This document shows, in pieces, positions 1 through 64,000 of a stretch of 64,000 nt of DNA. Both the position numbers and the translations under genes were made by a program. Under the pieces are notes generated by a model, which was not told where the DNA came from, did not search any database, and was given only the letters and a program-made list of their open reading frames with translations. This DNA is from Phycisphaeraceae bacterium (GTDB taxonomy: Bacteria; Planctomycetota; Phycisphaerae; Phycisphaerales; Zrk34). The DNA lies in contig JANQHD010000004.1 in the NCBI GenBank assembly GCA_028282805.1, positions 1-64,000 of the forward strand. Reading direction: 5' to 3'. Within the stretch, counting starts at the first letter, position 1, and every line of letters begins with the position of its first letter.

Positions 1-94
<94 letters not shown>

Positions 95-275
95 ATTGAT
101 TATATATAGTTTTTAGTCTATAAACCATAAAACGATCGCACCCCAAGTTCATCGGGCGCTCTGTCAGCGCGCGGTGCGGCGTGAACAATCAAAGAAAGGA
201 ATTGGGTTCGATCACCCGTCGGCGCAAGACCGGGCCTGTGCGGGGCGTGATGCAGGTGGGCGATGGAGCGGGGTG

Positions 276-1895
276 TTACTCGATCACCGCGGACACCGCT
301 TTGAGCGGTTGCGACTCGGTCGGGGCGACGATCTTTACGGGCTCGGCCGACGCGCCGGTCGCGGCCGCGTACGAGGCGTCGACCAACCAGTTGGCGCCGA
401 GGCTGAAGGCGATCACGCCCGCCGCCGACGCCAGCGCGGCAACCGAGCGCCAGGCCGCGGTGGGCGACGCGGCCGTCGCTTCGTTCGGCTCGGGCAGGAA
501 GCACGCGCCGATGATGCGAAGGTAATACACCGCGCCGATCGCGCTGGCCAGCACGGTCAGCACCACTAACCAGATCATCGAGGGCACGCCCTCGCTGGCG
601 CTGACCGCGGAACCAACAAGCCAGACCTTGCCCCAGAACCCGAGGATCGGCGGCAGGCCCGTCAGGCTGAACACGCACACCGCCATGATCGACGCGAGCA
701 CCGGGTGTCGGCGGACCAGGCCGCGCAGGTCGTCGTAGGTCTCGCAGTCGTCGCCCCGGCTGCGCAAGATGCCCAGCACCGCGAACGCGCCCAGGTTCAT
801 CACGCCGTACGCCACGAGGTAGAACAGCACCGCGGCGACGCCGTTGGACACGGTCTCGCCGCCGATCGCCGAGGCGACGTTCGGCCCGACCAGCAGGCCG
901 ACCATCATGTACCCCGAGTGCGCGATCGACGAATACGCCAGCACGCGTTTGACGTTGCCCTGCCGCAGCGCCAGCGTGTTGCCGACGAACATGGTCGACA
1001 CCGCAAGCACCCACATCAGCCAGTACAACGCCCCGCCGTAGCCCGCATCGCCGAGCGGCCAGCCGACCAGGCCGAGGATCGCGAGCATGGCGACGAACCC
1101 GGCGGTCTTCGGCACGAACGCGAGGAACGCCGTGACCGGCGTGGCGGCGCCCTGGTAGACGTCGGCGACGTAGGCGTGCATGGGCACCGCGGCGACCTTG
1201 AAGCAGATGCCCACCACCGACAGCAGCAACCCGAGCATGCCGATCGCCGAGACCTCGTTGGAAGCGAAGTAAGCGTTGATCGTCGCCGCGCCTTGCGGCG
1301 CTTCGCCGCCGAAGGGGACAAACATCGTGGTGCCGGTGGCGCCGTAGAGCAGCGTGAAGCCGTAGAGAAAGATCGCCGCGGCGAACGCGCCGAGGAAGAA
1401 GTATTTGACACCCGCCTCGGGCGCTTCGATGCGCTCGCGGGCGATGGAGACCATCACGTAGGTCGGCAGCGAGGTCAGCTCAAGGGCGAGGAACAGCCAG
1501 ATCAGGTCATCGGCCCCGACGCAGAGCATCGCGCCGACCAGCGACAGCAGGAAGAAGCCGTAGAACTCGCCGCGCGACACGAGGCCGGGGATGAACTTCT
1601 TGGCGTCGGCCGGGTCGGCGTGGGCCTCGTCGGGCACCTCGGCCGCGGCCAGCAGCAGCAGGAAGCCGATGCCGAGGATGGCGAGCTTGAGGAAGTACGC
1701 CAGCGGCGTCAGCGCCGGCAGGCCGAACGTCTCGCCGCGCAAAATCATGTACCCGGCGGCCACCAGCGAGATCGCGCTGAGCCAGAACGTGAATCGGCGG
1801 ACCTTGGCGCTGGGGCTGAGGCCGATGATCATCACCACGAACGCGGTGGCGAGGATCACGATCTCGGGCCAGAGGGTGTGCAGCTTTTCAATCAT
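276..1895 (-). CDS. nuoN: NADH-quinone oxidoreductase subunit N
   Basis: A 539-residue polytopic membrane protein of the Mrp-antiporter-like family, one of the three proton-pumping subunits of the complex I membrane arm. Hydrophobic helices run almost the whole length. The core shows the conserved lysine/histidine region around VKYFFLGAF, KVAAVPMHAYVADVYQGA and KRVLAYSSIAHSGYMM, all typical of NuoN. It starts with ATG inside the end of nuoM (overlap ATGA at 1892-1895), implying translational coupling. It is the last gene of nuoJKLMN. The last 40 or so residues form a low-complexity hydrophilic tail. Length is slightly above the usual 480-500. Identification is firm. Confidence 0.97.
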   Translation of the reverse strand: MIEKLHTLWPEIVILATAFVVMIIGLSPSAKVRRFTFWLSAISLVAAGYMILRGETFGLPALTPLAYFLKLAILGIGFLLLLAAAEVPDEAHADPADAKKFIPGLVSRGEFYGFFLLSLVGAMLCVGADDLIWLFLALELTSLPTYVMVSIARERIEAPEAGVKYFFLGAFAAAIFLYGFTLLYGATGTTMFVPFGGEAPQGAATINAYFASNEVSAIGMLGLLLSVVGICFKVAAVPMHAYVADVYQGAATPVTAFLAFVPKTAGFVAMLAILGLVGWPLGDAGYGGALYWLMWVLAVSTMFVGNTLALRQGNVKRVLAYSSIAHSGYMMVGLLVGPNVASAIGGETVSNGVAAVLFYLVAYGVMNLGAFAVLGILRSRGDDCETYDDLRGLVRRHPVLASIMAVCVFSLTGLPPILGFWGKVWLVGSAVSASEGVPSMIWLVVLTVLASAIGAVYYLRIIGACFLPEPNEATAASPTAAWRSVAALASAAGVIAFSLGANWLVDASYAAATGASAEPVKIVAPTESQPLKAVSAVIE

Positions 1896-3523
1896 CGCGT
1901 CACCCCCGCGCCCTCGGCGGAAGGTTCAAGGGCAAGATTCAAATGGCCAAAACCGGGGCTCGATTCATTTGCCATTTGCGCTTTGTCATTTGAGTTTTCG
2001 CGTTCGCGGTCGAGCACGAGCTGGGCTTGGCCGGTCAACGCCTTGATCGGCTGTTCCATCGACTTGAGCATCGGCGTGGGCAGCACGCCGAGCCAGAGGC
2101 ACGCGACGGCGATCGGCGTGAGCACGGCGATCTCGCGCAGGTTCAGGTCGGTGACCTGGTCGGCGTACTTGCGCGGCACCTTGAACGGCCCGACGCACAC
2201 CCGGCCCACCATGTACAGGATGTAGATCGCGCCGAGGATCAGCCCGATCGCGGCGACCGCGGCGTAACCCCAACCCAGCGCATCAGAGGTGAACGCGCCG
2301 AGCAGCGTGAGGAACTCGCCGACGAACCCGTTGAGGCCCGGCAGGCCGACCGAGGCCATGCAGAAGAAGACGGTGAACGTGGCCCAGACGGGCATCTTCT
2401 TGCCGAGGCCGGAGATCTCGTCCATGTCGCGCGTGTGGTAGCGCTCGTAGACCATGCCGATGCAGAGGAACAGGGCGCCGGTCGAAAGGCCGTGGTTGAT
2501 CATGTACATCACCGAGCCGCTGACGCCGGTCGCGTTGAGCGCGAACATGCCGAGGATGCAGAAGCCCAGGTGGCTGACCGACGAGTAGGCGACGAGTTTT
2601 TTCACGTCCTGCTGCACCCAGCAGATCAGGGCGGTGTAGAGGATGCCGATGATGGCGAACACCGCGACGGCCGGGGCGTAGGTCACGACGGCTTCGGGTG
2701 CCATGGGCAGGGCGAAGCGGAGCAGGCCGTAGGTGCCGAGCTTGAGCAGCACGCCGGCGAGGATCACCGATCCGGCGGTGGGCGCTTCGGTGTGGGCCAG
2801 GGGCAGCCAGGTGTGCACGGGGAACAGCGGGACCTTGACCGCGAAGCCGGCCATCAGCGCCGCCAGCAGCCAGGCCTGCTGCCCGGCGGTCATCTGCGTG
2901 ACGGCGAAGGTGGTGAGCGTGCCGATGTCGAACGTCCAAGCGTTGCCCTTCACGCTGGCTTGCAGGTAGGCGACCCACACGAGGCCCGCGAAGGTCAGCA
3001 GCGAGCCGGTGAGGGTGAAGATGAAGAACTTCTTGCTGGCCCAGAGTTTTTGGGTCGAGCCGAAGATCCCGATGAGGAAGTACATCGGGATGAGCGTGGC
3101 CTCGAAGAAGGTGTAGAAGAGGATCAGGTCTTGGGCGCAGAACACGCCGATCATCGCGCCCTCGAGCACGAGCAGCCAGAGGAAGAACTCTTTCGTGCGT
3201 TCGCCGACCGCGCTGAAACTGCCGAGCACGGTGAGAGGCATGAGGAACGTGGTGAGCATGACCAGCCACAGCGAGACGCTGTCGATGCCCAGGTGCAGGC
3301 TCACGCCGAACGCGGGCAGCCAGTCGTACTTGAAGACGAACTGGTTGGTCGCCGAGGCGGTAAAGTCGAACCGGAAGCAGGCGAACAGCGACACGGCGAA
3401 CACGCCGGTGGCCACGGCCAACGCGAGCACCCGCACGAGCTTGTCGTTGCCCCGGGGCGTCAGCGCCAGCGCAAAACCCAGCACGATCGGGGCGAAGATG
3501 AGGATGGGGAGAACTGTGTTCAT
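1892..3523 (-). CDS. nuoM: NADH-quinone oxidoreductase subunit M
   Basis: A 543-residue antiporter-like proton-pumping subunit of complex I. Diagnostic segments are KVPLFPVHTWLPLAHTEAP with the conserved Lys and His, LLKLGTYGLLRF, and KKLVAYSSVSHLGFCILG. About fourteen transmembrane helices are expected. The gene lies between nuoL (108 bp upstream) and nuoN (4-bp overlap). Its last 30 or so residues (from about residue 511, rich in N, S, E and P) are encoded by a heptamer inverted-arm element at 1923-1991, so the natural C-terminus seems to have been replaced or extended. The core is complete, so I expect a working subunit. Confidence 0.97.
   Translation of the reverse strand: MNTVLPILIFAPIVLGFALALTPRGNDKLVRVLALAVATGVFAVSLFACFRFDFTASATNQFVFKYDWLPAFGVSLHLGIDSVSLWLVMLTTFLMPLTVLGSFSAVGERTKEFFLWLLVLEGAMIGVFCAQDLILFYTFFEATLIPMYFLIGIFGSTQKLWASKKFFIFTLTGSLLTFAGLVWVAYLQASVKGNAWTFDIGTLTTFAVTQMTAGQQAWLLAALMAGFAVKVPLFPVHTWLPLAHTEAPTAGSVILAGVLLKLGTYGLLRFALPMAPEAVVTYAPAVAVFAIIGILYTALICWVQQDVKKLVAYSSVSHLGFCILGMFALNATGVSGSVMYMINHGLSTGALFLCIGMVYERYHTRDMDEISGLGKKMPVWATFTVFFCMASVGLPGLNGFVGEFLTLLGAFTSDALGWGYAAVAAIGLILGAIYILYMVGRVCVGPFKVPRKYADQVTDLNLREIAVLTPIAVACLWLGVLPTPMLKSMEQPIKALTGQAQLVLDRERENSNDKAQMANESSPGFGHLNLALEPSAEGAGVTR
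1923..1991. repeat. Degenerate 4+4 heptamer inverted-arm element inside the 3' end of nuoM
   Basis: Left arm, four 7-mers at 1923-1950: GGTTCAA, GGGCAAG, ATTCAAA, TGGCCAA. Right arm, four 7-mers at 1964-1991: TTCATTT, GCCATTT, GCGCTTT, GTCATTT. The right arm reads as an AAATGNN-type repeat on the minus strand, so the arms are inverted. It is translated as the C-terminal tail of NuoM. The left arm is weaker than in other elements. Confidence 0.6.
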
Positions 3524-3555
3524 TGCTTATCTGTTCAACTCAATTCGCGTATCTT

Positions 3556-3626
3556 ATTGCTGATCTTTGATTGCTGATTGCTGATGTATTGAGATCAGCA
3601 ATCCGAGATCAGCCATCAGCAATTCC
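3556..3626. repeat. 4+4 heptamer inverted-arm element, nuoL-nuoM gap
   Basis: Left arm 3556-3583: ATTGCTG, ATCTTTG, ATTGCTG, ATTGCTG. Right arm from 3592: AGATCAG, CAATCCG, AGATCAG, CCATCAG, then CAATTCC. The arms are inverted versions of each other with a spacer of about 8 bp, so RNA from either strand could form a hairpin. On the minus strand it begins 5 bp after the nuoL stop and ends about 30 bp before the nuoM start. Confidence 0.75.
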
Positions 3627-3631
3627 TTTCA

Positions 3632-5731
3632 TCACACCATCACCGCGTAGGCGACGATCGCCAGGACGATGAGCAGGCCGACGCCCATGGACATCGCGAA
3701 GCCCTGGAGCTTGCCGCGTTGGGTGGGGGCCTGGGCCTCGCCGAGCAGCTTGGGCGTCCACTGGAGGATGCCGTCGTAGATCACGCCGTCGAGCAGGAAC
3801 CGGTCGAACACCAGGTAAAACACCCAGCCGAGGATACGCAACGGCGTGACGATGATCAGGTGGTACAGCTCGTCGATGTACCACTTGTTGTTGAGGAAGG
3901 TGACGATGGGCCGGGTCAAGCCGGCGATCTTCGCGGTCAGGCCGCGGTTGAACCAGTGGAAGTAGGCGGCCAGGGCGATCATGACCAGCGCGCCGCCGCC
4001 GGAGACGATCGACACGAACGTGTGCAGCTCTTTGTGGTGCTTGTGGTGCTGCTCGGGGGTCATGCCGGCCGCCTTGGCCAGCTCGTCGTGATCGACGTGC
4101 GCCGAGGAGGCGTCGATCATGTTCGCCATCCAGTCCTTGCCGAAGTAACCCAGCAGCAGCGCGCCGGCCGCGAGGACCAGCAGCGGCGCGTTCATCAGCC
4201 AGGGCATCTCGTGCGGCTCGTGGTGGTGATCGTCGTGACCATGTTCGTCGTGGTGGTCGGCGTCTTCGAACTCTTGCGGGTGTTCGGTGGGCGAGTAGCC
4301 GTGGTGCTCGTCGCCCATGGTGTACTCGGTCGGGCCCATGAAGACGCGGAACCAGAGTCGGAAGGTGTAGAACGCGGTGAGCAGCGCCGTGCCGATGCCC
4401 ATCCAGCCGAGCACGGGGTACTTGGCCAGGGCGTCGGTGAGGATGGTGTCCTTGCTGTAGAAGCCGGCGGTGAACGGCACGCCCGCCAGCGCCACGCAGC
4501 CGCAGAGCATGAGCACGGCCGTGACCGGCATCTTCTTAAACAGCCCGCTCATCTTGCGCAGGTCGAGCTGGCCGGCCATGGCGTGCATGACCGAGCCGGC
4601 GGTGAGGAAGAGCAGGGCCTTGAAGAACGCGTGGGTGAACAGGTGGAAGACGCCGCCCATCGTGCCGAGCACGCCGACGCCGAGGAACATGTAGCCGAGT
4701 TGCGAGCAGGTGGAGTAGGCCCAGATGCGTTTGATGTCGTACTGGCAGAGGGCGATGGTCGCGGCGAACAGGGCCGTGGCCCCGCCGATGACGGCGACGG
4801 TGGTCAGGGCATACGGCGAGAGCTGGAAGACGGGGATGAACCGCGCGATCATGTAGACGCCGGCGGTGACCATGGTGGCGGCGTGGATGAGCGCGGAGAC
4901 GGGGGTCGGGCCCTCCATGGCGTCGGGCAGCCACACGTGCAACGGCAGCTGGGCCGACTTACCGAACGCGCCGAGCATGAGCAGGAACGGCGCGACGAGC
5001 ACGGCGGTGTGTTTCCACGTGCCCTCGAAGCCGGCGATCAGCGATCGGTCGCCGACCGAGGTAAAGACCGCGTCGTAGCTGATGGCGCCGAACGTGAGGA
5101 AGATCGTCATGATGCCCAGGGCGAAGCCGAAGTCGCCGACGCGGTTGACGATGAACGCCTTCTTCGCCGCGGCGACGGCCGAGGGCTTGCGGTAGTAGAA
5201 CCCGATCAGCAGGTAACTCGCGAGGCCCACGCCCTCCCACCCGAGGTACAGCAGCACCAGATTGTCGGCCAACACCAGCAACGTCATCGCCAGAAGGAAC
5301 AGCGAGATGTACGCGAAGAACCGCGCGTAGCCGTGGTCGCCCGCCATGTAGCCGGCGGCATAGATCGCGATGAGCATGCCCACGCCGGTCACGACGATCA
5401 GCATCACCGACGACAAGCCGTCGATGTAGAAGTTGAAGTTCGCGGCGAAGTCGCCGACGTGGATCCAGTCAAAGCCCGGGACGGTGAACCCGCCGTGCAG
5501 CTGGGTGACGTCGCCGAGGCCGAGCATCACCATGACCGACAGGGCGAAGGAGCCGGCGATGGCGGCGATCGTCACCGGGGCCGCGAGCTTGCGCAGGCCT
5601 TTGGCGGGCAGGCAACCGAGCAACGCACAAACGCACATCGACACCAGCGGCAGCACCGGGATGTACTTGGCGACCGACACGGCCTGGGCGATGTCGTGCG
5701 TGTCAGCGGGATTTGCGGCGAGCGTCAGCAT
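3632..5731 (-). CDS. nuoL: NADH-quinone oxidoreductase subunit L
   Basis: A 699-residue complex I subunit, the distal proton pump with the C-terminal lateral helix. Family signatures are GWEGVGLASYLLIGFYYRKP, GKSAQLPLHVWLPDAMEGPT and KRIWAYSTCSQLGYMFLG. I place the start at 5731 (MLTLAANPAD); the frame stays open 54 bp further, but that stretch is heptamer repeat DNA. A histidine- and acid-rich loop sits at about residues 470-510 (bases 4203-4320), between late transmembrane helices. The gene is third in nuoJKLMN, flanked on both sides by inverted-arm repeats. It is complete and of normal size apart from the His loop. Confidence 0.97.
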   Translation of the reverse strand: MLTLAANPADTHDIAQAVSVAKYIPVLPLVSMCVCALLGCLPAKGLRKLAAPVTIAAIAGSFALSVMVMLGLGDVTQLHGGFTVPGFDWIHVGDFAANFNFYIDGLSSVMLIVVTGVGMLIAIYAAGYMAGDHGYARFFAYISLFLLAMTLLVLADNLVLLYLGWEGVGLASYLLIGFYYRKPSAVAAAKKAFIVNRVGDFGFALGIMTIFLTFGAISYDAVFTSVGDRSLIAGFEGTWKHTAVLVAPFLLMLGAFGKSAQLPLHVWLPDAMEGPTPVSALIHAATMVTAGVYMIARFIPVFQLSPYALTTVAVIGGATALFAATIALCQYDIKRIWAYSTCSQLGYMFLGVGVLGTMGGVFHLFTHAFFKALLFLTAGSVMHAMAGQLDLRKMSGLFKKMPVTAVLMLCGCVALAGVPFTAGFYSKDTILTDALAKYPVLGWMGIGTALLTAFYTFRLWFRVFMGPTEYTMGDEHHGYSPTEHPQEFEDADHHDEHGHDDHHHEPHEMPWLMNAPLLVLAAGALLLGYFGKDWMANMIDASSAHVDHDELAKAAGMTPEQHHKHHKELHTFVSIVSGGGALVMIALAAYFHWFNRGLTAKIAGLTRPIVTFLNNKWYIDELYHLIIVTPLRILGWVFYLVFDRFLLDGVIYDGILQWTPKLLGEAQAPTQRGKLQGFAMSMGVGLLIVLAIVAYAVMV

Positions 5732-5738
5732 GGTTCCA

Positions 5739-5798
5739 GTGCGGAGTTCGGATTGCGGAGTGGGGAATGATTCCGCAATCCGCATTCCGCAATCCGCA
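5739..5798. repeat. 4+4 heptamer inverted-arm element, nuoK-nuoL gap
   Basis: Left arm 5739-5766: GTGCGGA, GTTCGGA, TTGCGGA, GTGGGGA. A 4-bp spacer follows. Right arm 5771-5798: TTCCGCA, ATCCGCA, TTCCGCA, ATCCGCA. The arms pair with few mismatches as a long hairpin. On the minus strand the element starts 5 bp after the nuoK stop and ends 7 bp before the nuoL ATG, leaving only GGAAC as a possible ribosome site for nuoL. Confidence 0.9.
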
Positions 5799-5803
5799 TT
5801 ACC

Positions 5804-6124
5804 TCAGCCTTTCATCGTGCTCCACGCCTCGGCGTCGAGCGTGTGTTTCCTTCTAAACAGAAGCACCACGAGGCCCAGGGCCAGCGCGGCTTCGGCGGCG
5901 GCGATCGTCAAAACGAAGATCACGAACACCTGCCCGTCGAAGTTCATGTGGTACCGGCTGAACGCGACCATCGTCACCACGATGCCCTGGAACATCATCT
6001 CCGTGCACAGGAACATCACGATCAGGTTCCGCCGGGCGACGAAACCGATCAACCCGATGACGAACAACAACGCGCCCGCCAGCAGGTAATGGTTCAGCGC
6101 GATGTTGGACAGTGCGTCGGGCAT
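5804..6124 (-). CDS. nuoK: NADH-quinone oxidoreductase subunit K
   Basis: A 106-residue, three-helix membrane subunit of complex I at the junction between NuoJ and the antiporter subunits. The N-terminal NHYLLAGALLFVIGLIGF helix, the conserved glutamates in FLCTEMMFQGI and AAAEAALALGLVVLLFRR, and the total length match NuoK exactly. It is second in nuoJKLMN. The gap to nuoJ is 186 bp and is largely an octamer inverted-arm element; the gap to nuoL is a heptamer element. It starts at the only suitable ATG. Confidence 0.97.
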   Translation of the reverse strand: MPDALSNIALNHYLLAGALLFVIGLIGFVARRNLIVMFLCTEMMFQGIVVTMVAFSRYHMNFDGQVFVIFVLTIAAAEAALALGLVVLLFRRKHTLDAEAWSTMKG

Positions 6125-6146
6125 GGTCGTCGGGCGATGGGGGATT

Positions 6147-6301
6147 AGCCATCAAGCCATCGAGCCACCCAGCCATCGAGGAGCCGGGTGGGGCTTGAGT
6201 AGCTTGTTCATCCCTTAGTGCATCGCGTGCGTCTCCGTTTACTTACCTCTAAGGCCTGCCATTCGGTCTCGGTGGCTCGATGGCTTGTTGGCTCGGTGGC
6301 T
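6147..6301. repeat. 4+4 octamer inverted-arm element, nuoJ-nuoK gap
   Basis: Left arm 6147-6178: AGCCATCA, AGCCATCG, AGCCACCC, AGCCATCG. Right arm 6270-6301: CGGTGGCT, CGATGGCT, TGTTGGCT, CGGTGGCT. The arms are inverted, and the 91-bp spacer contains no gene. On the minus strand it begins 9 bp after the nuoJ stop. The repeat unit is 8 bp instead of 7, but the layout is the same as in the heptamer elements. Confidence 0.9.
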
Positions 6302-6310
6302 ATTGCCTTG

Positions 6311-7288
6311 CTAAACCTGCTCCCCCACGCTCACGTCGCTCAGCGGCTCGTCGTGGTGCATCATCTTCAAATCGGGTTCGAGCGGTTCGCCGTCATCGAC
6401 GAACACACGCTTGCGGCCGATCACGATCGCGCCGACCATCGACAGCAGCAGGATCACACCCGCCAGCTCGATGCCCAGCGCGTGGCCATCGAACAGCGCC
6501 CAACCGACGCGGTCGATGTTGGCGACCTTGGTTTGAAGCTGCGCCTTCAGCTCGTCGGTCAGCGTGATGGTCTCAGACCGCTCGCCCCACTTCGCCTCGA
6601 TCACGTTCGGCTCGGTGAACGTCATCGCCAGGCCCGCGCCCCTCGCGGCGGCCGAGGCGTCGAGCGCTTCGGCTTTAACCAGCACGGGCACGATGCGGCC
6701 GGGGATCGACTCGACGGCGAATTGCAGCTTGCTCTGCGCCGCGGCCGCGGGGTTGGGTTGCAGTTCGTTTCGGTTGTCGAACACCACGTGGCACAGCACC
6801 GCCAGCAGCGCGAAGCCCACCAGCACGGCGCTCAGCGGCTCGCGGGCGACGCGGTCGTATTCGGGCGCCTGCTCGGCCTGGCCCTCGGCCTGCGGCAGCG
6901 TGGCGAGCATGATCACGAACAGGTACGTCACCAGGATCGCCCCGGCGTAGATGATGATCATGGCGAAGGCCATGAACTCCGCTTCGAGCACCAAAAACAA
7001 CCCGCTGGCGGCCAACACGACCATCACGAAGAACAGCGCCGAATACACCGGCCTCGGGTGTGTGATCACGCGGACGGCCGAGGCGACGGCGATGAGGGCG
7101 AAGATGTAAAAGTACAGGCTCGGCCGATCGTCGGCCTCGGCGTAACGCAGCAGGAACAGCAGCAGCCCCCCGCCGGCCGCCAACGCCAGCAGCGCCCCGA
7201 CCTTTTTGGGCTTGGGCCCCGCGGCGGGCATCATCAGGTACACACCTAACGCCCCAAGCACGGATGCGATGTAGAAGGCAATATCCAT
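6311..7288 (-). CDS. nuoJ: NADH-quinone oxidoreductase subunit J, enlarged
   Basis: A 325-residue complex I membrane subunit, far longer than the usual 160-200. The conserved core is at residues 58-128, with RPVYSALFFVMVVLAASGLF and the helix FAMIIIYAGAILVTYLFVIM that carries the pi-bulge in complex I structures. Two extra hydrophobic segments precede it (about 1-20 and 32-48). A hydrophilic insert of about 90 residues (171-258) separates the fourth and fifth core helices (last helix about 272-292). A hydrophilic C-terminal tail ends the protein. It is the first gene of this cluster; nuoA-I must lie elsewhere. A candidate promoter lies about 80 bp upstream. The identity is secure; the role of the insert is unknown. 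Confidence 0.93.
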   Translation of the reverse strand: MDIAFYIASVLGALGVYLMMPAAGPKPKKVGALLALAAGGGLLLFLLRYAEADDRPSLYFYIFALIAVASAVRVITHPRPVYSALFFVMVVLAASGLFLVLEAEFMAFAMIIIYAGAILVTYLFVIMLATLPQAEGQAEQAPEYDRVAREPLSAVLVGFALLAVLCHVVFDNRNELQPNPAAAAQSKLQFAVESIPGRIVPVLVKAEALDASAAARGAGLAMTFTEPNVIEAKWGERSETITLTDELKAQLQTKVANIDRVGWALFDGHALGIELAGVILLLSMVGAIVIGRKRVFVDDGEPLEPDLKMMHHDEPLSDVSVGEQV

Positions 7289-7364
7289 ATCCGGGTGCGG
7301 TCACCGGTTCGTGGCTCACAAGTCGGCACGGCCCACCCGCGGACCGGCCTCAAACGAAGCGACA

Positions 7365-7393
7365 ACGATAGAAGCGTGGGGGGTGTTTTGCAA
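7365..7393 (-). promoter_or_regulatory. Candidate sigma-70-type promoter for nuoJKLMN
   Basis: Read on the minus strand, TTGCAA (-35, 7388-7393) and TATCGT (-10, 7365-7370) are separated by 17 bp, about 77 bp upstream of the nuoJ ATG. The -10 is imperfect. This is pattern evidence only. Confidence 0.35.
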
Positions 7394-7604
7394 CCTCGGC
7401 CGGCGGTGGGCTCATCGGCGCGGCAAAACACGTTAAGCCGTGAATTGCCCGCGGCTTCCGGCTCGACGCCGAGGCGCGCAGCGCGTGCGCCGATGCGCGT
7501 TTTCCCGCAATCCCGCCGATCGTATAAACGTCACGACGGGTCCGGTTTTCGACGGCACACGCGGGCGGGTGCGGGCCCGTAGCGGCAGGCGCGCGGCCAC
7601 CATG

Positions 7605-7629
7605 AAAAACCCCCGCGCTGGCGCGGGGG
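7605..7629 (-). terminator. Rho-independent terminator of recA
   Basis: Read on the minus strand, an 8-bp perfect stem CCCCCGCG/CGCGGGGG with a CCAG loop is followed at once by TTTTT. It lies 83 bp beyond the recA stop. The rest of the 7289-7711 gap (about 420 bp) shows only this terminator and the nuoJ promoter candidate; open frames there are GC artefacts. Confidence 0.85.
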
Positions 7630-7711
7630 CGGAACGATTCGTAGGTAAGCTTGCAAAGGTTCGCGAATACCCTTTCGATCGTGCGCGAACGTTGCGCCGG
7701 CGGCGCGCCGC

Positions 7712-8863
7712 TCACGCCTCGGTCGGCTGGTCGGCGTCGGCTTCGACGTCGATATCCGGCCCGGCCGGCGGTGCGCCCTCGGGGACGATGCCCTTGGCGA
7801 TCAGCACGTCGCGCTTGATCTGCTCGAACAGGTCCGGGTTGTCCTTGAGGAACTGCTTGGAGTTCTCCCGGCCCTGGCCCAGCCGCACCTCGCCGTAGCT
7901 GAACCACGCGCCCGACTTGTCGACCACCGCCTCGTTGACCGCCAGGTCCAACAGGTCGCCCGAGGCGCTGATGCCCTCGTTGAACATGATGTCGAACTCC
8001 GCGTCGCGGAACGGTGGCGCGACCTTGTTCTTCACCACGCGCGCCCGCACGCGGTTGCCCACCGCCTTGTCGCCGTCCTTGATCGAGCTGGTCCGGCGGA
8101 TGTCCAGGCGGATCGACGAGTAGAACTTCAGCGCCCGCCCGCCCGGCGTGGTCTCGGGGTTGCCGAACATCACGCCGATTTTTTCGCGCAACTGGTTGAT
8201 GAAGATCACCGTGCACTTGCTCTTGGCGATGGCGCTGGTCAGCTTGCGCAGCGCCTGGCTCATGAGCCGGGCCTGGAGGCCGACGTGGGTGTCGCCCATC
8301 TCGCCCTCGATCTCGGCGCGGGGGATCAGCGCCGCGACCGAATCGACCACGATCAAATCCACGGCGTTGGACCGCACCAACAACTCGCAAATTTCCAACG
8401 CCTGTTCGCCGGCGTCGGGCTGGCTGACGAGGAGGTTTTCGAGGTCGACGCCCAGCCGCTTGGCCCACGAGGGGTCGAGGGCGTGTTCCGCGTCGATGAA
8501 CGCCGCGACGCCGCCCTCTTTCTGGACATTGGACACGACGTGCAGGGCGAGGGTGGTCTTGCCGGAGGACTCGGGCCCGTAGAACTCGCAGACGCGTCCG
8601 CGTGGGATGCCGCGTCCGCCGAGGGCGAGGTCGAGGCTGATCGACCCGGTCTGGATGCCCGGGGGGATGTTGGACGGGTCGTCGTCGAGGCGCATGATCG
8701 AGCCTTTGCCGAAGGCGCGTTCGATCTGCGTGACCGCGCGGTCGAGTGCCGCTTCCCGCCCGTCGGCGGCGTTGGATTTCGAGCCGTTACCCTTGGCCAT
8801 GGCCGTACCCCTGCCGTTCTTAGGTGCTGATTTAGAACCGATTTTTGTCGCTGTGGCTACCAT
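7712..8863 (-). CDS. recA: Recombinase RecA
   Basis: A 383-residue DNA strand-exchange ATPase that also triggers LexA self-cleavage in the SOS response. Walker A GPESSGKT is at residues 96-103 and Walker B-like [16 protein letters not shown] follows; the DNA-binding loop region [17 protein letters not shown] is intact. The start at 8863 (MVATATK) has a good Shine-Dalgarno AGGAG 7 bp upstream; the longer open frame reaches through the promoter. Compared with E. coli RecA there is a basic N-terminal extension of about 30 residues; an internal ATG at codon 22 could give a shorter form. The gene is monocistronic, with its own promoter and terminator. Confidence 0.98.
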
Positions 8864-8902
8864 AATTCGCTCCTGCCTTTCGGTCAATGTTTGGTTGATG
8901 TC

Positions 8903-8930
8903 AGGATACCCGAACATCGGCCGAACGCAA
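8903..8930 (-). promoter_or_regulatory. recA promoter overlapping a GTTC-N7-GTTC (SOS-like) box
   Basis: On the minus strand TTGCGT (-35, 8925-8930) and TATCCT (-10, 8903-8908) are 16 bp apart. The direct repeat GTTC-N7-GTTC (8912-8926) fills the spacer. This spacing is that of the alphaproteobacterial LexA operator, a known SOS box. Occupying the core promoter of recA is the expected position for a LexA repressor site. LexA specificity in this organism is not known, so operator function is inferred. Confidence 0.6.
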
Positions 8931-8992
8931 GCGCAAGTATGAACTTTACGCAACCTTTTTCACAGATGATTGAACGTGGTGCCGGGGCGGTG

Positions 8993-9187
8993 TCACTCGG
9001 CGGGGGTCTGCTCGTCGTCTGATTCGGGCTCTCCGCCCTCTTTTTCCGGGGCGTCGGGGTCGGGCCAGCCGTCCTCGGGGCGTGGGCGGTCCATCGCCTT
9101 CTTCACGGCGTCTTCCCAATCGCCGTCGAGCTTGAGGCGCTCTTCTTCCGGCCCTGGTTTCGATTTGTCGTCCTTGGGGTCGTCCAT
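8993..9187 (-). CDS. Small acidic hypothetical protein
   Basis: A 64-residue, very hydrophilic protein dominated by D, E, K and P, with one recognisable block GDWEDAVKKAMDRPRP in the middle. No signal peptide or membrane segment. I do not recognise a characterised family; short proteins with a DWEDA-KKA block seem familiar from planctomycetes, but that is a memory I cannot verify. It reads toward recA and ends about 60 bp before the recA promoter. On its upstream side the broken transposase frame stops 16 bp before its start codon, so the insertion sequence may have separated it from its original promoter. Confidence 0.55.
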   Translation of the reverse strand: MDDPKDDKSKPGPEEERLKLDGDWEDAVKKAMDRPRPEDGWPDPDAPEKEGGEPESDDEQTPAE

Positions 9188-9202
9188 GACCTGATTATAC
9201 CC

Positions 9203-10192
9203 TCACGCGGTCAGGGGATCGCGGTACGTCAGTCGTTTGCCAACCGCCCCCTGTATGGCCATCACGGTTCGCTCCCCGTCCTCCATCTCCCGGCTGTTGT
9301 AGCGGAACTCGAACTCATCGACGTAGCGTTACAGGTGCTTGCGGCTGACGTTGTGGTACACACCGAAGATGCCCCGCTTGAGGATGGAGAAGAAGCCCTC
9401 GATCGTGTTGGTCGTCACGTCGCCCCGCACGTACTCGCCGAGCGCGTGCTTGACGTGGCGGTGGCTGGCGTACTGACGACCGATGCGGAAGTACGGGCGA
9501 AGCTCATCGGTGACGAGGTGCGCCGACTTGTCGACCAGCTCGTTTACCGCTTGTTTTAAGGTCTCTGCTTTCACGTCGGGGATCACGCGCACCTTGACCT
9601 GCCCGGTCTCACGGGCGACGGTCGCGAGCACGGGCTGCTTGCTGCTGATGCCGCGTTTGTTGCGCTTCGTTGTGCCCTTGATCCAGCGGCGACGGCCACG
9701 GGGCTTGCCGCCGACATAGGTTTCGTCGACCTCGACGGTGCCGGTCAGTTTGTCGCCATCATCGTTGATTGGACTCATGGCGAAGCGGATGCGGTGCATG
9801 AGGAACAAGGCCGACTTATACGACAGACCGGTGTGCCGCTTGATCTCCAACGCCGAGACGCCCTTCTTCGACGTGCAGGCACGCCAGAACGCATAGGCCC
9901 AATGGCGGAGCGGGATACGGCTGTCCTCCAGCACCGTTCCGATGCGCACGGTGTATTGCTTTTTGCACTCCCGGCATCGCCACAGATAGCGGGCGTTCCG
10001 CTCGCCGGTCTTGGCCGATTTCATCTGGTAGACGTTCTCGCTCTGGCAATGGGCGCAGCAGGGCTTGTCACCCCAGCGCTGGCGCTCGAAGAACTCCACC
10101 GCGGCTTGCTCGTTCGCACAAGCCAGTGGAATGCTGGCAACAGTCTCGCTCTTGTCCTGTCCAACTTTGGTTTTCTCGCCTTTTTGGGCCAT
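9203..10192 (-). pseudogene. IS1595-family transposase interrupted by an in-frame TAA
   Basis: The first 287 residues (down to 9329) show an N-terminal zinc ribbon (CAHC at 46-49, CREC at 73-76) and a DDE nuclease core: D156 in VEVDETYVGG, D229 in VTDELRPY, E265 in NTIEGFFSILKRG. This is the IS1595/ISXO2 architecture. After SRKHL comes TAA (9329-9331), and the same frame continues RYVDEFEFRYNSRE to a TGA at 9203-9205. That is the usual C-terminal block of the family, so one nonsense change cut off about 41 residues. The whole catalytic triad lies before the stop, so residual activity is possible. Strong promoter, good Shine-Dalgarno (GAAAGGGG). I found no convincing terminal inverted repeats. 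Confidence 0.88.
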
Positions 10193-10213
10193 CGCTTGCC
10201 CCTTTCACGAATT

Positions 10214-10241
10214 ATTATACATGACGCAATTACTAGGTCAA
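10214..10241 (-). promoter_or_regulatory. Promoter of the IS1595 transposase
   Basis: On the minus strand TTGACC (-35) and a perfect TATAAT (-10) are 16 bp apart, 22 bp before the ATG, in DNA that is markedly AT-rich for this window. The best promoter match seen here. Confidence 0.7.
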
Positions 10242-10307
10242 GATAATACTGATAATCCTTGATTTTAGCGATTAAATGTGTGTTGATAATACGGATTGGA
10301 ATATTTA

Positions 10308-10336
10308 TTGACGATGGGCTGTCGGTCTGATAGTTT
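10308..10336 (+). promoter_or_regulatory. Candidate promoter of the 10378-12207 gene pair
   Basis: TTGACG (-35, 10308-10313) and TAGTTT (-10, 10331-10336) with a 17-bp spacer, 41 bp before the first ATG of the pair, in an AT-rich intergenic stretch. Confidence 0.45.
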
Positions 10337-10377
10337 ATGAGGCGGCGGAACACACCCAACTGTCAGGAACGACGAAC

Positions 10378-11082
10378 ATGGTAACCGAAACCCCCGTCTT
10401 GGAAGTTCTTAGCCCTGTGCTGCGACACCTAGCGCAGAACTGGCTGGACTCAAAGGCCGAGTTTGACGCGCGGCACTCCGATGCCGACCAGCTTGAACTT
10501 GGCCCCACCCATCGCGCGCTCTTCATCCAAAAGAAGACCTTGGCGCGTTGCCGGGCTGACGAACACATCATGTCTGTGCTGCGTCCAGCGCACAAACTCG
10601 GACTGCACTTTCTTGAATACTATGGCCAGGACGCGGACCTTGCCGTGCTTTTCAAGAAACTGCGCTACTGGAATGACGCGCTTCGGTCTGACGGCATCAC
10701 GACTCTTCAGCGCTCCGACCGCCTGTGTGGTCAGTTGGTCCTGAATGGTCGTAGCCTCGTACCGATCGTGTGCGGTTACACGCTATCCGAAAACATGGCC
10801 GGCTTGGCTACGATCGATCACATCTACATTGGGCTTGAAACCCATCAGGGCTTTGAGTGGGCTCATCGGATATGGTCGCTCGACCAAGGTTTCATGGTGC
10901 CACATCCCGAAGAACAGCAGCCGCTATTCCCGCAGGCGCTGGTCAAGATTCGCCGCCCGGACACCACGGTGGCAGAAGACTTGTCGAACAAGGTTGGCGT
11001 CGACTCGGAACGAAAGCGCATCCAAATGTCGCGTGATCGCGAACGAGATGCCGATACGAAGTCGATGGGCGACGGCGCGTGA
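10378..11082 (+). CDS. Hypothetical protein, partner of the XRE-ImmA gene
   Basis: A 234-residue soluble protein with no signal peptide or membrane segment. I do not recognise the family. Visible segments: an N-terminal helical stretch (LSPVLRHLAQNWLDSKAEFD), a central part with a two-cysteine region (CGQLVLNGRSLVPIVCG), and a charged, probably disordered C-terminus rich in R, D and E. The gene is 27 bp upstream of the XRE/ImmA-IrrE gene on the same strand and behind a shared promoter candidate, so the two are probably co-transcribed. Base composition is lower in GC than the core genes nearby, and it sits beside an insertion sequence; both suggest acquired DNA. Confidence 0.75.
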   Translation: MVTETPVLEVLSPVLRHLAQNWLDSKAEFDARHSDADQLELGPTHRALFIQKKTLARCRADEHIMSVLRPAHKLGLHFLEYYGQDADLAVLFKKLRYWNDALRSDGITTLQRSDRLCGQLVLNGRSLVPIVCGYTLSENMAGLATIDHIYIGLETHQGFEWAHRIWSLDQGFMVPHPEEQQPLFPQALVKIRRPDTTVAEDLSNKVGVDSERKRIQMSRDRERDADTKSMGDGA

Positions 11083-11109
11083 ATAGTCTCTTAGCGGTTT
11101 GGGTTCAAC

Positions 11110-12207
11110 ATGAAAAGACCAGTAAATACAGACATGATTGTTCTTGCGCGCGATTCACGCGGGTGGCTACAAAAAGAACTCGCAAAAAAAATCGGCGTGT
11201 CACAAGCAAAAATTTCTAAGTACGAAAACGGCTTGCTTTTGGTTTCTGACGAAGACCTAAATGCGATAGCCGCAGAAACCGGATACACAAGAGAGTTCTT
11301 CTTTTGTACTGACCCGATATACGGTCTCGGCAGTAGTTTGTTGTTCAACCGTAAGAAAAAAACTGCGCCGATAGGAAAGCAGCGGGAAGTACAAGCAAAA
11401 GTAAACATTGCCAGAATGCAGGTTGAGCGATTTCTTAGATCAGCGGAAATTGAATCGCTGAATCAATTCGAGGCGATTGATTCGCAAGACTTTGATGGCG
11501 ATGCGTCCGAGGTTGCACGGCGAGTTCGTGCTGGCTGGCGCATGCCCATGGGACCCATCCAGAGCGTGACAACGGCAATTGAATCTGCCGGTGGTGTGGT
11601 CTTACTCTGCGACTTCAATACAACCGACATTGATGCCGCGCATCTATGGGTGCCTGGCGGTCCGCCACTGTTTTGCATGAACAAGCACAGGTCGGGTGAT
11701 CGTCACAGGTTCAATCTTGCTCATGAGCTTGGTCACGCGGTCATGCACCAGTTCCCTGCTGGCGACATAGAACAGGAGGCAAACACATTTGCCGCCGAGT
11801 TTCTGATGCCCGCAAGAGAAATCTCAGAAGAACTGCACGACTTGACCCTTGAAAAACTTGCAGGGCTTAAGCAGAGGTGGCGGGTGTCAATGGCTGCACT
11901 TGTTTATCGCGCCAAAGAATTGGGATGCATCAGCAACTCAAAATACACATCGCTTTTCGCAACACTGGGCAGACTTGGGTATAGGCTGGCCGAGCCGATC
12001 GAGATAGCAATTGAACAGCCATCACTGATATACCAACTCATAGACATTCATCGAAGAGGGCTCGGGTACACCGACGGCGATCTTCTTGAATTGCTCATGA
12101 CTGATGAGCCTGACTTCATCGATGCATGTGCCAAAATAAAGCGCCCGCTAAGAATCAATGATGCGCCCATTCCGTTTGAAACACATTTGAAACGGCGTCA
12201 GGCGTAG
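11110..12207 (+). CDS. XRE-family HTH regulator fused to an ImmA/IrrE zinc peptidase domain
   Basis: A 365-residue two-domain protein. Residues about 8-62 form a Cro/C1-type helix-turn-helix (RGWLQKELAKKIGVSQAKISKYENG). Residues about 165-260 form the ImmA/IrrE (DUF955) domain with the zinc motif HELGH at 205-209 and the downstream acidic residues in EQEANTFAAEFLMP. In known relatives (ImmA of ICEBs1, IrrE/DdrO systems) the peptidase cleaves a repressor. Here both functions are in one chain, as in many mobile-element and toxin-antitoxin-like modules. AT-rich codons (AAA, ATT, AAT) differ sharply from the neighbours and indicate horizontal transfer. Confidence 0.9.
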   Translation: MKRPVNTDMIVLARDSRGWLQKELAKKIGVSQAKISKYENGLLLVSDEDLNAIAAETGYTREFFFCTDPIYGLGSSLLFNRKKKTAPIGKQREVQAKVNIARMQVERFLRSAEIESLNQFEAIDSQDFDGDASEVARRVRAGWRMPMGPIQSVTTAIESAGGVVLLCDFNTTDIDAAHLWVPGGPPLFCMNKHRSGDRHRFNLAHELGHAVMHQFPAGDIEQEANTFAAEFLMPAREISEELHDLTLEKLAGLKQRWRVSMAALVYRAKELGCISNSKYTSLFATLGRLGYRLAEPIEIAIEQPSLIYQLIDIHRRGLGYTDGDLLELLMTDEPDFIDACAKIKRPLRINDAPIPFETHLKRRQA

Positions 12208-12211
12208 AAAT

Positions 12212-12234
12212 TAAAAACCCGCCTAGCGGCGGGT
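12212..12234 (-). terminator. Rho-independent terminator for minus-strand transcripts
   Basis: The hairpin ACCCGCC-TAGC-GGCGGGT (12217-12234) is followed on the minus strand by TTTTTAA. It would end transcription from the membrane-protein genes at 12330-13068, whose RNA runs antisense through the tRNA gene. On the plus strand it is a tail hairpin 9 bp after the ImmA-type gene, without a T tract. Confidence 0.65.
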
Positions 12235-12238
12235 GGTG

Positions 12239-12323
12239 GCTCCCGTGGCGAAACCGGTAAACGCAACCCCTTTGGGTGGGGCGATCCGGGCAGGATTTGC
12301 GGGTTCGAGTCCCGCCGGGAGCA
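12239..12323 (+). tRNA. Leucine-type class II tRNA with a UGG (proline) anticodon
   Basis: An 85-nt gene folding as a complete class II cloverleaf. The acceptor stem GCTCCCG/CGGGAGC is perfect, with discriminator A. The D arm is of leucine type (TGGCG-AAACCGGTAAA-CGC). The anticodon stem is CCCC/GGGG with an A-C mismatch at 27-43 and loop TTTGGGT, giving anticodon TGG (12273-12275) followed by G37. A long variable arm (stem ATCC/GGAT) and a perfect T stem GCGGG/CCCGC with loop TTCGAGT complete it. CCA is not encoded. LeuRS does not read the anticodon in known bacteria, so this tRNA could be charged with leucine and decode proline codons. It might also be a decaying gene. It lies in the accessory island beside the ImmA-type gene. 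Confidence 0.85.
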
Positions 12324-12329
12324 ATTTGA

Positions 12330-12521
12330 TTACTCGGTGTTGTCCACACGCCCAAAAAACGGGATGTGGCGGAGAAACGCTTGCATGAAATCGGGGTCTT
12401 TTTGGGCCGACTTATTGATGCTCGCGTTTGTCTGTTCCGTTTCCGCTGCCACTTGGCGCAACAATTCCTTCACCGTTTGGCGATCCGTTTTCGGTTGATG
12501 TTGCTGCGTTGTCGTCGCCAT
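12330..12521 (-). CDS. Small hydrophilic hypothetical protein overlapping the upstream membrane gene
   Basis: A 63-residue protein rich in Q, T and K, with a predicted helical middle (TVKELLRQVAAETEQTN) and no membrane segment. It starts at 12521 inside the 3' end of the 12412-13068 gene, in another frame, with a Shine-Dalgarno-like GATGGAG 8 bp upstream; the overlap is 110 bp. It ends 6 bp from the tRNA gene. The overlap and ribosome site suggest coupled translation with the membrane protein. I do not recognise it, and an overlapping small frame in a GC-mixed region could be chance. Confidence 0.45.
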   Translation of the reverse strand: MATTTQQHQPKTDRQTVKELLRQVAAETEQTNASINKSAQKDPDFMQAFLRHIPFFGRVDNTE

Positions 12522-13068
12522 TGCTTGTTACTCCATCGGATATTTTAGCCGGAATACTGGCCACAAGGTAGGTCAAAATCGCGATAAAAATGAAGCTAAC
12601 GCCGATAACATACCAAGACTGGCCCCTTTTAAGCCTGAACCACATCTCATTGTTGCGTCGTTTTAACTCAAGGTAGGCCCTGTATGTCTTTCCAAACACC
12701 ATTTGCCGTGTGGGTTTTCCGAGGTCGCTTTGCGTCACTTCCATGACTTCTAGCGCGGTGCCCCTACTGGCGTAGCCCTTCGGCCTCAAATAAATGACCG
12801 ACAAGGACCGGCCAATTGCGCCAACCGCAGCGATCAGAACGATGTGGAGTGCGATGGTGACCGCTGGGTGCAGCATTGGCGCGCTCGTTGTCGAGTACCG
12901 CCATGCAAAGCTGAAAAACCCAAGCCCCAAAACACCAAGCCCACCAGCCGTAAGTATCTGGCTGCGTCGAGCTATCCGGGCCGCGTTTTCACACTCAGAC
13001 ATCCACAGCCGATTGGCATGGTCAATAAGGACTTCCAAGCTCGATCTTCTGTCGTGATCGCCCGGCAT
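12412..13068 (-). CDS. Hypothetical three-helix membrane protein
   Basis: A 218-residue protein with hydrophobic segments at about residues 38-56 (ILTAGGLGVLGLGFFSFAW), 68-90 (VTIALHIVLIAAVGAIG) and 152-170 (WYVIGVSFIFIAILTYLVA). Between the second and third lies a soluble basic region of about 60 residues. The C-terminal 45 residues are low-complexity, rich in G, N, S and T. No family recognised. It lies alone on the minus strand at the right edge of the accessory island, and a terminator for it is present at 12212-12234. I see no clear Shine-Dalgarno at the chosen ATG. Confidence 0.7.
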   Translation of the reverse strand: MPGDHDRRSSLEVLIDHANRLWMSECENAARIARRSQILTAGGLGVLGLGFFSFAWRYSTTSAPMLHPAVTIALHIVLIAAVGAIGRSLSVIYLRPKGYASRGTALEVMEVTQSDLGKPTRQMVFGKTYRAYLELKRRNNEMWFRLKRGQSWYVIGVSFIFIAILTYLVASIPAKISDGVTSNGDDNAATSTENGSPNGEGIVAPSGSGNGTDKREHQ

Positions 13069-13269
13069 GGTGTGAATTAAACCCGCTCGTAATTCCTAGT
13101 GCAAACGATTGCCCCCCAACATAGAGGTGGCGAGCGCAGCGGCCCTGCGCGCCAGCGAGTCCGAACAATCAAAAACCTGATAATAACCCCAGGTTACTAT
13201 CACAAAGCTCCCTTGCGTCGAGTACACGCTCGCCTTTGAAAGGTGCCACAGCAGTGAGCGGCTTGGAGT

Positions 13270-13989
13270 TCAATTTGCCTGGGTCCGACGGCGTTGGTGC
13301 CGGACGATCTCCCACGGCAGGTAGATCAGCACGTGAACCAGCAACCCCAGCAGCATCATCCACACGACGCGCAGGGGGTAGGGGCCGAGGGCGTCGACGA
13401 GCGTGGTCGCTTCGGGCTTGGTCGGGCCGATGTAGAGGTAGTTCCAACCCGTGGCGCGGTTGAGGAAGAAGATGGCCGTGGCGTAAGCGGTCGTGAAGCC
13501 CACGGTGCGCAGCAGGTCGCGGCGGTCGGGCCGATACCCGCCGGCGATCAGCATGTACAGCGCAAGGAAGACGATGATGAAGTGGTTGATCCAGAACAGC
13601 CAGAAAAAGAACTCGCCGGGGTGTTGCTGGACGACGGGGGTGATGAAGCCTTGGGTGGTCAGGCCGATGCCCCAGAAGTAGAGGATGGCCAGCAGCGGGC
13701 GGTAACCGGTCAGCACCGCCACGGGCGCGATCAGGCCGACGATGTCACAGATCTGAAGGGGCAGGTACTTGCCCGGTTCTTCCAGGGCGTAGGCCCCGTA
13801 ACCGACGACGGTGAACAGCGTCGCGGCGAGCATGGTCCAACCCAGCGCCCGGCGGAACTTCGGTTCCGTGCCACGCGCCCGCAGGCGTCGGCCCCACCAG
13901 CAACAGGCCCACGTCGCGATCACCAGGAACGCGACCGCGGCGAGGTGGCCCGGCCGGTGCACGGCGAAGGTGAACACGACGTTCGGCAT
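13270..13989 (-). CDS. TIGR02206/YwaF-like integral membrane protein
   Basis: A 239-residue protein with about seven transmembrane helices and little soluble sequence. The motif set LPLQICDIVGLIAPVAVLTG, YFWGIGLTTQGFITP, FWLFWINHFIIVFLALYM and the C-terminal NRATGWNYLYI..PKP-like block match the TIGR02206/YwaF family, whose function is not established. It starts at 13989. The 200 bp beyond its end (13069-13269) hold no gene; one weak AACCTG/CAGGTT inverted repeat is seen near 13174-13195. Confidence 0.85.
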   Translation of the reverse strand: MPNVVFTFAVHRPGHLAAVAFLVIATWACCWWGRRLRARGTEPKFRRALGWTMLAATLFTVVGYGAYALEEPGKYLPLQICDIVGLIAPVAVLTGYRPLLAILYFWGIGLTTQGFITPVVQQHPGEFFFWLFWINHFIIVFLALYMLIAGGYRPDRRDLLRTVGFTTAYATAIFFLNRATGWNYLYIGPTKPEATTLVDALGPYPLRVVWMMLLGLLVHVLIYLPWEIVRHQRRRTQAN

Positions 13990-14003
13990 GAAGGCATGAT
14001 AGC

Positions 14004-14061
14004 GGATGAGCGATGAGCGATGAGTTCATAGCCACCGAGCCATCGAGCCACCCAGCCAACG
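14004..14061. repeat. Heptamer array (3 copies) next to an octamer array (4 copies)
   Basis: GGATGAG, CGATGAG, CGATGAG (14004-14024) are followed by AGCCACCG, AGCCATCG, AGCCACCC, AGCCAACG (14030-14061). The octamers are the same family as at 6147 and 39723. No inverted octamer arm follows; a second, shorter octamer run in the same direction lies at 14165-14188 (AGCCACCG, AGCCACCC, AGATCACG). Confidence 0.8.
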
Positions 14062-14102
14062 AGGTGCCTGGGGCGTCGGTCAAAACGAATCGCGGCGCAA
14101 CT

Positions 14103-14126
14103 ATTTAGCGACGGCCCTGCGGGCCG
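14103..14126 (+). repeat. REP-like element (ATTTAGCGAC head plus GC hairpin)
   Basis: ATTTAGCGA followed by the hairpin CGGCCC-TGC-GGGCCG. The ATTTAGCGAC head is the same as in the REPINs around the RAYT gene at 17528, so this is probably a solitary, diverged member. Confidence 0.7.
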
Positions 14127-14236
14127 TTTTCGACGCGTAGCGGCGACGTGAGCGATGAGATCGTAGCCACCGAGCCACCCAGATCACGCGAGGCCCGGTT
14201 GGCCATCCGGACCTGCGCTACGCTACGGTCCGGCTT

Positions 14237-14264
14237 GGAACTTAAAACCTGGAACCCGGAACTC
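14237..14264. repeat. Single arm of four heptamers (GGAACNN)
   Basis: GGAACTT, AAAACCT, GGAACCC, GGAACTC. It touches the stop codon of the Na/Pi transporter gene on the minus strand. No inverted partner arm was found nearby. Confidence 0.6.
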
Positions 14265-15966
14265 ACTCGCCCCACTGCGTGACGATGCGGCGGGCGATGC
14301 GTTTGGAGAAGTAATAGGTGCGCTTGAGCTGTTCGATGGCCTCGGTTTCCAGCCGATACGTCGACACGCGGTGCGGCGCGTCGGCGGCGAGGCGCTGGGT
14401 CAGGTGGGCGGACAGGGCGTCGACCGCGGCGTTGATCTCGGACTTGAAATCCACCACGCGCTGGGCGAGCTCGGCGTCTTTGCGGGCCAGCGCGTCGAGC
14501 GTCAGCTGCAACGCCTCGCGCACCCGGTCGGCCAAGGGGCGCGTTTTTTCGAGCGTCTGCGCGCTGATGGTCAGGCCCTTGCGCAGGCGCTGGCGGCCGA
14601 GCGCGACGATGTTGGTTTCGACCAGGTCGCCGATCGCTTCGAGGTCGTTGGCGATCGCGATCAGCGCGAGCAGTTCGCCGGTCTCTTCGTCGGTGAGTTG
14701 GTCCTGCTCGATCTTGCCGAGGTAGCGGACGATCTGTTTGTGCAGGGCGTCGATGTCGTCTTCGGTGCCGGCCAGCTCGTCGAGTTGTGGCTCGCTGCCG
14801 GCGAGGAAGACCTGGCGGGTGCGTGAGAACAGGCGCATGGTCAGCGCGCCGAGCCGGTTGAGCTCGAGGCCGACGCGGTCGAAGGCCAGGGCGGGCGTTT
14901 CGAGGTAGACCGCTTCGAGGTACTTCGCTTCGATCACCGCGGGCTGGGGCTCGGGGCGGTCGGGCGCGAGCTTGCGGGCGAGGTAGGCGATGGGCCCGGT
15001 GAAGGCGATGAGCAACAGCGTGTTGGCGATGTTGAACACGGTGTGCGCGTTGGCGATCTGGCGCGGGGTCTCGGCGGCGAGGCGGGCGGTGGCGTCGAGC
15101 GAGGCGTCGGCCGTGGGCGAGACGTGCCGCACGAACTCGGCGAGGTAACCGATCAGCGGCAGCCAGATGAGCACGCCGGCGACGTTGAACAGCACGTGCA
15201 CGATGGCGGCCTGTTTCGCGGGGCGGGGCTTGCCGAGGGTGGCGAGCATGGCGGTGGCGCACGTGCCGACGTTGGCGCCGAAGGCGAGGGCGATGCCGGC
15301 CTCGAGGGTGATGAACCCGCGCGAGGCGAGCACGATGATGATGCCGGTGGTGGCCGAGCTGCTCTGCACGAGGGCGGTGAACGCCGCGGCGACGGCGATG
15401 CCGAGCAGCGGGTTGGACATCTTCGCCATCAGGTCGATGAACGGGGGGAACGCGCGGAGCGGTTCGGTCGCTTCGCTCATCACGGTCATGCCGAAGAAGA
15501 CCAGGCCCAGGCCCATGACGGCCTGGCCGACCTGCTTGACGCGGACGTTGCGGGCGACAAACGAGGCGGCGAACCCGCCGGCGACCAGCAGCAGCGCGGC
15601 CTTGGTGACCTTGAAGGCGATGACCTGTGCGGTGACGGTGGTGCCGATGTTGGCGCCCATGATCACGCCCACCGACTGGCTGAGCGTCATCAGCCCCGCG
15701 CTGATGAAGCCGACCACGAGCACGGTGGTGACCGATGACGACTGGATGACCGCGGTGACGAACGCGCCGGTGAACGCCGCGACGAACCGGTTGCGTGTGA
15801 GCTTGCCGAGCAGGTTGCGCAGGCCCGGGCCGGCCACGGCCTTCAGCGCCTCGGTCATGATCTCCATGCCGAACAGGAACAGCGCCAGGCCGCCGGCCAT
15901 CTCGACCGCGAGTTTGACCCAATCGATCTCGGCGTTGGCCGCTGCGAGAAGTAACATCGGCGGCAT
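14263..15966 (-). CDS. Na+/phosphate cotransporter (NptA/PNaS type) with C-terminal PhoU-like domain
   Basis: A 567-residue protein. The N-terminal two thirds are membrane helices with the two inverted family signatures: TAVIQSSSVTTVLVVGF with MGANIGTTVTAQ, and TALVQSSSATTGIIIVLASRG with FGANVGTCATA. These QSSS repeats define Na/Pi cotransporters. Residues about 370-567 are helical and PhoU-like (LIAIANDLEAIGDLVETNIVALGRQ). It likely imports phosphate with sodium at the inner membrane. Start 15966 (MPPMLLLAAANAE) or 15957; the frame stays open for another 770 bp but that covers the divergent uxaC gene. It is transcribed alone, divergently from uxaC. Confidence 0.92.
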   Translation of the reverse strand: MPPMLLLAAANAEIDWVKLAVEMAGGLALFLFGMEIMTEALKAVAGPGLRNLLGKLTRNRFVAAFTGAFVTAVIQSSSVTTVLVVGFISAGLMTLSQSVGVIMGANIGTTVTAQVIAFKVTKAALLLVAGGFAASFVARNVRVKQVGQAVMGLGLVFFGMTVMSEATEPLRAFPPFIDLMAKMSNPLLGIAVAAAFTALVQSSSATTGIIIVLASRGFITLEAGIALAFGANVGTCATAMLATLGKPRPAKQAAIVHVLFNVAGVLIWLPLIGYLAEFVRHVSPTADASLDATARLAAETPRQIANAHTVFNIANTLLLIAFTGPIAYLARKLAPDRPEPQPAVIEAKYLEAVYLETPALAFDRVGLELNRLGALTMRLFSRTRQVFLAGSEPQLDELAGTEDDIDALHKQIVRYLGKIEQDQLTDEETGELLALIAIANDLEAIGDLVETNIVALGRQRLRKGLTISAQTLEKTRPLADRVREALQLTLDALARKDAELAQRVVDFKSEINAAVDALSAHLTQRLAADAPHRVSTYRLETEAIEQLKRTYYFSKRIARRIVTQWGE

Positions 15967-16023
15967 TGTATCGCAAACCCGCGCGCAACCGGTATACTCA
16001 AACGCCCGTAGCGGAAGCGAAAC

Positions 16024-17442
16024 ATGAACTTCATTCACGACGACTTTCTGCTGAGCAACGAGGCGGCGCGCCGGCTGTACCACGAGCACGCGGCGGCCGT
16101 GCCGATCTACGACTACCACTGCCACCTGCCGCCGCGCGACCTGGCGGCCAACCGCTCGTTCAACGATTTGTACGAGCTGTGGCTCGAGGGCGACCACTAC
16201 AAGTGGCGCGCGATGCGCGCCAACGGCGTCGACGAGCGCTTCATCACCGGCGACGCCGAGCCGTTCGAGAAGTTCATGGCGTGGGCGAAGACCGTGCCGC
16301 ACACGCTGCGCAACCCGCTGTACCACTGGACGCACCTGGAGCTGCTGCGTTACTTCGGCATTGATGCGCCGCTCAACGAAGACACCGCCGAGGGCATCTG
16401 GCACGACGCCAACCGCCAGATCGCCGACCACGTCGACGTGCGGTGGGTGCTCGAGAAGTTCAACGTGGCGTTGATCGGCACCACCGACGACCCGGCCGAC
16501 GACCTGGCCGAGCACCGGGCGCTGGCGGAGGATCAACTTTATGAGGCCGCGGTGTACCCGGCGTTTCGGCCCGACCGCGTGTACGCCGCCGATGACACCG
16601 GGCGGTGGAACGGCTACATCGAACAGCTCGGCGAAGCGACGGGCGTGAACATCGACAGCCTCGAGGCGCTGCTCGATGCGCTGGGCAAGCGGCACGCGCA
16701 TTTTCACGAGACGGGCTCGCGCCTCTCGGACCACGGGTTGAGCTACCTGCCGGACGTCGAGTGCGACGACAAGCGGGCAAGCGCGATCGTCAAAAACGCG
16801 CTAAGCGGCAAGCCGCTGGACGCGCTCGAACAGCAACAGCTGACGGCGTACCTCATGCTCGAGCTCGGCGAGCTCGACGCCGACGCGGGGTGGGTCAAGC
16901 AGCTGCACCTCGGCGCGATGCGCAACACCAACCGGTGGGCGACGGCGAACCTCGGGCCCGACACGGGGTACGACTCGATCGGCGACTGGCCGCAGGCCGA
17001 GGGGTTGAAGCGTTACCTCGGCACGCTCGCGGGGCGCCAGAAGCTGCCGAAGACGGTTCTGTACAACCTCAACCCGGCGGACAACTACGTGTTCGCCACC
17101 ATGATCGGCAATTACCAGGACGGTCAAACACCCGGCAAGGTGCAGCTCGGCTCGGGCTGGTGGTTCTGCGACCAGCTCGAAGCGATGCGGTGGCAGATCG
17201 ACGCGCTGTCGAACCTCGGGTTGCTCAGCCGGTTCGTGGGCATGCTGACCGACTCGCGCTCGTTTATGAGTTACCCCCGCCACGAGTACTTCCGCCGGCT
17301 GCTGTGCGACGTGCTCGGCCGCGACGTCGAGGCGGGGTTGCTGCCGAACGACATGGGCATGTTGGGGGCGCTGGTTGAAAACATTTCGTTCAACAACGCG
17401 CGCGGTTATTTTGCCATGTCACTACGGGGTAAGTTTGCATAA
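16024..17442 (+). CDS. uxaC: Uronate (glucuronate/galacturonate) isomerase
   Basis: A 472-residue amidohydrolase-superfamily enzyme that interconverts D-glucuronate/fructuronate and D-galacturonate/tagaturonate, the first step of uronate catabolism. The N-terminal metal motif HCH is in PIYDYHCHLPPRDL (H32, H34). Later diagnostic segments are QLHLGAMRNTNRW and FVGMLTDSRSFMSYPRHEYFRRLLCD. Length is as expected for UxaC (about 470). A TATACT -10-like element lies 25 bp before the ATG. No other uronate genes follow, so this is an isolated catabolic gene; the next downstream feature is the REPIN-RAYT unit, starting 2 bp after the stop. Confidence 0.96.
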   Translation: MNFIHDDFLLSNEAARRLYHEHAAAVPIYDYHCHLPPRDLAANRSFNDLYELWLEGDHYKWRAMRANGVDERFITGDAEPFEKFMAWAKTVPHTLRNPLYHWTHLELLRYFGIDAPLNEDTAEGIWHDANRQIADHVDVRWVLEKFNVALIGTTDDPADDLAEHRALAEDQLYEAAVYPAFRPDRVYAADDTGRWNGYIEQLGEATGVNIDSLEALLDALGKRHAHFHETGSRLSDHGLSYLPDVECDDKRASAIVKNALSGKPLDALEQQQLTAYLMLELGELDADAGWVKQLHLGAMRNTNRWATANLGPDTGYDSIGDWPQAEGLKRYLGTLAGRQKLPKTVLYNLNPADNYVFATMIGNYQDGQTPGKVQLGSGWWFCDQLEAMRWQIDALSNLGLLSRFVGMLTDSRSFMSYPRHEYFRRLLCDVLGRDVEAGLLPNDMGMLGALVENISFNNARGYFAMSLRGKFA

Positions 17443-17443
17443 T

Positions 17444-17495
17444 ATTTAGCGACGCGACTGTGTCGCGTTTACGCGGCAGAGCCGCGTCGCTAAAT
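17444..17495. repeat. REPIN, left copy flanking the RAYT gene
   Basis: A 52-bp element bounded by a 13-bp inverted repeat (ATTTAGCGACGCG/CGCGTCGCTAAAT) with two inner hairpins, CGCGAC-TGT-GTCGCG and CGCGGC-AGA-GCCGCG, separated by TTTA. It starts 2 bp after the uxaC stop. It differs from the right copy (18125-18176) at one base (A for G in the second hairpin loop). Confidence 0.93.
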
Positions 17496-17527
17496 GGGCG
17501 CGCCGCGGATGGGCGTGGCGCCAACAC

Positions 17528-18130
17528 ATGGGGGACGTTCCGGTGATCCGTGGGTTTCACTTCATATTCACGGCGTACGGGTTCTGGCTGCCGAACGACC
17601 CGCGCGGGTCGTGGTCGACCACCATCCGCAAGTGGGAGCTGCTGCGTTACGGCGAAGCGACCAAGACCGACGCACGCCACTCGCTCGCCGAACAAGTGCA
17701 CGACTACCACAAGCGGATCGCCGCCAAGCGGTTGTTGAAATACCCGCCCGTGCACTTCACGGGTGCACAGGCGCGGGCGATCGCGCTGGGTTTCAAGCGG
17801 GCCGCGGAAGAAGGTGAATACGTCGTGCACGCGCTGGCGGTGCTGCCCGAGCACACGCACCTGGTCATGGCGCGCCACGAACGGCACGTCGACCAGATCG
17901 CGTCGCACCTCAAGGCCAAGGCGACCCGCCAGCTGAGCGCGGCGGGGTTACACCCCCTGGCGCCGCACAAACCCGACGACCCGCCCTCGCCGTGGGCCCG
18001 TGGCAAGTGGTGCGTGTTTATTAACGATGAAAGCCAGGTGCGGGCGGCGATCGAATACACCGAGAAAAACCCCGAAAAAGAGGGCAAACCCCGCCAATAC
18101 TGGACGTTCATCACACCGCGCGACATTTAG
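17528..18130 (+). CDS. REP-associated tyrosine transposase (RAYT, IS200/Y1-like)
   Basis: A 200-residue member of the Y1 HUH nuclease superfamily. The N-terminal strand GFHFIFTAYGFWLPNDPRGSW and the HUH-type segment HALAVLPEHTHLVMARH (HTH, both histidines present) are typical of RAYTs. Candidate catalytic tyrosines are in the C-terminal helix (IEYTEKNPEKEGKPRQYW). RAYTs cut and join single-stranded REP hairpins and are linked to REP spread. It is exactly framed by two near-identical REPINs, and its stop codon TAG is supplied by the right one. No terminal repeats like those of a true insertion sequence are seen, matching the single-copy, domesticated nature of RAYTs. Confidence 0.93.
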   Translation: MGDVPVIRGFHFIFTAYGFWLPNDPRGSWSTTIRKWELLRYGEATKTDARHSLAEQVHDYHKRIAAKRLLKYPPVHFTGAQARAIALGFKRAAEEGEYVVHALAVLPEHTHLVMARHERHVDQIASHLKAKATRQLSAAGLHPLAPHKPDDPPSPWARGKWCVFINDESQVRAAIEYTEKNPEKEGKPRQYWTFITPRDI

Positions 18131-18176
18131 CGACGCGACTGTGTCGCGTTTACGCGGCGGAGCCGCGTCGCTAAAT
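18125..18176. repeat. REPIN, right copy flanking the RAYT gene
   Basis: Same 52-bp structure and direction as the left copy (51 of 52 identical). The bases ATTTAG at its left end contain the RAYT stop codon. It ends 8 bp before the LOG gene ATG, so it occupies the whole leader of that gene. Confidence 0.93.
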
Positions 18177-18184
18177 ATACGCCT

Positions 18185-18751
18185 ATGGAAAGTGTTTGTG
18201 TTTACTGTTCGTCGAGCTCGCACGTCGACGGCCGCTACTTCGCCGCGGCCGAGCGCGTGGGTGCGTTGATCGCTCAGCGCATCGGCACGCTGGTGTTCGG
18301 CGGCAACGACGTGGGCATGATGAAGACCGTCGCCGACGCGACCAAGCGAGCCGGCGGGCGGGTGGTCGGCGTCACGCCCAAGCTGATGGACGAAAAAGGC
18401 ATCAGCTACGCCGCGGCCGACGAGCTGGTCGTCACCGACACCATGCGGCAGCGCAAGCAGTTGATGGAAGACCGCGCCGACGGGTTTGTCGCCCTGCCCG
18501 GCGGGTTCGGCACGCTCGAAGAGTTCTTCGAGATACTCACCCACAAGCAATTGGGCTACCACCACAAGCCGATCGTGCTGCTGAACACCGACGGGTTCTA
18601 CGCGCCGCTGATCGAGATGTTCGAACGCATCTACGACCAGCGCTTCGCCAAGCCGGTGTACCGCACGCACTACCACGTGGCTGACACACCCGAGGCGGCG
18701 GTCGATTACCTGCTGGCTTACAAGCCGGGCGAGGCGGTCGACAAGTGGTGA
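18185..18751 (+). CDS. LOG-family (TIGR00730) nucleotide 5'-monophosphate phosphoribohydrolase
   Basis: A 188-residue Rossmann-like enzyme of the Lonely-Guy family, which splits cytokinin riboside or other purine nucleoside 5'-monophosphates to base and ribose 5-phosphate. The family motif PGGxGTxxE is present as LPGGFGTLEEFFE, preceded by MRQRKQLMEDRADGFVAL. The upstream nucleotide loop reads VFGGNDVGMMK, slightly different from the common GGGxxGLMG. Length is normal. The REPIN at 18125-18176 lies directly before the ATG, leaving little room for a ribosome site. Convergent with the lipoprotein gene that follows after 4 bp. Confidence 0.93.
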   Translation: MESVCVYCSSSSHVDGRYFAAAERVGALIAQRIGTLVFGGNDVGMMKTVADATKRAGGRVVGVTPKLMDEKGISYAAADELVVTDTMRQRKQLMEDRADGFVALPGGFGTLEEFFEILTHKQLGYHHKPIVLLNTDGFYAPLIEMFERIYDQRFAKPVYRTHYHVADTPEAAVDYLLAYKPGEAVDKW

Positions 18752-18755
18752 CCGG

Positions 18756-19493
18756 TCAGTTCGCGCCGGCGATCACGACCTTGCGCAGGGCGGGCTTGGC
18801 GCTGGGCGTGGGGAACTCGCTCATCAATTCGTCGACCAGGTGCGGCGCGATCGCGTTGAAGTTCGGTTCGTCACCGATGGTGATGGCGCTGCCCGACCAG
18901 ACAAGTTGGCTGTTTGCGCCGTCGACGGCGTAGATGTACAGCGCCACCGCGTGGGCGTGGGCCTGCGCCGGGTGCCCGGAGATGCGTTCGCCGGCCGAGG
19001 GGTCGGCCACGCGCACGTCGCGCCCGTCGATGGCGCCGATGCGCGACGTGCCGGCGCCCTGCGCGGTGGGGTTGGGGTCGAGCCGCTGCGGCACGTAGAA
19101 CGCGTACGGCCCGGTGACGCAGTCGACGCTGATCACGAACTGCGGGTCGTGGGCGTCGGCGTGCCAGCCCTGGTGCTCGGCGATGCGCCGCGCCACGGCG
19201 CCGACTTCTTTGACCGCGGCGGGGTGCGTTTGGCCGGTCATCATCGGCCGCTGGTTCTCGGCGGCGGCGAAGCCGTTGTGGTCGATGAACCAGCGCAGCT
19301 GCTGGGCGACGGCGCTGAGCAGGGCGCCGCGCCGCTGGTCGCGGGCCGGCTCGTGCGCGACGGCGAAGCGGTGCAACGGTTGGTAATCGAAGCCCGCCTG
19401 GCGGTGCGTGTCGACCGCCACGGTGATCGACTTCTGGCAACCGGCCAGCGCAAAGAGCGCGACCACTGATAACGCTGTGAACACACGAAACAT
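18756..19493 (-). CDS. Putative lipoprotein, DUF4136-like
   Basis: A 245-residue exported lipoprotein. The start at 19493 (MFRVFTALSVVALFALAGC) has a Shine-Dalgarno AGGGGAAA 6 bp upstream and gives a textbook signal peptide with lipobox LAGC (Cys19). The mature part opens with KSITVAVDTHRQAGFDYQPLHRFAV, which resembles the start of DUF4136 lipoproteins, but the rest is less clear and the assignment is tentative. The frame is open further upstream, but the longer product would bury the signal peptide. Downstream of the polyprenyl synthase gene, 72 bp away on the same strand. Confidence 0.75.
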   Translation of the reverse strand: MFRVFTALSVVALFALAGCQKSITVAVDTHRQAGFDYQPLHRFAVAHEPARDQRRGALLSAVAQQLRWFIDHNGFAAAENQRPMMTGQTHPAAVKEVGAVARRIAEHQGWHADAHDPQFVISVDCVTGPYAFYVPQRLDPNPTAQGAGTSRIGAIDGRDVRVADPSAGERISGHPAQAHAHAVALYIYAVDGANSQLVWSGSAITIGDEPNFNAIAPHLVDELMSEFPTPSAKPALRKVVIAGAN

Positions 19494-19565
19494 GTTGCTT
19501 TCCCCTGATGGCATGGCCCTGTCATCGGTCAACGGGCGGCGGGGCGTGAGCGACGCGACCACTAC

Positions 19566-20558
19566 TTACGCCTGGCGGGTCAGCACGGCGTCGGCCATCG
19601 CTTCCAGCACGTCGCGGGCCGGCGACGGCGGCAGCTTCGCCAGTTGGCCCTTGGCTTGCTGCACGAAGCGCTCGGCCCGGTTGCGCGCCTCGTTGACCGC
19701 GTCGGAGTTGATCAGCATCCGCCCCACGCGCTCGGCGCGGTCTTCGTCTTCGCCACGCAGCAGCGACAGCAGCTTCTGCCGGTCGGCCGGCGCGGCGGTC
19801 TCCAGCTGCCGGATCAGCGGCAGCGTCAGCTTGCCTTTTTCCAAGTCCTTGCCCAGCGACTTGCCGACGATCTGCTCGTTGCCGAGCAGGTCGAGCACGT
19901 CGTCGACGATCTGGAACGCCGAGCCGAGCTGCCGGCCGAACAGGTCGAGCCCGTCGCACACGTCGCGCCCGGCGCCCGACGCCAGCGCCCCCAGCCGGCA
20001 CGCCACGCCGCACAGCGCGCCGGTCTTGCGGTCGATGATGTCGAAGTAGGTCTGCTCGTCGATCGACCAGTTGTAGCGGTTGGCCAATTGGAGCAGCTCG
20101 CCCTCGCAGACGGTGTTGGTCGCCGCGGCGATGCGGCGCGCGGCGGCCTGGTTGTCGAGCGCGCTGCACAGGTGGTAGGCGTGGGAGACGAGGTAGTCGC
20201 CGAGCATGACCGCCGCCTCGTTGCCGCGTAGGGCGTTGAGGGTGGCGCCCTGCCGGCGGGTGTCGGCGTCGTCGAGGATGTCGTCGTGCACGAGGGTGGC
20301 CATGTGCACCATTTCGACCACGGCCGACAGTGTGCGGTGGGCGTCGCCGATCGGTTGGTCGGGGGCCGCGGCCGTGCCGCACAGCAGCACCAGCGTCGGG
20401 CGGAGCATCTTGCCGCGGTAACGCTCGATGTGGCGGACCAGGTCGTTGACGCAGGCCAAATCGCTGGTCAGCTCGGCGGCGAAGCGCGCTTCGACCTCGG
20501 CCAGCTCGGCGGCGAGCATGTCGTTGACCGCGCGGTGTTTTTCGTCAAGCAGCAGCAT
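19566..20558 (-). CDS. trans-Polyprenyl diphosphate synthase
   Basis: A 330-residue isoprenoid chain-elongation enzyme, probably making the C35-C45 side chain of the respiratory quinone. The first aspartate-rich motif is in TLVHDDILDDADTRRQG (DDxxD) and the second in AFQIVDDVLDLLG. The substrate-binding GKMLRPTLVLL near residue 50 and KTGALCG are also present. Small residues before the first motif suggest a long product, but length cannot be fixed from sequence. The quinone link fits the nuo operon in the same window. Start chosen at 20558 (MLLLDEKHRAV). Confidence 0.93.
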   Translation of the reverse strand: MLLLDEKHRAVNDMLAAELAEVEARFAAELTSDLACVNDLVRHIERYRGKMLRPTLVLLCGTAAAPDQPIGDAHRTLSAVVEMVHMATLVHDDILDDADTRRQGATLNALRGNEAAVMLGDYLVSHAYHLCSALDNQAAARRIAAATNTVCEGELLQLANRYNWSIDEQTYFDIIDRKTGALCGVACRLGALASGAGRDVCDGLDLFGRQLGSAFQIVDDVLDLLGNEQIVGKSLGKDLEKGKLTLPLIRQLETAAPADRQKLLSLLRGEDEDRAERVGRMLINSDAVNEARNRAERFVQQAKGQLAKLPPSPARDVLEAMADAVLTRQA

Positions 20559-20621
20559 GGTTGCACCCGTCGGGCCTCAAACGGCCCGCTCGTGGGATGT
20601 TAGGCGAACGGCGCCCCGCTG

Positions 20622-22568
20622 TCACTCGGTATGGTCGCCTTCGGCGAGGGCGAAAACCCGCCGCCGGATCGCCTCGGTTAACGCCTCGTGGCGGTTTTCA
20701 TCGCCGACGCCGGCCTCGGCTTCGAGCTCGCCGATCGACACCGGTTGGCCGAACGTCACCGTCGCGTGCGAGAGGCGCAGCAGCGCCCCCCACGGCCCGT
20801 AACCCTGCGGGGTGCCGCTGACGTACACGGGCACGATCGGGGCGTCGGCCTTGTGGGCGATCAGCGCCAGGCCCGGCTGGAACTCGGGCGGGTCGCCCGG
20901 GTCGCGCACGATCCGGCCCTCGGGGAAGATGCCCACCGCCTCGCCGTCGCGCAGCGCCTCGATCGACGTGCGCGTCGCGGCGCGGTCGTTGCCGTCGCGG
21001 TGGACGGGGATGATGTCCAGCGCCCGCCACATGAAGCGCATCGCCCGGACCATCATGTCGCGCGCCATCAACCAGCGCACGCGCCGCGGCAGCGCCGCCT
21101 GGATCAGCAGCGGGTCGATGCCCGCGTTGTGGTTCGAGACGATCAGCACCCCGCCGTCGCGCGGCACGCGGTGCGCCCCGACGAACTTCACCCGGTGGAA
21201 CGCCTGGCAGTACAGCCGGTTGATGCGCCAGAGCAGGTTGAGGAACTTCGTGGCCAGCGGGCCGCGCAGCACGTAGCGGTGGATGCCGAACACGGCCGCG
21301 CCGACCAGCAACAGGGAAAAGCCGTGCGCCGCGTAGAGCACCTGCTTGTCGGCGTCGGGCAGGCGCCAGATGATGAAGGCCACGATGACGGTGCCGGTGT
21401 CGGCGGCGAGGTCGTGGAACGCCATCACGCGCCCGCGGAAGCCGTCGGCGGCGAGCTGCTGGAGCATGGTTTTGATCGTGATCATGATCAGCCCGCCGAA
21501 GTAGCCGCAGCAGATCGCCAGCGCGATGCCCAGCGCCATCACCGGGACGGACACCAGCAGCGACAGGAAGATCGCCGAGCCGATCATGCCGACGACGATG
21601 AGCAGTTCGCCGCCGAGCCGGCTGTTGATGAAGCCCAACGACACCGCGCCCATCAGCATGCCCAAGCCGAACGCGCCGCCGATGTAGGCGAACTCTTTAG
21701 CCATACCACCGTAGAGGTCGACGACGATCGCCGAGCCTGCCGACAACACAATCTGCGCGCCGGAGAAGAAGATGACGCCCACGCCGGTCAGCACGAGCAA
21801 CGGCCGGTGTCGCAGCACGTAGCGTGCGCCCTGGAAGACCTCGACGAACGGTGTAACCGGGCTGAGCAGCTTCTTGCCGCCGGGCGGGGCGTGGCGCATA
21901 ACCGGGGTTTTGAGGAACGGCCACATGAAGCCCGGCACCAGGTACGCCAGCGCGCTGGTCAGGATGCAGGCGCGCAGGAAGTTCTCGCTCAGCGGGCCGC
22001 CCACGAGGAACCCGAGCAGGTTGCCGATCACGCCCATGCCGACGATCACGGCGTTGGCGCGTTGCAGCACGTGGTAGCCGACGACGTTGGGGATGATGCT
22101 GTTGCGCGCCGGGCTGAACGTCGCGGCGAACAGGCCGATGCAGAACATCAACCCCCAGACCTTCCACGTGTGCGTCAGGTCAAAGCCCGCCACGGTGACC
22201 CAGTGCTCGTACAGCTCCGGCACCGCGCCGTCGACGTCGTTTTCGGGGATCAGCGTGTACGCGAAGAGGATGATCAGCCCCCGCACCTCGTCGGAGACGA
22301 ACATCAGCCACTTGCGCGGCAGCACGTCCGCCAGCCAACCGGCGAACGGCCCCCACAGCACGTACGGCAGGAAGAAGAAGAAGTTGATGCCCGCCACGAT
22401 CGACGCGTTCGGCAAACGATCCGGCACCACCTCCAACGCCACCCCGTAACAGAGCATCACCTGCACCGACAGCATCGCCAGCCGGTCGGCCAGCCCGCTG
22501 GCGAACGTGCTGGTCCACAAGAAGTGGAAGCTGTAGTTTCGGCCGAGGCTTTTGGGCGGCTGGCTCAT
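20622..22568 (-). CDS. MFS transporter fused to a 1-acyl-glycerophosphate acyltransferase (PlsC) domain
   Basis: A 648-residue fusion. Residues 10-440 form a twelve-helix major facilitator domain of the lysophospholipid-transporter (LplT) type. Residues 450-648 form a PlsC domain with the catalytic HX4D at H480-D485 (NHNAGIDPLL), the glycerophosphate-binding FPEGRIVRDPG near 545, and VPVYVSGTPQG. The likely role is flipping lysophospholipid inward and re-acylating it. E. coli uses separate LplT and Aas; here the acyl-ACP synthetase domain of Aas is absent. Start at 22568 (MSQPPKSLGRN), since longer frames run into hemB. Divergent from hemB with a 50-bp gap. Confidence 0.92.
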   Translation of the reverse strand: MSQPPKSLGRNYSFHFLWTSTFASGLADRLAMLSVQVMLCYGVALEVVPDRLPNASIVAGINFFFFLPYVLWGPFAGWLADVLPRKWLMFVSDEVRGLIILFAYTLIPENDVDGAVPELYEHWVTVAGFDLTHTWKVWGLMFCIGLFAATFSPARNSIIPNVVGYHVLQRANAVIVGMGVIGNLLGFLVGGPLSENFLRACILTSALAYLVPGFMWPFLKTPVMRHAPPGGKKLLSPVTPFVEVFQGARYVLRHRPLLVLTGVGVIFFSGAQIVLSAGSAIVVDLYGGMAKEFAYIGGAFGLGMLMGAVSLGFINSRLGGELLIVVGMIGSAIFLSLLVSVPVMALGIALAICCGYFGGLIMITIKTMLQQLAADGFRGRVMAFHDLAADTGTVIVAFIIWRLPDADKQVLYAAHGFSLLLVGAAVFGIHRYVLRGPLATKFLNLLWRINRLYCQAFHRVKFVGAHRVPRDGGVLIVSNHNAGIDPLLIQAALPRRVRWLMARDMMVRAMRFMWRALDIIPVHRDGNDRAATRTSIEALRDGEAVGIFPEGRIVRDPGDPPEFQPGLALIAHKADAPIVPVYVSGTPQGYGPWGALLRLSHATVTFGQPVSIGELEAEAGVGDENRHEALTEAIRRRVFALAEGDHTE

Positions 22569-22618
22569 GGCACACAGTGTATCGGCCATCGGCGACCGTT
22601 GGGCGTATGATGCACACC

Positions 22619-23629
22619 ATGAACGCGACGAATGAACCCAACCGCCCCACCGAGCGCCCCCGGGACCAGCGCCGCGGCCAGGCCGAGCGCGACCGGCACG
22701 CGGACGTGAAGCTCGATGCCGGGCAGTTGATCTACCCGGTGTTTGTGTTGGAGGGCGGAAACGAGCGCCGGCCGGTGGCGTCGATGCCGGGCGTGGACCA
22801 GGTGTCGCCGGACGTGGCGGTGCAGATGATTCAAACACTGGCGCAGCGCGGGCTGCGGCGGTTCATGCTGTTCGGCGTGATCGACCCGGCGAAGAAAGAC
22901 GCGACCGGCAGCGAGGCGCTGAACCCCGACAACCCCGTGCACCAGACGCTGCGGCGCGGGCGCGACGCGGGCTTGGACGTGGAGATGCACGCGGACCTGT
23001 GCTTCTGCGAGTACACCGACCACGGCCACTGCGGCGTGCTGCACGACGACGCCGACGTCACCGTCGACAACGACGCCACGCTCGATTTGCTCGGCGAGCA
23101 GGCGGTCGCGCTCGCCGAGAGCGGCGCCGACTACGTCGACCCCAGCGGCGTGATGGACGGCATGGTCGGCGCGGTCCGGCAAGCCTTGAACCAACACGGC
23201 CACAACGCGGTGCGGATTTTGAGTTACACGGTCAAGTACGCCTCGGCGTACTACGGGCCGTTCCGCGACGCCGGCGGCGGCGCGCCGAAGTTCGGCGACC
23301 GGCGCGGCTACCAGATGGACTACCGCCGATCCGACGAGTGGCGGACCGAGTTGGCGTTGGATATAGCCGAGGGCGCCGACGGCGTGATGGTCAAACCCGC
23401 GGCGAGCTCCCTCGACATCATCCGCCGGGTGCGCGACCACACCCCCGGAAACATGCCCGTGGCGGCTTACCACGTGAGCGGCGAGTACAGCACGCTTCAC
23501 GCGGCGGCCGAAAGGGGCTGGGTGGACCTGCGAGCGGCGGCGGTCGAAACGACGACCGCGATCCGCCGGGCGGGCGCGGACTGGGTGGTGACGTATTTTG
23601 CGCCACAGCTTTTAGACTGGGCGTCTTAA
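22619..23629 (+). CDS. hemB: Porphobilinogen synthase (delta-aminolevulinate dehydratase)
   Basis: A 336-residue enzyme condensing two 5-aminolevulinates to porphobilinogen in tetrapyrrole synthesis. The zinc-type active site is intact: three cysteines in DLCFCEYTDHGHCGVL. The two Schiff-base lysines are in LSYTVKYASAYYGPFRDA and GVMVKPA. The N-terminal 25 residues are charged and lack the usual R-rich LRR block in full. Several ATGs (22607, 22610, 22619) are possible and none has a good Shine-Dalgarno. Its product feeds haem and cobalamin, the latter needed by MetH at 51.8 kb. A heptamer element starts directly after its stop. Confidence 0.95.
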   Translation: MNATNEPNRPTERPRDQRRGQAERDRHADVKLDAGQLIYPVFVLEGGNERRPVASMPGVDQVSPDVAVQMIQTLAQRGLRRFMLFGVIDPAKKDATGSEALNPDNPVHQTLRRGRDAGLDVEMHADLCFCEYTDHGHCGVLHDDADVTVDNDATLDLLGEQAVALAESGADYVDPSGVMDGMVGAVRQALNQHGHNAVRILSYTVKYASAYYGPFRDAGGGAPKFGDRRGYQMDYRRSDEWRTELALDIAEGADGVMVKPAASSLDIIRRVRDHTPGNMPVAAYHVSGEYSTLHAAAERGWVDLRAAAVETTTAIRRAGADWVVTYFAPQLLDWAS

Positions 23630-24090
23630 ATCCGGAATCCGGAGTCCGGAATCCGGAGTTGTGGAGTTATTCTGGAGGAGTTCGAGTCATGGATAAGCGG
23701 CAGTTTCGACAACAGATGACTGAACGAACGAAACAGTTTGCGCTGCGGGTGATGAAGTTAGTTGATGCGCTTCCGAACAAGCGTAGCGCGTGGGTGGTGG
23801 GCGATCAGCTTCTTCGCGCAGCAACCTCGGTGGGGGCGAACTACCGGGCCGCGTGCCGGGGGCGGTCGCAGAAGGAGTTCATTGCCAAGCTGGGCATCGT
23901 CGAGGAAGAGGCGGACGAGTGCGAATACTGGCTGGAATTGATCGCCGCCCACGAGCTGTTGCCCGCCGACCGGGTCGAGCCGTTGTCTGTCGAGTCCCGT
24001 GAAATCACCGCCATCGTTGTCAGCGCCATACGAAACTCACGCTGACGACCGCAAACGGGCGACTCCGGACTCCGAACTCCGGACTCCGAA
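23630..24090 (+). mobile_element. Inverted-arm heptamer element carrying a four-helix-bundle gene (copy A)
   Basis: Left arm, four 7-mers at 23630-23657: ATCCGGA, ATCCGGA, GTCCGGA, ATCCGGA. Right arm, four 7-mers at 24063-24090: CTCCGGA, CTCCGAA, CTCCGGA, CTCCGAA, the inverted version. A 118-residue four-helix-bundle gene fills almost the whole 405-bp interior. The left arm begins at the base after the hemB stop codon. The same arrangement recurs at 28383-28821 with a related gene, and gene-less versions occur elsewhere. Mobility is inferred from this recurrence, not shown. Confidence 0.75.
23689..24045 (+). CDS. Four-helix-bundle protein of the S23/IVP (Avd-like) family, copy A
   Basis: A 118-residue helical protein. 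The core QLLRAATSVGANYRAACR, then QKEFIAKLGIVEEEADE and YWLELI are signatures of the four-helix-bundle family (TIGR02436). That family includes proteins encoded in 23S rRNA intervening sequences and Avd, the accessory protein of diversity-generating retroelements. Avd forms a pentamer and binds nucleic acid; most relatives have no known function. A Shine-Dalgarno GGAGGAG lies 9 bp before the ATG. No reverse transcriptase, variable repeat or 23S rRNA is nearby. It sits between heptamer arms and shares about half of its core residues with copy B at 28426. Confidence 0.92.
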   Translation: MDKRQFRQQMTERTKQFALRVMKLVDALPNKRSAWVVGDQLLRAATSVGANYRAACRGRSQKEFIAKLGIVEEEADECEYWLELIAAHELLPADRVEPLSVESREITAIVVSAIRNSR

Positions 24091-24139
24091 CTTTCGCATT
24101 GCCCGCCCCCCGCCGTCGTCGTAAACTCTTGTTCCCGCC

Positions 24140-24592
24140 ATGACTACAGCAAACGCCCAACCAGTGTGCATGCATGCGGCCAACGTGACGACACGCGTCG
24201 TCGCCGCCGTGGTGTGCCTGGCGTGCTTCGCGCTGTTGGCGTTCGCCGGGTCGTTGACCCCCAGCACCGACGGGCACGGCACGCACACGCAGGTGGGCCT
24301 GCCGCAGTGCTCGCTGATGGCGTTCAGCGACGTGCCCTGCCCGGGCTGCGGGATGACCACGTCGTTCGCGCACGCGGCGGACGGCCGGCTCGACTTGGCG
24401 CTGGTCGCGCAGCCGGCGGGGGCGGTGGGGGCGCTGGCCACGGCGATGGCGGTGCTGATCGCCGGCTACATCGCGGTCACCGGCAACAACGTCGCGGTGC
24501 ACCTGCGGCCGTTGGCCGGGGGACGCGCGGTGTTTGCGTTGTTGGCGCTGATCGCCGCGGCGTGGGTGTATAAGATCGTGACCCTGACCTGA
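24140..24592 (+). CDS. DUF2752-family membrane protein
   Basis: A 150-residue protein with three hydrophobic segments (about 20-40, 95-115 and 130-148) and the family hallmark CPGCGMTTSFAHAADG at about residue 68, a cysteine-rich motif before an amphipathic region. DUF2752 proteins are widespread, small membrane proteins of unknown function. It opens a run of seven closely spaced plus-strand genes to 28383, mostly envelope proteins, probably one operon; 6 bp separate it from the next gene. Confidence 0.87.
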   Translation: MTTANAQPVCMHAANVTTRVVAAVVCLACFALLAFAGSLTPSTDGHGTHTQVGLPQCSLMAFSDVPCPGCGMTTSFAHAADGRLDLALVAQPAGAVGALATAMAVLIAGYIAVTGNNVAVHLRPLAGGRAVFALLALIAAAWVYKIVTLT

Positions 24593-24598
24593 ACCAAA

Positions 24599-25267
24599 AT
24601 GGAACCAACGATGTACCAGACAAGTAGACGGCTGTGGGCGGTGTTGGCGCTGGGCGTGGGCGTGATGAGCCTGGGCGGCTGCAACGTGGTGGGCTTCGTC
24701 GCGCAGGGCGTGGCGGGCGACCCGCCGCCGATCAACGTGACGGCCGAGTATTACGGGCTGGAGAACCAGTCGGTGGCCGTGCTGGTCAACGCCGACCTGC
24801 CGGTGATCTACGCCTACCCGCAGGCGCAGCTCGAGGTGGCCGACGCGCTGGCGCGGAAGATCACGGCCAACGTCGCGGGCGCACGCGTGATCGACGCCCG
24901 GCAGAGCTACGAGTTCCAGGTGCGCAACTACCACTGGACGAACGAGCGTTACTCGGTGCTGGCCGACAAGCTGAACGTCAGCCGGCTGGTCGTGGTGGAG
25001 CTGCTGGAGTACCGCACGCGCGAGCGGGGCAACGCGGCGGTGTACCAAGGGGTGATCATCGCGCGGGTGGACGTGGTCGAGGCCGACGGCGGCCGGCCGG
25101 ACGACGTGGCGTACTCGGGCACGGTCGAGGTGCAGTACCCGCCGGGCGGCAAGCCGATCCCGGTGCCCAGCGCGCAGGAGGTGACGATCCGCAAGGGCAT
25201 GTTGGACATGTTCGCCCTGGCGGCGGGCGGCAAGTTCTACGACCACAAACAACCGCGCGGCGGTTGA
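24599..25267 (+). CDS. Putative lipoprotein (first of a tandem pair)
   Basis: A 222-residue exported lipoprotein with signal peptide and lipobox SLGGC (Cys28), then NVVGFVAQGVAGDPPPINVTAEYYGLENQ. The start could be the ATG at 24599 or at 24611. The mature domain has alternating beta strands and helices (SVAVLVNADLPVIYAYP, RLVVVELLEYRTRERGN). The next gene has the same opening pattern (GCN--G-VA----G-PP) and a similar layout, so the two are likely paralogues. I recall such proteins only as planctomycete hypotheticals. The pair precedes a glycosyltransferase-like and a BamB-like gene, which suggests a cell-envelope role. Confidence 0.8.
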   Translation: MEPTMYQTSRRLWAVLALGVGVMSLGGCNVVGFVAQGVAGDPPPINVTAEYYGLENQSVAVLVNADLPVIYAYPQAQLEVADALARKITANVAGARVIDARQSYEFQVRNYHWTNERYSVLADKLNVSRLVVVELLEYRTRERGNAAVYQGVIIARVDVVEADGGRPDDVAYSGTVEVQYPPGGKPIPVPSAQEVTIRKGMLDMFALAAGGKFYDHKQPRGG

Positions 25268-25277
25268 GGGGGCGATC

Positions 25278-25928
25278 ATGGGTTACCCACGGATAGCGAC
25301 GGGCGCGCTGCTGGTGTTGGTGGCGGCGGCGGCGACCGGCTGCAACGCGATCGGCGTCGTGGCGGACGCCATCGCCGGCCCGCCGCGCGTCGACGCGGTG
25401 TACGACCTGCCCAAGGCCAAGACCGTCGTGCTCGTCGACGACCCGGGCGACCTGCTGCCCACGCGCGACCTGCCCAACCGCATCGCAGGCCGCGTCGGCG
25501 ACGAACTGGTGGCGCAGAAACGAGTCACGCAGGTCATCGGCCCGCGCGTCATCAACGACCTGGCGGCCGGCAACCCCGACTTCGACACCTGGGCGCTGGA
25601 CAAGGTCGGCCGACGCGTCGGCGCCGACCAGGTGGTGTACGTGGTGATCCAGTCGTTTGTGCTCACGGAGAACAACGAGGTGTATGAACCCCAGGCCACG
25701 GCGACGGTCAAGGTGCTGGACGTCGACTCGAGCAAGCGGCTGTTCCCGGTCAGCGAACCGAACGGGCACGTGGTCGTGGCCACCGAACGCCCCGTGCCGC
25801 GCGACGGCGCCTCGAGCAAGACCGACGGCATCATCGCCCGCAGGGTCGCCGATGCTTTGGCCGACAAGGTCGCCAAGCTGTTTTACGACCACCGCCTGCC
25901 GGACGTCGGCGAACGGCTGCCCGGCTGA
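25278..25928 (+). CDS. Putative lipoprotein (second of a tandem pair)
   Basis: A 216-residue exported lipoprotein, lipobox AATGC (Cys22), followed by NAIGVVADAIAGPPRVDAVYDLPKAK. The mature part, KTVVLVDDPGDLLPTRDLP then VGADQVVYVVIQSFVLTENN and VKVLDVDSS, resembles the domain of the upstream gene: a short nucleotide-free alpha/beta sandwich. It follows that gene by 10 bp and precedes the next by 6 bp. Function unknown. Recurrence of paired genes with similar N-termini suggests duplication followed by divergence. Confidence 0.8.
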   Translation: MGYPRIATGALLVLVAAAATGCNAIGVVADAIAGPPRVDAVYDLPKAKTVVLVDDPGDLLPTRDLPNRIAGRVGDELVAQKRVTQVIGPRVINDLAAGNPDFDTWALDKVGRRVGADQVVYVVIQSFVLTENNEVYEPQATATVKVLDVDSSKRLFPVSEPNGHVVVATERPVPRDGASSKTDGIIARRVADALADKVAKLFYDHRLPDVGERLPG

Positions 25929-25934
25929 CCGACC

Positions 25935-26852
25935 ATGGCCGAGCTGCACCTCATCGACGACCAGACGCTCACCGACGCCCCCGTGATCGGGGCGTTGATG
26001 CGTGACCACATCGCACAGAACCCCAAGCCCACGCGGCTGCTGGTGCTCGGCGGCGCCTACGACGGGGCGGCGCTGGGCCTGGGCCCGCACGAGTCGCTCA
26101 ACCTGCCGCGCTTCGCTTCGCCGCTACGCGACCGGCCGCTGCGGCGCTGGCTCGACACGCACGGCCCGTTCAACTCGGTCGTCACCTGGTCGAAGCGGGT
26201 GCGGGCGCTGGCCGAGCGGTTGGCCGGCCGCGCCATCCGCAAGCGCGGCGAGCGCCAGCCGGCGTTGATCGACCCGGCGCGGCTGCACGCCGACCGGCGG
26301 GAGGGGTTGCGTTTGAAGCTGGGCGCGGCCGAGGGCGACCTGGTGGTGTGGCTGATGGCCGACCACTGCGCCGGCGGCGACGCGATGGCGCCGATGCGTC
26401 TGCTCGGGCTGGTCGACGAGACCGGCCGGCGGGCGCGGCTGGTGGTGCACCCGGCGTGCCGACGGCTGAACGCGGCGCGCCAGATGGTCGAGCAACTCGG
26501 CCGGCGGCACCGGTTGATCGGGTTCGAATATGCCCACGAGCCGTGGACGGTGCTGAGCGGCTGCGACGTGGCGTTGGCGATGGACGGCGGCCGCGCGGCG
26601 CGGCGGAGCGTGCCGTGGGCGGCGGCGGCGGGCGTGCCGATATTGACCATGGGCCGGCTCGCCGCAGAGGTGGAGGGCTGGGCAAGCTGGTCGGTCGCAA
26701 GCGACGGCTGGCGGCAGGCGGCGCGGCGGCTGATCGCGCACATCGACGCGCCCGGGGCCTTAGCCGAACACCTGGCCGCCCAACGCCGGCGGGCGGTTCA
26801 GCTGTACGGGCTGAGGGGCGAGCGGGCGGCGTGTTCGGCCGGGATTGCTTGA
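25935..26852 (+). CDS. Glycosyltransferase-like hypothetical protein
   Basis: A 305-residue soluble, arginine-rich protein. The second half reads like the nucleotide-sugar half of a GT-B glycosyltransferase: DLVVWLMADHCAGGDAMAP, RARLVVHPACRRLNAARQMV, RLIGFEYAHEPWTVLSGCDVALAMDGG and a small-residue AAAAGVPILTMG loop. Canonical E-x7-E is not obvious, so the assignment is by fold pattern only and it may be inactive or a different Rossmann protein. It lies within the 24140-28383 gene run, 6 bp after the lipoprotein gene. Confidence 0.6.
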   Translation: MAELHLIDDQTLTDAPVIGALMRDHIAQNPKPTRLLVLGGAYDGAALGLGPHESLNLPRFASPLRDRPLRRWLDTHGPFNSVVTWSKRVRALAERLAGRAIRKRGERQPALIDPARLHADRREGLRLKLGAAEGDLVVWLMADHCAGGDAMAPMRLLGLVDETGRRARLVVHPACRRLNAARQMVEQLGRRHRLIGFEYAHEPWTVLSGCDVALAMDGGRAARRSVPWAAAAGVPILTMGRLAAEVEGWASWSVASDGWRQAARRLIAHIDAPGALAEHLAAQRRRAVQLYGLRGERAACSAGIA

Positions 26853-26899
26853 CCCAAACCGCTCGCCGACCGATACTTGCTGCCCCCGTGGAGGAGCGC

Positions 26900-27205
26900 A
26901 TGGGCGTGCAAGTGTTGTCGACCATCGACCGGCTACCCGAGCCGTTGCGCCGGTTCATGGACCGGTTGACCCCGGAGCAAACGCTGCTGCTGGTGCTCAA
27001 GCGCGACCTGTACGGCGGCGACTGGGGGCCGATGGTCGCCGACCTGACCAACCGCCTGCAGGGCCGACCTTACGTGTTGAAACTGGCCCACCGCATCGAG
27101 GACGACCTGCAACGCATCGCGCAGATGCGCGAGCTGGAAACCCACTACGAGGTCGACTTGGCGGCGTTCCTCGAACCGATCCCCGACCAGGAGAACCCGG
27201 CATGA
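26900..27205 (+). CDS. Small conserved-looking hypothetical protein
   Basis: A 101-residue soluble protein: MGVQVLSTIDRLPEPLRRFM, then TPEQTLLLVLKRDLYGGDWG and a helical C-terminus ending in EPIPDQENPA. A strong Shine-Dalgarno GGAGGAG precedes the ATG at 26900. Its stop overlaps the start of the beta-propeller lipoprotein gene (ATGA at 27202-27205), so translation is coupled. The open frame extends far upstream, but the upstream part overlaps the previous gene out of frame and is spurious. Family not recognised. Confidence 0.72.
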   Translation: MGVQVLSTIDRLPEPLRRFMDRLTPEQTLLLVLKRDLYGGDWGPMVADLTNRLQGRPYVLKLAHRIEDDLQRIAQMRELETHYEVDLAAFLEPIPDQENPA

Positions 27206-28383
27206 CAACCAACTGGCTCAAGGCGGCGGTGCTGATGGCGCTGTTGACCGGCGCGACCGCGTGCTCGTCGCAGCAGAAGGCCGACGGCGAGAAAGACGAC
27301 TGGATCGGTCCGCTGGTCAATTGGATCCCGTTCGTCGGCGACAACAAGGACGACGAGCAGGTCGAAGACCCGCTGCTGGCCGACGTCGACGAAGCGGCCA
27401 AGCTCGGCTACCGCGTGCAGTGGCAGATCAACCTCGGCCTGGCCGGCGCCGAACACATCGAAATGATCACCCCCCTGCCCGGCAACCGGCTGGCGATCTT
27501 CGAGTCCGGCAACATCATCCACCTCGTCGACGCACGCTCCGGCAACACCATCTGGCGCAGCTCGATCGGGCACGTCAGCGAGATCTTCACCCGCGCCCAG
27601 GTCGTCGGCGGCAACCTGCTGCTGTGCAGCCAGTCGCAGATGTACACCCTGCGCCTCGACAACGGCGGCATCCGCGACGTGCTCAAGTTCCCCGCCCTCA
27701 GCGCCCAGACGCCGCTGATCGACCGCGGCCTGGTCATCTCCGGCTCGCCCAGCGGCCTGCTGTTCGCCCAGTCGCTGACGTCCGGCATCGTGCAGTGGCG
27801 GTACCAGATGTCCGCGGCGGTCATGGCCCCGCTGGTCGTCGCCGACGGCCTGGTCATCGCCACCGACGGCTCGGGCAACGTCGCCGTGCTCAGCCAGGGC
27901 AGCGGCCGCATCGTCTGGCGCAGTTTCCAGCCGCCCTGGGGCGCGACCACCGCCGAGCCCGCGGCCAACGCCGACAGCATCTTCATCGCCAGCGAAGACC
28001 AGAAGCTCTACGCCTTCGACCGCACCGGCGGCACGCTCATCTGGGAGTACATCGCCGAGACCAAGCTCACCACCGGCCCGACCATCTTCAAGAACAAGCT
28101 CCTGCAATACGTGCCCGGGCGAGGCACCGTCGCGCTCGACACCCTCACCCGCGAAGAGTACTGGCGCTCGCCCGAACTCAAGGGCGACCCCGCCCAGCTC
28201 AACGGCAACGACCTGATGGTCCTCGACGGCACCGACGTCAAGCTTGTCGACTTCGACAACGGCGAGGTGATCGAGACCGTCTCGTTCCCCCGCGCCGACC
28301 GCCTGTTCTCCGACGCCAGAGCCAACGGCAACCTGTACCTCATCCACGACGGCGGCAAGATCCTCAAGCTCGGCCCCCGGTGA
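27202..28383 (+). CDS. BamB/PQQ-like beta-propeller lipoprotein
   Basis: A 393-residue exported protein: signal peptide MTTNWLKAAVLMALLTGATAC with lipobox TATAC (Cys21), an acidic linker, then repeated propeller blades with the PQQ-like pattern (GNTIWRSSIG, GIVQWRYQMS, GRIVWRSFQP, GGTLIWEYIA). The overall design resembles BamB of the outer-membrane assembly complex, but PQQ-like propellers serve many roles. It ends the 24140-28383 run and is translationally coupled to the 101-residue gene. Its stop codon touches the left arm of inverted-arm element B. Confidence 0.85.
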   Translation: MTTNWLKAAVLMALLTGATACSSQQKADGEKDDWIGPLVNWIPFVGDNKDDEQVEDPLLADVDEAAKLGYRVQWQINLGLAGAEHIEMITPLPGNRLAIFESGNIIHLVDARSGNTIWRSSIGHVSEIFTRAQVVGGNLLLCSQSQMYTLRLDNGGIRDVLKFPALSAQTPLIDRGLVISGSPSGLLFAQSLTSGIVQWRYQMSAAVMAPLVVADGLVIATDGSGNVAVLSQGSGRIVWRSFQPPWGATTAEPAANADSIFIASEDQKLYAFDRTGGTLIWEYIAETKLTTGPTIFKNKLLQYVPGRGTVALDTLTREEYWRSPELKGDPAQLNGNDLMVLDGTDVKLVDFDNGEVIETVSFPRADRLFSDARANGNLYLIHDGGKILKLGPR

Positions 28384-28821
28384 TTCGAGTTCGGAGTTCG
28401 GAGTGCGAAATAGAAGGTGGATCGCATGGCTGGGGGTACGGCCGAGAACTTGAAAGATCGAACGAAAGCCATGGCGTTGCGGGTGATTCGGATGGCAGAG
28501 TCGTTACCCCGGGGCCATACAACCGAGGTGATTGCCCGCCAGGTGATCCGCTCGGCAACTTCCGTCGCCGCGAACTACCGCGCCGCTTGTCGGGCGCGGT
28601 CCAACGCCGAGTTTGTTGCTAAACTGGGCATCGTCGAAGAGGAGTGTGATGAAACCCGGCTCTGGCTGGAGATGCTGGTCGATGCCGGGCTGATCGTTCA
28701 CGAACGACTCGACGGCTTGATGAATGAAACCAACGAGATCATCGCCATGACCGTGGCCTCGATTAAGACCGCTCGAGGCCCCCGCAAATAAGAAATCCGC
28801 ATTCCGCAATCCGCACCCCGC
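28383..28821 (+). mobile_element. Inverted-arm heptamer element carrying a four-helix-bundle gene (copy B)
   Basis: Left arm, four 7-mers at 28383-28410: ATTCGAG, TTCGGAG, TTCGGAG, TGCGAAA. Right arm, four 7-mers at 28794-28821: AATCCGC, ATTCCGC, AATCCGC, ACCCCGC, inverted in sense. The 383-bp interior is nearly all the four-helix-bundle gene. The left arm starts at the last base of the preceding TGA stop codon. Arm sequence differs from copy A, but number, period, orientation and cargo are the same. Confidence 0.75.
28426..28791 (+). CDS. Four-helix-bundle protein of the S23/IVP (Avd-like) family, copy B
   Basis: A 121-residue helical protein with the same landmarks as copy A: QVIRSATSVAANYRAACRAR, NAEFVAKLGIVEEECDE and LWLEML. 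I start it at ATG 28426, which has AGAAGGTGG just upstream; a GTG at 28417 in the same frame overlaps that site. The N-terminus is basic (ENLKDRTKAMALRVIRM), as expected for a nucleic-acid-binding bundle. There is no DGR reverse transcriptase or rRNA nearby. It stands alone between a lipoprotein gene and purH, framed by heptamer arms. Confidence 0.92.
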   Translation: MAGGTAENLKDRTKAMALRVIRMAESLPRGHTTEVIARQVIRSATSVAANYRAACRARSNAEFVAKLGIVEEECDETRLWLEMLVDAGLIVHERLDGLMNETNEIIAMTVASIKTARGPRK

Positions 28822-28837
28822 ACTCGACACACACCCA

Positions 28838-30424
28838 ATGAACGACCCAGTCAAAATCAAGCGTGCCCTGATCTCGGTCTCCGACAAGACCGACCTCGTG
28901 CCCTTCGCGACCAAGCTCGCCAAGCTCGGCGTGACCCTCATCTCCACCGGCGGCACGGCGAAGAAGCTGCAGGAAGCCGGCCTCGACGTCGTCGCCATCG
29001 ACGCCGTCACCGAGTTCCCCGAGATGATGGACGGCCGGGTGAAAACCCTGCACCCGCGCGTGCACGGCGGGCTGCTCGCCCTGCGCGATAACGACAGCCA
29101 CGTCGCGTCGATGAACGAGCACGGCATCGAAGCCATCGACCTGGTCTGCGTGAACCTCTACCCGTTCGAGTCCACCGTCGCCAAGCCGGACGTGACCGAG
29201 GCCGAGGCGATCGAGAACATCGACATCGGCGGGCCGAGCATGATCCGCTCGGCGGCCAAGAACCACCGCTTCGTCGCGGTCGTCACGTCGCCGGCGCAGT
29301 ACGACGACGTGGTCAACGAACTGGAAGCCAACGGCGGCGCGACCACGCTCGCCCTGCGTAAGCAGCTGGCGCTGGCCGCCTTCGCCCGCACCGCCGCGTA
29401 CGACACGGCGATCAGCGGCTGGATGACCGGCCGCTTCGGCGGCTCGACGCCCGACAGCCTCGTGCTCCGCCTCGAAAAAGACGCCAACGAGCTCCGCTAC
29501 GGCGAGAACCCCCACCAGCAGGGCGCGCTGTACCTCGACCCCACGAGCACCGAGCCGTCGGTCGCCACCGCCAACCAGTTGCACGGCAAGGCCCTGAGCT
29601 TCAACAACCTGTACGACGCCAACGGCGCGCTCGAACTGGTCAAAGAGATCGACCCCGCCGACCGGGCCGCGGTCAGCGTTATCAAGCACGCCAACCCCTG
29701 CGGCTTCGCGACCGGCGACGAGTTGGCCGACACCTTCGACCGTGCCTACGCCGGCGACCCGCTGGCGGCGTTCGGCGGCATCGTCGCGCTCAACCGCGCC
29801 GTCGACACCGCCACCGCCCAGAAGATCACCGAGGGCCAGAAGTTCCTCGAGGTCATCATCGCCCCGGCCTACGACGCCGAGGCGTTGGAGCTGTTGCAGG
29901 AGCGTTGGAAGAACGTGCGTATCCTCGAGACCGGCGACCTGCCCGCCCCGCCGGCGCGTGACACGAAGGAAACCGACATCAAGCGCATCACCGGCGGCTT
30001 GCTGGTGCAGGACCGCGACCTGGCCGAGTTCGACCCGGGTGAGTGGGAGCACAAGGCCGGGCCGACGCCGGACGCGGCGCTGCTGAGCGAAGCGGTCACC
30101 GCGATGGTCGTGGTCAAGCACCTGAAGTCCAACGCGATCTGCCTGGTCAACGACGGCATGCTCGTCGGCGCCGGCGCCGGCCAGATGGACCGCCTCGCCT
30201 CGTGCGCCATCGCGATCGACAAGGCCGGCGACCGGGCGCAGGGCGCGGTGGCGGGCAGCGACGCGTTCTTCCCGTTCCGCGACGGGCCGGACAAGCTGAT
30301 CGCCGCGGGCGTGCGGGCGATCGTCCAGCCCGGCGGCTCGAAGCGCGACGACGAGACCATCGCCGCGTGCGACGAGGCCGGCGTGACCCTGCTGTTTACC
30401 GGCCGACGCCATTTCAGGCACTGA
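28838..30424 (+). CDS. purH: Bifunctional AICAR formyltransferase / IMP cyclohydrolase
   Basis: A 528-residue enzyme for the last two steps of IMP synthesis. The N-terminal cyclohydrolase domain (about 1-195) begins IKRALISVSDKTDLVPFA and contains STGGTAKKLQ and DGRVKTLHPRVHGGLLA. The transformylase domain has LRYGENPHQQGALY, the catalytic KH in SVIKHANPCGFA, and near the end AGQMDRLASCAIAIDKA and AVAGSDAFFPFRDG. Size is standard. It starts 16 bp after inverted-arm element B, and 3 bp separate it from the ATPase/STAS-like gene downstream, suggesting one transcript. Confidence 0.98.
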   Translation: MNDPVKIKRALISVSDKTDLVPFATKLAKLGVTLISTGGTAKKLQEAGLDVVAIDAVTEFPEMMDGRVKTLHPRVHGGLLALRDNDSHVASMNEHGIEAIDLVCVNLYPFESTVAKPDVTEAEAIENIDIGGPSMIRSAAKNHRFVAVVTSPAQYDDVVNELEANGGATTLALRKQLALAAFARTAAYDTAISGWMTGRFGGSTPDSLVLRLEKDANELRYGENPHQQGALYLDPTSTEPSVATANQLHGKALSFNNLYDANGALELVKEIDPADRAAVSVIKHANPCGFATGDELADTFDRAYAGDPLAAFGGIVALNRAVDTATAQKITEGQKFLEVIIAPAYDAEALELLQERWKNVRILETGDLPAPPARDTKETDIKRITGGLLVQDRDLAEFDPGEWEHKAGPTPDAALLSEAVTAMVVVKHLKSNAICLVNDGMLVGAGAGQMDRLASCAIAIDKAGDRAQGAVAGSDAFFPFRDGPDKLIAAGVRAIVQPGGSKRDDETIAACDEAGVTLLFTGRRHFRH

Positions 30425-30427
30425 CAC

Positions 30428-31279
30428 ATGAACGCGCCCAATTGGCACATCGACGAAGCATTTGACCGCCACGACGGCCTCAAGGAAGACCGCGTGTGGC
30501 GCGATCTGTTCGTCGAAAAGATGGAGCAAGTACCGGCAGAGGTCCGAGACATCTGCCAGTACGGCTTCACGGAGATGCTGAATAACGCGCTGGACCACTC
30601 GGGATGCCGGAGCATCGAAGTTCAATCGGAGTGCGATGGGGTCAAGATCGATTTCTGGATCACCGACGACGGCGTGGGCATCTTCAAGAAATTGTCCGAC
30701 GCTTTGGGAACCGACGACGAACGCGATGTCTTTCTCGAATTGGCCAAAGGCAAGTTGACCACCGAGCCTGAACATCACACCGGCGAAGGGATCTTCTTTA
30801 CTTCGCGAGCCTTTGACCAGTTCTGGATATTCTCCGGTGGGACTTACTACCAACTCGACAACACCCGCGAGCACGACTTTATTGGCGGCATGTCTCCCCC
30901 CGACGAAGGCACAACCGTGTGCCTGTCCATCGCGCTCAACTCCAATCGCACACTGTCAGAGATATTTGACCGCTACGCGGCGGATGAAGACTACGCGTTC
31001 TCGAAAACCCTGGTGCCCGTTCGGCTCGCGCAGTACGGCGACGAGTTGCTCGTCTCGCGTTCGCAAGCGCGTCGTGTCAGCGCTCGTTTTGAACGCTTCC
31101 GCGAGGTTGTTCTCGATTTCGAATCTGTAAGCCGTATTGGTCAATCCTTCGCCGACGAACTTTTTCGCGTCTTCGCTAACGAACACCCCGAAGTGGTCTT
31201 GAAACACACAAACGCCAACCCCGCCGTAGAACAGATGATCCGCCGCGCCATCGGGGCGGGCAAGACCGGTCGGGAATGA
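30428..31279 (+). CDS. Histidine-kinase-like ATPase fused to a STAS-like (DUF4325) domain
   Basis: A 283-residue cytosolic protein. Residues about 40-180 look like a GHKL ATPase: the N box in QYGFTEMLNNALDHSGC and the G1 box ITDDGVGIFKK, then HTGEGIFFTSRAFD. Residues about 195-275 match DUF4325 (LVSRSQARRVSARFERF, VVLDFESVSRIGQSFADELFRVF), a STAS-like domain. Such pairs resemble anti-sigma-factor kinase and antagonist modules, so a partner-switching role is plausible. There is no sensor and no phosphoacceptor domain. It is 3 bp after purH; the reason for that link is unclear. Confidence 0.85.
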   Translation: MNAPNWHIDEAFDRHDGLKEDRVWRDLFVEKMEQVPAEVRDICQYGFTEMLNNALDHSGCRSIEVQSECDGVKIDFWITDDGVGIFKKLSDALGTDDERDVFLELAKGKLTTEPEHHTGEGIFFTSRAFDQFWIFSGGTYYQLDNTREHDFIGGMSPPDEGTTVCLSIALNSNRTLSEIFDRYAADEDYAFSKTLVPVRLAQYGDELLVSRSQARRVSARFERFREVVLDFESVSRIGQSFADELFRVFANEHPEVVLKHTNANPAVEQMIRRAIGAGKTGRE

Positions 31280-31363
31280 TCGTCTTCGCCGTATTATCGG
31301 TCGCGCAATGTTTGCGGGTGTCGTGAGACGGGGCCTTCGCGCAAAACTTACCGAGAGCTAATC

Positions 31364-31392
31364 TTGCGACCTCGTGAAATGGCCGATAACAT
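31364..31392 (+). promoter_or_regulatory. Candidate promoter of the HNH endonuclease gene
   Basis: TTGCGA (-35, 31364-31369) and TAACAT (-10, 31387-31392) with a 17-bp spacer, 36 bp before the GTG start. Pattern evidence only. Confidence 0.4.
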
Positions 31393-31428
31393 CCTGTAGG
31401 TAGGCAGTTGAACAGGAGGCGGCCGATC

Positions 31429-32055
31429 GTGATCGCGCATAGCTCCGCGCTCAACTCGAACGTGCTGGTGCTCAACCGGCTCTACATGGCGATCCGTGTC
31501 GTCAACGCCCGCCGTGCCTTCTCGCTGCTCTGCCGGGACCTCGCCGAGGTGATCAGCGTCGAGGACGGCAAGTACCTCTCGTACGACTTTGATTCGTGGA
31601 CCGAGCTGAGCGAGCTGCACGAGCTGTTCGGCGACGAGTACGACTTCGTCCGCACGGTCCGCATGCAGATCGCCGTGCCGAAGGTGATCCGGCTGTTCGG
31701 CTACGACCGCCTGCCCAAGCAGTCGGTCAAGCTCAACCGGCGCAACATCTACGCGCGGGACCACAACACCTGCCAGTACTGCGGCGAGCGTTACCCGACC
31801 AACGAGCTGTCGCTGGACCACGTCGTGCCGCGCAGCCAGGGCGGCGGCAACACGTGGGAGAACCTGGTGTGCGCCTGCATCAAGTGCAACAGCAAAAAAG
31901 GCGGCCGGACCCCCGCCCAAGCCCACATGAAGACCATCCGCAAGCCCGCCCAGCCCAAACGCAACCCCGTCATCTCCATGCGCCTGGGGCAGGACAAGTA
32001 CGCCTGCTGGCAGGCGTTCCTCGACAACGCCTACTGGTCGGTCGAGCTGCGCTGA
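31429..32055 (+). CDS. HNH endonuclease domain protein
   Basis: A 208-residue protein with a C-terminal HNH nuclease domain: [20 protein letters not shown], then [19 protein letters not shown], giving the DH, the central N and two zinc-binding CxxC pairs. The N-terminal 100 residues ([40 protein letters not shown]) recur in a widespread bacterial HNH family found as single chromosomal genes; its role is not established. I place the start at GTG 31429, because AGGAGG lies 9 bp upstream; a longer TTG start would contain that ribosome site. No restriction or phage genes adjoin it. Confidence 0.9.
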
Positions 32056-32169
32056 TAAACCGTCCCCAAACCGGCAAATCGCGGCGGGACTTGAACTTCC
32101 CGCCGGGTCGGTCACAATACGCACTCGCTGGGGACGGATTCTTTTGTGCCAGATCACAGGTAGTCACCC

Positions 32170-32586
32170 ATGAACGAACGACGCTCATTCAATCGCCCCC
32201 CCCGATCCCGAGGCGGCGGCTCCCGCCCGCAACGCGGCGGCGGCCGCGGCGGAGGCGGCGGCCGGGGTCGCGGCGGCCCACGCAAGCCCCCCCCGCCCCC
32301 CATGCTGCTGGGCGAACCCTCGCCCTCGTTGGCCAAGATCAACGAGATGAACATGGCCAAGCTCGAGGAGAAGATCGCGCAGCTGGACGTGGAGCTCGAG
32401 CGCGTGGCCGGCAAGCTCGAACGCATGAAGCGCAACGAGCCGCCGCCGGAGGACAAAATAAAATCGGTCGGCGAGCTGCTGGTGCGTCTGAACGCGCTGA
32501 AGGCCTACGCGGTCAAACGCCTGGAAGGCAAGGCCGAGCGCAAGAAGGCGTGGGAAGAAAAACAACGCCAGCAGGGGCGGATGTAA
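32170..32586 (+). CDS. RG-rich, coiled-coil hypothetical protein
   Basis: A 138-residue protein in two parts. Residues 1-45 are low complexity (arginine, glycine, serine and proline, ending PRKPPPPP), an RGG-like segment that in other proteins binds RNA. Residues 58-138 are a charged helix with heptad character (MAKLEEKIAQLDVELERVAGKLERM) ending in a lysine/glutamate-rich tail. No family recognised. It follows the HNH gene by 114 bp and is closed by a strong terminator at 32618. RNA binding is a guess from composition. Confidence 0.7.
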   Translation: MNERRSFNRPPRSRGGGSRPQRGGGRGGGGGRGRGGPRKPPPPPMLLGEPSPSLAKINEMNMAKLEEKIAQLDVELERVAGKLERMKRNEPPPEDKIKSVGELLVRLNALKAYAVKRLEGKAERKKAWEEKQRQQGRM

Positions 32587-32617
32587 GCAAACCCGACATA
32601 TGGTGAGAAACGACGGA

Positions 32618-32648
32618 GCCCACGTTCGACGAATGTGGGCTTCTTTTT
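32618..32648 (+). terminator. Rho-independent terminator
   Basis: A 10-bp stem GCCCACGTTC/GAATGTGGGC (one G-T pair) with loop GAC, followed by TTCTTTTT. It ends the 32170-32586 gene. Confidence 0.88.
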
Positions 32649-32672
32649 ACACACATCACGCAAGGGTATACT
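32646..32672 (+). promoter_or_regulatory. Candidate promoter of the 32713 gene
   Basis: TTTACA (32646-32651) and TATACT (32667-32672) with a short 15-bp spacer, 40 bp before the ATG; the -35 overlaps the T tract of the terminator. Confidence 0.4.
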
Positions 32673-32712
32673 AACGCCACTCCGCCCCACACCTACGCGG
32701 GAAGGAACCGGG

Positions 32713-33897
32713 ATGAAGCGTCATCGCAATCACATCATCGGATGCGCACTCATCGTGGCCATGATGCTATCCGCCGGTATCTCGGCCGAAGAGGACACCG
32801 AGGCGCACTACAAGGCCAAGGCGGCCGAGTGGCTGGAGAAGTCCGAGGCGCACGACGTCGCCGGTGGGGCGCGGCGCGACGTGTACACCAGCGGCGTCCA
32901 CGCGACCTACTACTGGATGCTCGGCAACAACGCCAAGGCCGCCGAGCACATGAAACAGTGCGACGCCGCCAGCCGCGCGGTGGCCGACCCCGACTTCAGG
33001 CGGTACGCCATGTCCGTGCTGGCGGCGAACTACATGACCATGGGCCAGAAGGACAAGGCGCAGGCGACCCTCGACGCGATCGACATACCGGCGCTGCGCG
33101 GCCACGCCCACAGCCTGCACGCCTGGCAGGCGGTCACGTCGGGGATGTTCGACGAGAAAAACCTCGACCCGATCCTCGATCGCGCCGCGGGGGAGGTCAA
33201 GAAGATCGGCCGCGTGCGGGGCGACCACACGATCAACCTCGGCGTGGCGTACATGCACCGCAACCGGTTCGACCGCGTCGACGCCCTCGCGGAACAATCC
33301 GTGCCGCCCACCCAGGCCTATTATTACTACGGCTGCGTCGCCGGGCACTGCAACGATGAGTACCAGGCCAAACCGAAGGCCCGCTACATCGAGCTGGCCC
33401 GCAAGGCCTACCGCAACACCCCGCCGGCGTCCCGCTACCCGCACGAACAGGTGCGCTACGCGCAGGCGTTGATCGGCAGCGACCACCACGAAGAAGGCCT
33501 GGCGCTCTACAAATCGCTCAAGGGCAACGACGATCTCGCAGCGGTCGAGTTGGCGGTCACGCTGGCGACCGACCTGCACGACGAGGGCGAGACCGACCAG
33601 GCGATCGCGCAACTCAAGTCCGCGATCACCGCTTGCCGGCAGGTCGAGCCCGAAGACGACCAGGGCGACCTGGTCAGCAGCTACCTGTGGTCATACATCG
33701 GCGCAGCGTGCATCCTGTTGGAGCAAGAGGACATGCTCAACAAGCTGTTCAACGCGACCGAAGACCACCGCGTCCGCATCGCGCTGTGCGAGGGCGCCGT
33801 CAGCCACTACATGGGCAAGCTCGTCAACGCCCGTCTCGAAAAACGCTACGGCAAAACGACGTCCCCCGAGACTGAATCGAAGGCCCCCACGCCGTGA
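32713..33897 (+). CDS. Secreted TPR-like repeat protein
   Basis: A 394-residue exported protein. I start at ATG 32713 (Shine-Dalgarno GAAGGA), giving a signal peptide MKRHRNHIIGCALIVAMMLS ending near AGISA. The mature protein is almost all alpha-helical with repeated helix-pair patterns: YYWMLGNNAKAAEHMKQCD, SVLAANYMTMGQKDKAQATL, LGVAYMHRNRFDRVDALAEQ. These look like degenerate tetratricopeptide units. No catalytic motif is seen. A protein-binding periplasmic role is likely. Monocistronic: terminator upstream, and 250 bp of empty sequence follow up to the HTH-REC gene. Confidence 0.75.
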   Translation: MKRHRNHIIGCALIVAMMLSAGISAEEDTEAHYKAKAAEWLEKSEAHDVAGGARRDVYTSGVHATYYWMLGNNAKAAEHMKQCDAASRAVADPDFRRYAMSVLAANYMTMGQKDKAQATLDAIDIPALRGHAHSLHAWQAVTSGMFDEKNLDPILDRAAGEVKKIGRVRGDHTINLGVAYMHRNRFDRVDALAEQSVPPTQAYYYYGCVAGHCNDEYQAKPKARYIELARKAYRNTPPASRYPHEQVRYAQALIGSDHHEEGLALYKSLKGNDDLAAVELAVTLATDLHDEGETDQAIAQLKSAITACRQVEPEDDQGDLVSSYLWSYIGAACILLEQEDMLNKLFNATEDHRVRIALCEGAVSHYMGKLVNARLEKRYGKTTSPETESKAPTP

Positions 33898-34063
33898 AGC
33901 GAGTCGGCGCGCCGTGCGCCCCCGGGTTCGACCGCAGAGCGCACATTGCCGATCGGACATCGCGCTTGCCCGCCCGATAACCCACAGCACCAACTCCGCC
34001 GCCGTCCGGTTTATTCCCATCTTTGGGACCGGCGATTAAGTCGCACAAACGGGCCCCCGATGT

Positions 34064-34092
34064 AAAAGTAGGATATTTGGCAAAACTAGGAT
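34064..34092 (+). promoter_or_regulatory. Direct repeat AAAA(G/C)TAGGAT x2, possible operator
   Basis: AAAAGTAGGAT (34064-34074) and AAAACTAGGAT (34082-34092) are near-identical and 18 bp apart, 57 bp before the HTH-REC gene. Paired direct sites at this spacing can bind a dimeric regulator, possibly the product of the gene itself. A TACAAT -10-like element is at 34114-34119. Confidence 0.3.
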
Positions 34093-34148
34093 GAGTTTTG
34101 TGCCTGTTCTGCCTACAATGCCGCATGTGCGGCGGAGAGAGGTCCGCC

Positions 34149-34748
34149 ATGACCGACAGCGGAACGAGCAGCGAATTGAGAAACAAGCAAGTGTTCACCA
34201 CGGGCGAGGCGGCGGAGGTCTGCCAGGTCTCGCAGCAGACGATCATCCGGTGCTTCGACGCCGGGCGGTTGCAGGGGTTCCGCGTGCCGGGCAGCCGGTT
34301 CCGCCGGATCCCGCGTGAGGAACTCGTGCGCTTTATGAAGGACAACAACATCCCGCTGGATCGCCTCGAGTCCGACAAGAAGCGCATCCTCGTGGTCGAC
34401 GACGACGAGCAGATCGTCGAGCTGTTCGTCGACGTCTTGTCGCGCGACGGGCGTTTCGAAGTCAAGACCGCGTCGACCGGCTACGACGCGGGCATGCAGA
34501 GCCAGCAGTTCCGCCCCGACCTGATGATCCTCGACTACATGCTGCCCGACGTGAACGGCAACATCGTGTGCAAGACCGTGCGCGACAACCCGGCGATGGC
34601 GGCGATGAAGATCATCATCGTCTCCGGCGTGGTCAACCAGGACGAGATCGACGACCTGCTCCAAGCCGGCGCCGACGACTTCGTCAAGAAGCCGTTCAAC
34701 ATCGAACGGTTGATGGCGCGCATCAACGAACTGTTAGAAATAGGCTGA
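34149..34748 (+). CDS. Response regulator with N-terminal excisionase-type HTH and C-terminal receiver
   Basis: A 199-residue regulator in which the usual domain order is reversed. Residues 15-68 form a MerR/excisionase-like helix-turn-helix (FTTGEAAEVCQVSQQTIIRCFDAGRL, with FRVPGSRFRRIPREELVRFM). Residues 78-199 are a receiver domain: acidic pair VVDDDEQ, phosphoacceptor Asp in LMILDYMLPDVNG, conserved Thr/Ser replaced by IIIVSGV, and Lys in DFVKKPFN. Start at 34149, with AGAGAGG upstream. It heads a signalling cluster with the HDOD-histidine kinase and the REC-GAF protein, separated from the former only by an inverted-arm element. Confidence 0.9.
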   Translation: MTDSGTSSELRNKQVFTTGEAAEVCQVSQQTIIRCFDAGRLQGFRVPGSRFRRIPREELVRFMKDNNIPLDRLESDKKRILVVDDDEQIVELFVDVLSRDGRFEVKTASTGYDAGMQSQQFRPDLMILDYMLPDVNGNIVCKTVRDNPAMAAMKIIIVSGVVNQDEIDDLLQAGADDFVKKPFNIERLMARINELLEIG

Positions 34749-34751
34749 GCA

Positions 34752-34836
34752 AGTGCGGAGTGCGGGGTGCGGATTGCGGAATGACTAAGCCTGCGCAGCC
34801 GCAGAAAACTCCGCATTCCGAAATCCAAACTCCGCA
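34752..34836. repeat. 4+4 heptamer inverted-arm element before the HDOD kinase gene
   Basis: Left arm 34752-34779: AGTGCGG, AGTGCGG, GGTGCGG, ATTGCGG. Right arm 34809-34836: CTCCGCA, TTCCGAA, ATCCAAA, CTCCGCA. The spacer is 29 bp and has no gene. It starts 3 bp after one stop codon and ends at the base before the next ATG (34837), so it replaces any normal ribosome site for the kinase gene. Confidence 0.88.
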
Positions 34837-37158
34837 ATGCCCACACCCCCCGACCCAACCTCCGCCCGGCGTATCGAGCTGATCCTCGAGCAGGTCGAGG
34901 CGTTGCCCACGCTGCCCGCGGTGGCGATGCGGCTGCTTCAGATCACCAGCGACGACGAGTCCGACGCCCGCGAGGTCATCGACACGGTCAGGGCCGACCC
35001 GTCGCTGACCGCGAAGATCCTCAGCCTGTGCAAGGGCGCGGCCGAGGGGGGCGTGAACGTCACGACGCTGACCATCGACAAGGCGGTGGTGCTGCTGGGC
35101 TTCGAGGCGATCCGCAACGCGGTGCTCTCGATCAAGGTCTTCGAGCAGTTCAACGGCGACGAACCGACCGAAGAAGACGAGCTGACGCGCTTCAGCCGGC
35201 CGGCGTTCTGGCGCCATTGTTTGGCCACGGCGATCTGCTGCGAGCTGGTCGCCGCGGCGCACGGCGGGCAGGAAGAGCTCAACCCCGCCGAGGCGTTCGT
35301 GTGCGGCCTGCTGCACGGCATCGGCAAGCTCGCGCTCGAACACGTGCTGCCCAAGAGTTACCAGCGCGTGATCGAGCTGACCGAGCAGACGCAGGGCAAC
35401 ATCGCCGACGTCGAACGCCGGGTCATCGGCATCGACCACCACACGGCGGGCAAGCGGCTGGCGGAGAAGTGGAACCTGCCGCACACGCTGTGCGACAGCA
35501 TGTGGCTGTACGAGAGCCCCGCACGCTCGCTGCCCGACGTGCCGCACCGGCGGCTGGTGGGCCTGGTGGGCCTGGGCGAAGCGGTCGTGCGTGCCCAGCA
35601 CATCGGTTATTCGGGCAACTACCTGGTCGTCGACGATATCGACGAGCGCGCCGAGGCGCTCGGCCTCGAACCGGCGAAGGTGCGCGACGCGGCGGAGACG
35701 GTCATGGAACAGCTCGAACAGCGCGGCGCGGCGCTGGGCCTGGGCGAGACGCCGTCGCGTGAGCTGTTCATGGAATCGATCATGCAGGCCAACGCCGTGC
35801 TCGGCCGGCTCAACAGCCGGCTGGAGACCCACCGGCGCCAGGCGGCGCGGCAGACGAAGGCGATCGACGCGATCCGCAACTTCCACGCCAACGCCGCCAG
35901 CAGCGCCCGCAGCGTCGGCGACGTGCTGTCGACGGTGGTGGCCAGCGCCGCGTCGGTGCTCGGCGACGGGCAGTACGCGATCATCTACCAGCCGACGGGC
36001 CAGAGCAACTGGCAGATCAGCCGCCACACCCACGAAGGGCGGATCACCGCCAACCACCTCGTCGAGCCGCCGCCGCAGGTCGGCCAGCTGTCGGTGCTGG
36101 CGCGGCGGGAGGACCTGCCGATCAGTTTGATGGGCGTGATGCCCTGGCTGAGCGATTACCTGGTGGGCTTCGACGACCTGCGCCGGGTGAAGCTGATGCC
36201 GCTGCCCTGCGCGTGGGGGACCGCGGCGGTGCTCGTGCACGACCGCGATGCGCTGCCGGCCAAGGACCAGCTCAAGGCGCTGACCTACACCTGGGGCGCC
36301 GCGATCGGCGCCGCCACCCAGCACGAGGGCGCCCGCCGCATGAGCGAACAGCTCGCCGAGGCCAACCGCGTGCTGACCGAAACGCAGGACACGCTGTTGC
36401 GCAACCAATCGCTGGCGCGCCTCGGCGAGATGGCGGCGGGCGCGGCCCACGAGATGAACAACCCCCTGGCCGTGATCAGCGGCCGGTCGCAGTTGCTGGC
36501 GATGCAGTTGCCCAAGGCGACCAAAGAGCAGCAGGCCGCGGCGCAGGTCTACGAGCAGAGCCAGAAGCTCAGCGACATGATCACGGCGTTGCACCTGTTC
36601 GCCGAGCCGCCCGAGCCGAGGTACGAGCAGGTCGGCATGGTCGACGTGATGCAGGACGCGGTGTCGATCGTGCGCAAGCGGAACCCGAAGCTGCCGGCGT
36701 TGCGGTTCAACCCCGCGATGGGCCTGCCGCTGCTGCACACCGACCGCCAGCACGTCGCCCAGGCGCTGGCGGAGCTGATGCTCAACGCCTACGAGGCGTC
36801 GCCGACACAAACCGTGCGGGTTCTTGCCCAAGTCGACCCGCTGGATGACCGATTGGTGATTAAGGTCACAGACGACGGACCGGGCATGGACGCCCACACG
36901 CTGAAACACGCGTTCGACCCGTTCTTCTCGTCGAAGCCGGCCGGCCGCCAGCCGGGCCTGGGCCTCGCCCGGGCGCAACGCCTGATCGAAGCGATCGACG
37001 GGCGGATCGAGCTGGCCAGCCAGCCGGGCGAGGGGACCACCGCGTCGATCCGGTTGCCGGTCGGCAAGGTGAAAGACGAGGTGGGCGGGAGTGCATCGGG
37101 CACGGCCGCGACACCGGAGGCAAACGGAGAAGGCCGTGTCATTCACGCCGACCCATAA
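34837..37158 (+). CDS. HDOD-domain sensor histidine kinase
   Basis: A 773-residue cytosolic protein. Residues 12-225 form an HDOD domain (LPTLPAVAMRLLQI, ADPSLTAKILSLCKG, LLHGIGKLALEHV), a non-catalytic HD relative used in signalling. About 345-500 looks like a GAF-type sensor. A coiled-coil linker leads to the histidine kinase: H538 in GEMAAGAAHEMNNPLAVISG, then the ATPase boxes VTDDGPGMDAHTLKHAFDPFF and GLGLARAQRLIEAIDG. No membrane segment, so it senses an internal signal. Its 3' end overlaps the REC-GAF gene by 23 bp; together they are likely a two-component set. No Shine-Dalgarno is seen because an inverted-arm element abuts the ATG. Confidence 0.93.
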   Translation: MPTPPDPTSARRIELILEQVEALPTLPAVAMRLLQITSDDESDAREVIDTVRADPSLTAKILSLCKGAAEGGVNVTTLTIDKAVVLLGFEAIRNAVLSIKVFEQFNGDEPTEEDELTRFSRPAFWRHCLATAICCELVAAAHGGQEELNPAEAFVCGLLHGIGKLALEHVLPKSYQRVIELTEQTQGNIADVERRVIGIDHHTAGKRLAEKWNLPHTLCDSMWLYESPARSLPDVPHRRLVGLVGLGEAVVRAQHIGYSGNYLVVDDIDERAEALGLEPAKVRDAAETVMEQLEQRGAALGLGETPSRELFMESIMQANAVLGRLNSRLETHRRQAARQTKAIDAIRNFHANAASSARSVGDVLSTVVASAASVLGDGQYAIIYQPTGQSNWQISRHTHEGRITANHLVEPPPQVGQLSVLARREDLPISLMGVMPWLSDYLVGFDDLRRVKLMPLPCAWGTAAVLVHDRDALPAKDQLKALTYTWGAAIGAATQHEGARRMSEQLAEANRVLTETQDTLLRNQSLARLGEMAAGAAHEMNNPLAVISGRSQLLAMQLPKATKEQQAAAQVYEQSQKLSDMITALHLFAEPPEPRYEQVGMVDVMQDAVSIVRKRNPKLPALRFNPAMGLPLLHTDRQHVAQALAELMLNAYEASPTQTVRVLAQVDPLDDRLVIKVTDDGPGMDAHTLKHAFDPFFSSKPAGRQPGLGLARAQRLIEAIDGRIELASQPGEGTTASIRLPVGKVKDEVGGSASGTAATPEANGEGRVIHADP

Positions 37159-38245
37159 CACCGCAACCGCACAGCGCGTCGTCGCGATCGACACCCCCAG
37201 CGCGGTGCTGATCGTCGACGACGACCCGAACGTCCGCGAGGCGATCGCCCTCGCCCTCGACCAGCCCGACCGCATCATCCACCACGCCGCCGACGCCACC
37301 GAGGCCGAGGTCAAGCTCGCAACCGAGATCATCGACCTGTGCCTGGTCGACGTGGCCCTGCCCGACGGCAACGGCATCGACCTGGTCGACCAGATCGCCG
37401 CCGACCACCCGCTGACGCGGTCGATCATGATCACCGGCGACCCGAGCGTGGAACGGATCACCAAGGCCTTGCGCGCCGGCGCGTTGGATTTCGTGACCAA
37501 GCCGTTCGACGTCGACGACCTGAACCAGCGCGTGCACGAAGCGCTCGGCAAGCAACGCCGCGCCATGCGCAAGGAGCAGCGCCTCGCGCGTCTGCGCACG
37601 CTCTGCAAACAGCTCAACAAGGCCCGCCACGAGATCAGCCAGCAGGTCGACATCCTCTGCAACGACCTCGTACTGGCCTACCAGGACCTGGCCACGCAGG
37701 TGCAGGGCTTCGAGATGACCGGCGACCTGCGCGCCGAGCTGCACGGCGAGCTCGACCTCGAACAGGTCATCCGCCGCACGCTCGAGTTCATCATCAACAA
37801 GATCGGCCCGACCAACGCCGTCATCTTCCTGCCCAACCCCGGCGGCGGCTACGCGGTCGGCGGCTACGTCAACTACTCCCACAACAAGGACTCGCACCAG
37901 GTCTTCACGCAACACCTGGCCGAGAACGTCGCGCCCATCATCGCCGAGCTCACCGAGCCGGCCCACGTCCGCGACGACCAGGTCCAGCGCTTCCTCGGCC
38001 ACGAGGACCACTGGCTGGCCGAATCGGAAATGATCGCGATGCCCTGCTGCGACGACGAGGGCGAGGTGCTGGCGTCGATCCTGCTCGACCGCGACCGCAA
38101 CGAGCCGTACGACGACGAGAACCTCGAGCTGGTCGGCGCGATCGCGCCGCTTCTGGCCAAGTACCTGGTGCGCGTGATCAACGTCCACCACCGCATGACC
38201 GACTTCTTCGAAGAAGACGAAGAAGACGGCATCATCCCGTTCTGA
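37136..38245 (+). CDS. Receiver-GAF response regulator
   Basis: A 369-residue protein. I choose GTG 37136 (GGAG 6 bp upstream), inside the end of the kinase gene. Residues 20-140 are a receiver domain: VLIVDDDPNVRE, phosphoacceptor in LCLVDVALPDGNGIDL, Thr in SIMITGDPS, Lys in DFVTKPFDVDD. A coiled coil (about 145-195) leads to a GAF domain (about 215-355; LEQVIRRTLEFIINKIGPTN). There is no DNA-binding or output enzyme domain, so it probably acts by binding a partner. It is the likely target of the overlapping HDOD kinase. The acidic C-terminus ends FFEEDEEDGIIPF. Confidence 0.9.
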   Translation: MSFTPTHNTATAQRVVAIDTPSAVLIVDDDPNVREAIALALDQPDRIIHHAADATEAEVKLATEIIDLCLVDVALPDGNGIDLVDQIAADHPLTRSIMITGDPSVERITKALRAGALDFVTKPFDVDDLNQRVHEALGKQRRAMRKEQRLARLRTLCKQLNKARHEISQQVDILCNDLVLAYQDLATQVQGFEMTGDLRAELHGELDLEQVIRRTLEFIINKIGPTNAVIFLPNPGGGYAVGGYVNYSHNKDSHQVFTQHLAENVAPIIAELTEPAHVRDDQVQRFLGHEDHWLAESEMIAMPCCDDEGEVLASILLDRDRNEPYDDENLELVGAIAPLLAKYLVRVINVHHRMTDFFEEDEEDGIIPF

Positions 38246-38249
38246 TGAA

Positions 38250-38310
38250 ATGCGGAGTGCGGATTTCGGAGTGCGGAATGGGGGAGTAACTCCGCATTCC
38301 GCATTCCGCA
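38250..38310. repeat. Heptamer inverted-arm element between convergent genes
   Basis: Left arm 38250-38277: ATGCGGA, GTGCGGA, TTTCGGA, GTGCGGA (a fifth, ATGGGGG, is degenerate). Right arm 38290-38310: CTCCGCA, TTCCGCA, TTCCGCA. It fills the gap between the ends of the REC-GAF gene and der, so it could act as a two-way terminator-like hairpin, although T tracts are absent. Confidence 0.88.
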
Positions 38311-38315
38311 CTCGC

Positions 38316-39710
38316 TCACACTTCCACGATCGGCTCTTCGTCGCGCTCCTGGCCGCGGCGGCGGCGGCCGCGGATGACCAGCTTGATCGGCACCTCCTTC
38401 CACGGCAGCAGCTCGCGGAAGTTGTTGATCATGTAGCGCTGGTACTGCGGCGTGAACAGGTCGGGGTCGTTGACGAACAACACCACCGTCGGCGGGTCGG
38501 TGTCGGGCTGGGTGACGTAAAAGATCTTCACGCGTTTGCCGAGCTTCGACGACGGGCCGCGCTGCTGGAGGATCTGCTTGACCGCCGCGTTCAGCTCGCC
38601 GGTGCCCACGCGTGTGCCGGCCTGGGCGTTGAGCGACAGCGCCAGCTCCACCGCCTCGGTCACGTGGTCGTCGTTCAGCGCACTGGTGAAGATGATCGGG
38701 CAGAACTCCAAGCCGCGCAACTGCTCGGTCAGGTAGTCGAGGTACTGGTCCGGCTCGGCCCGCTCGCCGACCAGGTCCCACTTGTTGAGCACGATCACGC
38801 AGGGCTTGTGGCCCTCGAGGATCGCGCCCGACAGCTTCTTGTCGACCTGGCTGATGTCCTGCGTCGCGTCGACCATGAGGATGACCACGTCGGCCCGGCG
38901 GATCGAGCGCAGCGTGCGGTGGGTCGAGTAGTACTCCACGTCGTCCTGGATGCTCTTGCGCTTGCGCACGCCCGCGGTGTCGATCGCGGTGAACGACCGG
39001 CCGTCGAACGTGAACTTCACGTCGACGCTGTCGCGCGTGGTGCCGGGCAGCTCGCTGGCGATGACGCGCTCGCAGCCGGCCAGGGCGTTGGTGAACGTGC
39101 TCTTGCCGGCGTTGCGTCGGCCGACGATCGCCAGCAGCATCTCCGTCTCGGCGGGGGCCTGCTGCTCGGCGTCCCAGTCGATGGCGTCGGCGATGGCCTC
39201 GACGAGGTCCCACTTGCCGCGTTTGGTCTGGGCGCTGACCATGATCGGCTCGCCGAAGCCCAGCGCCGCCGCCTCGTAGGCGTCGGCCTCGTGGTTCTCG
39301 GAGTCGACCTTGTTGGCCACGAGCAAAACCGGCACGCGCCCGGCGACGCGCTGGCGCAGGATCGCGGCGACCTGTTCGTCGAGCGGGGTGACGCCGGCCT
39401 GGGCGTCGACGACGAACAGGATCAGCTGCGCCTCGTCGAGCGCGGTGCCGATCTGGTGTTCGACGTCGTCGGTGAGCACGTGGTACTCATCGTCGCCGGA
39501 GTAGATGCCGTAGCCGCCGGTGTCGATGACCTCGCACCAGCGCGCCGGCCCGCCCTTGGTCGCCGGCGGCAGGTCGACGTCGTAGGTCACGCGGTCGCGC
39601 GTCACGCCGGCCGTGGGGTCGACGATCGATATCCGCCGACCGGCGAGCATGTTCAACAGCGAGCTCTTGCCGACGTTCGGGCGGCCCACGATGGCGACTT
39701 GGGGAAGCAT
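38316..39710 (-). CDS. der: Ribosome-assembly GTPase Der (EngA)
   Basis: A 464-residue protein with two tandem GTPase domains and a KH-like C-terminal domain. Essential in bacteria for maturation of the 50S subunit. First domain: GRPNVGKSSLL, DTGGYG, NKVD. Second domain: GRRNAGKSTFT (slightly unusual P-loop), DTAGVRKRKSIQ, NKWD. The C-terminus is basic (IRGRRRRGQERDEEP), as in Der. I start at 39710 (MLPQVAIVGRPN); the 42 bp of open frame upstream are octamer-repeat DNA. Convergent with the REC-GAF gene; the octamer element separates it from tsaB. Confidence 0.97.
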   Translation of the reverse strand: MLPQVAIVGRPNVGKSSLLNMLAGRRISIVDPTAGVTRDRVTYDVDLPPATKGGPARWCEVIDTGGYGIYSGDDEYHVLTDDVEHQIGTALDEAQLILFVVDAQAGVTPLDEQVAAILRQRVAGRVPVLLVANKVDSENHEADAYEAAALGFGEPIMVSAQTKRGKWDLVEAIADAIDWDAEQQAPAETEMLLAIVGRRNAGKSTFTNALAGCERVIASELPGTTRDSVDVKFTFDGRSFTAIDTAGVRKRKSIQDDVEYYSTHRTLRSIRRADVVILMVDATQDISQVDKKLSGAILEGHKPCVIVLNKWDLVGERAEPDQYLDYLTEQLRGLEFCPIIFTSALNDDHVTEAVELALSLNAQAGTRVGTGELNAAVKQILQQRGPSSKLGKRVKIFYVTQPDTDPPTVVLFVNDPDLFTPQYQRYMINNFRELLPWKEVPIKLVIRGRRRRGQERDEEPIVEV

Positions 39711-39722
39711 TGTTGTCTCGTC

Positions 39723-39813
39723 AGCCAACCAGGCACCGAGCCACCGAGCCATCGAGAACGACGGGGGGCCCGCATTGATCTAGGTGGCTTGTTGGCTCCT
39801 TGGCTGGGTGGCT
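39723..39813. repeat. 4+4 octamer inverted-arm element, tsaB-der junction
   Basis: Left arm 39723-39754: AGCCAACC, AGGCACCG, AGCCACCG, AGCCATCG. Right arm 39782-39813: AGGTGGCT, TGTTGGCT, CCTTGGCT, GGGTGGCT. Spacer 27 bp. The arms pair as a hairpin. The right arm is translated as the last residues of TsaB, and the left arm lies just upstream of the der ATG. Confidence 0.9.
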
Positions 39814-40493
39814 TGATTCTTCTGCCAAATCTCTTCCGCCTCGGGCAGGCGGACGTACAGCGGGCTCAGCGCGTAGGGGTCGGTGGTTTCGCCGCGCTCG
39901 AGCATGGCCCTGCCGAGTCGCCACACCACCTCGCTGCGCGGCACGGCCAGCTCGACACCCAACCGCTCAATCGCGCCGGGCCAATCGAGGCGCTCGACCA
40001 CGTGTGCGTCGCCGACCACCGCGGCCGGTTCGTGTTCGGCCACCTGCGGCGGCGTGAGCAGGGCCGGGTCGGTGATGCGTTGCCAGCCGTCTTCGGTGCG
40101 CTGGTAGACGCCCGTGAAGCACTGGCCGCGTTTGGCGTTCAAACAGACCGCCACGCGCTCGTGGTCGGCGGTGACGTTTTCGGCGATCACGTCCAGCGTG
40201 GGCACCGCGGCGATCGCGGCGCCGCTGACGCGGGCGAGTGTTTTGGCGATGGTCACGCCGATCCGCAAGCCCGTGAAACTGCCCGGCCCGACGGAGACGA
40301 AAACCGCCTCGCAGTCGCGCGGCTGAAACCCGTGGCGGGCGACCATGGCGTCCACGGCCGGCATCAACGCGATGGCGTGCCGCTGTTGCGCGGGCAAAAC
40401 CCCGCTTTCCAGCAGTTCATCGCCCGCACCAAGGCTGACGCTGCCGGCCGGCGAGGAGGTTTCGATCGCCAGGTTGTACCGCGCGGTGGGCAT
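39780..40493 (-). CDS. tsaB: tRNA N6-threonylcarbamoyladenosine (t6A) synthesis protein TsaB
   Basis: A 237-residue ASKHA-fold protein that, with TsaD and TsaE, modifies A37 of ANN-decoding tRNAs. Typical features are the N-terminal LAIETSSPAGSVSL, the SVGPGSFTGLRIGVTIAKTL block and CLNAKRGQCFTGVYQ. Start at 40493 (MPTARYNLAIETSS); a longer frame upstream is GC artefact. The last 12 residues (QATQPRSQQAT) are encoded by the right arm of an octamer element, so the native C-terminus was probably altered. It is followed by der. Confidence 0.93.
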   Translation of the reverse strand: MPTARYNLAIETSSPAGSVSLGAGDELLESGVLPAQQRHAIALMPAVDAMVARHGFQPRDCEAVFVSVGPGSFTGLRIGVTIAKTLARVSGAAIAAVPTLDVIAENVTADHERVAVCLNAKRGQCFTGVYQRTEDGWQRITDPALLTPPQVAEHEPAAVVGDAHVVERLDWPGAIERLGVELAVPRSEVVWRLGRAMLERGETTDPYALSPLYVRLPEAEEIWQKNQATQPRSQQAT

Positions 40494-40521
40494 AAGCCGG
40501 GCATTGTAGCGAAAAGCCGGC

Positions 40522-41076
40522 TTACTTCTCGGGCTCGTCGTCGGCGCCGGCGGGCCGGGTCGCCGGGGCGGCGCCGGCGGGGGGCACGGTGACGGTCGGG
40601 GCCTTGGGCTTGCGGAGCCAGTCGGCGGCCTGGTCGAGCCGATCCGACAGCGACGCAAGGCCGTCGGCCGTGGTGGATTTGACGTCGTCGACCGTCACGT
40701 CGGCGACGTTCAACCGCGAGATGTTTTGGTCCAACTGGTCGATCTGCTCGCCGACGCCCTGCGACAGCGCCCGCCACTCGGCCGCGGTCGCGTCGCTGGC
40801 CTGGTCCTTGAGGTCGGCCCAGCGCGCCTCGAGCGCGTCGAGCTTCGACCTGGCGGCGGCGAGGGCGACCCGCTTCTGCTGCTCGGCGTACTTCTGCGCA
40901 GCCTCGGCGGCTTCGGCGGTCTGCTGCTTCACGTCGTCGAACGTGGTCGGCGGTGGCGCCGGTTCGGTCGCGCCGCCGGGGGTGGGCGGGGGTGTGGGTT
41001 CGGGTTCGTCTTCGCCGCACCCGACCACGATCGCCGCCACGAAAACCGCCGCCACACCAAACGTTTTACCAAACAT
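40522..41076 (-). CDS. Coiled-coil lipoprotein of unknown function
   Basis: A 184-residue exported lipoprotein. Start at 41076 with Shine-Dalgarno AAGGAG; signal peptide MFGKTFGVAAVFVAAIVVGC with lipobox VVGC (Cys20). After a proline/threonine-rich linker (PEPTPPPTPGGATEPAPPPT) the protein is one long charged helix rich in A, E, Q and K, likely coiled-coil, then a disordered tail. No catalytic motif and no family recognised. It lies upstream of tsaB on the same strand, with a 28-bp gap. Confidence 0.72.
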   Translation of the reverse strand: MFGKTFGVAAVFVAAIVVGCGEDEPEPTPPPTPGGATEPAPPPTTFDDVKQQTAEAAEAAQKYAEQQKRVALAAARSKLDALEARWADLKDQASDATAAEWRALSQGVGEQIDQLDQNISRLNVADVTVDDVKSTTADGLASLSDRLDQAADWLRKPKAPTVTVPPAGAAPATRPAGADDEPEK

Positions 41077-41210
41077 GGTCGAATCTCCTTGTGCCCGTCG
41101 GCCCGCCGGCCCCATCATAGCGATAGACGCCGCAAATCGTCGCGTGTTGCCATGAACTATTTGGTGGCGGCGCGCGACTCAACAGGTAAAAGGCACACGG
41201 GGAGTCGAGC

Positions 41211-41699
41211 TTGGCGGAACCGGACATCGCACAACTGGCCGAACTCTACCGCGACCACGCCCCGGCGTTGCTGGGGTACCTGCGCCGGCGGTTCGGCTGG
41301 GTCGACAGCCCGGAAGACCTGTTGCAGGAGACGTTCGTCAAGGCCGCACGATCGCTCGACGCGCTCGAACGCCCCGAGTCGGCGCGGGCCTGGCTGTTCA
41401 CGATCGCCCACCGCGTGGGGGTCACCGCCGCCCGCAAGCGGCGCCGCGACACCGCGCCGCTGACCGAACAAACCGTCGCCGCCCCGCCGGACGACGCGCG
41501 GCTCGTGGCGATGCGCCAGGCCATCGACGAGCTGCCCGAAGCCCACCGCCGACCGCTCGAGCTGCGGCTGCGTGAACGGCTGACCTACGCCGAGATCGCC
41601 GAGGCGCTCGGCCTGCCCATCGGCACCGTGCGCTCGCGCCTCCACCACGCGGTCGGCCGGCTGCGAGACATGTTGAAGGACACCGACGATGCACATTGA
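41211..41699 (+). CDS. ECF-type RNA polymerase sigma factor
   Basis: A 162-residue sigma-70 family factor with only regions 2 and 4. Region 2 is ELYRDHAPALLGYLRRRFGW and PEDLLQETFVKAARSL; region 4 is ELPEAHRRPLELRLRERLTYAEIAEALGLPIGTVRSRLHHAVGRL, a clear helix-turn-helix. It starts at TTG 41211 with GGGGAG 6 bp upstream. The end overlaps the next gene by 11 bp, a membrane protein that is probably its anti-sigma factor. ECF sigmas direct RNA polymerase to envelope or stress genes; the target here is not visible. Confidence 0.93.
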   Translation: MAEPDIAQLAELYRDHAPALLGYLRRRFGWVDSPEDLLQETFVKAARSLDALERPESARAWLFTIAHRVGVTAARKRRRDTAPLTEQTVAAPPDDARLVAMRQAIDELPEAHRRPLELRLRERLTYAEIAEALGLPIGTVRSRLHHAVGRLRDMLKDTDDAH

Positions 41700-42198
41700 A
41701 CCCGACATCATCGAACGCCTGCTGACCGACCGGGCGCTGGGCGAGACCCACGCCGACGTCGACGCCCTGCTCGACGCCTACCTCGCGACCGACCCGCAGG
41801 CCGCGGCGGCCCGCGCATCGATCGACGACACGGTCGCGCTGGCCGACGCGGCGCTGACCGACGACGTGGCCGTCACCCCCCCGCCGCTGGACGCGTCGCG
41901 CGTCAACACGGCCTTGCAACTCCGCCGGGCGCGCCGTTACCTGCTCAACGCCGCCGTGCTCGCCGCGGTGCTGGTGCTGGGCTTCATTTACGGCTCGACC
42001 CGCACCGTGCCCGAACACCCCCGCTTCAACCCCACGCCCGTCATAGCACAACCCGCGCCGGCGGACGGCCCGTCGCGCTTCTGGTCGGCCCAGCGCATCG
42101 CCGCCCTGGCCGAGCAGCGCACCGAACGCCCGCGACGCAACAAGTGGACCTGGACCTCGCTAACCGACCAAACCGCCTACCGAGAGGTGCTGCAATGA
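41689..42198 (+). CDS. Single-pass membrane protein, probable anti-sigma factor
   Basis: A 169-residue protein: acidic N-terminal cytosolic part (about 1-75, two helical stretches ERLLTDRALGETHADVDALL), one transmembrane helix at about 84-102 (YLLNAAVLAAVLVLGFIYG), and a short periplasmic tail of about 65 residues. It overlaps the ECF sigma gene by 11 bp and the following lipoprotein gene by 4 bp (ATGA). Location and topology fit a class of anti-sigma factors. No zinc-binding HxxxCxxC motif is present, so it is not a ZAS-type. The role is inferred from context. Confidence 0.7.
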   Translation: MHIEPDIIERLLTDRALGETHADVDALLDAYLATDPQAAAARASIDDTVALADAALTDDVAVTPPPLDASRVNTALQLRRARRYLLNAAVLAAVLVLGFIYGSTRTVPEHPRFNPTPVIAQPAPADGPSRFWSAQRIAALAEQRTERPRRNKWTWTSLTDQTAYREVLQ

Positions 42199-43388
42199 AG
42201 ACGAAACACCACACCACGCGCCGCGCATTGCGCTTCGCTTTGACCGTCGCGCTGGCGCTGCTCGTCGCCGGCTGCATCCCCACGCGCATCGGCTGGTCGC
42301 CCGACGGCCAGCGCGCGTTCGTGCTGGCCGACGACGGCCTTCGCTTCTGCGATGTGAACGGCAAGCTCGGCGATTTACAGGCCCAGCAAGTCAAGGCCGC
42401 CGCGTGGACACCGGACGGCAAACAACTGGTCTACGCCGCCAACACCGGCGACGACGAACACGCCATCGCCATCGCGCCGGTGACCGCCGACGGCCTGGGC
42501 GAACCGACCCAGCTCGCCGCGACGGAGGAGGCCGTGATGTCCCTGCGCATCGCGCCCGACGGCGGCGCGGTGCTCTACACCGTCGGACGGGATGCCGGCG
42601 ACGACGACAACGATGTCATCCACGGCACGTGGGTCGTCAGCACCACCGGCGGCGATAGCCGGCTGCTCAACGACCGTACCTCGGCCTACCCCGATTGGAC
42701 CGCCGACTCGAAGCACGCGGTCTACTTCCGACAGGTCGAAGGCAACACGATGGTCGGGGAACTGTTGCGCCAGAAGGTGCGCGACGACGCCGGCCGCATC
42801 GCCGTCGACGACGACACCGACACGCTCGCCGGCCTGGTGTTCGCCACGTTCGGCCGCGTGCGCTGCCTCAAAGACGGCCGCGTCCTGTTCAACTCCATCG
42901 AGATCACGCTGCCCGTGACCGAAAACGACGTGCCGCAGCAACAGCAGCTGTTCGTGCTCGACCCGGCCCGGCGCGCCACGCTCGCCCGGCTGATCCCGCG
43001 CGGCACGCTCGGCGAGATGCCCAACAACGTGAGTTACTACACGGTCAGCCCCGACGAGAAACGGCTCGCCGTGCTCGGCGACGAGGGCCGCGTGCTCGTG
43101 TTCGACATCGCCGTCGGCGACGCCCACCCCGTACAGACCGGCGACTTTGATGATAACTACACGATGCCCGCGTGGCGCAACCCCAACGAGCTGACCGTCC
43201 TCGCGCCCAACCCCGACGGCAAGCTCGGCCCGCACGCGCGCGAGGTCCTTCACCTCAAGCTCGACGACCGTGACAAACCTACCGTGCTCAGCGCCGACTG
43301 GCCCGACCCGGCGGCCGGCGGGTGGCTGGGCAAGCACAACGACGGCGATCCGGTCGAAAGCAAAGCCAAAGCGGACGCTCTCGAATGA
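42195..43388 (+). CDS. WD40/TolB-like beta-propeller lipoprotein
   Basis: A 397-residue exported lipoprotein: basic N-terminus, hydrophobic helix, lipobox LVAGC (Cys28). The mature part has propeller-type repeats: IGWSPDGQRAFVLADDGLRFCD, KAAAWTPDGKQLVYAANTGDDE, MSLRIAPDGGAVLYTVGR, YPDWTADSKHAVYFRQ, YTVSPDEKRLAVLGDEG. It starts at ATG 42195, coupled to the anti-sigma gene by an ATGA overlap. Being third in the ECF operon, it could be the sensor or a target of that system. The operon ends here; no terminator hairpin is seen in the 18 bp before the convergent ABC-F gene. Confidence 0.83.
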   Translation: MKTKHHTTRRALRFALTVALALLVAGCIPTRIGWSPDGQRAFVLADDGLRFCDVNGKLGDLQAQQVKAAAWTPDGKQLVYAANTGDDEHAIAIAPVTADGLGEPTQLAATEEAVMSLRIAPDGGAVLYTVGRDAGDDDNDVIHGTWVVSTTGGDSRLLNDRTSAYPDWTADSKHAVYFRQVEGNTMVGELLRQKVRDDAGRIAVDDDTDTLAGLVFATFGRVRCLKDGRVLFNSIEITLPVTENDVPQQQQLFVLDPARRATLARLIPRGTLGEMPNNVSYYTVSPDEKRLAVLGDEGRVLVFDIAVGDAHPVQTGDFDDNYTMPAWRNPNELTVLAPNPDGKLGPHAREVLHLKLDDRDKPTVLSADWPDPAAGGWLGKHNDGDPVESKAKADALE

Positions 43389-43406
43389 CGCCGATCGTAA
43401 CGCAAC

Positions 43407-45317
<1,911 letters not shown>

Positions 45318-45430
45318 GGCCGGACAGTCTAGTCGGTTATGAAGTTGAGGTCGCCTCGCGTTGGGCCCGGCGGGATTAAACCGACTACCATGGGGCACAG
45401 CCCCCGTAACCCCCAACCGGAGAACACCCG

Positions 45431-46111
45431 ATGCCACGAACGAAACCCACCGCCGTCGTCGTTGTCGCCGTCGCGCTCGCGGGCCTCGCCGTCTCACAGC
45501 TCGTCGCCGACCGCCACGCCGCCACACAACCGGCCACCCGGCCCGCCACGCAGGCCGCGGGCCAAACGTTCGACCTGAAAGACCCCAAGGGCGTGAACAC
45601 CGTCGTGTTCCTCGTCGACAGCGAGCTCGAGCCCTTCGCCGGCACCGCCAGCGCGATCAGCGGCTCGGTCCGCTTCGACCCGGCCAACCCCAAGGCGTTC
45701 AGCGGCAAGGTCGTGATCGACACCGCCTCGGTGCACACCACCAACCCCGCCATGACCAAGGTGCTGCACAAGCCCGACTGGCTCAACGCCGAGGCCAACA
45801 AGCAGATCACCTTCACGTTCGACGAAGTCGAGGCCGTGGAAATGAGCGCCAACGGCAAGCACGTCGCGCTGACCGTCAACGGCAAGCTCACCATCGCCGG
45901 CGTCACCATCGACAAACAAGTCGTCATCAAGGCCCGCAAGATCAAGGACGGCGCCAAACGCCGCGGCGGCGCAAAGCGCGGCGACCTCGTCGTGCTGCGT
46001 TCGATTTTCGCCATCGACCGCACCGATTTCGGCATCAAGCCCGACATGGGCACCGAGAAGGTCGGCCCCACCATCAAGGTCATCGCCAGCATCGTGGGCT
46101 ACTCGAAATGA
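45431..46111 (+). CDS. YceI-family lipocalin-like protein
   Basis: A 226-residue exported protein. An N-terminal signal anchor (TAVVVVAVALAGLAVSQLVA) is followed by an A/T/Q-rich linker and a YceI domain (about 50-225): TVVFLVDSELEPFAGTASAI, SGKVVIDTASVHTTNPAMTKVL, NKQITFTFDEVEAVEMS, FAIDRTDFGIKPDMG. YceI proteins bind isoprenoid lipids in a lipocalin-like barrel. The stop overlaps the start of the next gene (ATGA at 46108-46111), which carries a second YceI-like domain. About 110 bp separate it from the divergent ABC-F gene. Confidence 0.9.
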   Translation: MPRTKPTAVVVVAVALAGLAVSQLVADRHAATQPATRPATQAAGQTFDLKDPKGVNTVVFLVDSELEPFAGTASAISGSVRFDPANPKAFSGKVVIDTASVHTTNPAMTKVLHKPDWLNAEANKQITFTFDEVEAVEMSANGKHVALTVNGKLTIAGVTIDKQVVIKARKIKDGAKRRGGAKRGDLVVLRSIFAIDRTDFGIKPDMGTEKVGPTIKVIASIVGYSK

Positions 46112-47517
46112 CCCCCGGAAAGCTCGCCGCGCTGCTCATCACCCTCGCCGCTTGCGGCTTAGCGCACGCCGACGAACAGCTCATCGTGTTCGTGCAACGC
46201 GACGGCCTCACCGCCGCGCCCGCGTTCGCCGACAACGACCTGCCCAAACTGCGCCAGCTCGCCGCCGACATGAAGCTCGGTTTCAAGGTGATCGACATCA
46301 CCGCCGGCGCCCCACAGCAGGTCGGCATCACGCCGCTGGTCGTGTTTCAAAACCACCGCGGGCGGTCGGTGTACCAGGGGCGGTACAAAACGCTGCCGCG
46401 CATCAAAAACTTCGTGCGCACCGCGCGGGTGATGCCGAAGCTCGACGGTGCGCTCGAACTGAAAGGCCTGCCCGTCATGAACCTCGGCCGGGCCAAGGTC
46501 GGTTCGCCGATCAAGCTCACGCCGCTGACCGGCACGCCCCCCGAAGGGTTCGACCAAGCGATGTTCGCGGCCGACATGAACGAAGCGCTCGCTAAGGGTT
46601 TTACGAAGTACCGCGTGGTCGAGCGGGCCGCGTTCGGGCGCAGCGATCGTTTGTTTTACTTCGACTTCTACCCGCACCGCTCGGCCAACGGAAAGCTGTT
46701 CGTGGGCGTGGCGCTGTTCTCGCAGTTCCACTGCCACGCCCCGGTGTATACCGCCAAGCACGACGGGCCGTGGGCGCAGCGCCACACCGTGTTCGCCAAG
46801 GCCGCGGCCGACCTCGAACGCGCGGCCGTCGCGCACATGAGCGAAACCAAGCTCGGCGACGGCTTCGACGCCCTGCCCGCCGACACGCCCATCAAAAGCT
46901 ACGAAGCGCTCGGCCTGCCGCTGCCGCCGAAACCGAAAAACGCCCCGCGCATCGTGGCCGACGTCGAGCTGTCCACAAAATGGCGCGCCGCGGCCAACGC
47001 CGGCGACGCCGAGCCCGTGCTCCAGTTCAGCTTCGCCCCGCCGCTCGACGGCTACGCCGGTGAGGTCACCGACCTGACCGGCCACGTCAAGCTCGGTAAA
47101 AACGGCGCGCTGACCGGCGCGACCGGCCGCTTCGTCGCGGCGGTCAAGTCGCTGACCATGGGCGAAGAAGACCTCGACGAGGCGATCCACACGACCATGC
47201 TCATGACCGCCGACCACCCCGAGGCGAGCTTTACCTTCGACAAGATCGAAAGCCGGTTCGAGCGCATCGCGTTCGGCCGGGTCACGCCCGCAACGCTGGT
47301 CGGCCGGTTCACGCTGATGAACAAAACCATCGACCTGGCCGCGGCCGCGTCGGTCGAGCCGATCATCGGCGACGACGGCCGCCCGCGCCTCGTGATCGAC
47401 GGCTCGTGGCAACTCAACCAGAAAAAACACTGGGGCCTCGACGGCCCGCCGGGCCACGACACCGCCTCGAACACCATGGTGTTCCGCTGCCACATCGTGC
47501 TCGCCCCCGCCGGGTGA
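46108..47517 (+). CDS. Exported protein with C-terminal YceI-like domain
   Basis: A 469-residue exported protein. Signal peptide (KLAALLITLAACGLAHA), then an N-terminal half with no clear family (about 20-270). It begins DEQLIVFVQRDGLTAAPAFADNDLPKL, has a thioredoxin-like pattern (VFVQ...GITPLVVFQNHRG) without cysteines, and includes FSQFHCHAPVY. Residues about 285-465 repeat the YceI pattern (FSFAPPLDGYAGEVTDLTGHV, ASFTFDKIESRFERI, LVGRFTLMNKTIDL). Translation is coupled to the upstream YceI gene, so the two likely act together at the periplasmic face. The stop directly abuts the convergent isomerase-like gene. Confidence 0.8.
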   Translation: MTPGKLAALLITLAACGLAHADEQLIVFVQRDGLTAAPAFADNDLPKLRQLAADMKLGFKVIDITAGAPQQVGITPLVVFQNHRGRSVYQGRYKTLPRIKNFVRTARVMPKLDGALELKGLPVMNLGRAKVGSPIKLTPLTGTPPEGFDQAMFAADMNEALAKGFTKYRVVERAAFGRSDRLFYFDFYPHRSANGKLFVGVALFSQFHCHAPVYTAKHDGPWAQRHTVFAKAAADLERAAVAHMSETKLGDGFDALPADTPIKSYEALGLPLPPKPKNAPRIVADVELSTKWRAAANAGDAEPVLQFSFAPPLDGYAGEVTDLTGHVKLGKNGALTGATGRFVAAVKSLTMGEEDLDEAIHTTMLMTADHPEASFTFDKIESRFERIAFGRVTPATLVGRFTLMNKTIDLAAAASVEPIIGDDGRPRLVIDGSWQLNQKKHWGLDGPPGHDTASNTMVFRCHIVLAPAG

Positions 47518-48336
47518 TCACATCGCGAGTATCTCGTCCATCGCCTTGCTGGTGCGCTCGAGCAGGCCTTCGCCGGGCGGCATCATCTCCGCGACCACCG
47601 TGCCGTCGTAGCCGATGCCGCGCAGCGCCGCCACCGTCTGCGCCCACGGCACGTCGCCTTCCAGCAAGTCGCAAAACCCTTGCTTGGGCGCGTAGTCCTT
47701 GACGTGCACGCGCTTGATCCGTGAGCCGAGCAGCTCGATCCAGTGCGGCGGGTGCTGGTGGATGCCGATGAGGTTGCCGACGTCGAGGTACACCCCCAAC
47801 CGCTCGCTGCCGAACGAGTCGACGAACTGCTGCAGCTCGACGGGCGAGTAGAACATGCCGTTCCACACGTTCTCGACGCACAGGTCGACGCCCAACCGTT
47901 CACACGTTTCCAGCAGCTGCGTGATCATCTCGCGGCTGCGCTGCAGCGCGTGGTCGTAACGCACCTTCTCTTCCACCCACGGGCAGGCGACGATGCCCGG
48001 CACCAGCAGGTACGCGTCGCACCCCAGCCAAGCGGCGCGCTGGATCGCCGAGTCGTTCTGCGCCAACGCCGCGCGCCGCACCGCCGGGTCGTCGCTGACG
48101 GGGTTGGTCGACCAGCTCATCCCGCTGGCCACGGTCTCCACGAGGATCGGCGAATCGTGCACCTGCTGGCGGATCGCGTCGCACTCGGTCGGCGAGAGGT
48201 TCGGGCGGATCGTGTCCTCGGGGCCGATGGTCAGCTCGAGCGCCGCGTAGCCGTGCGCCTCAGCCCGCGCCAACGCCGAGCCGAGCGGCTGGGTGCCGCC
48301 CTCGGGCAACGACCAGTAGCTGATGGTTTTGATCAC
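47518..48336 (-). CDS. Sugar phosphate isomerase/epimerase family TIM-barrel protein
   Basis: A 272-residue AP-endonuclease-2/xylose-isomerase-like TIM barrel. Signatures: HGYAALELTIGPEDTIRP, ERLGVDLCVENVWNGMFY, LGVYLDVGNLIGIHQHPPHWIELLG, RIKRVHVKDYAP, and the closing GYDGTVVAEMMPPGE. The metal-binding E, D, H and E positions are all present. It starts at GTG 48336 with GGAAGGG upstream. Substrate cannot be assigned. It lies downstream of the GH2 glycosidase gene on the same strand (113-bp gap), which suggests a role in breaking down the released sugar. Confidence 0.87.
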   Translation of the reverse strand: MIKTISYWSLPEGGTQPLGSALARAEAHGYAALELTIGPEDTIRPNLSPTECDAIRQQVHDSPILVETVASGMSWSTNPVSDDPAVRRAALAQNDSAIQRAAWLGCDAYLLVPGIVACPWVEEKVRYDHALQRSREMITQLLETCERLGVDLCVENVWNGMFYSPVELQQFVDSFGSERLGVYLDVGNLIGIHQHPPHWIELLGSRIKRVHVKDYAPKQGFCDLLEGDVPWAQTVAALRGIGYDGTVVAEMMPPGEGLLERTSKAMDEILAM

Positions 48337-48449
48337 GCGATTGCCCTTCCGCAAACCGCACGTGCCCGTGTATCGCAACCGCAACATGGTACACGCAACG
48401 CCCGGCGTCCGGCACAGCGCGGCGACCGGTCGCGGGTGTGATCGTCGGG

Positions 48450-51400
48450 TTAATCGCTGCCGATCAGCACGCCGACCTCCGCGGCCGACGCGTAGGCCTG
48501 GCCGTTGACTTCGCGCAAGCAAACCAGTTTCACGTAACGGCCGACCACCGGCCGATCGAAACCGACGGTCTTCAGTTTCGTGTCGTTCGCCCAGTCGCCG
48601 GTGGCGAGCGGCTCACCCCAGCGCTGCGCATCGTTGCTGACGTAAACCGCGTACCGCGCGATCCGGCCGTTGGGCATGTCCTGCCGCGGCAGGTACGTCA
48701 GACCCTTCACCTTGGTCGGGCCCTTCAGGTCGATCGTCAAGGCGTGCGGCTGCGGCGTGGCCGGTTCCCAACTCGTGTGCCACAGCGTTTTGGGGTTATC
48801 GTCGATCGCCAGCCGCGCCTCGTTGCCCACCTGTTCGCTATCGGCCGTGACCGTCGCCCCCAACGCCTGCAAGCCGCTCGGCTTCCTGAACATCTTGCCC
48901 ACCTGCTCGGCGCTGACCGACACGGCGGGCTCGAACTCGTCGCTCGCCATGTAGCCGACCAGGCTGTGGTACATCTGCCGCGCCACGGGGCGCATGTCGT
49001 CGGCGTCGAGTATGTCGGCGGCGCAGATCAGCAGCTTGCCCTCGCCGACTTTCGCTTCGACGACCAGGCCCAGCCGCCGCGCCTCGAACCAGGTGTCGAT
49101 CACCTGCACGATCGGCCGCAGCTCGGCGGGCATGCCGTCGAGGTGCAGCGCCGCCGACGCGCGGATCAATTCCGACCACTGCCAGTTCGTGTGGTAGTCG
49201 GTCACGAACTTCGCGAGCGCCGGGTGCTCCGGGTCGCACAGAATGCCCAGCGTGTGCGGCGGTTGGTTGCCGGTCCACAGCGTGTTCCAAAACACCGGCG
49301 AGAAGCCGATCTGCGCCGGCGTGACGACGGTCGACTTGTGCGGCACCAGCAGCACCTTGCCGCCCGCCCGCAGGTGCGCCTCGGCACGGTCGTCGAGCAC
49401 GCGCACCACCATCACGTCTTCGGGCGTGCGCGTCTCCACCGACGGCGCGTACACCCACACCCGCCAGTCGTTCTCGAACTCGGTGCCCGCCACGCCCACG
49501 ACCAGGCGCAGCTCCTGCGGCGTGTCGAGCCCCGCGAGGTCCGCGGCGATGGGGCCGACCTTGTTCAACTCGCCGGTGACGAGCGCCTTGCTCGGCAGCT
49601 TGCCGGAGCGCAACACCTTGCCGCCGTCGCCCACGACCTGCCAATACACCACCGCGTCGTCGATGTCGGTCGGCCCGAAGTGCGCGACTTCGATGTCGGC
49701 CGTAAGGTATTCGCCGGCGAGCCACGTGCGCTTCGGCATGCGCGCCAGCGGCACGGTGTCGTTGCAGAACCGTTTGAACTGCGCCGGCGTGACGTACGGC
49801 TTCGAGTCCCAAAACGGGTCGAGCACGCCGACCAGCGCGGTGCCCTGGCCGGGGAAGTCGCGCAGGTCGAGCAGCTGGAACCCGCCTAAGCCGCGTGTGC
49901 GCAGCGCTGACTCGATCTCTTCCTTGTAGCACAGCACCTGCAGCTTACCCGAGGCCATGAGCAAATCGCGGGCCTGGTCGGCCATGTGGTTGCCTTCGAG
50001 CAGCCGTTTGAACAGCTCGAAGTTACGCGGCTTGAGGTAGCCGGTGTACTTCTTCATCTCGTCGAAGTTCGGGTACACGCACCACTGGCCGATCTCGTGA
50101 GAAACGACGGGCACGTCGAACCGGTTGATGTAGTCGGCGTAATCCGTCTCGGTCTCCGGCGGCCGGCTGTTGATGCGGCTGCCGAGGCCCTGGCCCCACT
50201 GCTGGATGCGCGGGTTCGGCGGCACGTGGTACTGGTTCTCCGGGATGATCGGCCAACCCGCGCCCGACGTGTACACCCGACGCGGGTCCAGCTCGGCGTG
50301 GTATCTCACGAAGTCGCCCAGCCAGCGGTCCTTGTTTTGGCCGCCCGGCTCGTTGCCGTAGGCCATGAGCACGAACGACGGGTGGTTGCCGTACTCGGCC
50401 AAAATGCGCTTCGCCTCGTCGTACAACCACGCCTCCGGCTGCCCACCGTCGCCCAACGCCGCGCCCTGGTTGGCCCACGAGGCGCACTCGACCTGGTAGT
50501 AAAAGCCCAGCTCGTCGGCGGCGACGAACGCGGCGGTCGGCGGGCACCACGAGTGAAAACGGATGTGGTTCAGCCCGTGCGCCTTGCAGATGCGGATGAT
50601 CCGCTTCCACGATCCGACGTCCGTCGGCGGGTAACCCGTTTTCGGGAAGATGCAGCACTCGAGCGTGCCGCGCAAGAACAACGGCCGGCCGTTGAGCACG
50701 AACCGCGTGCCGGCGGTCGTGATCTGACGAAGGCCGAAGCGCTCGGTGAGCGTGTGCGTAGTCGGCTCGCCGTCGACCTCGGCGGCGACCGTCACCTTAA
50801 GCTTGTGCAGGTGCGGGTTGAACTCGTCCCACGGCTCCGCGTCGTCGCCGAGCGCAACCTCGTACTCAACCACGGTCGTATCATTGTCTTTCAGTTGCAC
50901 GCCGGCCGTGTGCTTCCCGGCGGCCGCGCTGGAAGTGAGCGTGGCGCTCAGTGTTTGACCCGTCGCGTTGCCGATGAACGCCTTGACCTTGACCGATTTG
51001 CTTTGCACATCGGGGTACACCTCGACGTGCTCGACGTACACGGGCGGGGTGGCTTGCAACGAAATGTCGCCGACCACGCCGTTCCAGTTGCCCTGCGTGT
51101 GGTCGGACACCGAGTGCGAGTTGGGCCCGACGGGCACGAGGTAGCGGTTGTCGACGCGCAGCGTCAGCGTGTGCGTGCCGGGCGTCAGGTGCCCCGTCAG
51201 GTCGTAGCGGTGCGGCGTCGACAGGCTCAGGTTATCGCCGACCTTTTGATCGCCGACCCACAGCGTCGTGCCCCAGTGTGCGCGTTCGAGGTTGAGCACG
51301 ATGCGCCTGCCCCGCCACCGCTCCGGCACTTCGACCGCGCGCTGGTACCACGCGGCGCCGACGTAGTGCGTCTCGGGCGTGAGCCAGAACGGCAGCTTCG

Positions 51401-51719
51401 GGTTCTCACCCCTCAAGTACGGCGCGTACTTCGGGTTGGCCAACACGTCTTCGCGGATGTTGCCGATCCAACCCATGTCCAGCGTGACCGTGTCGCCGAG
51501 ACCGGCGGCCTGCACCGAACCGGGCAACCCGATCGAGCCGTCGATGTCCCGCGCATACCATCGCTGGGCGACGCCGACGTCGTCGCGGTCGAGCGCGAAC
51601 CGCCAGTCGCCCGACAAGTCGACGGCGTGATCTGTCGAACATGCTGTCAACCCGCACATCGCCATGATCAGCCCCACACCCAAAACGCCATAAACGCCAA
51701 ACCCGCTGCCGTGTCGCAT
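48450..51719 (-). CDS. Secreted GH2-family glycoside hydrolase lipoprotein with C-terminal discoidin-like domain
   Basis: A 1089-residue exported enzyme. Lipobox GLTAC (Cys27). N-terminal sugar-binding domain (about 35-225; DLSGDWRFALD), immunoglobulin-like domain (about 230-335), TIM-barrel catalytic domain (about 336-600). The acid/base is E457 in AYGNEPGGQ and the nucleophile is likely E542 in VVSHEIGQW. Residues about 950-1085 resemble an F5/8 type C (discoidin, CBM32) carbohydrate-binding module (RLAIDDNPKTLWHTSW). Substrate is not predictable; related GH2 enzymes attack plant and algal polysaccharides. Followed by the isomerase-like gene, a small sugar-use pair. Confidence 0.9.
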   Translation of the reverse strand: MRHGSGFGVYGVLGVGLIMAMCGLTACSTDHAVDLSGDWRFALDRDDVGVAQRWYARDIDGSIGLPGSVQAAGLGDTVTLDMGWIGNIREDVLANPKYAPYLRGENPKLPFWLTPETHYVGAAWYQRAVEVPERWRGRRIVLNLERAHWGTTLWVGDQKVGDNLSLSTPHRYDLTGHLTPGTHTLTLRVDNRYLVPVGPNSHSVSDHTQGNWNGVVGDISLQATPPVYVEHVEVYPDVQSKSVKVKAFIGNATGQTLSATLTSSAAAGKHTAGVQLKDNDTTVVEYEVALGDDAEPWDEFNPHLHKLKVTVAAEVDGEPTTHTLTERFGLRQITTAGTRFVLNGRPLFLRGTLECCIFPKTGYPPTDVGSWKRIIRICKAHGLNHIRFHSWCPPTAAFVAADELGFYYQVECASWANQGAALGDGGQPEAWLYDEAKRILAEYGNHPSFVLMAYGNEPGGQNKDRWLGDFVRYHAELDPRRVYTSGAGWPIIPENQYHVPPNPRIQQWGQGLGSRINSRPPETETDYADYINRFDVPVVSHEIGQWCVYPNFDEMKKYTGYLKPRNFELFKRLLEGNHMADQARDLLMASGKLQVLCYKEEIESALRTRGLGGFQLLDLRDFPGQGTALVGVLDPFWDSKPYVTPAQFKRFCNDTVPLARMPKRTWLAGEYLTADIEVAHFGPTDIDDAVVYWQVVGDGGKVLRSGKLPSKALVTGELNKVGPIAADLAGLDTPQELRLVVGVAGTEFENDWRVWVYAPSVETRTPEDVMVVRVLDDRAEAHLRAGGKVLLVPHKSTVVTPAQIGFSPVFWNTLWTGNQPPHTLGILCDPEHPALAKFVTDYHTNWQWSELIRASAALHLDGMPAELRPIVQVIDTWFEARRLGLVVEAKVGEGKLLICAADILDADDMRPVARQMYHSLVGYMASDEFEPAVSVSAEQVGKMFRKPSGLQALGATVTADSEQVGNEARLAIDDNPKTLWHTSWEPATPQPHALTIDLKGPTKVKGLTYLPRQDMPNGRIARYAVYVSNDAQRWGEPLATGDWANDTKLKTVGFDRPVVGRYVKLVCLREVNGQAYASAAEVGVLIGSD

Positions 51720-51846
51720 GTGTGTACCAACCTCGCGTGAATAACCTTTCGTGTAAGCGCCAATGATACAACACGACGCCCCACCCGCGCCGCGCGTGAC
51801 CGCACATCACACCGAGTTTGCTTCTACGTTTTTGTGACGGCGGGTT

Positions 51847-54800
51847 TTACACGTTGAAGTACTTCGCCTGCGGGTGGTGCACGACGATGGCGCTGGTCGA
51901 CTGTTCGGGGTCGATCTGCCAGTTGTCGGTCAGCGTGCAGCCGATGCGCTGCGGTCGCAACAGGCGGAAGAGCTTGTCCTGGTCGGACATCTCCGGGCAG
52001 GCGGGGTAACCGAAGCTGTACCGGCTGCCGCGGTAGTGCTGCGTGAACAGCTTGCGAACCTCGGGCGCATCGTCGCCGTCGATCGCCAGCTCCTGCCGCA
52101 TACGCTTGTGCCACAGCTCCGCCAACGCTTCGGCGCACTCGACGCTGAACCCGTGCAGGTACAGGTATTCCTGGTACTCATCGCCGTCGAACAATTGCTT
52201 GGTGATCTCGCTGGCGCGCGGGCCGACGGTCACGCAGCTCAAGCCGATCACGTCGCGCTCGCCGGTGTCGACCGAGCGGAAGAAGTCGCTGATGCAGTAG
52301 CGTTTCTTGCCGGCCTGGCGCGGGAACGAAAAACGCTCGACCTCGCGCGACCCGTTTTCCGGGTCGTACAAAACCAGGTCGTCACCATCCGATTGGCACG
52401 GCCAATACCCGTAAACCACCTGCGGCTGAAGGATCGCCTCGGCCTTGCACTGCGCCGCGAGCCGGTCGAAGATCGGGTCGACCTCGTCTTCGAGCTGCCG
52501 CGCATACTCCTCGTCGCTCTTGCGGCCCTTCTTGAACTGCCACTGCCCCCGGTACAACGCCACGCGGTTCACGTACGGCAGCACCGCGTCGAGCTCGACC
52601 GACTCGACCACGCGGTCGCCCCAGAACGGCGGCGTCGGCACGTCGACGTCGGTCGCCACGTCGCTCCTCGTCTGTTCGACCGTGGCCACTGAAGTGGCCA
52701 CGCCCGCCGACTTGTCTGCGAGTTTTTTCTCGACTTCGGCGCGCTTGGTGAGGCGTGATTCGATCTCGTGGTCGAGCACGCCCAGCTCGCCCGACACGAG
52801 GTGGTCCATGATCCGCAAGCCCTCGAACGCGTCGCGGCCGTGGTACACGCTGCCCTCGTAAACGCTGCGCAGGTGCGACTCGCAGTAGTACTTGCTCAGC
52901 GCCGCCCCGCCGAGCAGCATGGGCACGTCGATGCCCTGCGCGTTGAGTTCGTTGAGGTTTTCCTCCATGACGTTGACGGACTTGACGAGCAGGCCGCTTA
53001 AACCGATCGCGTCGGCGTCGTGTTGCTTGAACGCACTGATGATGTCGGCGATCGGCTGCTTGATGCCGAGGTTCACCACCTCGTAACCGTTGTTGGTCAG
53101 TATGATGTCGACCAGGTTTTTGCCGATGTCGTGCACGTCGCCCTTGACCGTCGCGAGCACAATCTTGCCCTTGGCCTGGCCGGCGACCTTCTCCATGTGC
53201 GGCTCGAGGTGCGCCACGGCCATCTTCATCACCTCGGCGCTCTGCAACACGAACGGCAGCTGCATCTGCCCGCTGCCGAACAGCTCGCCGACGACCTTCA
53301 TGCCCGCCAGCAGGTGGTCGTTGATGATGTCGAGCGGCGCGTATTTTTTCATCGCCTCGTCGAGCGTGTTTTCCAGGTGCTTCTTCTCGCCATCGATGAT
53401 GTGCCGCTGCAACCGCTCTTCCAGCGGCAGGTCGGCGATCTCCTGCTTGGCCGACTGCACCTCCGCGTCGTCAGCAAACAGGTTGACGAATATCTGCAAC
53501 GGGTCGTCGGTCTTGTTGCCGTCGGCCAGCTCGACCGGCGCCGCAGCGCGGCGGTCGTAAATCAAATCCAACGCCGCGTCCCAGTGCTCGTCGGCGATGC
53601 GCGTCTTCGGCAGTATCTTCGACACGTGCACGATCGCGCTGGTCAAACCGGCCTGCTGAAGCTCGTGCTGGAAGACGCTGTTGAGCACCTGCCGCGCCGC
53701 GGGCTTCAAACCGAAGCTCACGTTCGACAGCCCCACCGTCGTCTGACACCGCGGCAGCTTCTCCGCGATCCGACGCACGCCCTCGATCGTTTCGAGTCCA
53801 CTGCGGCGATCCTTGTCCATGCCCGTCGAGATCGGCAACACCAGCGGGTCGAAGAACAAATCTTCGGGCGCAAGCCCGTGCTCGTTCACCGCCAGGTCGT
53901 ACATACGCTCGGCAATCGCGATCTTGCGGTCGGCGGTGCGGGCCATGGCTTCTTCCGGGTCCTCGTCGATCGTGCCCAGCACGAGCGCGGCGCCGTACCG
54001 CCTGGCCAGCCCGCACATCACGGCGAACTTCTCTTCGCCGTCTTCGAGGTTGGCCGAGTTGATGATGCACTTGCCGCCGGCGCTGCGCAGGCCCGCCTCG
54101 ATCGTGGCCGGCTGCGTCGAGTCGAGCATCAGCGGCGCGTTGACCTGCCGCACCAGCCGGTGCACAACCTCGTGCATGTCCGCGGCGTTGTCCCGCCCGG
54201 CGTAATCCACGTTCACGTCCAGCACGTGCGAACCCTCGCGCACCTGGTCGCGGGCCAGCGAGACGATCGCGTCCCAGTCTTCGGCTTCCAGCAGCCGCTT
54301 GAACGCGCGTGAGCCCGACGCGTTGCAGCGTTCGCCGACGTTCAGCAGCGACACGTCCTGCCGGTGCTCGGTCACGCCGTACAGCGAGGTCGTGGCCGTG
54401 GGCATGGGTTGCTTTTCAACTTGAACCGGCGCGCGTACACCCACGCGCTCGACGAGCGCTTCGAGGTGCGCCGGGGTCGTGCCGCAGCAACCGCCGACGA
54501 TGTTCAGGCCGTACTCGGCGATGAAGCGGTCCATCACCTCGGCGTAGCTCTTGGGTTGCAGCGGGTAGACCGTCTCGCCCTCGACCAGCGTCGGCAGGCC
54601 CGCGTTGGGCAGCACGCTGATCCGCCGGTCCCAGTGCCTGGCGAGGTAGGCGAGGTGCTCGGCCATGTCGGTCGGGCCCGTCGCGCAGTTCATGCCCAGC
54701 GACACGATCGGGTAGCCGCGCAGCGCCACCGCCGCCGCGGCCATCTCCGTGCCGGTGAGCATCGTGCCCTGCTGCTCGATCGTGACCTGCACCATGATGG

Positions 54801-55419
54801 GCACGCCGTCGTCGCCGGTGTTCACCGCGGGCGCGACGCCGCGCTGGTCCATCGCGTCGAGCACGGCGCTCAGCGCGCACTTGATCATCAACAAGTCTTG
54901 ACACGTTTCCAAAAGAACGACGTCCGCGCCGCCTTCGAGCAGGCCCAGCACCTGCTCGCGGTAGCTGGCGAACATCGTGTCCCAGTCGATCTGCCCCAGC
55001 GTGATCAGCTTCGTGCCCGGCCCGGCCGAGCCGACCACGAAGCGCGGCTTGTCGTCGGTCGAATACTTCTCACACGCCGCCCGCGCCACCTCACACGCCG
55101 CGCGGTTGACCTCCCGGCAGCGGTCCTGCAAATCAAACTCGCACAGCACGTGCGGCATCCCGCCGAACGTGTCGGTCTCCACCGCGTCGCAGCCGACCGA
55201 CAGGTACGCCTCGTGAATCCCCTGGATCGCGTCCGGCCTCGTCAGCACCAACACCTCGGTGCAGTTCTCTTTGCCGAGGTAGTCGGTCTCGAGATCCAAC
55301 TCGAGCGCGTGCACCTGCGTGCCCATCGCCCCGTCGAGGAAGAGCACACGCTTGGCCAGATGATCTAAAAACCTATTGGGCAAGGCTTTGAACTCCGTGT
55401 TCGAATGAGCGTAACACAC
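51847..55419 (-). CDS. metH: Cobalamin-dependent methionine synthase
   Basis: A 1190-residue four-module enzyme that methylates homocysteine from methyltetrahydrofolate via methylcobalamin. Homocysteine module 1-325 with zinc cysteines C245, C311 and C312; folate module about 355-620 (NVGERCNASGSRAFKRLLEA, DVNVDYAG); cobalamin module about 650-880 with the axial H763 in VKGDVHDIGKNLVD; reactivation (SAM-binding) module about 950-1190 with FGYPACPEMSDQ. The start is GTG 55419 with no strong Shine-Dalgarno. No cobalamin or SAM riboswitch is visible in the 160-bp gap to uppP. Length and order of domains are normal. Confidence 0.97.
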   Translation of the reverse strand: MCYAHSNTEFKALPNRFLDHLAKRVLFLDGAMGTQVHALELDLETDYLGKENCTEVLVLTRPDAIQGIHEAYLSVGCDAVETDTFGGMPHVLCEFDLQDRCREVNRAACEVARAACEKYSTDDKPRFVVGSAGPGTKLITLGQIDWDTMFASYREQVLGLLEGGADVVLLETCQDLLMIKCALSAVLDAMDQRGVAPAVNTGDDGVPIMVQVTIEQQGTMLTGTEMAAAAVALRGYPIVSLGMNCATGPTDMAEHLAYLARHWDRRISVLPNAGLPTLVEGETVYPLQPKSYAEVMDRFIAEYGLNIVGGCCGTTPAHLEALVERVGVRAPVQVEKQPMPTATTSLYGVTEHRQDVSLLNVGERCNASGSRAFKRLLEAEDWDAIVSLARDQVREGSHVLDVNVDYAGRDNAADMHEVVHRLVRQVNAPLMLDSTQPATIEAGLRSAGGKCIINSANLEDGEEKFAVMCGLARRYGAALVLGTIDEDPEEAMARTADRKIAIAERMYDLAVNEHGLAPEDLFFDPLVLPISTGMDKDRRSGLETIEGVRRIAEKLPRCQTTVGLSNVSFGLKPAARQVLNSVFQHELQQAGLTSAIVHVSKILPKTRIADEHWDAALDLIYDRRAAAPVELADGNKTDDPLQIFVNLFADDAEVQSAKQEIADLPLEERLQRHIIDGEKKHLENTLDEAMKKYAPLDIINDHLLAGMKVVGELFGSGQMQLPFVLQSAEVMKMAVAHLEPHMEKVAGQAKGKIVLATVKGDVHDIGKNLVDIILTNNGYEVVNLGIKQPIADIISAFKQHDADAIGLSGLLVKSVNVMEENLNELNAQGIDVPMLLGGAALSKYYCESHLRSVYEGSVYHGRDAFEGLRIMDHLVSGELGVLDHEIESRLTKRAEVEKKLADKSAGVATSVATVEQTRSDVATDVDVPTPPFWGDRVVESVELDAVLPYVNRVALYRGQWQFKKGRKSDEEYARQLEDEVDPIFDRLAAQCKAEAILQPQVVYGYWPCQSDGDDLVLYDPENGSREVERFSFPRQAGKKRYCISDFFRSVDTGERDVIGLSCVTVGPRASEITKQLFDGDEYQEYLYLHGFSVECAEALAELWHKRMRQELAIDGDDAPEVRKLFTQHYRGSRYSFGYPACPEMSDQDKLFRLLRPQRIGCTLTDNWQIDPEQSTSAIVVHHPQAKYFNV

Positions 55420-55501
55420 CGTGAGCCCGACATTATTGCTTTCGGCGGGCGAAATGGCAAGGCCTATTTCATCCGTTTATGCGGATGATTGGATGGATAT
55501 A

Positions 55502-55694
55502 AATGCGGAATGCGGAATCCGGATTGCGGAATCGCTATTTCAAGGCCATCATTCCGCCTCCGAAACCGCCGATGGAGTATCCATGATCCGACCATTGTTC
55601 ATCCTGTTGTTGCTTGGCCTGAACACGGTCACCTTCGCCGATCAGGGCTCCCAGAACGAGCAAACGACCCCGGATTCCGGACTCCGGATTCCGG
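55502..55694. repeat. 4+4 heptamer inverted-arm element spanning the start of uppP
   Basis: Left arm 55502-55529: AATGCGG, AATGCGG, AATCCGG, ATTGCGG. Right arm 55667-55694: ACCCCGG, ATTCCGG, ACTCCGG, ATTCCGG, inverted in sense. The 137-bp interior contains a Shine-Dalgarno, an ATG (55583) and a hydrophobic signal-like peptide in frame with uppP; the right arm itself is translated. A weaker C-rich group (ATTCCGC, CTCCGAA, ACCGCCG) occurs inside at 55551-55571. Confidence 0.75.
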
Positions 55695-56572
55695 ATTCAG
55701 ACATGGCCCTCTGGCAGGCCGCCGTGCTGGGCGTCGTTGAAGGCCTGACCGAGTACCTGCCGGTCAGTTCGACGGGCCACCTGATCCTGGCGCAGCAGGC
55801 GATGGGCATCGGCATGCTCGACCTCGACGATAAAGAGGCCGTCGAAAAGGCGAAGCGCGCCGCCGACGCCTACGCGATCTGCATCCAGGCCGGCGCGATC
55901 CTCGCGGTGCTGTTGCTCTACTTCGGGCGCGTGAAACAGGCGCTGCGCGGCTTCACAGGCGACGCCGAAGGCAGGCGGTTGCTGCTCAGCATCCTCGCGG
56001 GTTTTGCTCCCGCGGCGGTGATCGGGCTGCTGCTCGACGACGTGATAAAAAGCAAACTCTTCGCCGGCGGCGCGTGGGGGCTTTGGCCGACCATCGGCGC
56101 ATGGGCCGCCGGCGGGTTGGCGATCCTCATCGTCGGTTGGACCCGCCGCGGCGAGCGCGACCCACACAAGGGCAAGTCGCTCGAAGAGTTGACCTGGCAA
56201 CTGGCGCTGATCATCGGCTTCCTTCAGTGCATCGCGATGTGGCCCGGCGTGTCGCGCTCGCTGGTCACCATCGTCGGCGGTGTGGTCGTCGGTCTGCGCC
56301 TCGCCGCCGCCGTCGAGTTCAGCTTCCTGCTCGGCTTGATCACGCTCGGCGCCGCCACGTGCTACGACGGCCTCAAGCACGGCCGCGACATGCTCGACAC
56401 CTACTCACCGCTCACGCTCGCCGTGGGCCTCGTCTTCGCCGCCCTCAGCGCCGCGCTCGCCGTCAAGTGGATGGTCGCCTACCTCAACCGCCACGGCCTG
56501 CAAATCTTCGGCTACTACCGCGTCGCGCTCGCCGTCGTGGTCGCGGTGTTGGTGTTGTTGGAAATCTTGTAA
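55583..56572 (+). CDS. uppP: Undecaprenyl-diphosphate phosphatase with repeat-encoded N-terminal extension
   Basis: A 329-residue integral membrane enzyme that recycles undecaprenyl carrier lipid for peptidoglycan synthesis (BacA family). Catalytic motifs: EGLTEYLPVSSTGHL and PGVSRSLVTI. The usual start would be ATG 55703 (MALWQAAVLGVVEG), but it has no ribosome site because heptamer repeats abut it. ATG 55583 has GATGGAG upstream and adds about 40 residues: a signal-like helix (IRPLFILLLLGLNTV) and a hydrophilic stretch (TTPDSGLRIPDSD) encoded by the repeat arm. A middle insertion after about residue 80 (DLDDKEAVEKAKRAA) is also longer than in E. coli. Function is certain; the actual start is not. 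Confidence 0.93.
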   Translation: MIRPLFILLLLGLNTVTFADQGSQNEQTTPDSGLRIPDSDMALWQAAVLGVVEGLTEYLPVSSTGHLILAQQAMGIGMLDLDDKEAVEKAKRAADAYAICIQAGAILAVLLLYFGRVKQALRGFTGDAEGRRLLLSILAGFAPAAVIGLLLDDVIKSKLFAGGAWGLWPTIGAWAAGGLAILIVGWTRRGERDPHKGKSLEELTWQLALIIGFLQCIAMWPGVSRSLVTIVGGVVVGLRLAAAVEFSFLLGLITLGAATCYDGLKHGRDMLDTYSPLTLAVGLVFAALSAALAVKWMVAYLNRHGLQIFGYYRVALAVVVAVLVLLEIL

Positions 56573-56583
56573 CACCGAAAACC

Positions 56584-56606
56584 CGGCCCTGCGGGCCGTC
56601 GCTAAA
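56584..56606 (-). repeat. REP-like element, 3' of uppP
   Basis: On the minus strand it reads TTTAGCGAC followed by the hairpin GGCCC-GCA-GGGCC, the same head and hairpin as at 14103-14126 in inverted orientation. It starts 11 bp after the uppP stop and may stabilise or end the mRNA. A wider ACCCGGG/CCCGGGT inverted repeat lies at about 56749-56793, in the leader of the next gene. Confidence 0.7.
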
Positions 56607-56820
56607 CGCGCGCGTGCAAGTTGTGCAGCGTGCGCAGTTACCCCTTGAAAACAAGCTCCAAATTCAAACGCGCCCGTTGGCTGCATTGCGTGCAGAACGG
56701 AATAGCACTGACGCATCCGGGCGTCTAATGGGTGAAGACGAAACCCACACCCGGGGGCGGCGGGCCGACCGACACGCACGCCCCTCCCGGGTGAACTAAG
56801 CAACCGAAAGGAGCCTTGCC

Positions 56821-57759
56821 ATGACACGCCTGACCACACTGACCGTGGCGATCGCCGGTTTGTTGGCGTTGGCCCCCACCACCCCTACCGCGCAAGCCGG
56901 TGACCGAGCGTGCGTGAGCTTCGGCGTCCGCGTCGGCTCGCACGACGGGCGTTCGGGCTTGGCGGTCTCGTACCACAAATCGGATTACGATCGGCGCTAT
57001 TCGGCGTACTCGCGTCACCGGTCGACGCGCCACGCGCCGCACCACACCGGCTACCGTTACTCGCACCACCGGCCGAGCTACCACACGTACGGCTACACGC
57101 GGTACCGCCACCCCGGCTACCCGGTGTACACGCGCCGCTACCCGGTGGTCGTGCGACACCGGCCGGTCGTCACGTGCCCGCCGCCCGTCGTGGTGCACCA
57201 ACCCGTGGTGCGCCAGCCCGTGGTCGTGCACCACCCGCCGATCGTGCACGAACCTGAGCCGATCTACCACGAGCTCAACGGCTGGCAGGCGCTGGCCGAC
57301 CGACAAGACGAGTTGGCTAAAAAGATCTTCCACGCCAAGCGCGTGAAGAACTCGCGCATCGGCGGGCCGATCATCGGCGGGGGCATCGCGCACCTAGTGC
57401 TGGGCAACGACCGCGGCGCCCACGTCGCGTTTATCCGCGCCGTGCGGATCGACCCGGGCGCGTTCGACCGCATCCCCAACAACCCCGCCCTGCTCGACAG
57501 GCTCGCCCGTCAGGCCCAGCGACTCGAGTACCGCGGCCACAGCCGCCACGGCACGTTCAACGACCTGGTCTCCGCCGCGGCGCTGCGCATCATCATGGAC
57601 GATGACGCCCGCGCCGGCGCCCTGCTCGACGAGGCCATCGCCCGCGGCGACCGCCGCGCCAGCACCCTCGACTTCAAGCAACTGCTCGGCCCGATCCACC
57701 CGCCGCAACACCACGGCCATCACCAAAAACGCAACCCACACCACGACGACAACGATTAA
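56821..57759 (+). CDS. Secreted histidine/tyrosine/proline-rich protein
   Basis: A 312-residue exported protein. Signal peptide MTRLTTLTVAIAGLLALAP ending near AQA (residue 25). Residues 50-155 are low complexity: His, Tyr, Arg, Pro and Val (YSRHRSTRHAPHHTGYRYSHH, then VVVHQPVVRQPVVVHH). The second half is a folded helical part (VLGNDRGAHVAFIRAVRIDP, RLARQAQRLEYRGHSRHG) and the end is again His-rich. Such segments can bind metal ions or form surface layers; no family is recognised. Good Shine-Dalgarno GAAAGGAG 9 bp before the ATG. A terminator follows at 57793. Confidence 0.75.
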   Translation: MTRLTTLTVAIAGLLALAPTTPTAQAGDRACVSFGVRVGSHDGRSGLAVSYHKSDYDRRYSAYSRHRSTRHAPHHTGYRYSHHRPSYHTYGYTRYRHPGYPVYTRRYPVVVRHRPVVTCPPPVVVHQPVVRQPVVVHHPPIVHEPEPIYHELNGWQALADRQDELAKKIFHAKRVKNSRIGGPIIGGGIAHLVLGNDRGAHVAFIRAVRIDPGAFDRIPNNPALLDRLARQAQRLEYRGHSRHGTFNDLVSAAALRIIMDDDARAGALLDEAIARGDRRASTLDFKQLLGPIHPPQHHGHHQKRNPHHDDND

Positions 57760-57792
57760 AGCGCATCGATTGCCCTCCATGCTCCAAGCGGA

Positions 57793-57822
57793 AACCGGGT
57801 CGCCACAGCGGCCCGGTTTTCG
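57793..57822 (+). terminator. Rho-independent terminator
   Basis: Stem AACCGGG/CCCGGTT with an inner CGC/GCG pair and a run of TTTT after the stem. It ends the 56821-57759 transcript. Confidence 0.82.
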
Positions 57823-58109
57823 TTGCGCACGCGATGATGCAAGATTTGTTATTTAGTGTGACATAGGCTTGTCACCACCCATCAGAAAACGCTTTGGGTT
57901 GCTGCGCGAGGCGAGTAGGATGCAAGGTGCGGAGGCCTCGGGGTCTCCGGGGAGTCGCTTGCTCGTTCAACACGTTTCGTCACGGGTGCACGCGTTTGGT
58001 GCGGCCGATGTGTCTGTCGCGTGACCGGTCTGGGTTGCGCCAGCCACACGGCGGCCTTCGGGTGTTGAGCGGGCGGGTCACGTCTAGACAATCAACGAAA
58101 GGGCACATC
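57823..58109 (+). other. Intergenic leader of the 58110 lipoprotein gene
   Basis: About 290 bp with no gene. A possible promoter TTGGGT-N16-TAGGAT lies about 200 bp before the ATG. The frame of the next gene is open through here, but the encoded peptide (cysteine- and arginine-rich) has no signal features and the ribosome site GAAAGGG at 58097 supports the later start. Confidence 0.35.
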
Positions 58110-59609
58110 ATGACATGGTCGAAACCCCACCGGTTGTATATCGCATTGGCGTCGCTGCTCGCCACCGGCCTCGTCGGCTGCGGCGCGGCGCAATACCCCA
58201 TGGTCACCTCGCTCGGCGACCTGCGCTCCGAACGACGGCTCAGCGAGTCGTATGACTTTTACTTCGAGGAGATCATCACCCTTGATGGAACGAACCCCAC
58301 GCAGATGGTCGGCCGGCCCATCCACTACGGCAAGCCGTACGAAGGCATCCCGACGCAGTTGGTCAACGCGGTGTTCAAGCCGATCTGGCCGCTGTGGCAA
58401 GACCGTGACCTGAACCCCTCAACGGCGTTTCCGATGGAACACGTCAAGCCGGCTGACAGCACCAAACCCGATGATGACCGCAACGATACTTATCGTCGGA
58501 TCGGCTGGTGCGACAGCCCCGGCCAGAGAATCGTGCGTGAGATCGCCAAGGAGATCGACAAGGTGCAGGTCTACACGCTGGCCCTTGTCGACCTGCGGAT
58601 CCAGTTGGCGCAAGCACAGTTAAAAGATGAGGGTGACGACGCGTTGGAACAGATCAGGAGTGAGATCACGAAAGTACGTGAGAATATCGTCACCGGGCGT
58701 GCAAACATCCACAAACTGCTCAACGGTCAAAATACCAATGATTTCACGTTCACCGATAAAGAGAAAAAGAACAAGGGCACGGGCATCCTGATCGTGCGTT
58801 GGGCCGCGTCGGAAACGGGCGGCTTGAGCCTGAACGCGGGCGACGACTTCGGCAGCGGGAGTTTCCAGGCAGGGCGACGGCGCAGCGGCTACGTGGTGCT
58901 CGGCGGCATCACCGTCTCGCAGCTGGTGGTGGGCAACGACTTGCTGAGAGACCTTCGGATGTTGCACGCCGGTGAGATCAAGGGCCTTGAAACCATGAAG
59001 AAGATGCTGGACAGCAGGAAGCTGGGCCTGACGATGTTCGTGCTGCGAGCCAAGGACATCGCTTACGCCAGCGACCTGCAAGCCGAGTTCGCCGCCCGCC
59101 TCAATGCGCAATTGAGCAAGAGCAACCTGAGCGGCGTCACGAAGCTCGACAAGATCACCATTCAGGCGGAGCTCGCGCAGGCGGCCGACCTGAGCAACAT
59201 CGGCGCGCTGCCCGGCCTGAATTGGAGGACCAAGCCGTACAAGCTTGGTTACCAATTGATGCCCGACCAGACATTTGATGCCCCAAAGAACAAGAAGAAT
59301 GCGAAAGGCGATGAGGGTGATGAGGGTGATAAGCCAGTCGACGCTGGAGACGACGCCGCAAAGCTCGATGGTGACCGCAAACAAGGCAAAGAACAGTTCA
59401 CGGCTACGTTGAATGTGCTCTCACCGGAAAAGAAAACAAAGATTGATGAAGTAATCACAATCAATGAAAGCGTAGAAGATAGTTGGAGCACGATCTACAG
59501 CGTGGTGGCGTACCCGAAGCAGGACATGCTGCGAAGGCTACACAACATGAACTCCGATCAAACGCGAGCGAACGGGTCGCCGGCCCCACCAGCGAGCAAT
59601 GGGGGTTGA
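58110..59609 (+). CDS. Large lipoprotein of unknown function
   Basis: A 499-residue exported lipoprotein. Start 58110 with GAAAGGG upstream gives a signal peptide with lipobox LVGC (Cys24). The middle (about 130-190) is helical, with REIAKEIDKVQVYTLALVD and a charged coiled coil (LEQIRSEITKVRENIVTG). A beta-rich part follows (GTGILIVRWAASETGGLSLN, SGYVVLGGITVSQLVVGN), then a charged linker (KGDEGDEGDKPVDAGDD). I do not recognise the family. Codon use in the linker is less GC-rich. Convergent with the gene at 59665; no terminator is visible in the 55-bp gap. Confidence 0.75.
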   Translation: MTWSKPHRLYIALASLLATGLVGCGAAQYPMVTSLGDLRSERRLSESYDFYFEEIITLDGTNPTQMVGRPIHYGKPYEGIPTQLVNAVFKPIWPLWQDRDLNPSTAFPMEHVKPADSTKPDDDRNDTYRRIGWCDSPGQRIVREIAKEIDKVQVYTLALVDLRIQLAQAQLKDEGDDALEQIRSEITKVRENIVTGRANIHKLLNGQNTNDFTFTDKEKKNKGTGILIVRWAASETGGLSLNAGDDFGSGSFQAGRRRSGYVVLGGITVSQLVVGNDLLRDLRMLHAGEIKGLETMKKMLDSRKLGLTMFVLRAKDIAYASDLQAEFAARLNAQLSKSNLSGVTKLDKITIQAELAQAADLSNIGALPGLNWRTKPYKLGYQLMPDQTFDAPKNKKNAKGDEGDEGDKPVDAGDDAAKLDGDRKQGKEQFTATLNVLSPEKKTKIDEVITINESVEDSWSTIYSVVAYPKQDMLRRLHNMNSDQTRANGSPAPPASNGG

Positions 59610-59664
59610 CGTTGGATCGGCGCCGGGGTCGGGGACGACCCGGCTCGCAGTGAGACTAGAGGCG

Positions 59665-60633
59665 TTAGCCCTGAAGGCGCAAGAGCGTGTCGGGGCTTTC
59701 GCTTTCGCCGGTGCGGCAGGAGAGCAGGGCGGTCTCGCAGCAGGCGATCACGGCGCGGCGGTCGACGGGGGCGGGGCCGGAGCGGTGGGTGATCATCCAA
59801 CGCCATTGCTCGGCGATCAGCGCGGCGGGGTCGGGCTCGGCGAGGTCGGTGGCGCTGTCGATCAGCTCGGCTTCGGGGCCGAACAGCTCGTAGCCGGCGT
59901 CGTGGAGGCGGAAGGTGGCTTGGGCGCCGACGGCGACGAGGGCGCGGCGCCAGACGGCCGCGTCGTCGGAGACCTGGAAGGTGGCGCCGGCGTCGTCGCC
60001 GTAGCGGAGTTGGACGGACATGCTGCCGGTCAGGCCGCGCAGCTCCTGCGGGGGCTCGGGCAGCGTGGTGGCGAGCATGGCGTCGATGCGTTCGGGGATG
60101 CCGATCAGGTGGATGGCGGTGTCGAAGGCGTCGGCGAGTCGTGCGAACAGCGAGCCGCCTTCGGGCGGTGAGACGGCGGTGATGTTGAGCGAGCGGACGG
60201 GGCCGGTGACCTGCTGGGGGTCGGCGGCGGCGCGCCAGCCGGGGGTGAGGCGCAGCAGCGGGGCCTGGACGAGCCGGCCGACGGTGTCGCGGTTGCGGTC
60301 GTCGCTCAGCACCTGGTCGACGTTGCCGGCGAAGGGGTCGAAGGTCAGCACGTTCACGCCGTCGGCGAGGGCCGCGCGGAGGTCGTCGCGTTTGACGCCG
60401 ACGGTGGTGGCCAGCAGCAGGTGGCTGGGTGGGCGTTCGACGAGCATCTGTCGCAGGTCGTCGAACGGCTCGGCGTCGAGGGGCTCGGCGAGCTCGGCGG
60501 CGTCGGACCGCCGACCGCTGCCCACGGCGAGCACGCGGACGGCGGGCAGGGCTTCGGCGACGCGACGGCACAGGGCGGACCGCTTGGCGTCGGTCCAGAT
60601 GGCGGCTTCGGTGGTGTCGTGCGTGCCCGGCAT
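59665..60633 (-). CDS. Gfo/Idh/MocA-like oxidoreductase (tentative)
   Basis: A 322-residue cytosolic protein. The N-terminal part looks like a degenerate Rossmann fold: VRVLAVGSGRRSDAAELAEP, a MLVERPPSHLLLATT step and LADGVNVLTFDPFAG. The C-terminal part (RLTPGWRAAADPQQVTG, FARLADAFDTAIHLIGIPERI, LRGLTGSMSVQLRYGDDAG) resembles the dimerisation domain of Gfo/Idh/MocA proteins. The glycine-rich GxGxxG loop is incomplete and the catalytic EKP is not found, so it may be a non-enzymatic relative. Start 60633; longer frames overlap the divergent rnpB. Confidence 0.6.
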   Translation of the reverse strand: MPGTHDTTEAAIWTDAKRSALCRRVAEALPAVRVLAVGSGRRSDAAELAEPLDAEPFDDLRQMLVERPPSHLLLATTVGVKRDDLRAALADGVNVLTFDPFAGNVDQVLSDDRNRDTVGRLVQAPLLRLTPGWRAAADPQQVTGPVRSLNITAVSPPEGGSLFARLADAFDTAIHLIGIPERIDAMLATTLPEPPQELRGLTGSMSVQLRYGDDAGATFQVSDDAAVWRRALVAVGAQATFRLHDAGYELFGPEAELIDSATDLAEPDPAALIAEQWRWMITHRSGPAPVDRRAVIACCETALLSCRTGESESPDTLLRLQG

Positions 60634-60681
60634 GGTGAGCGATAGCGTACCATTTGCCACGCGTGGGGGGCAATCGGACGA

Positions 60682-60687
60682 TATAAT
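60682..60687 (+). promoter_or_regulatory. -10 element (TATAAT) of rnpB
   Basis: A perfect TATAAT ten bases before the predicted 5' end of the RNase P RNA. No good -35 is found at 16-18 bp; a TTGCCA lies 22 bp upstream. Confidence 0.6.
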
Positions 60688-60696
60688 GTGTGGTTC

Positions 60697-61092
60697 GTGC
60701 GTGGCGGAGGTGACCGCCGGGCCGGCGCGAGTCGGCCGGGAGGAAAGTCCGAGCACGGCAGGACACGGTGGTGGGTAACGCCCACCCGGCGACCTGGCGA
60801 CGGGCCGCCGCGGGACAGTGCCACAGAAAGCAAACCGCCGATGGCCCGAAAGGGCACAGGCAAGGGTGAAAAGGTGCGGTAAGAGCGCACCGCCGCGCGG
60901 GCGACCGTGCGGGCACGGTAAACCCCACCGCGTGCAAGACCAAGCAGCGATGCGCCGCACGGCGCGGCTGGTCCGGCCGTCCCTACGGGGAGCATCGCGG
61001 GTAGGTTGCTCGAGCCCGTCGGCAACGGCGGGCCTAGATGAATGGTCACCCCCCGCTTGCGGGGAACAGAACTCGGCTTACGAGCCACGCAC
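60697..61092 (+). ncRNA. rnpB: RNase P RNA, bacterial class A
   Basis: The catalytic RNA that matures tRNA 5' ends. P1 is formed by GTGCGTGGC (60697-60705) and GCCACGCAC (61084-61092). The universally conserved blocks are present in order: GAGGAAAGTCCGAGC near the 5' end, ACAGAAAGCAAACCGCC, the AAGGGTGAAAAGGTGCGGTA region, GTGCAAGACCAAGCAG, and ACAGAACTCGGCTTACGA near the 3' end. Length of about 396 nt fits class A. A terminator follows at once. Divergent from the Gfo/Idh-like gene. Confidence 0.96.
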
Positions 61093-61098
61093 CGCACA

Positions 61099-61131
61099 GC
61101 GGCCGGCCCTTGATGGGGTCGGCCGCCTTTT
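61099..61131 (+). terminator. Rho-independent terminator of rnpB
   Basis: Stem GCGGCCGGCCC/GGGTCGGCCGC with a short TTGATG-type loop, followed by CTTTT. It begins 7 bp after P1. Confidence 0.88.
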
Positions 61132-61148
61132 GTTGGCATTTCGTTAAG

Positions 61149-61236
61149 AAAAGCGGTTTAAGGCGGCAATAAAAACCCGCGCCGCTCCTGAAAGGAACGA
61201 CACGGGCTTCCGGGGGCATATGAAAGGCCGCTTTTT
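61149..61236. other. Nested hairpins in an intergenic region, possible small RNA or terminator
   Basis: An outer pair AAAAGCGG (61149-61156) and CCGCTTTTT (61228-61236) encloses a 14-bp hairpin with a GAA loop (61176-61206; CCCGCGCCGCTCCT on the left side). On the minus strand the inner hairpin is followed by TTTTT (61171-61175), so it is a good minus-strand terminator, although no minus-strand gene ends here. On the plus strand the outer stem ends in T5. The rest of 61132-61389 has no gene. Confidence 0.5.
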
Positions 61237-61261
61237 GCCAATGAATCTTGGCCGCGTCCTG

Positions 61262-61289
61262 TTACACTTAATATCGCATAAGTTATGGT
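61262..61289 (+). promoter_or_regulatory. Candidate promoter of the AraC-type regulator gene
   Basis: TTACAC (61262-61267) and TATGGT (61284-61289) with a 16-bp spacer, 100 bp before the ATG, in locally AT-rich DNA. Confidence 0.3.
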
Positions 61290-61389
61290 ATTTGAACAAC
61301 CACATCTTGCGTCATTTCATAGCGTTTTTGCGTCGCGTGGTCCGATAGATAAAGTCGGCCGGCGGAATTTGGGGGAGTTTTAGAGCGCT

Positions 61390-62550
61390 ATGGCCAATCA
61401 CGTGAACTATCACCGGATCGCACTGCTGTTGGACATGGCGTCGCCGCGTGGGCCGGGGGTAATCGAGGGGGTGCGTCAGTTTGCGCGGCCGTCGGAGCGT
61501 TGGATGTACATGATCAACCCCAGCCGGCTGGGCCGGGTGATGCGTCAGCTGCGCACGGCGGGGTGCGACGGCGTGATCGTGGCGCTGAACACCTCGGCGC
61601 GGGCCAAGTTCGTTCGGGCGTTGGGCCTGCCGGCGGTCAACGTGGCCGACAGCCAGTTCGACGAGGGGTTTGTGACGATCTGCGAGGACAACCTGTCGGT
61701 CGGGCGGATGGCCGCCGAGCACCTGGTCGCCACCGGCGTCGAGCACTACGCGTACCTGCCCTCGCGTTCGATCTTCCGCGCCACGCAGCTGCGGCAAACC
61801 GGTTACGCCGAGGCGCTGCGGCAGGCGGGCTTCGACTACCACGTCTACCAACCCCGCACCCAGCCGCACGATTCGTGGGCGGTGATGATCAACGACATCT
61901 CGCGCTGGCTCGTCGAGCTGCCCAAGCCGTGCGGCCTGCTGGCCAGCGACGACCTGCGCGCCTGCGACGCGATCGAAGCGGCGCACCGGGCGCCGGTCAA
62001 CGTGCCCAACGACGTGGCGATCGTCGGCGCTGGCCACGACACCAACCTCACCACCCTGACCATGCCCCCGCTGTCCAGCGTCAAGCTGCCCTACCAGCGC
62101 ATGGGCTACGAGGCCGCGGCCGCGCTGAAAAAACTCATGCTCGGCCAACACGTCGAGCCCACGCAATACCTCTACGAGCCGCTCGGCGTCGAGGCCAACC
62201 TCTCCAGCGACCTGACCGCCATCAGCGACGAAGAGGTCGCCGCGGCGATCCGATTCATCCGCCGCCACGCCGACCGCCCCATCCAGGTCAGCGACCTGCT
62301 GGAAGCCGTGCCGATCTCGCGCCGCTCGCTCGAGCGCCGTTTCCGCGCCGTGCTCGGCCGAACGCCGCAGCGGGAGATCCAACGCGTGCACATCGAACAC
62401 GCCCAGCACCTGTTGGCCGAGACCGACCTGTCGGTGCCCGAGGTGGCGCGTCAATCGGGTTTCAAGAGCGCCGACCGGCTCGCGGCGGTGTTCCGCCGGG
62501 CCGTCGGCATCACCCCCACCGCCTACCGCCGCAAGTTCCGCCGGGGCTGA
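61390..62550 (+). CDS. XylR-type AraC-family transcriptional regulator
   Basis: A 386-residue DNA-binding regulator. Residues 8-275 form a LacI/GalR-like periplasmic-binding fold: HYRIALLLDMASPRGPGVIEGV, LGLPAVNVADSQFDEGFVTI, GCE-like NLSVGRMAAEHL, PNDVAIVGAGHDTNLTTLTMPPLSSV. Residues 285-386 form an AraC HTH (VSDLLEAVPISRRSLERRFRAV, VPEVARQSGFKSADRLAAVFRR). This fusion is that of E. coli XylR and is much amplified in planctomycetes. The effector is probably a sugar. No catabolic genes adjoin it; the nearest carbohydrate genes are GH2 and the isomerase-like gene at 47.5-51.7 kb. Confidence 0.92.
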   Translation: MANHVNYHRIALLLDMASPRGPGVIEGVRQFARPSERWMYMINPSRLGRVMRQLRTAGCDGVIVALNTSARAKFVRALGLPAVNVADSQFDEGFVTICEDNLSVGRMAAEHLVATGVEHYAYLPSRSIFRATQLRQTGYAEALRQAGFDYHVYQPRTQPHDSWAVMINDISRWLVELPKPCGLLASDDLRACDAIEAAHRAPVNVPNDVAIVGAGHDTNLTTLTMPPLSSVKLPYQRMGYEAAAALKKLMLGQHVEPTQYLYEPLGVEANLSSDLTAISDEEVAAAIRFIRRHADRPIQVSDLLEAVPISRRSLERRFRAVLGRTPQREIQRVHIEHAQHLLAETDLSVPEVARQSGFKSADRLAAVFRRAVGITPTAYRRKFRRG

Positions 62551-62555
62551 CCGGC

Positions 62556-63431
62556 TCACACCGCCGACCCGCGCAAACGCCCCACGCCCCACGCGATCAC
62601 AAACAACCCCACCAGCACCAGCACGATCGACGCCCCCGGGCTCAAATGCCCCACGCCCAGCGAAAGCACCAGCCCCCCCAACGTGCCGACCACCCCGATC
62701 GCCCCCGACCAGCACAGCACCGTCGTCAGCCGCCGGCTGAGCATCATCGCCGACGCCCCGGGGATCATCAGCAACGCCGTGACCAACAAAAACCCCACCA
62801 ACCGCATCCCCACCACGACCACCAGCGCCAACAACGCCAGCAACAGGTAATACATCGCCCCGCTGCGCACCCCGAACACCCCCGACGCCGGCTCGTCGAA
62901 CGCCACGAACAACAGCTCCTTGAACACCGCCGCGCACACCCCCAACACCACCACCGCCAGCCCGATCGACCACCACATCCCGCTCGGCCCCGCCGAGAAC
63001 GGCGAACCGAACAACAATTGGTGCCACTCCACGTTGTACGTCGGCCCGCCCACCCACTCGTAATACGCCCGCCACTCCTGCAACCGCATCCGCAGGTGGT
63101 ACATCGCCACCCCGAACGCCATCGCGAATACCAGCAGGATACCGATCGCCGTGTCCGCCTCGACGCGCCCGCTCCGCACCAACAGCCCGATCCCTAGCGC
63201 CGTGCACAAACAGAAGCCCAGCACCACCAGGTCCGCGCCCGGGCCCGTCAGCCCCAGCACCGTCGCCACCCCCAGCCCGCCGAAGCCCGCGTGGCTGACG
63301 CCCTGGCCGATGAACGCCATGCGTTTGAGCACGACCACCACGCTCAGCAGCGAGCAGACCAGCCCCACCGCCGCCGCGCTGACCAGCGCGTACCTCACGT
63401 AATCGTCTTGAAGCAGTTCCCACAAAGACAT
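62556..63431 (-). CDS. Metal ABC transporter permease (ZnuB/MntB family)
   Basis: A 291-residue inner-membrane permease of the ABC-3 family for zinc or manganese import. The start segment DYVRYALVSAAAVGLVCSLLSVVVVLKRMAFIGQGVSHAGFGGLG carries the family motif RMAFIGQGVSHAGFGG. LLMIPGASAMMLSRRL and LSLGVGHLSPGASIVLVLVGLFV follow near the end. About eight or nine helices. The ATPase and binding protein would be expected upstream or downstream on the minus strand but are not next to it here. Convergent with the AraC-type gene (5-bp gap). Which metal is transported cannot be told. Confidence 0.93.
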   Translation of the reverse strand: MSLWELLQDDYVRYALVSAAAVGLVCSLLSVVVVLKRMAFIGQGVSHAGFGGLGVATVLGLTGPGADLVVLGFCLCTALGIGLLVRSGRVEADTAIGILLVFAMAFGVAMYHLRMRLQEWRAYYEWVGGPTYNVEWHQLLFGSPFSAGPSGMWWSIGLAVVVLGVCAAVFKELLFVAFDEPASGVFGVRSGAMYYLLLALLALVVVVGMRLVGFLLVTALLMIPGASAMMLSRRLTTVLCWSGAIGVVGTLGGLVLSLGVGHLSPGASIVLVLVGLFVIAWGVGRLRGSAV

Positions 63432-63869
63432 GTCGCGCTCATGTTACGCCAAACCCCCCACCCTGTCCGCCCAACCCTCAAGCCCCGGGGTGAGCCAAGC
63501 GAACCCCGGGGGTGCAAATCGCACCGCGCACCACCCCGTCACACGCCCGCGCGCAACCCACCACCACCTTCGATTGCGCCGCACAAACAAGGTTACACCC
63601 CCCGCCGCGAAACCCCGGCGCGCACAACGACCCAGCAGCGCGCACGCCGCCGCGCACCGCAGTGTCGCCGTGCGCGCGCCGCATCAAAACCACCCCCGCT
63701 CACAACCCAAAACCGCGACCCGCGCGCCCGTGCGCACCGCACCGTGGTGCGCAGATCACGGACGATCCGCTATTACGCGTGACCGCCCGCGGCCGCTGTA
63801 ACTTTTCGCCGGGCGTGACATCTACCTCACTGCCGCTCGACAAACACGAACGCGGAAAGGAGCCACGCC
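63432..63869. other. 438-bp intergenic region with strong C bias and a palindromic repeat
   Basis: The first 290 bp are rich in C and A and poor in G and T on the plus strand, unlike any other gap here, and give only spurious frames. At 63483-63511 two CCCCGGGG palindromes flank TGAGCCAAGCGAA, a compact hairpin element that may belong to another repeat family. The last 100 bp are the trxA leader, with Shine-Dalgarno GGAAAGGAG (63854-63862). Confidence 0.5.
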
Positions 63870-64000
63870 ATGAGCCAGCCCAAACCGTTAACGATCAACA
63901 CGGACAACTTCGAGTCGCAAGTCGTTGGCGCCGATGTGCCCGTCCTCGTGGACTTCTGGGCCGAGTGGTGCCCGCCGTGCAAGCTGCTGGGCCCCGTCGT
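63870..64000 (+). CDS. trxA: Thioredoxin (5' part, cut by the window end)
   Basis: The first 43 residues: [20 protein letters not shown], then [19 protein letters not shown], a thioredoxin fold with the redox pair in WCPPC. The canonical motif is WCGPC; proline at the third position occurs in some thioredoxins and lowers or shifts redox potential. ATG 63870 has an excellent ribosome site (GGAAAGGAG, 7 bp upstream). The gene runs past base 64000. It serves as a general disulfide reductant. Confidence 0.93.

Follow-up and report, generated by a model that had tools for sequence, protein, structure and literature searches.

IS1595-family transposons from a wide range of bacterial phyla have, to judge from the sequences collected here, a tRNA with a leucine-type body and the proline anticodon UGG as standard cargo, and the codon that matches this anticodon, CCA, occupies fixed places in the transposase of the elements that carry it. 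We think it probable that this is a private tRNA-Leu(UGG) with which the transposon recodes, or dopes, CCA in its own genes, so that tRNA and transposase form a regulatory link. We know of no transposon whose tRNA changes the meaning of a sense codon in the element's own transposase, and the full text of open papers that was searched held nothing comparable.

A leucine-type tRNA with a proline anticodon

The tRNA gene lies on the forward strand at 12239-12323 of the window, the whole stretch of 64,000 nt that was analysed. ARAGORN calls exactly this interval as tRNA-Pro(TGG), and the Rfam model RF00005 scores it at 49.9 bits, the gathering score being 29. The acceptor stem is paired in seven of seven positions and the T stem in five of five, the sole mispair is A27-C43, and the 3' CCA is not encoded. 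The leucine-type features are the D arm TGGCGAAACCGGTAAACGC, A14 and A15 with U48, a variable arm of 15-16 nt and A73. In bacteria leucine identity has been placed in A73, tertiary core contacts, A20a and the large variable region, with the anticodon excluded, and proline identity in G35, G36 and A73 plus G72 and G15:C48 (PMC9976931). The window tRNA has the A73, large variable region and core (A14, A15:U48) of a bacterial tRNA-Leu but not its anticodon, which is UGG instead of NAG or YAA; it shares G35, G36 and A73 with tRNA-Pro but has C72 and A15:U48 in place of G72 and G15:C48. An earlier sequence-only reading had described leucine identity elements (long variable arm, D arm, A73) together with a UGG anticodon, and ARAGORN, Rfam and the identity positions agree with it. 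As the leucine-type core and A73 are both there, the host LeuRS should charge this tRNA with leucine, and its match to the published bacterial determinants makes leucine the residue that should be expected at CCA. Annotation by anticodon alone files such mismatched tRNAs as tRNA-Pro, which should serve as a warning.

The near-perfect fold, also described in that reading, is not a product of chance, as tRNAs with the same anticodon recur in related genomes, unrelated phyla and viral contigs, and their stems covary. UGG tRNAs 75-87% identical to that of the window were found in four related genomes by a DNA search of 61, and a pattern scan returned 31 UGG loci, 23 of them from a set of 84,980 species genomes and the other 8 from viral contigs, so that the further copies which the earlier reading had proposed to look for do exist. 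The phyla represented are Planctomycetota, Acidobacteriota, Gemmatimonadota, Chloroflexota, Verrucomicrobiota, Myxococcota and Proteobacteria, and nearly all of the sequences come from metagenome-assembled genomes or from viral contigs. Across 28 aligned copies 99.1% of stem cells are paired, both partners vary in 18 of 20 stem pairs and covariation scores 0.715 compared with 0.178 in shuffles, a pattern that points to bodies diverging through compensatory changes with the anticodon kept. The anticodon bases are invariant in this alignment, the copies of which were mostly collected by that very anticodon; the unbiased test is the transposase-led scan described below, and it likewise returned mostly UGG. 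ARAGORN did not call several tRNAs whose variable arm is very long (L167, L181, L184, L194 and L220); these were recovered with Rfam or by direct reading.

The element in the window

The tRNA sits inside an element of 4303 bp at 8932-13234. When a weight matrix of element ends was run over the 64 kb, the two best matches were 8932 and, inverted, 13234, and the next unrelated site scored 4.6. The left terminal inverted repeat, CGCAAGTATGAACTTTACGCAA (8932-8953, forward strand), was also found by pattern match and scores 29.9; the right one, GGCGAGCGTGTACTCGACGCAA on the reverse strand (13213-13234), is diverged and scores 14.9. The element has a G+C content of 55% against 65-67% in its flanks, which do not match each other as a target duplication. 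Its transposase (9212-10192, reverse strand) is 66% identical to that of a relative, L046, which matches both PF12762 (DDE_Tnp_IS1595) and PF12760 (Zn_ribbon_IS1595), and it has CCA at codon 22 (10127-10129) and codon 141 (9770-9772). Because this transposase carries an in-frame TAA at 9329-9331 (codon 288) the window copy is probably inactive, and with its target duplication gone as well the element is decayed.

The other genes of the element are a small acidic protein of 64 aa with a PGP...GWP motif (8993-9187, reverse strand), which recurs in at least eight elements and in the window has CCA at one proline of the PGP motif, and three passengers: a gene of 234 aa that has no Pfam match (10378-11082, forward strand), a gene with HTH and ImmA/IrrE-type peptidase domains (11110-12207, forward strand) and a probable membrane protein of 218 aa (12412-13068, reverse strand). 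The ImmA-type gene that had been noted beside the tRNA is real (HTH_3 and Peptidase_M78 in Pfam), and tblastn finds its relatives in L044, L045, L063 and L074; as a constant partner of the tRNA it does not hold up, being a variable passenger in the place of which other elements have different genes, such as P63C in G003 or a GAF-domain gene in L047.

The tRNA as transposon cargo

UGG tRNAs occur next to IS1595-type elements or within them in Planctomycetota, Acidobacteriota, Gemmatimonadota, Verrucomicrobiota, Myxococcota and Proteobacteria as well as in viral contigs. Inverted repeats of the type CGGAAGTATGTACTTNACGCAA, mostly clean, flank the tRNA and the transposase together, and about a dozen copies have 8-bp target duplications, for example TTTATGTT in L043, AAAACCAG in L044, ATTTTTAT in L046, AAAGAAAA in L078 and TCTTTCCT in L088. 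Of the 31 UGG tRNAs found by pattern, 18 have an IS1595 transposase no more than about 3 kb away; for some others (L065, L071, L072, L084, L085, L090 and L091) none is within reach in the sequence at hand. A search led by the transposase through 201 genomes of the order found 15 copies of the window clade, 12 of which have a class II tRNA: UGG in ten (the window itself in G000, and G045, G003, G198, G172, G029, G002, G026, G185 and G016), a leucine-type UUA tRNA in one and a serine-type UAG tRNA in one, with no tRNA found in the remaining three. Further copies carry leucine-type bodies with the anticodons AGG (L184) or UGC (L216, L218). The idea of a selfish-element tRNA, raised from the letters of the window, is therefore borne out, in that the tRNA belongs to an IS1595-family transposon as a conserved component and lies inside its inverted repeats. 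Plasmid and phage collections gave only distant IS1595 relatives, with no tRNA at the four plasmid loci inspected.

Several other tRNAs of unusual type were seen in these elements. Serine-type tRNAs with foreign anticodons occur in elements of the same family (L168 5134-5228, UAG; L181 7225-7314, CGC), the two leucine-type tRNAs with the alanine anticodon UGC lie within inverted repeats (L216 6348-6432; L218 2732-2818), and a second, irregular tRNA-like sequence is found next to the UUA tRNA of L047 (6030-6096).

CCA codons in the transposase

Codon 22 is CCA in all 20 transposases of UGG elements compared with three of eight in other elements (Fisher p = 0.0006). CCA makes up around a quarter of the remaining proline codons in UGG-element transposases and around 8% of proline codons in those host genes of the window that were sampled. 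At five other conserved proline columns it is found in 5 of 98 cases in UGG elements and 9 of 68 in the others, a between-group depletion that is suggestive only (Fisher p = 0.09). When proline codons were shuffled within each gene of the UGG elements, the fixation at codon 22 and the depletion elsewhere were each matched in 0 of 20,000 shuffles; the same shuffles of non-UGG elements were not significant. Two further places behave as codon 22 does: in the loop before the VExDE strand, the first catalytic one, UGG elements have 23 CCA against 2 other proline codons (1 against 6 in non-UGG elements), and a C-terminal column is CCA in 11 of 14 UGG elements and 0 of 4 others. There is no fixed DNA motif at codon 22, since the third base of the adjoining codons varies freely.

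Among elements with another tRNA or none, codon 22 is CCC in L184 (AGG tRNA) and CCG in L047 (UUA tRNA), which has CCA at two other proline positions, and in L165 and L219, which have no tRNA; it is CCA in L168, L186 and the decayed L166 despite no UGG tRNA being detected there. These non-UGG copies are scattered among UGG copies on the transposase tree, the end branches of which are long (median 0.43 changes per site) and therefore enough to randomise silent bases. The plain reading of these counts is that CCA would not be purely proline in cells that make the transposase of a UGG element, true prolines avoiding it and a few sites demanding it. The coupling in the small protein comes from eight copies only. 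CCA at conserved leucine columns of element genes was considered and was not seen as a rule, single cases being found at an aliphatic column in L083 and L220. The use of GCA in two UGC elements gave no clear signal, except that L218 has GCA where L220, which has a UGG tRNA, has CCA.

AlphaFold, in a model of the L046 transposase with a pLDDT of 79.5, places codon 22 inside the N-terminal helix 16-26, where a leucine would sit well among L17, V18 and L21 on the hydrophobic side. The second CCA site comes just after helix 124-138, near a domain boundary, and the third lies in the disordered C-terminal tail, positions which in this model favour a tolerated or desired leucine. Foldseek returned weak integrase-like matches only.

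Proposed mechanism and alternatives

We propose that the host LeuRS charges the element tRNA with leucine and that its UGG anticodon pairs with CCA, a codon that the element would set at fixed sites of its transposase (codon 22, which lies in the N-terminal helix, the loop leading into the first catalytic strand, and the C-terminal tail), and probably in the small PGP/GWP protein too, and would keep off the other conserved prolines of the transposase. On expression of the element a share of the transposase would then carry leucine instead of proline at these sites, which would tie the activity of the enzyme to the tRNA of the same element, and damage to the host would stay small because CCA is rare in GC-rich hosts. 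Such recoding would be a new route of self-control for a mobile element and a naturally occurring, portable form of local recoding of a sense codon, and would explain the recurrence of tRNAs with mismatched identity and anticodon in environmental bacteria.

As to what the coupling is for, one tentative possibility, to which we give something over a third of our belief at most, is that CCA is meant as leucine and that the transposase works properly only after the element's own tRNA has been produced and has taken part in translation; other codons would serve in the same manner in sister elements that have UGC, AGG or UUA tRNAs, and the genetic code itself would be the lock on transposition. Copies that have no matching tRNA retain proline at codon 22 by third-base changes and have not shifted to a leucine codon, although one C-to-T change would give one, and this speaks against a simple or strict need for leucine.

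The same retention fits a somewhat unlikely alternative in which the enzyme works with proline at codon 22 and leucine supplied by the tRNA gives an impaired or dominant-negative transposase, so that a newly arrived element, still lacking the tRNA, would jump and transposition would be damped as the tRNA accumulates. Every motif-bearing non-UGG relative keeps proline at codon 22, five of the eight as CCG, CCC or CCT, and L047 combines CCG there with perfect ends and a target duplication; a tRNA that acts in trans according to dosage would also suit copy-number control. However, such an effect would belong at structural prolines, which is where CCA is depleted (the 5 of 98 above), and the loop and C-terminal sites accept many residues, so that leucine would do little harm there.

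It would seem very unlikely that ProRS charges the tRNA with proline and that it merely adds CCA decoding capacity for the element or its host. G35, G36 and A73 are ProRS determinants and no ordinary tRNA-Pro(UGG) was seen in the host assembly, but ProRS also uses G72 and G15:C48, and G72 is present in only 2 of the 28 aligned copies, with A15:U48 in place of the latter pair; furthermore most of the aligned copies (more than half) have A at position 37, relatives that bear the element do have an ordinary tRNA-Pro(UGG), and proline charging leaves the depletion of CCA at conserved prolines unexplained. We find it just as improbable that the tRNA is a mistranslation factor, as the sequence-only reading had suggested, or a stress device, with host proteins in general as its target. 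A leucine-charged tRNA(UGG) would indeed hit host CCA codons too, for example at a conserved proline of RecA, but CCA is a small part of proline codons in the sampled host genes (the 8% above), and the constant linkage to a transposase, with the codon placed at fixed positions of that very enzyme, points to a self-directed role. Also very unlikely is a passive hitch-hiker or insertion landmark, with the codon pattern due to another cause such as translational pausing at CCA. The three CCA sites are in the N-terminal helix, close to a domain boundary and at the C-terminus, where a pause could matter, but the pattern is confined to elements with a UGG tRNA and shifts with the anticodon, and the tRNA lies inside the inverted repeats, travels across phyla with the element and has compensatory stem changes.

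Relation to known systems

The proposed private tRNA-Leu(UGG) has a close parallel in phage suppressor tRNAs with recoded stop codons (code 15, crAss-like phages), for which a role in timing has been proposed (PMC9523058, PMC10607447); there too a mobile element has its own tRNA and the matching codon in its own genes, and special use of that codon in the element's genes, as expected of an element-encoded recoding tRNA, is found here. It differs from phage recoding in that the codon is a sense codon, CCA, the element a small transposon, the targets a few fixed sites of one enzyme and the tRNA body class II and of leucine type. The tRNA-ProX/ProRSx system of Streptomyces (commentary PMC10365949) also joins the body and anticodon of different amino acids, with mistranslation of a sense codon expected, whereas the pairing here is the opposite one (leucine body, proline anticodon), is borne by a transposon across many phyla, and comes with neither a proline-type body nor an adjacent ProRS variant, no synthetase being present among the genes of the window element. 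Allo-tRNAs (PMC7609411) are likewise unusual tRNAs that resemble class II and vary in anticodon, some of them suggested to occur alongside transposable elements, but have an 8+4 or 9+3 acceptor branch; the window tRNA has a normal 7-bp acceptor and 5-bp T stem, leucine determinants and a close tie to an IS1595 transposase and its codons. IS1595-family transposons with passengers have the same PF12762 and PF12760 domains (here seen through L046), inverted ends as in the window, 8-bp duplications as in many relatives of the window copy, and varied passengers, and the elements described here are set apart from them by the tRNA, since no description of a tRNA passenger in this family was found in the literature searched.

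Host tRNA genes and neighbouring genes

Replacement of a lost tRNA-Pro(UGG) was considered as a general explanation for the element tRNA and rejected, as G003, G029 and G045 carry both. A covariance-model search of G000, the assembly of the window, found the other expected tRNAs and not an ordinary tRNA-Pro(UGG), and the sensor gene that neighbours it in relatives was not found there either, which fits an assembly gap and a loss alike. A conserved proline of RecA is encoded by CCA, so proline must remain a possible reading of this codon. Around 31 tRNA genes, including a tRNA-Pro with the anticodon AGG, are packed into 7 kb of contig C25 of G000 (10413-17628, L048 and L049), and G045 has a similar cluster.

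An RNase P class A RNA gene is found in the window at 60697-61096 (Rfam). The end of the window element at 8932 is near the start of recA at 8863, and other elements likewise lie around 70-100 bp upstream of gene starts (L046 6681-6782, L047 6597-6683 and L045 10355-10427). Three elements are upstream of SOS genes, recA twice, in different families, and recN once, as if such promoters were targeted.

Follow-up and report, generated by a model that had tools for sequence, protein, structure and literature searches.

Two units in the window (the whole stretch of 64,000 nucleotides that was analysed, from contig JANQHD010000004.1 of a Phycisphaeraceae bacterium) are, in our judgment, fairly likely to belong to a class of minimal, widely distributed mobile elements, in which an S23/IVP protein reads the short tandem words that form the ends of its own element and also serves copies that lack the gene. 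S23 genes with such arms are present in many phyla, the words are matched to the protein, and most units follow a stop codon; taken together, this suggests mobile DNA of a class that has been overlooked and has no recognisable transposase.

The window elements are about 440–465 bp long, and S23 is the sole gene inside each. The left arm of element 1 (23630..23659, + strand) starts directly after the TAA stop codon of hemB (23627-23629) and consists of about four tandem heptamers of the type AATCCGG/AGTCCGG (ATCCGGA ATCCGGA GTCCGGA ATCCGGA GT). It is followed by an S23/IVP four-helix-bundle gene (23689..24045, + strand; 118 aa, ATG at 23689, TGA end; PF05635 E 5.6e-19) and by a right arm (24061..24092, − strand), where about four and a half heptamers run in the inverted sense and read AGTCCGG/AGTTCGG inward. 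In element 2, the left arm (28384..28409, + strand; about 3.5 heptamers AGTTCGG/AGTGCGA) stands directly after a TGA stop codon (28381-28383), the S23/IVP four-helix-bundle gene encodes 121 aa (28426..28791, + strand; PF05635 E 4.1e-18), and the right arm (28794..28822, − strand), located before purH, has four inverted heptamers read inward as AGTGCGG/ATTGCGG. The layout put forward in the original prediction, i.e. a heptamer arm, one S23 gene and an inverted arm, is borne out at both loci, and so are its claims that the words differ from element to element and that the left arm lies at a stop codon. Its count of four heptamers per arm holds for the left arm of element 1, while that of element 2 has slightly fewer.

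The two window proteins score 68.8 and 66 bits against PF05635 (Pfam curated cut-off 33.8). No other Pfam family passes its cut-off in the enclosed proteins, none of which is a transposase of known catalytic class. Nothing in the S23 protein points to catalytic activity, and we know of no catalytic residues in the four-helix S23 fold, a point against the mobile-element reading. The AlphaFold2 model of element 2 S23 has four helices (pLDDT 94.8), and structure comparison matches S23 to 2rld and 2gsc; by analogy with these relatives, whose crystals contain five chains, S23 probably forms a ring. Kinship with Avd, the four-helix bundle of diversity-generating retroelements (DGRs), had also been proposed. 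It stands as a matter of fold, with Foldseek TM values of 0.77 to Avd (4dwl) and about 0.77 to the DGR ribonucleoprotein (8ub7) at about 14% identity, but it does not extend to a retroelement partner: the genome's single RVT_1 match lies on another contig (C52), and, unlike in a DGR, neither a reverse transcriptase nor a template repeat is seen next to S23 units. For S23 pairs with measurable distance, dN/dS is 0.04–0.18, which indicates purifying selection. With one protein as query, a phage collection yields no S23 match. Members of the family are annotated as "four helix bundle protein" or, misleadingly, as "S23 ribosomal protein".

That the units are insertions follows from sites that exist in both filled and empty form. 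A genome of the same genus (G001) lacks the insertion at both window positions: the left arm of element 1 and both arms of element 2 are missing there, and the right edge of element 1 is the point where conserved sequence restarts. On Nostocales plasmids, filled and empty alleles are resolved to the base pair at four sites (A, C, C2, and D), while site B exists in empty, gene-less and S23 forms, and unit numbers vary among close copies. The prediction of a mobile unit is supported by both sets of alleles, which are what is generally expected of a mobile element, i.e. filled and empty versions of one site. A consistent target-site duplication is not found at the resolved Nostocales sites (GTAA is possible at A, and none is evident at C2 and D), which counts against the mobile-element reading.

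Insertion also favours the ends of genes. A co-directional stop codon lies within 10 bp of the left-arm start in 72% of 143 loci, compared with 3.5% in the control; this controlled test was used in place of a count of gene directions, which is noisy in G+C-rich DNA. A retroelement, in which S23 works with a reverse transcriptase encoded in trans and an RNA intermediate accounts for the biases in strand and towards stop codons, would fit both the Avd-like fold and the position of the units behind co-directional stop codons. We regard this as very improbable, as RVT_1 is not associated with S23 (25 of 64 S23 genomes vs 16 of 57 others), and four genomes with 5–8 S23 genes each (G060, G058, G005, and G006) have no RVT_1 match.

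The arms are a general feature of the family. Inverted tandem arms flank 102 of 119 S23/IVP (PF05635) loci from the taxonomic order to which the window belongs, with 7-mers in 76 and 8-mers in 26. Flank periodicity exceeds the 99% null at lag 7 in 48% and at lag 8 in 22% of these 119 loci, while each of the other lags from 4 to 12 does so in <2%. Similarly, upstream flanks compared with the reverse complement of downstream flanks have a median score of 26 within a locus and of 13 between swapped loci, and together with the lag enrichment this excludes chance. Arms are present in nearly all of 80 named S23 loci from many phyla, always with periods of 7 or 8, and armed loci are found in Bacteroidetes, Alphaproteobacteria, Cyanobacteria, Chloroflexi, Clostridia, and others. 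As such, homologous genes elsewhere do carry the arms, and their absence there would have spoken against the original prediction. Unit counts per arm have medians of 4.1 and 4.3, values to be read against a method floor of about four. The G-rich inward sense is fixed in both arms (145 to 9). A test of unit order between the arms reaches p ≤ 0.05 in 4 of 80 loci, with low power at four units; with no register memory found, the arms do not seem to be exact fold-back copies. One clade of the S23 tree has no arms, so S23 can persist without them, which counts against a mobile class.

Arm words covary with the S23 protein (Mantel r 0.382, 0 of 999 permutations as high), whereas reversed words do not (r −0.109), and on the S23 tree the arm states are accounted for by 18 changes, compared with a mean of 39.2 after shuffling. 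In 492 kb of the genome, intergenic periodic segments number 48 at lag 7 and 16 at lag 8, with 1–8 at other lags; gene-less arm pairs are common there, and arm pairs contain either S23 or nothing, i.e. arms are not placed at random relative to these genes. A resident S23 element is the best match of 35 of 47 gene-less arrays (31 of 43 without an unrelated repeat), against 4.8% expected. For example, inverted pairs with the words of element 2 (AGTGCGG/ATTGCGG) are located at 5735..5806 and at 34748..34838, the latter beginning where a + strand gene ends. A short gene-less inverted pair, TGCGGAG / TCCGCAT, occupies 38251..38310, and in a probable gene-less element at 55502..55698 about 130 bp separate an array of AATGCGG from an inverted one of CCGGATT. 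Two octamer arm pairs, at 6143..6304 (AGCCATCG) and at 39719..39817 (AGCCACCG), carry the words of another S23 element (L002, contig C31). These copies have no definable orientation, because an inverted pair reads identically from either strand. A long pure heptamer array also stands alone at positions 1-103. The original prediction held that the protein recognises or spreads the arms; word–protein covariation and gene-less arrays with resident words are sequence patterns that argue indirectly for recognition, while spreading by the protein would be a further step. The covariation could also come from inherited linkage within one unit, without direct contact.

As with MITEs, copies that lack the gene and have inverted repeats coexist with gene-bearing elements that share their ends. 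Here, though, the gene-bearing partner lacks a known transposase, the ends are word arrays, and no consistent target duplication is seen. A similar likeness exists to REPINs and their RAYT transposases (PMC3116915), i.e. small intergenic inverted-repeat units, non-autonomous copies, and repeats matched to a resident protein, except that S23 replaces the Y1 transposase and the ends are arrays of 7-8-bp words instead of a REP palindrome. A Y1 (IS200/RAYT-type) transposase located elsewhere might move the hairpin-forming units, with S23 as passenger or helper; REPINs (PMC3116915) likewise have inverted palindromic units, small gene-less copies and no clear target duplication, and Y1_Tnp is present in 72 of 121 genomes. 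We find this quite improbable, given that the words covary with S23, that one genome (G025) has ten S23 genes and zero Y1_Tnp matches, and that no Y1 (RAYT) gene lies inside S23 units. Co-occurrence across genomes gives no support for a consistent partner of either kind, Y1 or reverse transcriptase. It is extremely improbable that the arms are ordinary slipped-strand satellites grown around S23 genes, with neither recognition nor mobility. Such satellites would fit the unit numbers that differ between close copies and the long pure arrays that stand alone, like that at 1-103, but not the restriction to periods 7 and 8, the inverted arms with their fixed G-rich sense, the enclosure of S23 only, the covariation, or the clean empty sites.

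We also considered an autoregulatory role, in which S23 would bind the arm words of its own mRNA in the manner of TRAP, each ring subunit holding one word, and control translation or decay; recombination or an unrelated enzyme would move the unit incidentally. The left arm is located just upstream of the S23 start, relatives form rings and Avd acts on RNA within the DGR complex, and the RNA of element 1 folds with its arms paired (z −3.5). This explanation is nonetheless unlikely. The right arm bears the same words on the opposite strand only, an arrangement that recognition of the S23 message as RNA would not need, the RNA fold of element 2 is no better than 10 of 100 shuffles, and the numerous gene-less arm pairs are left unexplained. 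In addition, the arm pairing has no G-U bias, a negative outcome in the test for a selected RNA stem, and together with the fixed G-rich inward sense this points to DNA rather than an RNA stem.

In the mobile-element reading that we prefer, each end consists of about 4–5 tandem 7- or 8-bp words, in inverted sense and with S23 as the sole gene between them. An S23 ring would read these words at the DNA level and so define the ends, and it would serve MITE-like gene-less derivatives with the same words elsewhere in the genome. Insertion is preferred directly behind a co-directional stop codon, which keeps the host gene intact and lets S23 ride on host transcription. We infer that S23 binds nucleic acid, acts as a ring, has a role in movement, which it would drive, and works in trans. 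More tentatively, and leaning slightly against it, we propose that S23/IVP represents a bacteria-wide mobile class without a known transposase, in which a pentameric ring reads 4–5 words per end, takes part in post-stop insertion and mobilises gene-less copies, with many dispersed heptamer repeats, as well as the S23-bearing rRNA intervening sequences (IVSs), arising from this class. If true, a common orphan family would gain a function, the heptamer and octamer arrays seen in many bacteria would be explained, and the IVSs, long a puzzle, would find their place in a larger family. Words and proteins that diverge together are also a natural data set from which to read out a recognition code.

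Among the closest known counterparts are the 23S rRNA IVSs with an S23 ORF, such as that of Coxiella burnetii, which has 428 nt, terminal inverted repeats that form a 28-bp stem with the S23 ORF in its loop, and tandem GACAGAT heptamers of strain-variable copy number just before the S23 start (PMC4990558). The window units are of similar size and likewise have an S23 ORF between terminal inverted repeats, with heptamers before the start. They differ in that IVSs sit in rRNA helices and are excised by RNase III, while the window units follow stop codons of protein genes; rRNA is absent from the window and from the surroundings of 60 named relatives. Word–protein covariation and gene-less copies also set them apart from IVSs as described (PMC4990558). 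Mobility of IVSs was suggested by earlier authors, and the Coxiella S23 protein is reported not to be made in vivo (PMC4990558), which counts against the mobile class. The rRNA IVSs may be related members of an S23 class, and a cautious placement of the window units would be as a variant among S23-bearing intervening elements. In open-access full texts we found no description of S23 genes between word arms outside rRNA, although subscription journals or preprints could hold one. The TAACTGA heptamers of Beggiatoaceae and cyanobacteria, for which carriage by mobile elements has been raised, were described with no mention of S23 or four-helix proteins (PMC4679880). They occur in tandem between genes, and the window arms are, like them, short intergenic tandem heptamers.

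Both units of the window have the design set out in the original prediction, i.e. arms of tandem short words in inverted sense on both sides of a lone gene, which matches the 23S_rRNA_IVP family (S23, PF05635). Element 1 (23630-24092) starts directly past the hemB stop TAA (23627-23629) and element 2 (28384-28822) directly past the TGA (28381-28383) of a PQQ-propeller-like ORF, both genes named from their translations, so the proposed placement of the left arm at a stop codon holds in both. As also claimed, the arm sequences differ between the two loci, although their words follow a single style (AATCCGG, AGTCCGG, AGTTCGG, and AGTGCGG). Four heptamers per arm stand for three arms, but the left arm of element 2 has ~3.5. 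The sole Rfam matches in the window are a class A RNase P RNA (60697-61096) and a tRNA (12239-12323). The window opens with a long pure array (TGCCGAT x13, 1-103), and contig C27 starts and ends in others (TTTGCCC and GGTCAACT, at L073 and L074), so the assembly was probably broken by long word arrays.

The window's genome (3.9 Mb, 56 contigs) harbors nine S23 genes, 8 of them flanked by arms as judged by eye, with words including GGGTTCC, GGCTTGA, CCAATGA, and the octamers AGCCACCG and GGTCAATC. Of the order's 119 S23 loci, 102 have the expected period of 7 or 8 in inverted sense, with arms built of heptamers in 76 and of octamers in 26. Periodicity of the flanks passes the 99% null in 48% of these loci at lag 7, in 22% at lag 8, and in <2% at any other lag; upstream flanks compared with the reverse complement of the downstream flank have a median score of 26 within a locus vs 13 between loci. 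Arms are also present at nearly all of 80 named loci that came out of scanning GTDB genomes (Bacteroidetes, Alphaproteobacteria, Cyanobacteria, Chloroflexi, Nitrospirae, SAR324, Clostridia, Acidobacteria, Verrucomicrobia, and others), and at S23 loci of viral contigs. The arm-flanked S23 unit is real, is found widely, and has no description in the open-access literature searched.

We find 24 inverted arm pairs in 492 kb of the window's genome, 7 with S23 inside and 17 with no gene. Of 47 gene-less arm sequences that match some S23 element's arms well, 35 have a resident element as best match (4.8% expected), as do 31 of 43 once an unrelated TATAG repeat is excluded. This is how non-autonomous derivatives would look if resident elements served them in trans or were their ancestors.

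There is good support for these units as a class of inserted element. G001, the one genome of this genus that was searched (purH 83% identical), is empty at both window sites, with neither arms nor S23 gene. At site 1, conservation of the intergenic sequence returns at the right arm's outer edge; G001 has 40-odd unmatched bases from hemB to this edge, which may reflect a small replacement. At this hemB stop or ahead of purH, three genomes (G008, G057, and G005) carry other arm pairs or arrays that hold no gene. Nostocales plasmids resolve filled and empty alleles to the base pair. Site A (plasmids ~97% identical) is filled in Trichormus and Scytonema and empty in Aulosira and Nostoc carneum, reading AAAAAGTAA/TTAACAAATAATT-ATG; empty site C2 reads GAGGTAA/ATGGG, stop and start without any base between, and sites C and D resemble these two. 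Site B is empty in one plasmid, holds a gene-less arm pair in another, and an S23 unit in two. The same insertion varies between copies by entire heptamers, and no target-site duplication is consistent across the resolved sites. Three gene junctions of one operon, ORF441-ORF288-ORF1542, are occupied by S23 units or gene-less ones in different Nostoc plasmids (L292, L303-L308), which makes this operon an insertion hot spot.

Of 143 loci with arms on both sides, 72% have a same-strand stop, ending an open frame of 300 nt or more, no further than 10 bp from the outer edge of the left arm vs 3.5% of random positions, and 18% have an antisense stop at the right edge vs 3.4%. Selection against harmful insertion can account for the avoidance of genes, but not easily for this precision; in the window's genome, 4.6% of intergenic insertions placed at random would land no more than 7 bp from the stop.

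Word similarity climbs with S23 protein similarity (165 loci, Mantel r = 0.382, 0 of 999 permutations; reversed-word control, r = -0.109), and the three arm states require 18 changes on the S23 tree vs a mean of 39 when shuffled. Members of a clade have words of one style, both octamer (GTTAATCG, GAGGCACG, and GGTGGGGA) and heptamer (GATTGAT, GGCATCA, GGGTCTA, and AGTNNNN). This covariation supports a role for S23 in end recognition, as the original prediction had proposed. S23 pairs whose distance could be measured show purifying selection, with dN/dS at 0.04-0.18 in eight of them.

Recognition could involve DNA words or a selected RNA hairpin. Arms are predicted to pair in the RNA of element 1 (z = -3.5), with z = -1.4 for element 2. 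However, words read inward are the same in both arms (G-rich in 145 of 154 loci), between-arm mismatches have no G-U bias (148 vs 159), and unit order in one arm is not copied in the other, which together favor DNA word recognition. Each of the solved relatives 2gsc and 2rld contains five chains, and a structure model of the element 2 protein fits both, as well as Avd, making a ring that would read 4-5 words plausible.

No recognisable moving enzyme lies within the unit. Reverse transcriptases show no association with S23, being found in 25 of the 64 genomes that bear it and 16 of the 57 that do not; some S23-rich genomes are without them, and a genome with ten S23 genes has no Y1 transposases. 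Cutting and joining could be a host pathway, with S23 a candidate for a role in movement.

Closest to these units is the 23S rRNA intervening sequence (IVS) with an S23 ORF. That of Coxiella, termed selfish or possibly mobile, has tandem heptamers varying in copy number ahead of the S23 start and a terminal stem of 28 bp (PMC4990558). The window units lie outside rRNA and so are not IVSs, but IVSs may be members of the class resident in rRNA. In REPIN/RAYT systems, repeats likewise match a resident protein (PMC3116915), with another protein and other repeats; Avd of DGRs shares the S23 fold.

One well-supported S23 clade is essentially armless (L007, L045, L159, L160, L162, L164, L166, L168, and L178); its octamer-labelled members L163 and L172 have no convincing arm pair. 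Upstream of S23, L007, L045, L159, L160, L162, L164, and L178 carry GCCGATA / CGGTAACC in place of word arms, possibly the gene's own control region. This S23 may be domesticated; dN/dS is 0.45 for L007/L045. Another clade (L144, L146, L148, L152, L154, and L155) has a different layout, with the two arms of its inverted pair (GAGCAGGAGA ... CTCCTGCTC) 5' of S23, along with a conserved CTCCTGCGGTC. Finally, a palindromic repeat, TATAGTTTATAGACTATAAAC, unrelated to the word arms, is dispersed in the window's genome (C31:51560-51937, C31:56381-56587, and beside one S23 element, L001).
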